From assembly GCA_041623475.1 (NCBI GenBank), contig JBFJWU010000108.1, forward strand, positions 1 to 9,634: a DNA stretch of 9,634 bases, read 5' to 3'. Below the pieces are notes generated by a model. That model made no database searches. It was not told the DNA's origin and was given only the letters and a program-made list of their open reading frames with translations. The position numbers and the translations under genes are program-made. The DNA comes from JBFJWU01 sp041623475 [NCBI: bacterium]. Lineage in GTDB: Bacteria; J088. Shown piece after piece: positions 1-9,634 of this stretch. Each line of letters opens with the position of its first letter. The stretch's first letter is position 1.

Positions 1-69
1 GGCAGCTTGCGGCCGAACTGGAAAAACGAGTGCGGGGCGATCAGGACCACATACAGGGTGTCCAAATGA
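1..69 (+). CDS. Possible 3' end of an upstream gene (partial)
   Basis: Reading frame 1 is open from the window edge and stops with TGA at 67-69, overlapping the ATG of the next gene as ATGA, a common arrangement in a translationally coupled operon. The visible tail ends in IRTTYRVSK. Nineteen of the 22 sense codons end in G or C, which fits coding use in this GC-rich DNA. Against it, the tail contains the less common codons AGG (twice) and ACA, and frame 3 is also open across this stretch, running in frame into the oxidoreductase. Too little is visible to name a family. Confidence 0.4.
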   Translation, partial: GSLRPNWKNECGAIRTTYRVSK

Positions 70-1301
70 CCAGAATCGCAATTGTCGGTGCCGGTCCCAG
101 CGGGACGGTATTCTGCCTGGGACTGCTGGCTGCCGGTGTCGCGGCAGATGATATTGTCCTGCTGGATGCCGCAGAATTCCCGCGACAGAAACTCTGCGGT
201 GGCGGGGTAACGTGGCGGGGCACCGAAACTCTGGCAAAACTGCTGCCGGACCTGCAACCGGGGGCGAGGACAAACGGCCTGGAGTTCCAGGCTGGCCAGC
301 ATCACCTGCAGATTCGTGAGCCGGGTCCCCAGTGGCTTTTTGATCGCGCTGAACTGGATTCATCGCTGTTGGCTCGCTGCCGCGCGGCCGGTGTGACGAT
401 TCGTGAACAATTTCGGGTCAGCAGCTTGACTGCGACGCCCGGCGGGTGGTCGATTGAATCAGGATCCGGCTCCGAGAACGCTACCTGGGTCGTCGGCTGC
501 GACGGTGCAACCGGGGTGGTTCGGCGTCTGGCGGGGCTTCCCAGCGGCCGGATTGGTCGCCTGGTCGAAGGCATCTTTACCGCCGGTCACCGCGATCTTG
601 CAGCGGATCGACTTTATTTCTCATTCGATGCCATCGGTGCAGGGATCCCCGGCTACGGTTGGATTTTCCCGTACCCGAAACCCGGTGCCGAGGGGCTCTG
701 GAAGATCGGTGTGATGGATGGTCGCGGTGTTGTGCCCGGTCAGCAGCTGCGTGACTGGACCCGGCAGTACGCCGAACTAAACGGCTTTGTGCCGGCCGAG
801 GATCGCCTGGCAGGCTGGCCTGAGCACTATTTTTGCCGGCGGACGCGTTCGTCCACACGGCGATTGCTGCTGGTCGGCGAAGCCAATGGCATTGATCCGT
901 TGCTGGGTGAAGGCATTACGCCGGCCATCCATCACAGCCTGTACGCGGCACGACGGCTCCGACAGGCCCTGGACCGCGGCCAGGATCGTGTTCAGGGATT
1001 CGAGACCGGATTCTTACGGACAACCGAAGGGTGGAACCTTTATTTTCTGCAGGTCCTGGCAGATTTCCTGTACGGTCCCAATCCCGGACGCTGGCTGAAT
1101 ATGCTGTTTACGACGCCCAGCCTGGATCGACTGGCCCGGTCTGGAGCCGTTGCCTACGGTCGATTTTCCAGCCACGCAATACGCCTGACCAGTGTCCTGG
1201 CGGGAGAGGCCTTCAAACGATTGGGATTGCCCAGACCCGATTGGGACCCGGGCGAACCGGCGCCCCATGGGGCTATCGAACCGTCAATAACTCCTGGTTG
1301 A
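66..1301 (+). CDS. FAD-dependent oxidoreductase, geranylgeranyl reductase family
   Basis: This encodes a 411-residue flavoprotein. The N-terminus has a Rossmann dinucleotide-binding motif (IAIVGAGPSG, about residues 4-13) for the ADP part of FAD. The segment PRQKLCGGGV near residue 40 matches the K-x-CGGG signature of geranylgeranyl reductase-like flavoproteins. GCDGATGVVR near residue 145 is the second FAD/NAD(P)-contact motif, YGWIFPYP is the family's aromatic strand, and VGEANGIDPLLGEGI near residue 275 corresponds to the usual GDAAG...GEGI flavin-binding loop, with Glu in place of Asp. Family members reduce isoprenoid or other hydrophobic double bonds or act as monooxygenases; the substrate here cannot be told. 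The ATG at 66 is chosen because the Rossmann strand starts there and AGGGTG lies 5 bases upstream; an in-frame GTG at 30 is less likely. The 3' end overlaps the convergent lipoprotein gene by 29 bases. Confidence 0.85.
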   Translation: MTRIAIVGAGPSGTVFCLGLLAAGVAADDIVLLDAAEFPRQKLCGGGVTWRGTETLAKLLPDLQPGARTNGLEFQAGQHHLQIREPGPQWLFDRAELDSSLLARCRAAGVTIREQFRVSSLTATPGGWSIESGSGSENATWVVGCDGATGVVRRLAGLPSGRIGRLVEGIFTAGHRDLAADRLYFSFDAIGAGIPGYGWIFPYPKPGAEGLWKIGVMDGRGVVPGQQLRDWTRQYAELNGFVPAEDRLAGWPEHYFCRRTRSSTRRLLLVGEANGIDPLLGEGITPAIHHSLYAARRLRQALDRGQDRVQGFETGFLRTTEGWNLYFLQVLADFLYGPNPGRWLNMLFTTPSLDRLARSGAVAYGRFSSHAIRLTSVLAGEAFKRLGLPRPDWDPGEPAPHGAIEPSITPG

Positions 1302-2733
1302 CAGTTGGGTCAAGGATTCGCACGGTCCCGGCCTTGCGATCGATGCCGATGACGCGCTTTTCGGCCGACCGTTGCCAGTTGCTGAACATAATGGTCGTTG
1401 AGAAACCGGTCGCGCCATTTACCGTTTCAAAACTATAGATGTCGCCTGGGTCAGCGGGGTCGCTGCCGACCGAAATTGTAAACTCCAGCCCGGGAGATTC
1501 GAAACGGGCCCCGGGCAACACCGTACCCACAAACCCGCCGCGAACCGACTGAACGGTCCATCGCCCGACGGGGACGAGATCACCGGCGGTATTCGTGGGC
1601 AAGACCGGTGACCACGCCAGCGGCGCGATGGATGTGACCTGGTACGTGGCTTCGTCGGCAACCAGGCGATCACCGGTCGTGATCCGGTTTCCGAAGGGCA
1701 GGTCTGCCAGGGTTGTGCCCGACGTCACGGACAGATCTGTCCACGCATCGGGAACGCCAGCGAACTTGACCGTCCACGAATCATTCAACGTCCAACCCGG
1801 GCAGTCACTGCGGTCGCGGCGGACGACGGCAAGCGATGCATTGGACAGTCGCCCTTCGTCGACGAACGCCAATCCGTCAACGCGACTGCCGCTGTCGTTG
1901 TTGTCTATCTGGCAGAGAATGCCGGGCGTTGCACTGCCGACGACGCGCGAAAGCACCCCGTTTGTGCCCGACACCCACAAAATGTTGGGGTCGATCGGAT
2001 CGTATTTCAGCCTGGCTGGCGATGCCTCAAGCGGAATCCGGTAGCGGGTTCCGGGCCCGGTTACCGTTATGGCTGCGGTAACCAGCTGTCCCGATTGCAC
2101 CCACGCCAGGTTGGGGGACGACCAGGCCAGCAGGCGGCCCGCGCCGGTTACCGGTACCGACCAGGTATTTGTCCCGGAAACGGGGTCCCACCAGCCCAGC
2201 ACGTTGTCGGTGGACAACCAGGGGAAGCCTGCCGCTGTCACCTGTCCCGGAAAAACTGCATCAGATGCGGGCAAAGCCCACTGGCCGCGAACGCTGGTTG
2301 CGCTGGTACCACTGACAAAGGCCGGAAACCCATCGATGACGATAACCGTCGATGCCGTGGGCCGGGTGACCCAGCCAATTCCGGCGCCGGATACCGGGTC
2401 GACCACATTTGTTACCAGGCCACCGCCTTCGGCTGGAACGGCAATGACCACGGATTCACTGACGCGCCACCCCTGCGCCGCGGCATTGGGCCAGCCGCCA
2501 GGCGGTGGTTCAATGGGGGTTGTCGCCGCAAGGGCACCAAAGGTCGTGACCGGTACCAGTGCAGACTGGCCCCCATCAATCACCAGGACTTCGTCGTAGG
2601 CCGGCGGTCCAGCTTCTTCGACCAGGCCGGAAATCGATGTGAACACCAGGTCGGCAGCAGGGGGTGTATCTGAGCACCCGGCCGCCACGGCGACAAACAG
2701 GAACGAAAGAATCGTAATGGCCCGTTGGTTCAC
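1273..2733 (-). CDS. Predicted lipoprotein of unknown function, last gene of the yidC operon
   Basis: This encodes a 486-residue exported protein. It begins with a short positive n-region (MNQR), a hydrophobic stretch (ITILSFLFVAVAAG) and a lipobox-like VAAGC with the acylated Cys at residue 20. The +2 residue is Ser, compatible with outer-membrane sorting. The mature part is rich in Gly, Thr, Val, Trp and Pro and contains recurring short strands (for example WRVSESVVIAVP, STVIVIDGFPAFVSG), suggesting a beta-propeller or other all-beta fold; no catalytic motif is evident. The C-terminal 70 residues (FESPGLEFTISVG onward) look like a separate beta domain. The GTG start at 2733-2731 overlaps the TGA of the preceding gene (GTGA), and no Shine-Dalgarno sequence is visible, so translation is probably coupled. 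I do not recognise the family. The lipoprotein call is inference from the signal peptide. Confidence 0.75.
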   Translation of the reverse strand: MNQRAITILSFLFVAVAAGCSDTPPAADLVFTSISGLVEEAGPPAYDEVLVIDGGQSALVPVTTFGALAATTPIEPPPGGWPNAAAQGWRVSESVVIAVPAEGGGLVTNVVDPVSGAGIGWVTRPTASTVIVIDGFPAFVSGTSATSVRGQWALPASDAVFPGQVTAAGFPWLSTDNVLGWWDPVSGTNTWSVPVTGAGRLLAWSSPNLAWVQSGQLVTAAITVTGPGTRYRIPLEASPARLKYDPIDPNILWVSGTNGVLSRVVGSATPGILCQIDNNDSGSRVDGLAFVDEGRLSNASLAVVRRDRSDCPGWTLNDSWTVKFAGVPDAWTDLSVTSGTTLADLPFGNRITTGDRLVADEATYQVTSIAPLAWSPVLPTNTAGDLVPVGRWTVQSVRGGFVGTVLPGARFESPGLEFTISVGSDPADPGDIYSFETVNGATGFSTTIMFSNWQRSAEKRVIGIDRKAGTVRILDPTVNQELLTVR

Positions 2734-3701
2734 GGCGCCGACACAGTTGTCACGAGATTTTCAGCAAAGTCACTGACCCAGGCCATTCCTGCGCCGGCTG
2801 CCAGGCCAATTGGTCGGTCCAGCCCACTGCGAACCAGTGTCCAGTCGTTGTCCCGAACATAGACATCGCCGCTGCCGTCCGTGGCCCAGATGCGTCCGTC
2901 CGGCCCGGCACTCAGGCCCTCGGGCCGAAAGCCTACCTCGCTGGCATCGACGATCTCGCCGCTGCCGGCATCGATACGGGCAACCAGGGCTTTGCTGTAG
3001 TCGGAAATCCAGACCTGGCCTCCGGTAACGGCCAGGCCTCGTGTGCTGTAGTTGGTACCAACCCCGAGCGGAAAGACAGGGCTGGTCTGATCCAGCTGGT
3101 CGGCACTGACATATTGCAGATTTGACCCGCCGTCAAAGCCGAGCCAGATGCGCCGATTGGCGGAATCCCAGCCTCCGGCACCCAGTCGGGTCAACGAGGT
3201 CTGCAGTGCGGCTTCCAGATCACCGGATTCGCTGAACCAGCGAATTTCCGGACGGCCGTCGAGCGGCAGCCACGCTCCGATTCGTCGCTTGCCGGCAACA
3301 ACGAGCAGGTCCGACAGGCTTTCCTCGATCAGAAACCTGACTTCAAGGGTGCCTGGATCCAGGGCGGCGATATTGCCGTAACGTCGGCCGGCAACCCAGA
3401 GGACATCGTCGGTCAGGACCAGTGAACTGAAGTTTGCTTCAAATCCCTGCCGGACCGGAATCATGGCCGGATCGCGAACCTCGGCACCCGTGGGGTCGTG
3501 GACGGTCAAAAAGCCGCCGCAGAAAGATTCGTCCTGGTCACCGTGGGCGACGACCGCGTTGCCATCCGGCAGGACGGCAATGGCAGCCGGCCGTGCGCGA
3601 TCACCGCGAGCGGGAATGTTACAGTCAGGAGTAAAATTTGCCTGGCCACACGCTGTGCAGACAGCCGCGACGGCGAAGAGGATCCGTCCGGGGGTGCTCA
3701 A
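2730..3701 (-). CDS. Beta-propeller-like predicted lipoprotein downstream of yidC
   Basis: This encodes about 323 residues from a TTG at 3701-3699, which overlaps the yidC stop codon as TTGA. The product then starts with STPGRILFAVAAVCTACGQ, a plausible lipoprotein signal with acylated Cys near residue 17. An in-frame GTG at 3734 would add 11 residues inside yidC and spoil the short n-region, so it is second choice. The mature part shows repeated strand pairs with a Trp or Tyr plus Asp pattern, such as DDVLWVAGRRYG, GGQVWISDYS, DGRIWATDGSGDVYV and GMAWVSDFAENLV, like the blades of NHL, YVTN or streptogramin-lyase-type propellers. No catalytic residues can be assigned. Such proteins often act as binding scaffolds in the periplasm or outer membrane. 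The co-operonic position with yidC and a second lipoprotein suggests an envelope role; that is inference. Confidence 0.75.
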   Translation of the reverse strand: MSTPGRILFAVAAVCTACGQANFTPDCNIPARGDRARPAAIAVLPDGNAVVAHGDQDESFCGGFLTVHDPTGAEVRDPAMIPVRQGFEANFSSLVLTDDVLWVAGRRYGNIAALDPGTLEVRFLIEESLSDLLVVAGKRRIGAWLPLDGRPEIRWFSESGDLEAALQTSLTRLGAGGWDSANRRIWLGFDGGSNLQYVSADQLDQTSPVFPLGVGTNYSTRGLAVTGGQVWISDYSKALVARIDAGSGEIVDASEVGFRPEGLSAGPDGRIWATDGSGDVYVRDNDWTLVRSGLDRPIGLAAGAGMAWVSDFAENLVTTVSAP

Positions 3702-5335
3702 GCCTCTTTGTCCATTTGCTTGTGGATCCACCACTGCTGCCCGATGGTGACGACGTTATTTGTCAGCCAGTAGAGAACGAGGCCGCTGGGAAATCCGTAG
3801 AACATAAAGGTGAACAGGATCGGCATCATCATGAAAATCTTCTGCTGTGCCGGGTCAACCGTCGTCGGCGTCATCTTCTGCTGCAGGAACATGGTTCCAC
3901 CCATGACCAGCGGCAGGATCCGAATCGGCAGGTCAAACCCCGCGACGGCGAAGACAGCAAGTGTATCTGGTGCCGCCAGGTCCGTTACCCAGAACAGAAA
4001 CGGCGCCTGCCGCAGTTCAATGCTGACCAGCAGTGCGTAATACAGGGCCAGGAAAATCGGCAACTGCAGCAACATGGGCAGGCAACCACCGAGCGGATTG
4101 ACCCCTTCGGATCTGTACAGGTTCAGCATCTCCTGGTTCAGCCGCTGCGGGTCCTTTTTGTATTTCTTCTGAAGTTCATCGATCTTGGGCTTCATCTTCT
4201 GCATACCCTGCATGGACCGATAGCTTTTGCGGGTCAGCGGATAGAGCGCGACCTTGATCATGATGGTCAGCAGGATAATTGCCCAGCCGTAGTTACCTGT
4301 AACCCCTTCGAGCACGTGCATCAGGGACAGAAGCGGGCGACCCAGGAATGCGGTCCAGCCAAAGTCAATGGAATCCTGCAGGCCCTGGCCGATGCGGCGC
4401 AACATCACCAGTTCTTTTGGGCCACCGAATATTTCGACCTGGACTCGTTCGGCATCCGCCTGAGGCTGGATGGTGACATCCATCATCCCCAGCCCGGTGT
4501 CGGCATCCGGGTCGGGGCGCTCGGTGCGGATCTGGACACGCGCAGAATGGGGGGCCAGCAGCAAGGCACGCTCAAAATATTTCTTGTCCCAGCTGATCCA
4601 TTCAAATTTGCCATCCCACTGGTACTCACGTTCCAGGTCGTCGTGGCTGATCGATTCCATTTCGCCTGCACGCCGAAAGCGCAGGCCGGTGAACACATAA
4701 AGTGACGGATCGGGCGCGAGGAACTCGCTGGCGGTCAGGACAGGCTTGTGTTTGCCAAACTGGCCACCGTCTGGCGGCAGGAATGTAAACTCGACCCGGC
4801 TGTCCGGTTTTTGCCGCAACTGGACCCGATAGGCGCCGTCGGGCTGGTTCCAGATCGCCGACACTGTTCCACCCGAAGCCCCCAGGCTTTGGATGTCGTC
4901 CGGTTCGCCCAAGCCATCAAAGCCGAACCGGACACAGGGCTGTGGGCGTTTGGCGCACAGGTCAACGTGGTCGCCGGTCCCTTCAAGGTCCAGATTGTAA
5001 TCTTGCAGGGTCCACCGCGTGATCCGATTGCCCTCGATCGTTAACGCCAGTTCCTCGCCGTTAAACGATACCGGCTGCCAGTCCCGCAGTTGGTTTTCTT
5101 CTGCCTGCGGTTGTTCGGCTGCCTGCTCTGACGCCGCGACGCGGGTCGGGTCGCTGTCATCCGGCAGGCGGTCGGCGCTGCCCACCGCGGCAGGTTCCGG
5201 GGCCAGGTCCGGCCCTGCGGGCTCTGTGGCCTGTTGCTGCGGCGGCGGTTGCTGGGGCATAAACAGTGCCTGGTATCCGAACAGGATCACCATGCTCAGG
5301 GCAAATGCCAGCAACCATCGTTGTTCTTCACGCAT
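3698..5335 (-). CDS. yidC: Membrane protein insertase YidC
   Basis: This encodes 545 residues, close to the roughly 548 of the E. coli protein. YidC inserts inner-membrane proteins alone or with SecYEG and helps fold lipoprotein and respiratory subunits. Residues 7-26 form the first membrane segment, followed by a Pro/Gln-rich linker (MPQQPPPQQQ) and an acidic low-complexity region, then the large periplasmic P1 domain to about residue 335. The conserved C-terminal insertase core follows: YPLTRKSYRSM, the charged cytoplasmic coiled coil (MKPKIDELQKKYKKDPQR), SEGVNPLGGCLP, LPIFLALYYALL, QKMTP and FPSGLVLYWLTNN. The hydrophilic-groove position that is Arg in E. coli is Lys361 here, a conservative change. 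The ATG at 5335 is chosen over an ORF opening 20 codons upstream because MREEQRWLLAF is the normal YidC N-terminus. Its start overlaps the yidD end by 8 bases (ATGCGTGA), with no clear Shine-Dalgarno, so coupling to yidD is likely. Confidence 0.97.
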   Translation of the reverse strand: MREEQRWLLAFALSMVILFGYQALFMPQQPPPQQQATEPAGPDLAPEPAAVGSADRLPDDSDPTRVAASEQAAEQPQAEENQLRDWQPVSFNGEELALTIEGNRITRWTLQDYNLDLEGTGDHVDLCAKRPQPCVRFGFDGLGEPDDIQSLGASGGTVSAIWNQPDGAYRVQLRQKPDSRVEFTFLPPDGGQFGKHKPVLTASEFLAPDPSLYVFTGLRFRRAGEMESISHDDLEREYQWDGKFEWISWDKKYFERALLLAPHSARVQIRTERPDPDADTGLGMMDVTIQPQADAERVQVEIFGGPKELVMLRRIGQGLQDSIDFGWTAFLGRPLLSLMHVLEGVTGNYGWAIILLTIMIKVALYPLTRKSYRSMQGMQKMKPKIDELQKKYKKDPQRLNQEMLNLYRSEGVNPLGGCLPMLLQLPIFLALYYALLVSIELRQAPFLFWVTDLAAPDTLAVFAVAGFDLPIRILPLVMGGTMFLQQKMTPTTVDPAQQKIFMMMPILFTFMFYGFPSGLVLYWLTNNVVTIGQQWWIHKQMDKEA

Positions 5336-5579
5336 GGGCTTGTTCGCTTTCGCAGCAACTGCGGTTATCGGGAACGGGGTCCCAGCCAGTGCCACCCAAT
5401 GGATGGCAGCGGGCGATTCGTCGTAGCGCCAGCCACGTGCCGCGCCAGGGGCCCCAGGTCTGGATCGCCTGTTCCGCGTACTGGGAGCAGGTTGGCGTAA
5501 ACCGGCAGCGGGGTGGCAACGCCGGGCTGATTACCGCACGGTAGATCCGGATCAAGGTCAGCAGCAGCGAACGCATCAT
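5328..5579 (-). CDS. yidD: Membrane protein insertion efficiency factor YidD
   Basis: This encodes 83 residues, the usual size for the family. YidD is a small membrane-associated protein with an N-terminal amphipathic helix (MRSLLLTLIRIYRAVISP) that is thought to assist YidC-dependent insertion. The diagnostic cysteine motif is present as CRFTPTCSQYA (family form CRxxPSCSxYA), followed by AIQTWGPWRGTWLALRRIARC and HPLGGTGWDPVP, which match the family's GxxxGxxLxxxRxxRCxP..GGxDPVP pattern. The start overlaps the rnpA stop as ATGA, and two tandem ATG codons (5579 and 5576) are possible starts. GGAGAA ends 8 bases before the first ATG and is a good ribosome binding site. It sits, as in most bacteria, between rnpA and yidC. 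Confidence 0.95.
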   Translation of the reverse strand: MMRSLLLTLIRIYRAVISPALPPRCRFTPTCSQYAEQAIQTWGPWRGTWLALRRIARCHPLGGTGWDPVPDNRSCCESEQAHA

Positions 5580-5893
5580 ACCTGCACTTCTCCAAGCTCC
5601 GTCATGAAACTGTCCAGGTCACGTTCGACGGCCGCGAAACTGTCGGGCAGGCAATCAAACCGGGGGCTGACCAACAAATCGATTGCGGGCAGGCGATCCA
5701 GTCGCAGCCGAAACGCCTCGCGGATCCAGCGGCGAATCCGGTTGCGCGTCGGCGCATTGCCGACCTGCCTGGGTACGGCCATGCCCAGGCGAGCGACCCC
5801 GGCTGGACTGTTGGCAACCTTAATGCGCAATGAAGAATAGATGTGCATCCGACCTACTTTGCGTACACGGATAAAATCGGCACGCGACCGCAG
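5576..5893 (-). CDS. rnpA: Ribonuclease P protein component, probably from a non-canonical start
   Basis: RnpA is the protein cofactor of RNase P, which removes 5' leaders from pre-tRNAs. The core is clear: ARLGMAVPRQVGNAPTRNRI followed by RRWIREAFR contains the RNR motif and the left-handed-crossover helix of the family. The only standard start in frame is ATG at 5848, giving 90 residues that lack the N-terminal helix. Upstream, the same frame stays open and encodes LRSRADFIRVRKVGR, just what family N-termini look like, but no ATG, GTG or TTG occurs before the frame's upstream stop at 6074-6076. I place the start at CTG 5893-5891 because it precedes RSRADF and an AGGA (plus-strand 5903-5906) lies 9 bases upstream; this gives 105 residues. 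ATC at 5938, overlapping the rpmH end, would give 120, closest to the usual 119. Gene identity is firm; the start is inference. The stop overlaps yidD as ATGA. Confidence 0.9.
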   Translation of the reverse strand: MRSRADFIRVRKVGRMHIYSSLRIKVANSPAGVARLGMAVPRQVGNAPTRNRIRRWIREAFRLRLDRLPAIDLLVSPRFDCLPDSFAAVERDLDSFMTELGEVQV

Positions 5894-5902
5894 CGAGGCG
5901 GA

Positions 5903-5906
5903 TCCT
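5903..5906 (-). promoter_or_regulatory. Possible Shine-Dalgarno for a CTG start of rnpA
   Basis: The minus strand reads AGGA here, 9 bases upstream of the in-frame CTG at 5893-5891. It is short and could be chance. The competing canonical ATG at 5848 also has an AGG 4 bases upstream, so a shorter RnpA may be made as well or instead. Confidence 0.35.
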
Positions 5907-5927
5907 GGAAGCGTGTGCCTGTTCGGC

Positions 5928-6077
5928 TTACTTGCGATACGCGGTGGGCGCCAGCAGCGAACGGCCCTTGCGGCGCCGGGCTGAGAGAATGCGTTTGCCG
6001 GCGCTGGTCGCGTTGCGTTTGCGAAAACCGTGTTTACGCAGGCGTTTGCGATTGTGTGGTTGGAACGTGCGTTTCAT
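5928..6077 (-). CDS. rpmH: 50S ribosomal protein L34
   Basis: This encodes a 49-residue, extremely basic ribosomal protein that binds 23S rRNA in the large subunit. The N-terminus [20 protein letters not shown] is the family signature (MKRTFQPSxxKRxRxHGFR), followed by [20 protein letters not shown], matching the usual GRxVLxxRRxKGR segment. The C-terminal extension LLAPTAYRK makes it a few residues longer than the common 44-47. The ATG at 6077-6075 has GGAG 10 bases upstream. It is the first gene of a minus-strand operon with rnpA, yidD, yidC and two lipoproteins, and its last codons overlap the open frame of rnpA, which runs through rpmH in the +1 phase without any standard start codon. Confidence 0.96.
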
Positions 6078-6184
6078 CGCTGCAGTACTCCATCAGGTTC
6101 CGAACCGGGTCGCAGTCGCACCAACCGCTGCGCGGGTGCGCGATCTTTAAACCCGTAAAATCTGGTGAAAAAGTCGAAACAAAA

Positions 6185-6214
6185 ATTTTACCACCGAAAT
6201 CAGCCTGTTCGCAA
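6185..6214 (-). promoter_or_regulatory. Candidate sigma-70 promoter for rpmH operon
   Basis: On the minus strand, TTGCGA (6214-6209) and TAAAAT (6190-6185) are separated by 18 bases and lie in an AT-rich island. This would place transcription start near 6178 and leave a leader of about 100 bases before rpmH. The -35 match is only partial. Other weak combinations exist nearby (TTGACG at 6246-6241). Confidence 0.45.
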
Positions 6215-6251
6215 ACATTTTCAAGGTTTGGAATGCAGCGCGTCAAAAACA

Positions 6252-6281
6252 TTGACACAGCCACCCCCGATTGATTACAAT
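6252..6281 (+). promoter_or_regulatory. Strong sigma-70 promoter for the 417-residue hypothetical gene
   Basis: TTGACA (6252-6257) and TACAAT (6276-6281) with an 18-base spacer: the -35 is a perfect consensus and the -10 differs from TATAAT at one position. Transcription would begin near 6288, giving a leader of about 64 bases. It points away from rpmH, so 6078-6351 is a divergent promoter region. No convincing DnaA boxes or operator palindromes were seen there. Confidence 0.65.
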
Positions 6282-6351
6282 AATTGAGTCTTCAGCCTCC
6301 TGAGGTGGGTGGCGCGAGGCGGGAACACTTTTCACCGGACATTCATAGATT

Positions 6352-7605
6352 ATGTTGAAGATGGAACACCCTTCCATTACTGACCCGGCGTTTCTTGTCC
6401 TTGATCGGGAACGTCAAAACGAAATACTGTCGGACCTGGTCCGCAACAAAGAGATCCTGGACGTGCTGTGCACGTCGTTGCAGGCCTTTCCCTGGAATCC
6501 GGAAGAACCGCGATACCAGGACCTGTGGCTGGGGTTGAGCGCGCTGGTCCTGTTTGAAAACCGGATCGACAGCAAATTGTTGCTGCCGCACCTGCGGGTC
6601 TTTCTGACCCAGATCGACCGTTATCGCAGCGACGTACCGGAACCGGACGCCGACGATATCGAACCGGTCGAGGATGTCTGGGGCGGTCTGGGGTTGGATG
6701 ACGTCACACCTGATACCGTCGGCAAATACTTTCCCGACTTGTACGAACAGATCATCCTCCAGGCGGGCCCTCGTGACTGGGAGCGAGCCATCGGGTTTGT
6801 CCAGGCGGTCGGCCGGATGAGCAAACTTCTGAATTCGGAATGGCAATACAAGCTGGCCAGCATTGCTGCCTCAATTGTCCTCAGCAGCCGACCCAATCGG
6901 AAGGCGATGGACATGTGGCGGGATATCTGGAACCGGACCAGTTACCACGCGTCAGATTTGTTCTATCACGACAGCCGGCTGCGCCGGGCCTTGCTGGACG
7001 AGAATGTTGATCATGCCTATCGCCTGATGACGGTACTGGCCAAGGCGGGGCACAAATCGTCGGACCTGGTTGCGGGCGTGATTCGCGCGGGGTACGACGT
7101 GGACTTTCAGGACGAGCGAGCGTCGCTGGGCCTGTTTGTCGGTGCCAGCGGATTACTGGAAGCGTCGCCGCTGATCTCGCCGGATCTGTTTCGCCTGGGT
7201 GTGGCCAAGTTGATCTGGGATTTTTCCCACGAAAACAAGCGGACGCACGAACGTATCTTCTATGACGAAATCAGCCTGATCAAGAGCCGCGAGATCCTGA
7301 TTGACTTTCGCAAAGCGCTGCTGCGCAGTGACTTTATCCAGTCGTGGGGTTTTGCCGAGTACGCGTTTGTGCACGGGTTTGAACCACTGGAACTGTTCGA
7401 CGAGTTGTCACGGTTGAGCCCCAGTTTCTATGAAGGTGGCGAAGGCCTGATGTGGGCGTGGAAACACCTGGCCGCGGTCGAATCCCTGCTGAAGCTGCTG
7501 CCCGAAGATTTTGGCATTTACGTCATGGCGCATACGGTGCGCCTGCTGGCGCGGACGCCCAAGGACGCGGAACTGCTGGATCCATTCCCGGACGAGGAAC
7601 AGTAG
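6352..7605 (+). CDS. Hypothetical protein, soluble and helical, in the position usual for dnaA
   Basis: This encodes 417 residues that I do not assign to any family. There is no signal peptide and no transmembrane segment, so it is probably cytoplasmic. The sequence is rich in Leu, Asp, Glu and Arg with helix-like spacing throughout (for example LLLPHLRVFLTQIDRYRSD and REILIDFRKALLRSDFIQSW). An acidic linker lies near residues 82-103 (VPEPDADDIEPVEDVWGGL), and the tail is acidic (DPFPDEEQ). Tryptophans are common. No nucleotide-binding, metal-binding or DNA-binding motif is evident, and the pattern suggests a helical-repeat or scaffold fold. The start is uncertain: ATG 6352 has no good Shine-Dalgarno, and ATG 6361 follows the weak GAAG. 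Codon use resembles its neighbours, so recent transfer is not indicated. It ends 2 bases before the structured element at 7608. Confidence 0.8.
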   Translation: MLKMEHPSITDPAFLVLDRERQNEILSDLVRNKEILDVLCTSLQAFPWNPEEPRYQDLWLGLSALVLFENRIDSKLLLPHLRVFLTQIDRYRSDVPEPDADDIEPVEDVWGGLGLDDVTPDTVGKYFPDLYEQIILQAGPRDWERAIGFVQAVGRMSKLLNSEWQYKLASIAASIVLSSRPNRKAMDMWRDIWNRTSYHASDLFYHDSRLRRALLDENVDHAYRLMTVLAKAGHKSSDLVAGVIRAGYDVDFQDERASLGLFVGASGLLEASPLISPDLFRLGVAKLIWDFSHENKRTHERIFYDEISLIKSREILIDFRKALLRSDFIQSWGFAEYAFVHGFEPLELFDELSRLSPSFYEGGEGLMWAWKHLAAVESLLKLLPEDFGIYVMAHTVRLLARTPKDAELLDPFPDEEQ

Positions 7606-7607
7606 AA

Positions 7608-7629
7608 GGCACCCCACCCGGGTGGAAAC
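7608..7629 (+). repeat. Left terminal inverted repeat of the structured element
   Basis: This 22-base arm begins GGCACCCC and ends GTGGAAAC. It pairs with 7859-7880 at 21 of 22 positions; the exception is A7616 opposite C7872. It contains a perfect 12-base palindrome, CCACCCGGGTGG (7614-7625). The TAG stop of the upstream gene is 2 bases away. Confidence 0.85.
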
Positions 7630-7638
7630 AGCTGCGCT

Positions 7639-7740
7639 GTTGCGGACGTGATGTCCATAAGTACCCGGTCAGCGGCAATGTGCAATCGGTCAAATGTTAA
7701 TAGGCTTATGACCCATATACGAGGAACATCACGCCGCAAC
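7639..7740. repeat. Left internal hairpin of the structured element
   Basis: Arms 7639-7656 (GTTGCGGACGTGATGTCC) and 7723-7740 (GGAACATCACGCCGCAAC) form 17 Watson-Crick pairs with one single-base bulge on each side. A further 5-base pairing (GGTCA 7667-7671 with TGACC 7709-7713) lies inside, leaving an apical loop of about 37 bases. The right base of this stem overlaps an alternative small hairpin, CCGCA-ACCC-TGCGG, so a conformational switch is possible. Confidence 0.75.
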
Positions 7741-7747
7741 CCTGCGG

Positions 7748-7849
7748 GCAACGTCTGGTTTCCCGTCTGGGCACGCCAATCCCTCCTCGCCATAGCTACG
7801 GCTATGACTCGTCATGCTTGACGCACCAGATCGGAAAACCGACCGCTGC
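7748..7849. repeat. Right internal hairpin of the structured element
   Basis: Two 49-base arms pair imperfectly around a 4-base loop. The tip is a perfect 6-base stem CATAGC/GCTATG (7791-7796 with 7801-7806) closing TACG, a UNCG-type tetraloop if read as plus-strand RNA. The outer half pairs well (GGTTT with AAACC, TCTGG with CCAGA), while 7780-7788 is poorly paired. Most mismatches are A opposite C on the plus strand. Confidence 0.7.
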
Positions 7850-7858
7850 ATCGCACCC

Positions 7859-7880
7859 GTTTCCACCCGGGCGGGGTGCC
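7859..7880 (-). repeat. Right terminal inverted repeat of the structured element
   Basis: This 22-base arm is the reverse complement of 7608-7629 with one difference. It contains an alternative in-frame GTG (7876) for dgt and lies 28 bases before the preferred dgt ATG, so the element borders or forms the dgt leader. Confidence 0.85.
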
Positions 7881-7908
7881 AGCGGCATACCTCGCGGCTG
7901 GCAGGGCA

Positions 7909-9051
7909 ATGACTGAACCTGTCAATTCTGAATCTGGTAGCTGGCCGGATTACGCGTGTCCACCGGACCGGTCGCAGGGCCGGGTACATCCGGAACCAAC
8001 CCACGTCTATCGCAATCCATACCAGCGGGACCGGGACCGGATCCTTCACTGTGCGGCATTCCGGCGGTTGGAAAGCAAGACCCAGGTTTTTGCCTATCAC
8101 GAAAGTGATTATGTCCGGACGCGGTTGACCCACACACTGGAGGTTGCCCAGATTTCCCGTTCGATCGCCCGGGCGCTGGGGTTGTACGAGGACCTGTCCG
8201 AGGCGATTGCACTGAGCCACGACATCGGCCATCCGCCATTTGGGCATGCCGGCGAGCGGGCGCTGGACAAAAAGGCGGAATCAGCCGGCGGTTTCAACCA
8301 CAATATCCAGGGTCTTCGGATCGTGGATTATCTGGAGCAACGTTACGGTGATTTTCCGGGGCTCAACCTGAGTTTTGAGGTCCGCGAGGCATTTGCCAAA
8401 CACGGCAGCGGTCGCGACGCGATGCCGGACGAGTTTGCTGCTACGGGGCCGCAGCCGACTCTGGAAGCGCAGATCGTTGATCTGGTCGACGAATTGACCT
8501 ATACCAGTCACGATATCGATGATGGTATTACCCATCGGCGACTGAAGTTTCGTGACCTGGAGGGGCTGGAGCTCTGGGACCGTCCGTACAACGAGGTCCG
8601 TAAACGATTTCCCGACGCGGGCAAAAGCATCTGGCGGCACGAAACCGTGCGGCGGATTGTCAATTACCTGGTGACCGACCTGCTGGAGACCACTCGCCAG
8701 CGCATCGATGACACACCCGGCCTGGACCTGGACCAGGTGCGCGATCAGCGCCAGCCGGTTGCGTCGTTCAGCGATGATTGCCAGGCGTTGCTGGATCCCG
8801 TAAAAGCATTCCTGATCGAAAACCTGTACCGGGACTACCGTGTCGTCCAGATGAACGAGAAAGCCAATCGTGTGGTTTCGACCCTGTACGACATTTTTGT
8901 CAGCGAGCCGTCGCAGCTGCCGCCACGATTTCTGGAGCGGGCCGACAAATGGGGCGTTGAGCGGTCCGTCGTTGACTACATCGGTGGAATGACCGACAAG
9001 TTTGCGCTGGAATCATACGCGCGCCTCATTGGGGCGGATTCACTTTTCTAA
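7909..9051 (+). CDS. dgt: Deoxyguanosinetriphosphate triphosphohydrolase-like protein (HD superfamily)
   Basis: This encodes 380 residues, in the range of the type 2 dGTPase-like family, which hydrolyses dNTPs (often dGTP) to the deoxynucleoside and tripolyphosphate and so shapes dNTP pools in the cytosol. The N-terminal signature is HVYRNPYQRDRDRILHCAAF, continuing into RRLESKTQVF. Metal-binding HD-domain residues are visible: His75 in RTRLTHTLEVAQ, His104-Asp105 in SHDIGHPPFGHAGE, and an Asp in DELTYTSHDIDDG near residue 202. ATG 7909 is preferred because the product then starts just before the family region and AGGG lies 2 bases upstream, though that spacing is short; GTG 7876 inside the element's right repeat would add 11 residues. 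No clear promoter was found between the upstream gene and dgt. The 3' end overlaps the convergent LysR gene by 12 bases. The true nucleotide preference is not known. Confidence 0.92.
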   Translation: MTEPVNSESGSWPDYACPPDRSQGRVHPEPTHVYRNPYQRDRDRILHCAAFRRLESKTQVFAYHESDYVRTRLTHTLEVAQISRSIARALGLYEDLSEAIALSHDIGHPPFGHAGERALDKKAESAGGFNHNIQGLRIVDYLEQRYGDFPGLNLSFEVREAFAKHGSGRDAMPDEFAATGPQPTLEAQIVDLVDELTYTSHDIDDGITHRRLKFRDLEGLELWDRPYNEVRKRFPDAGKSIWRHETVRRIVNYLVTDLLETTRQRIDDTPGLDLDQVRDQRQPVASFSDDCQALLDPVKAFLIENLYRDYRVVQMNEKANRVVSTLYDIFVSEPSQLPPRFLERADKWGVERSVVDYIGGMTDKFALESYARLIGADSLF

Positions 9052-9634
9052 CTGATTGACATCCAGGATCAGTTCGCGAAACCAGGTACTGCCAGGGTCG
9101 CCGTCGTAATAGCTGTGCCAGTACAGGTTAAGTTCCAGTGTCGGGATCTGTACGGGCGGCTCGATGATTGTCAGTGGCAGCAGGCTGCGAAAATGGTCGG
9201 CATAGAATCGCGGCAACACCAGCGCCATTCGTGATTCGGCGACAACCTGGCAGGCTGTGTGGTAGTGCTGGCAGCGCAAGGCGACGCGGCGGGACAGGCC
9301 GGCCTGATGCAGCCATGTGTCTTCGACGCTCGGACCGCGGCTGCGCCCGGACACGACAACATGGTCCAATGCCAACCAGTCGTCGGTACTCAGTTCGGCT
9401 GCCGGGTTACAAACCGTTTGGCTGACGGCGATGCACATGTCAACACCCAAAAGTCGATGGAAGCGGATGTCTGCCGACACTCGGCGCGGCACATCGACGC
9501 AGACATCCAATTTGCCGGTCGACAGGTCCCGGTCCAGGGTCCGGCGATCGATGGCGCTGCTGACAATGGTGGCCTGAGGCGCCGCCGCCTGGACGCGGCC
9601 CGTCAAATACCGCAACAACGGAAATTCAAATGAC
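9040..9634 (-). CDS. LysR-family transcriptional regulator, C-terminal part (partial)
   Basis: The frame is open through the right edge, and about 197 C-terminal residues are visible. The in-frame residues at the edge, SFEFPLLRYLTGRVQAAAPQ, are the usual opening of the LysR effector-binding domain. GKLDVCVDVP, the FHRLLGVDMCIAVSQ strand and the late HTACQVVAESRMALVLPRFYA segment match its two alpha/beta lobes, in which LysR proteins bind a small co-inducer. The N-terminal winged helix-turn-helix lies beyond the window, so target genes and autoregulation site cannot be judged. A TTG at 9618 is not the true start. The tail ends LYWHSYYDGDPGSTWFRELI, a common LysR ending (WHxxxxxDPxxxWLR). It converges on dgt with a 12-base overlap, so no separate terminator fits between them. 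Confidence 0.9.
   Translation of the reverse strand, partial: SFEFPLLRYLTGRVQAAAPQATIVSSAIDRRTLDRDLSTGKLDVCVDVPRRVSADIRFHRLLGVDMCIAVSQTVCNPAAELSTDDWLALDHVVVSGRSRGPSVEDTWLHQAGLSRRVALRCQHYHTACQVVAESRMALVLPRFYADHFRSLLPLTIIEPPVQIPTLELNLYWHSYYDGDPGSTWFRELILDVNQLEK

Follow-up and report, generated by a model that had tools for sequence, protein, structure and literature searches.

A probable MITE-like element with two hairpins and a structured core that recurs in other bacterial genomes

Prokaryotic MITEs were reviewed in 2024 (PMC10969869), and several of the families described before that review invite comparison with the locus studied here. In PMC2229807, bacterial MITEs with long stem-loops are described and the RUP element of pneumococcus is tied to IS630-Spn1 and to TA targets. 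The R0 and R2 repeats of Pseudomonas fluorescens are presented as MITE-like in PMC2718517, where inverted repeats are reported to flank insertion sequences as well. The element analysed in this study lies at positions 7608 to 7880 of the window, by which we mean the whole stretch of 9,634 nucleotides that was analysed. Like RUP and the R0/R2 MITEs it is short, intergenic and bounded by terminal inverted repeats. Unlike RUP, its ends are without TA and without a known transposase. Some of the repeat families of P. fluorescens may belong to the superfamily that shares the core described below, a likeness drawn here by description only.

The CIR repeat is described in PMC2229807 as two long hairpin arms joined by a linker, with no terminal inverted repeats and with a GANTC site at a loop. 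Our element shares the two long hairpin arms and the linker. It differs from CIR in that a terminal stem encloses both hairpins and in that the conserved part is a GACGAG...GAGGAG tip. The QMITE1 and QMITE2 repeats of Coxiella burnetii are MITE-like and fold strongly, QMITE2 is found mainly in 3' untranslated and intergenic sequence, and no orthologues of QMITE1 were found in other genomes by that study (PMC5896051). The portions of PMC2229807, PMC2718517, PMC5896051 and PMC10969869 on which we draw do not mention any core that is common to repeat families from different bacteria. QMITE1, QMITE2 and our element are alike in being MITE-like and strongly folding, a comparison of descriptions and not of sequences. 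The REP, BIME and REPIN repeats, which are linked to RAYT transposases, share with the family of our element that they are dispersed hairpins, partly in inverted pairs. REPs are much shorter and are not known to have terminal inverted repeats, and it is in its greater length and its terminal inverted repeats that the element differs from them.

Fold and genomic setting of the element

The features of the element and of its two neighbours are as follows.

6352 to 7605, plus strand: flanking open reading frame of 417 amino acids, no Pfam match, stops 2 bases before the element
7608 to 7880, minus strand: whole element of the two-hairpin type; best-folding strand, matched by covariance model R3
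7608 to 7636, no strand assigned: left arm of the closing stem (terminal inverted repeat), pairs with 7852 to 7880; its first 24 bases pair uninterrupted
7639 to 7740, minus strand: second hairpin, predicted fold (17-pair stem, 7639-7656 with 7724-7740)
7740 to 7748, minus strand: mini-hairpin linker reading CCC-GCA-GGG, predicted fold (2 pairs, 7741-7742 with 7746-7747)
7748 to 7849, minus strand: first hairpin, with the conserved core at its tip, from the fold and the core models
7768 to 7828, minus strand: core as aligned to covariance model R1 (models R2 and R3 match 7772-7824)
7783 to 7813, minus strand: 31-base tip, an 8-pair stem under a purine-rich internal loop; the segment that recurs in blastn matches to other genomes
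7852 to 7880, no strand assigned: right arm of the closing stem (terminal inverted repeat), pairs with 7608 to 7636; terminal match of 21 of 22
7909 to 9051, plus strand: flanking gene for an HD-domain phosphohydrolase, dGTPase-like (Pfam HD and HD_assoc)

The element is 273 bases long and has the MITE features of small size, lack of coding capacity and terminal inverted repeats. Three open reading frames of at least 60 amino acids overlap much of it (7452-7700 on the plus strand, 7518-7793 and 7729-8247 on the minus strand); they have no Pfam match and extend into the neighbouring genes. The ends are complementary at 21 of 22 bases and at 26 of 30 when longer ends are taken, and an inverted-repeat search gave 41-base arms of 83%. 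On the minus strand the predicted closing stem has 24 contiguous pairs, 2 of them G-U, followed by 4 more, which makes 28 pairs between 7608-7636 and 7852-7880. It encloses a hairpin with a predicted 17-pair stem and another with 30 predicted pairs in imperfect arms and a 10-pair tip. When compared with dinucleotide shuffles, the element folds better on the minus strand (-157.2 kcal/mol against a shuffled mean of -104.6, z -10.0) than on the plus strand (-130.2 kcal/mol against -93.4, z -8.03), and on either strand none of 200 shuffles folded as well.

These results agree with the original prediction, which had claimed from the letters alone that the ends pair over 21 of 22 bases, that the interior splits into a 17-pair hairpin and one with long imperfect arms, and that this is more pairing than a normal spacer holds. 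To its layout we add the mini-hairpin at 7741-7747 that joins the two hairpins and was absent from that first reading. The prediction had also recognised no known RNA family, and a scan with Rfam 15 likewise gave no matches at the gathering score; the five sub-threshold matches to the window stretch had E-values of 2.8 to 7.7. A hammerhead-like reading of the GACGAG...GAGGAG tip loop was dropped as the loop reads as a continuous helix. An integron attC site was also considered as the identity of the element. Consensus scans of the element on either strand found no promoter- or terminator-like site and no terminator with a T-run. The flanks of 7608 and 7880 show no TA, no matching flank and no visible target duplication.

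The upstream open reading frame stops at 7605 and the HD-domain gene has its first ATG at 7909; of the 303-base spacer between them the element occupies about nine tenths, so the claim that it fills almost the whole gap holds as well. Both flanking genes run on the plus strand and the better-folding strand of the element is antisense to both, and it is therefore probably not simply their mRNA leader or trailer. The HD-domain gene is dGTPase-like; the relatives of its protein come from mixed phyla at 39-47% identity among the best 80 matches, and nearer ones may exist. No relative of the 417-amino-acid protein was found in viral contigs or in 48 genomes of the class of G171, the latter a result of little weight. 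The window also holds yidC and rnpA, assigned by Pfam, at 3698-6077 on the minus strand, and 5928-6077 on that strand is presumably the gene for ribosomal protein L34, judging by its sequence. The closest match to YidC in the sampled genomes is 45% over part of its length (G171, E 1.6e-84), and this distance from all sampled genomes suggests that the host lineage may be deep.

A core shared with elements of other genomes

With the element as blastn query, 10 of 398 genomes sampled from the phylum that includes G003 gave matches at E 0.01. Two of these, G521 and G295, have at least two matches each, all to the same 31 bases at the tip (7783-7813). The remaining eight genomes gave one match each to other short parts of the element; four of those eight loci (L090, L091, L093, L098) were read and judged to be chance. 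Among the matches listed for a second draw of 339 genomes at E 0.001, five of five lie in the tip segment (G821, G521 twice, G677 and G649). A pattern for the tip has 31 occurrences in G521 and 3 in G295, compared with none for a reversed control pattern. A second copy with the window's arms was not found by blastn in the 398 and 339 sampled genomes, in phages or in plasmids, and no empty site came to light for any copy.

The elements in G521 are 161-192 bases long, with long complementary arms and the tip at the centre. For the analysis of their ends we used 27 loci; a stricter pattern detected no core in one of them, and among the 26 left there was one without a recognisable right end. TA is present at both ends in 23 of the 26 examined elements, and the 60-base flanks are unrelated with the exception of six flank pairs. 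At locus L130, a full-length element of 1.2 kb is bracketed by the terminal repeat of this subfamily and encodes a 365-amino-acid protein that is an IS630-family transposase (NF033545, 284.9 bits against a cut-off of 100; Pfam DDE_3). The shared ends together with this transposase make the G521 subfamily a MITE family with a likely parent, and it fits the insertion-sequence-linked MITEs, as in the case of RUP and IS630-Spn1, directly. At three loci of this genome (L089, L118 and L127) a second, different repeat adjoins the elements, with a shared sequence that reads TTTGTCTGAAAAGT... in L089. A related tip is present in G677 at L201, in elements with ends GCCCGGATATTGCACCAAGG that lie as two copies side by side and are without the outer core.

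We built a covariance model of the core, R1, from 12 sequences with the window included, a wider model R2 with 56 rows, and a model R3 with 54 rows from which the window was left out. Of 369 genomes drawn from the class of G521, 40 have R1 matches at E 0.001 in a scan that scored at most 14 candidates per genome. R2 has matches in 36 of the 289 genomes drawn from the phylum of G003, with G247, G267 and G319 counted in both draws. It also has matches in 4 of 71 genomes of the class of G001, which are weak (best E 5.7e-5); two of these four genomes carry 5 and 9 matches. This class includes G006, labelled Terriglobia, the genome behind locus L010. The core is thus recognisable in about one in ten of the genomes sampled in the two large draws, often in several copies each. 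We took 60 stretches around matches and rescored 64 sources; one 100-base stretch of G652 without the match (L187) was dropped, and the close or truncated copies L141, L144, L146, L151, L174, L189, L192, L193 and L195 were left out of A3 and A4. As a negative control, R3 at E 0.1 found nothing in 40 loci of dGTPase-like relatives (520 kb). An Rfam scan of 20 relative loci gave a single match, a bacterial SRP RNA that adjoins the element of L178. With no Rfam match to the core in the loci tested and no account of it met in the literature searched, the core represents a sizeable amount of unannotated intergenic sequence.

Plasmid and phage collections were searched with the window's element and with several of its relatives. 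The element itself gave nothing in plasmids and phages by blastn at E 0.01, and the hairpin alone gave two Mesorhizobium plasmid records at E 3 in a search at E 10, which we took as chance. Four scans of viral contigs for exact matches to parts of the element yielded 1, 0, 1 and 0 hits, and the loci concerned (L084, L099) are also attributed to chance because the likeness stops at the pattern. The element of L105 gave five weak matches in plasmids, one of them in Mitsuaria, and one phage record that comes from faecal samples and is labelled unverified. No match in plasmids was found for the elements of L148, L206 and L232. The search with the L198 element returned one short match and that with the L169 element six records, four of which were fetched. 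Named carriers identified via plasmid records are Comamonas odontotermitis, two Cupriavidus and one Mitsuaria. The Comamonas record (NZ_CP083452.1), of which about 254 kb of about 373 kb were covered, is a 372-kb sequence labelled plasmid that carries genes for ribosomal proteins and rpoA. It also holds shortened copies that retain the terminal stem region only, near 21490-21564 (L242) and near 21440-21496 (L244), which look as if the hairpins had been deleted.

The window was scored with R3 at 31.1 bits (E 1e-5 in 9.6 kb), with the next best place in the window at 10.2 bits, a test that is not fully independent because R1, the model used to collect and align the R3 rows, had included the window. 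The outer core reads AAGGCGC...GCAACGCC in most of the 56 aligned rows, and the window differs there. The linker motif CCGNAGG, which was noticed before it was counted, follows the core at a distance of 18-20 bases in 13 of 95 elements, from 10 genomes and the window (at 20 bases in the latter). Elsewhere in the 90 bases downstream it occurs in 2 further elements and anywhere in the 90 bases upstream in 1 of 95; its reverse complement is seen downstream in 7 and upstream in 2 of the 95. The predicted folds of L170, L178, L180 and L198 have a closing stem, the core hairpin, a paired linker and a second hairpin in the same order as in the window. Those of L169, L181 and L183 are predicted to have two hairpins inside a closing stem without the paired linker. 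The window element is best taken as a divergent member of this two-hairpin subtype. A second, inverted match to the core lies about 105 bases off in L178 (18.9 bits, weak), L212 (27.9 bits) and L225 (34.2 bits), an arrangement that resembles an inverted pair.

Among the identities that the original prediction had offered, the dispersed structured repeat gained ground, as the tip and the mini-hairpin are common to elements that are multi-copy in other genomes. A single conserved ncRNA in constant gene order lost it, since the relatives we examined adjoin different genes. The suggestion of a MITE-like element is likewise supported: terminal repeats are present and one subfamily has IS630 ends and TA. 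The window's own copy has no visible TA ends or target duplication.

Selection on folding, terminal repeats and possible origins

The original prediction had asked whether the arms stay complementary in homologues, and the core stems do so with covariation. In the alignment of 56 core rows, which was fitted to the tested structure and so favours the pairing result, 87.4% of cells pair, compared with at most 50.3% in slid versions. Changes on both sides are seen in 13 of 17 core pairs (121 cells), and none of 500 shuffles reaches any of five measures. One core pair, enclosed by two tandem G-A steps, reads C-G in 32 sequences and is reversed to G-C in another 14.

We investigated which strand is kept for folding by counting single mismatches in the arms on the core strand, with folds restricted to Watson-Crick pairs and the core itself excluded. 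A first set of 64 elements has 90 G-T against 33 A-C mismatches; 25 genomes favour the core strand, 7 go the other way and 9 are tied. The second set, of 43 elements, has 95 G-T against 19 A-C, and here 15 genomes are in favour, 5 opposed and 10 tied; G335 alone contributes 60 of these 95 G-T and 6 of the 19 A-C. Sign tests over genomes gave p 0.002 for the first set and 0.04 for the second. In the window element itself, three of the 1x1 mismatches are G-T and three are G-G, while A-C does not occur. The genomes with two-hairpin elements have 2 G-T against 8 A-C in the first set (G247, G574, G677, G649) and 11 G-T against 1 A-C in the second (G301, G257, G303, G384, G358, G309, G043). These counts indicate that, across the family as a whole, foldability is better preserved on one strand (in the window the minus strand), with the two-hairpin subtype mixed. 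The strand test fits RNA and single-stranded DNA alike and cannot tell the two apart. The bias predicts a role for one strand in folded, single-stranded form, and this prediction is open to experiment. According to crude calls of the neighbouring open reading frames, in a count that leaves out L128, 83 of 90 elements have both neighbours (32 --, 19 ++, 17 +- and 15 -+), and there is no preference for the folding strand being sense.

The core is found between different ends. For G335 alone, where 13 of 17 loci gave the core by the pattern used, it lies in elements with at least four end types: TAGTGTCGTGTCTC; TAGTGGACTGTAA(C/T)AG; TAGTGTAGTGTTTCG; and another repeat in the two-hairpin L258. Further end types occur in other genomes. 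A transposase was identified for the G521 ends only. The ends of the window element (GGCACCCC...) match no transposon end seen in this analysis, and no autonomous element with these ends was found by exact pattern scans of viral contigs or by blastn in sampled genomes, plasmids and phages. For the two-hairpin subfamily of the L169 type the search for a parent transposase found none; IS481 was considered, as an IS481 gene adjoins one fragment, and was rejected, as no matching repeat was found near the other end of that gene. The presence of the same core between different terminal repeats offers a natural system for asking what, besides recognition by a transposase, keeps the interiors of such elements alive.

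We consider it likely that the window element is a divergent copy, or the remains, of a non-autonomous, MITE-like dispersed element with two hairpins, and that what it carries inside is a passenger module under selection to fold on one strand. Mobility in trans by a transposase is indirectly shown for one subfamily, and we infer it for the window element. Such elements would be moved by transposases that recognise their terminal repeats, with different transposases presumably serving different subfamilies. The interior would fold single-stranded, either as RNA or as DNA during replication or transposition, and this folding may make insertions tolerable or may protect the element. A more far-reaching view of the core is possible, and we hold it tentatively: it could be a widespread and independently selected single-strand folding module, either an RNA or a binding site in single-stranded DNA, that several unrelated mobile repeat families have taken up. 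This is suggested by the fact that ends vary between families and within G335, while the core and mostly the foldability of one strand are kept across a phylum and beyond. If true, the core would be an undescribed and very widespread functional nucleic-acid element and not transposon filler.

Other origins have to be weighed against the MITE-like reading. The preference for one strand over the family would also be expected if the element were moved as single-stranded DNA by an HUH or tyrosine transposase in the style of REP/REPIN or IS200/IS605, with the hairpins as the recognised sites. The inverted second core of three two-hairpin loci (weak in L178) points the same way, as does the CCC-GNA-GGG linker, which resembles DNA mini-hairpins known to be very stable. 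The IS630 ends and TA termini of the G521 subfamily, however, fit cut-and-paste transposition of double-stranded DNA, and our elements have long terminal inverted repeats, which IS200/IS605 elements are not known to have; this makes this route unlikely. We find it quite unlikely that the element is a domesticated cis-acting RNA or small RNA controlling the HD-domain gene or the upstream open reading frame, with its likeness to repeats a matter of ancestry only. In favour of such a role, the element leaves hardly any of the spacer between the two co-directional genes uncovered, and each of its strands folds strongly. Against it, the better strand is antisense to both genes, neither strand has a promoter- or terminator-like site by consensus scan, the relatives examined adjoin unrelated genes and Rfam gives no match.

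Very stable hairpins in an intergenic spacer might also be explained by a simple bidirectional terminator or an insulating hairpin between genes that has never been mobile. This is very improbable, given that the consensus scans found no T-run terminator, the co-directional flanking genes and the sequence homology with dispersed multi-copy elements. The reading as a MITE-like element with a folding interior remains the one we prefer.

A last observation comes from G335, where L261 and L263 differ in their ends and share one short insertion (GATGGCCGCCCCGCG) at an identical position in the core. This could reflect an exchange between families or, alternatively, a small mobile insert.
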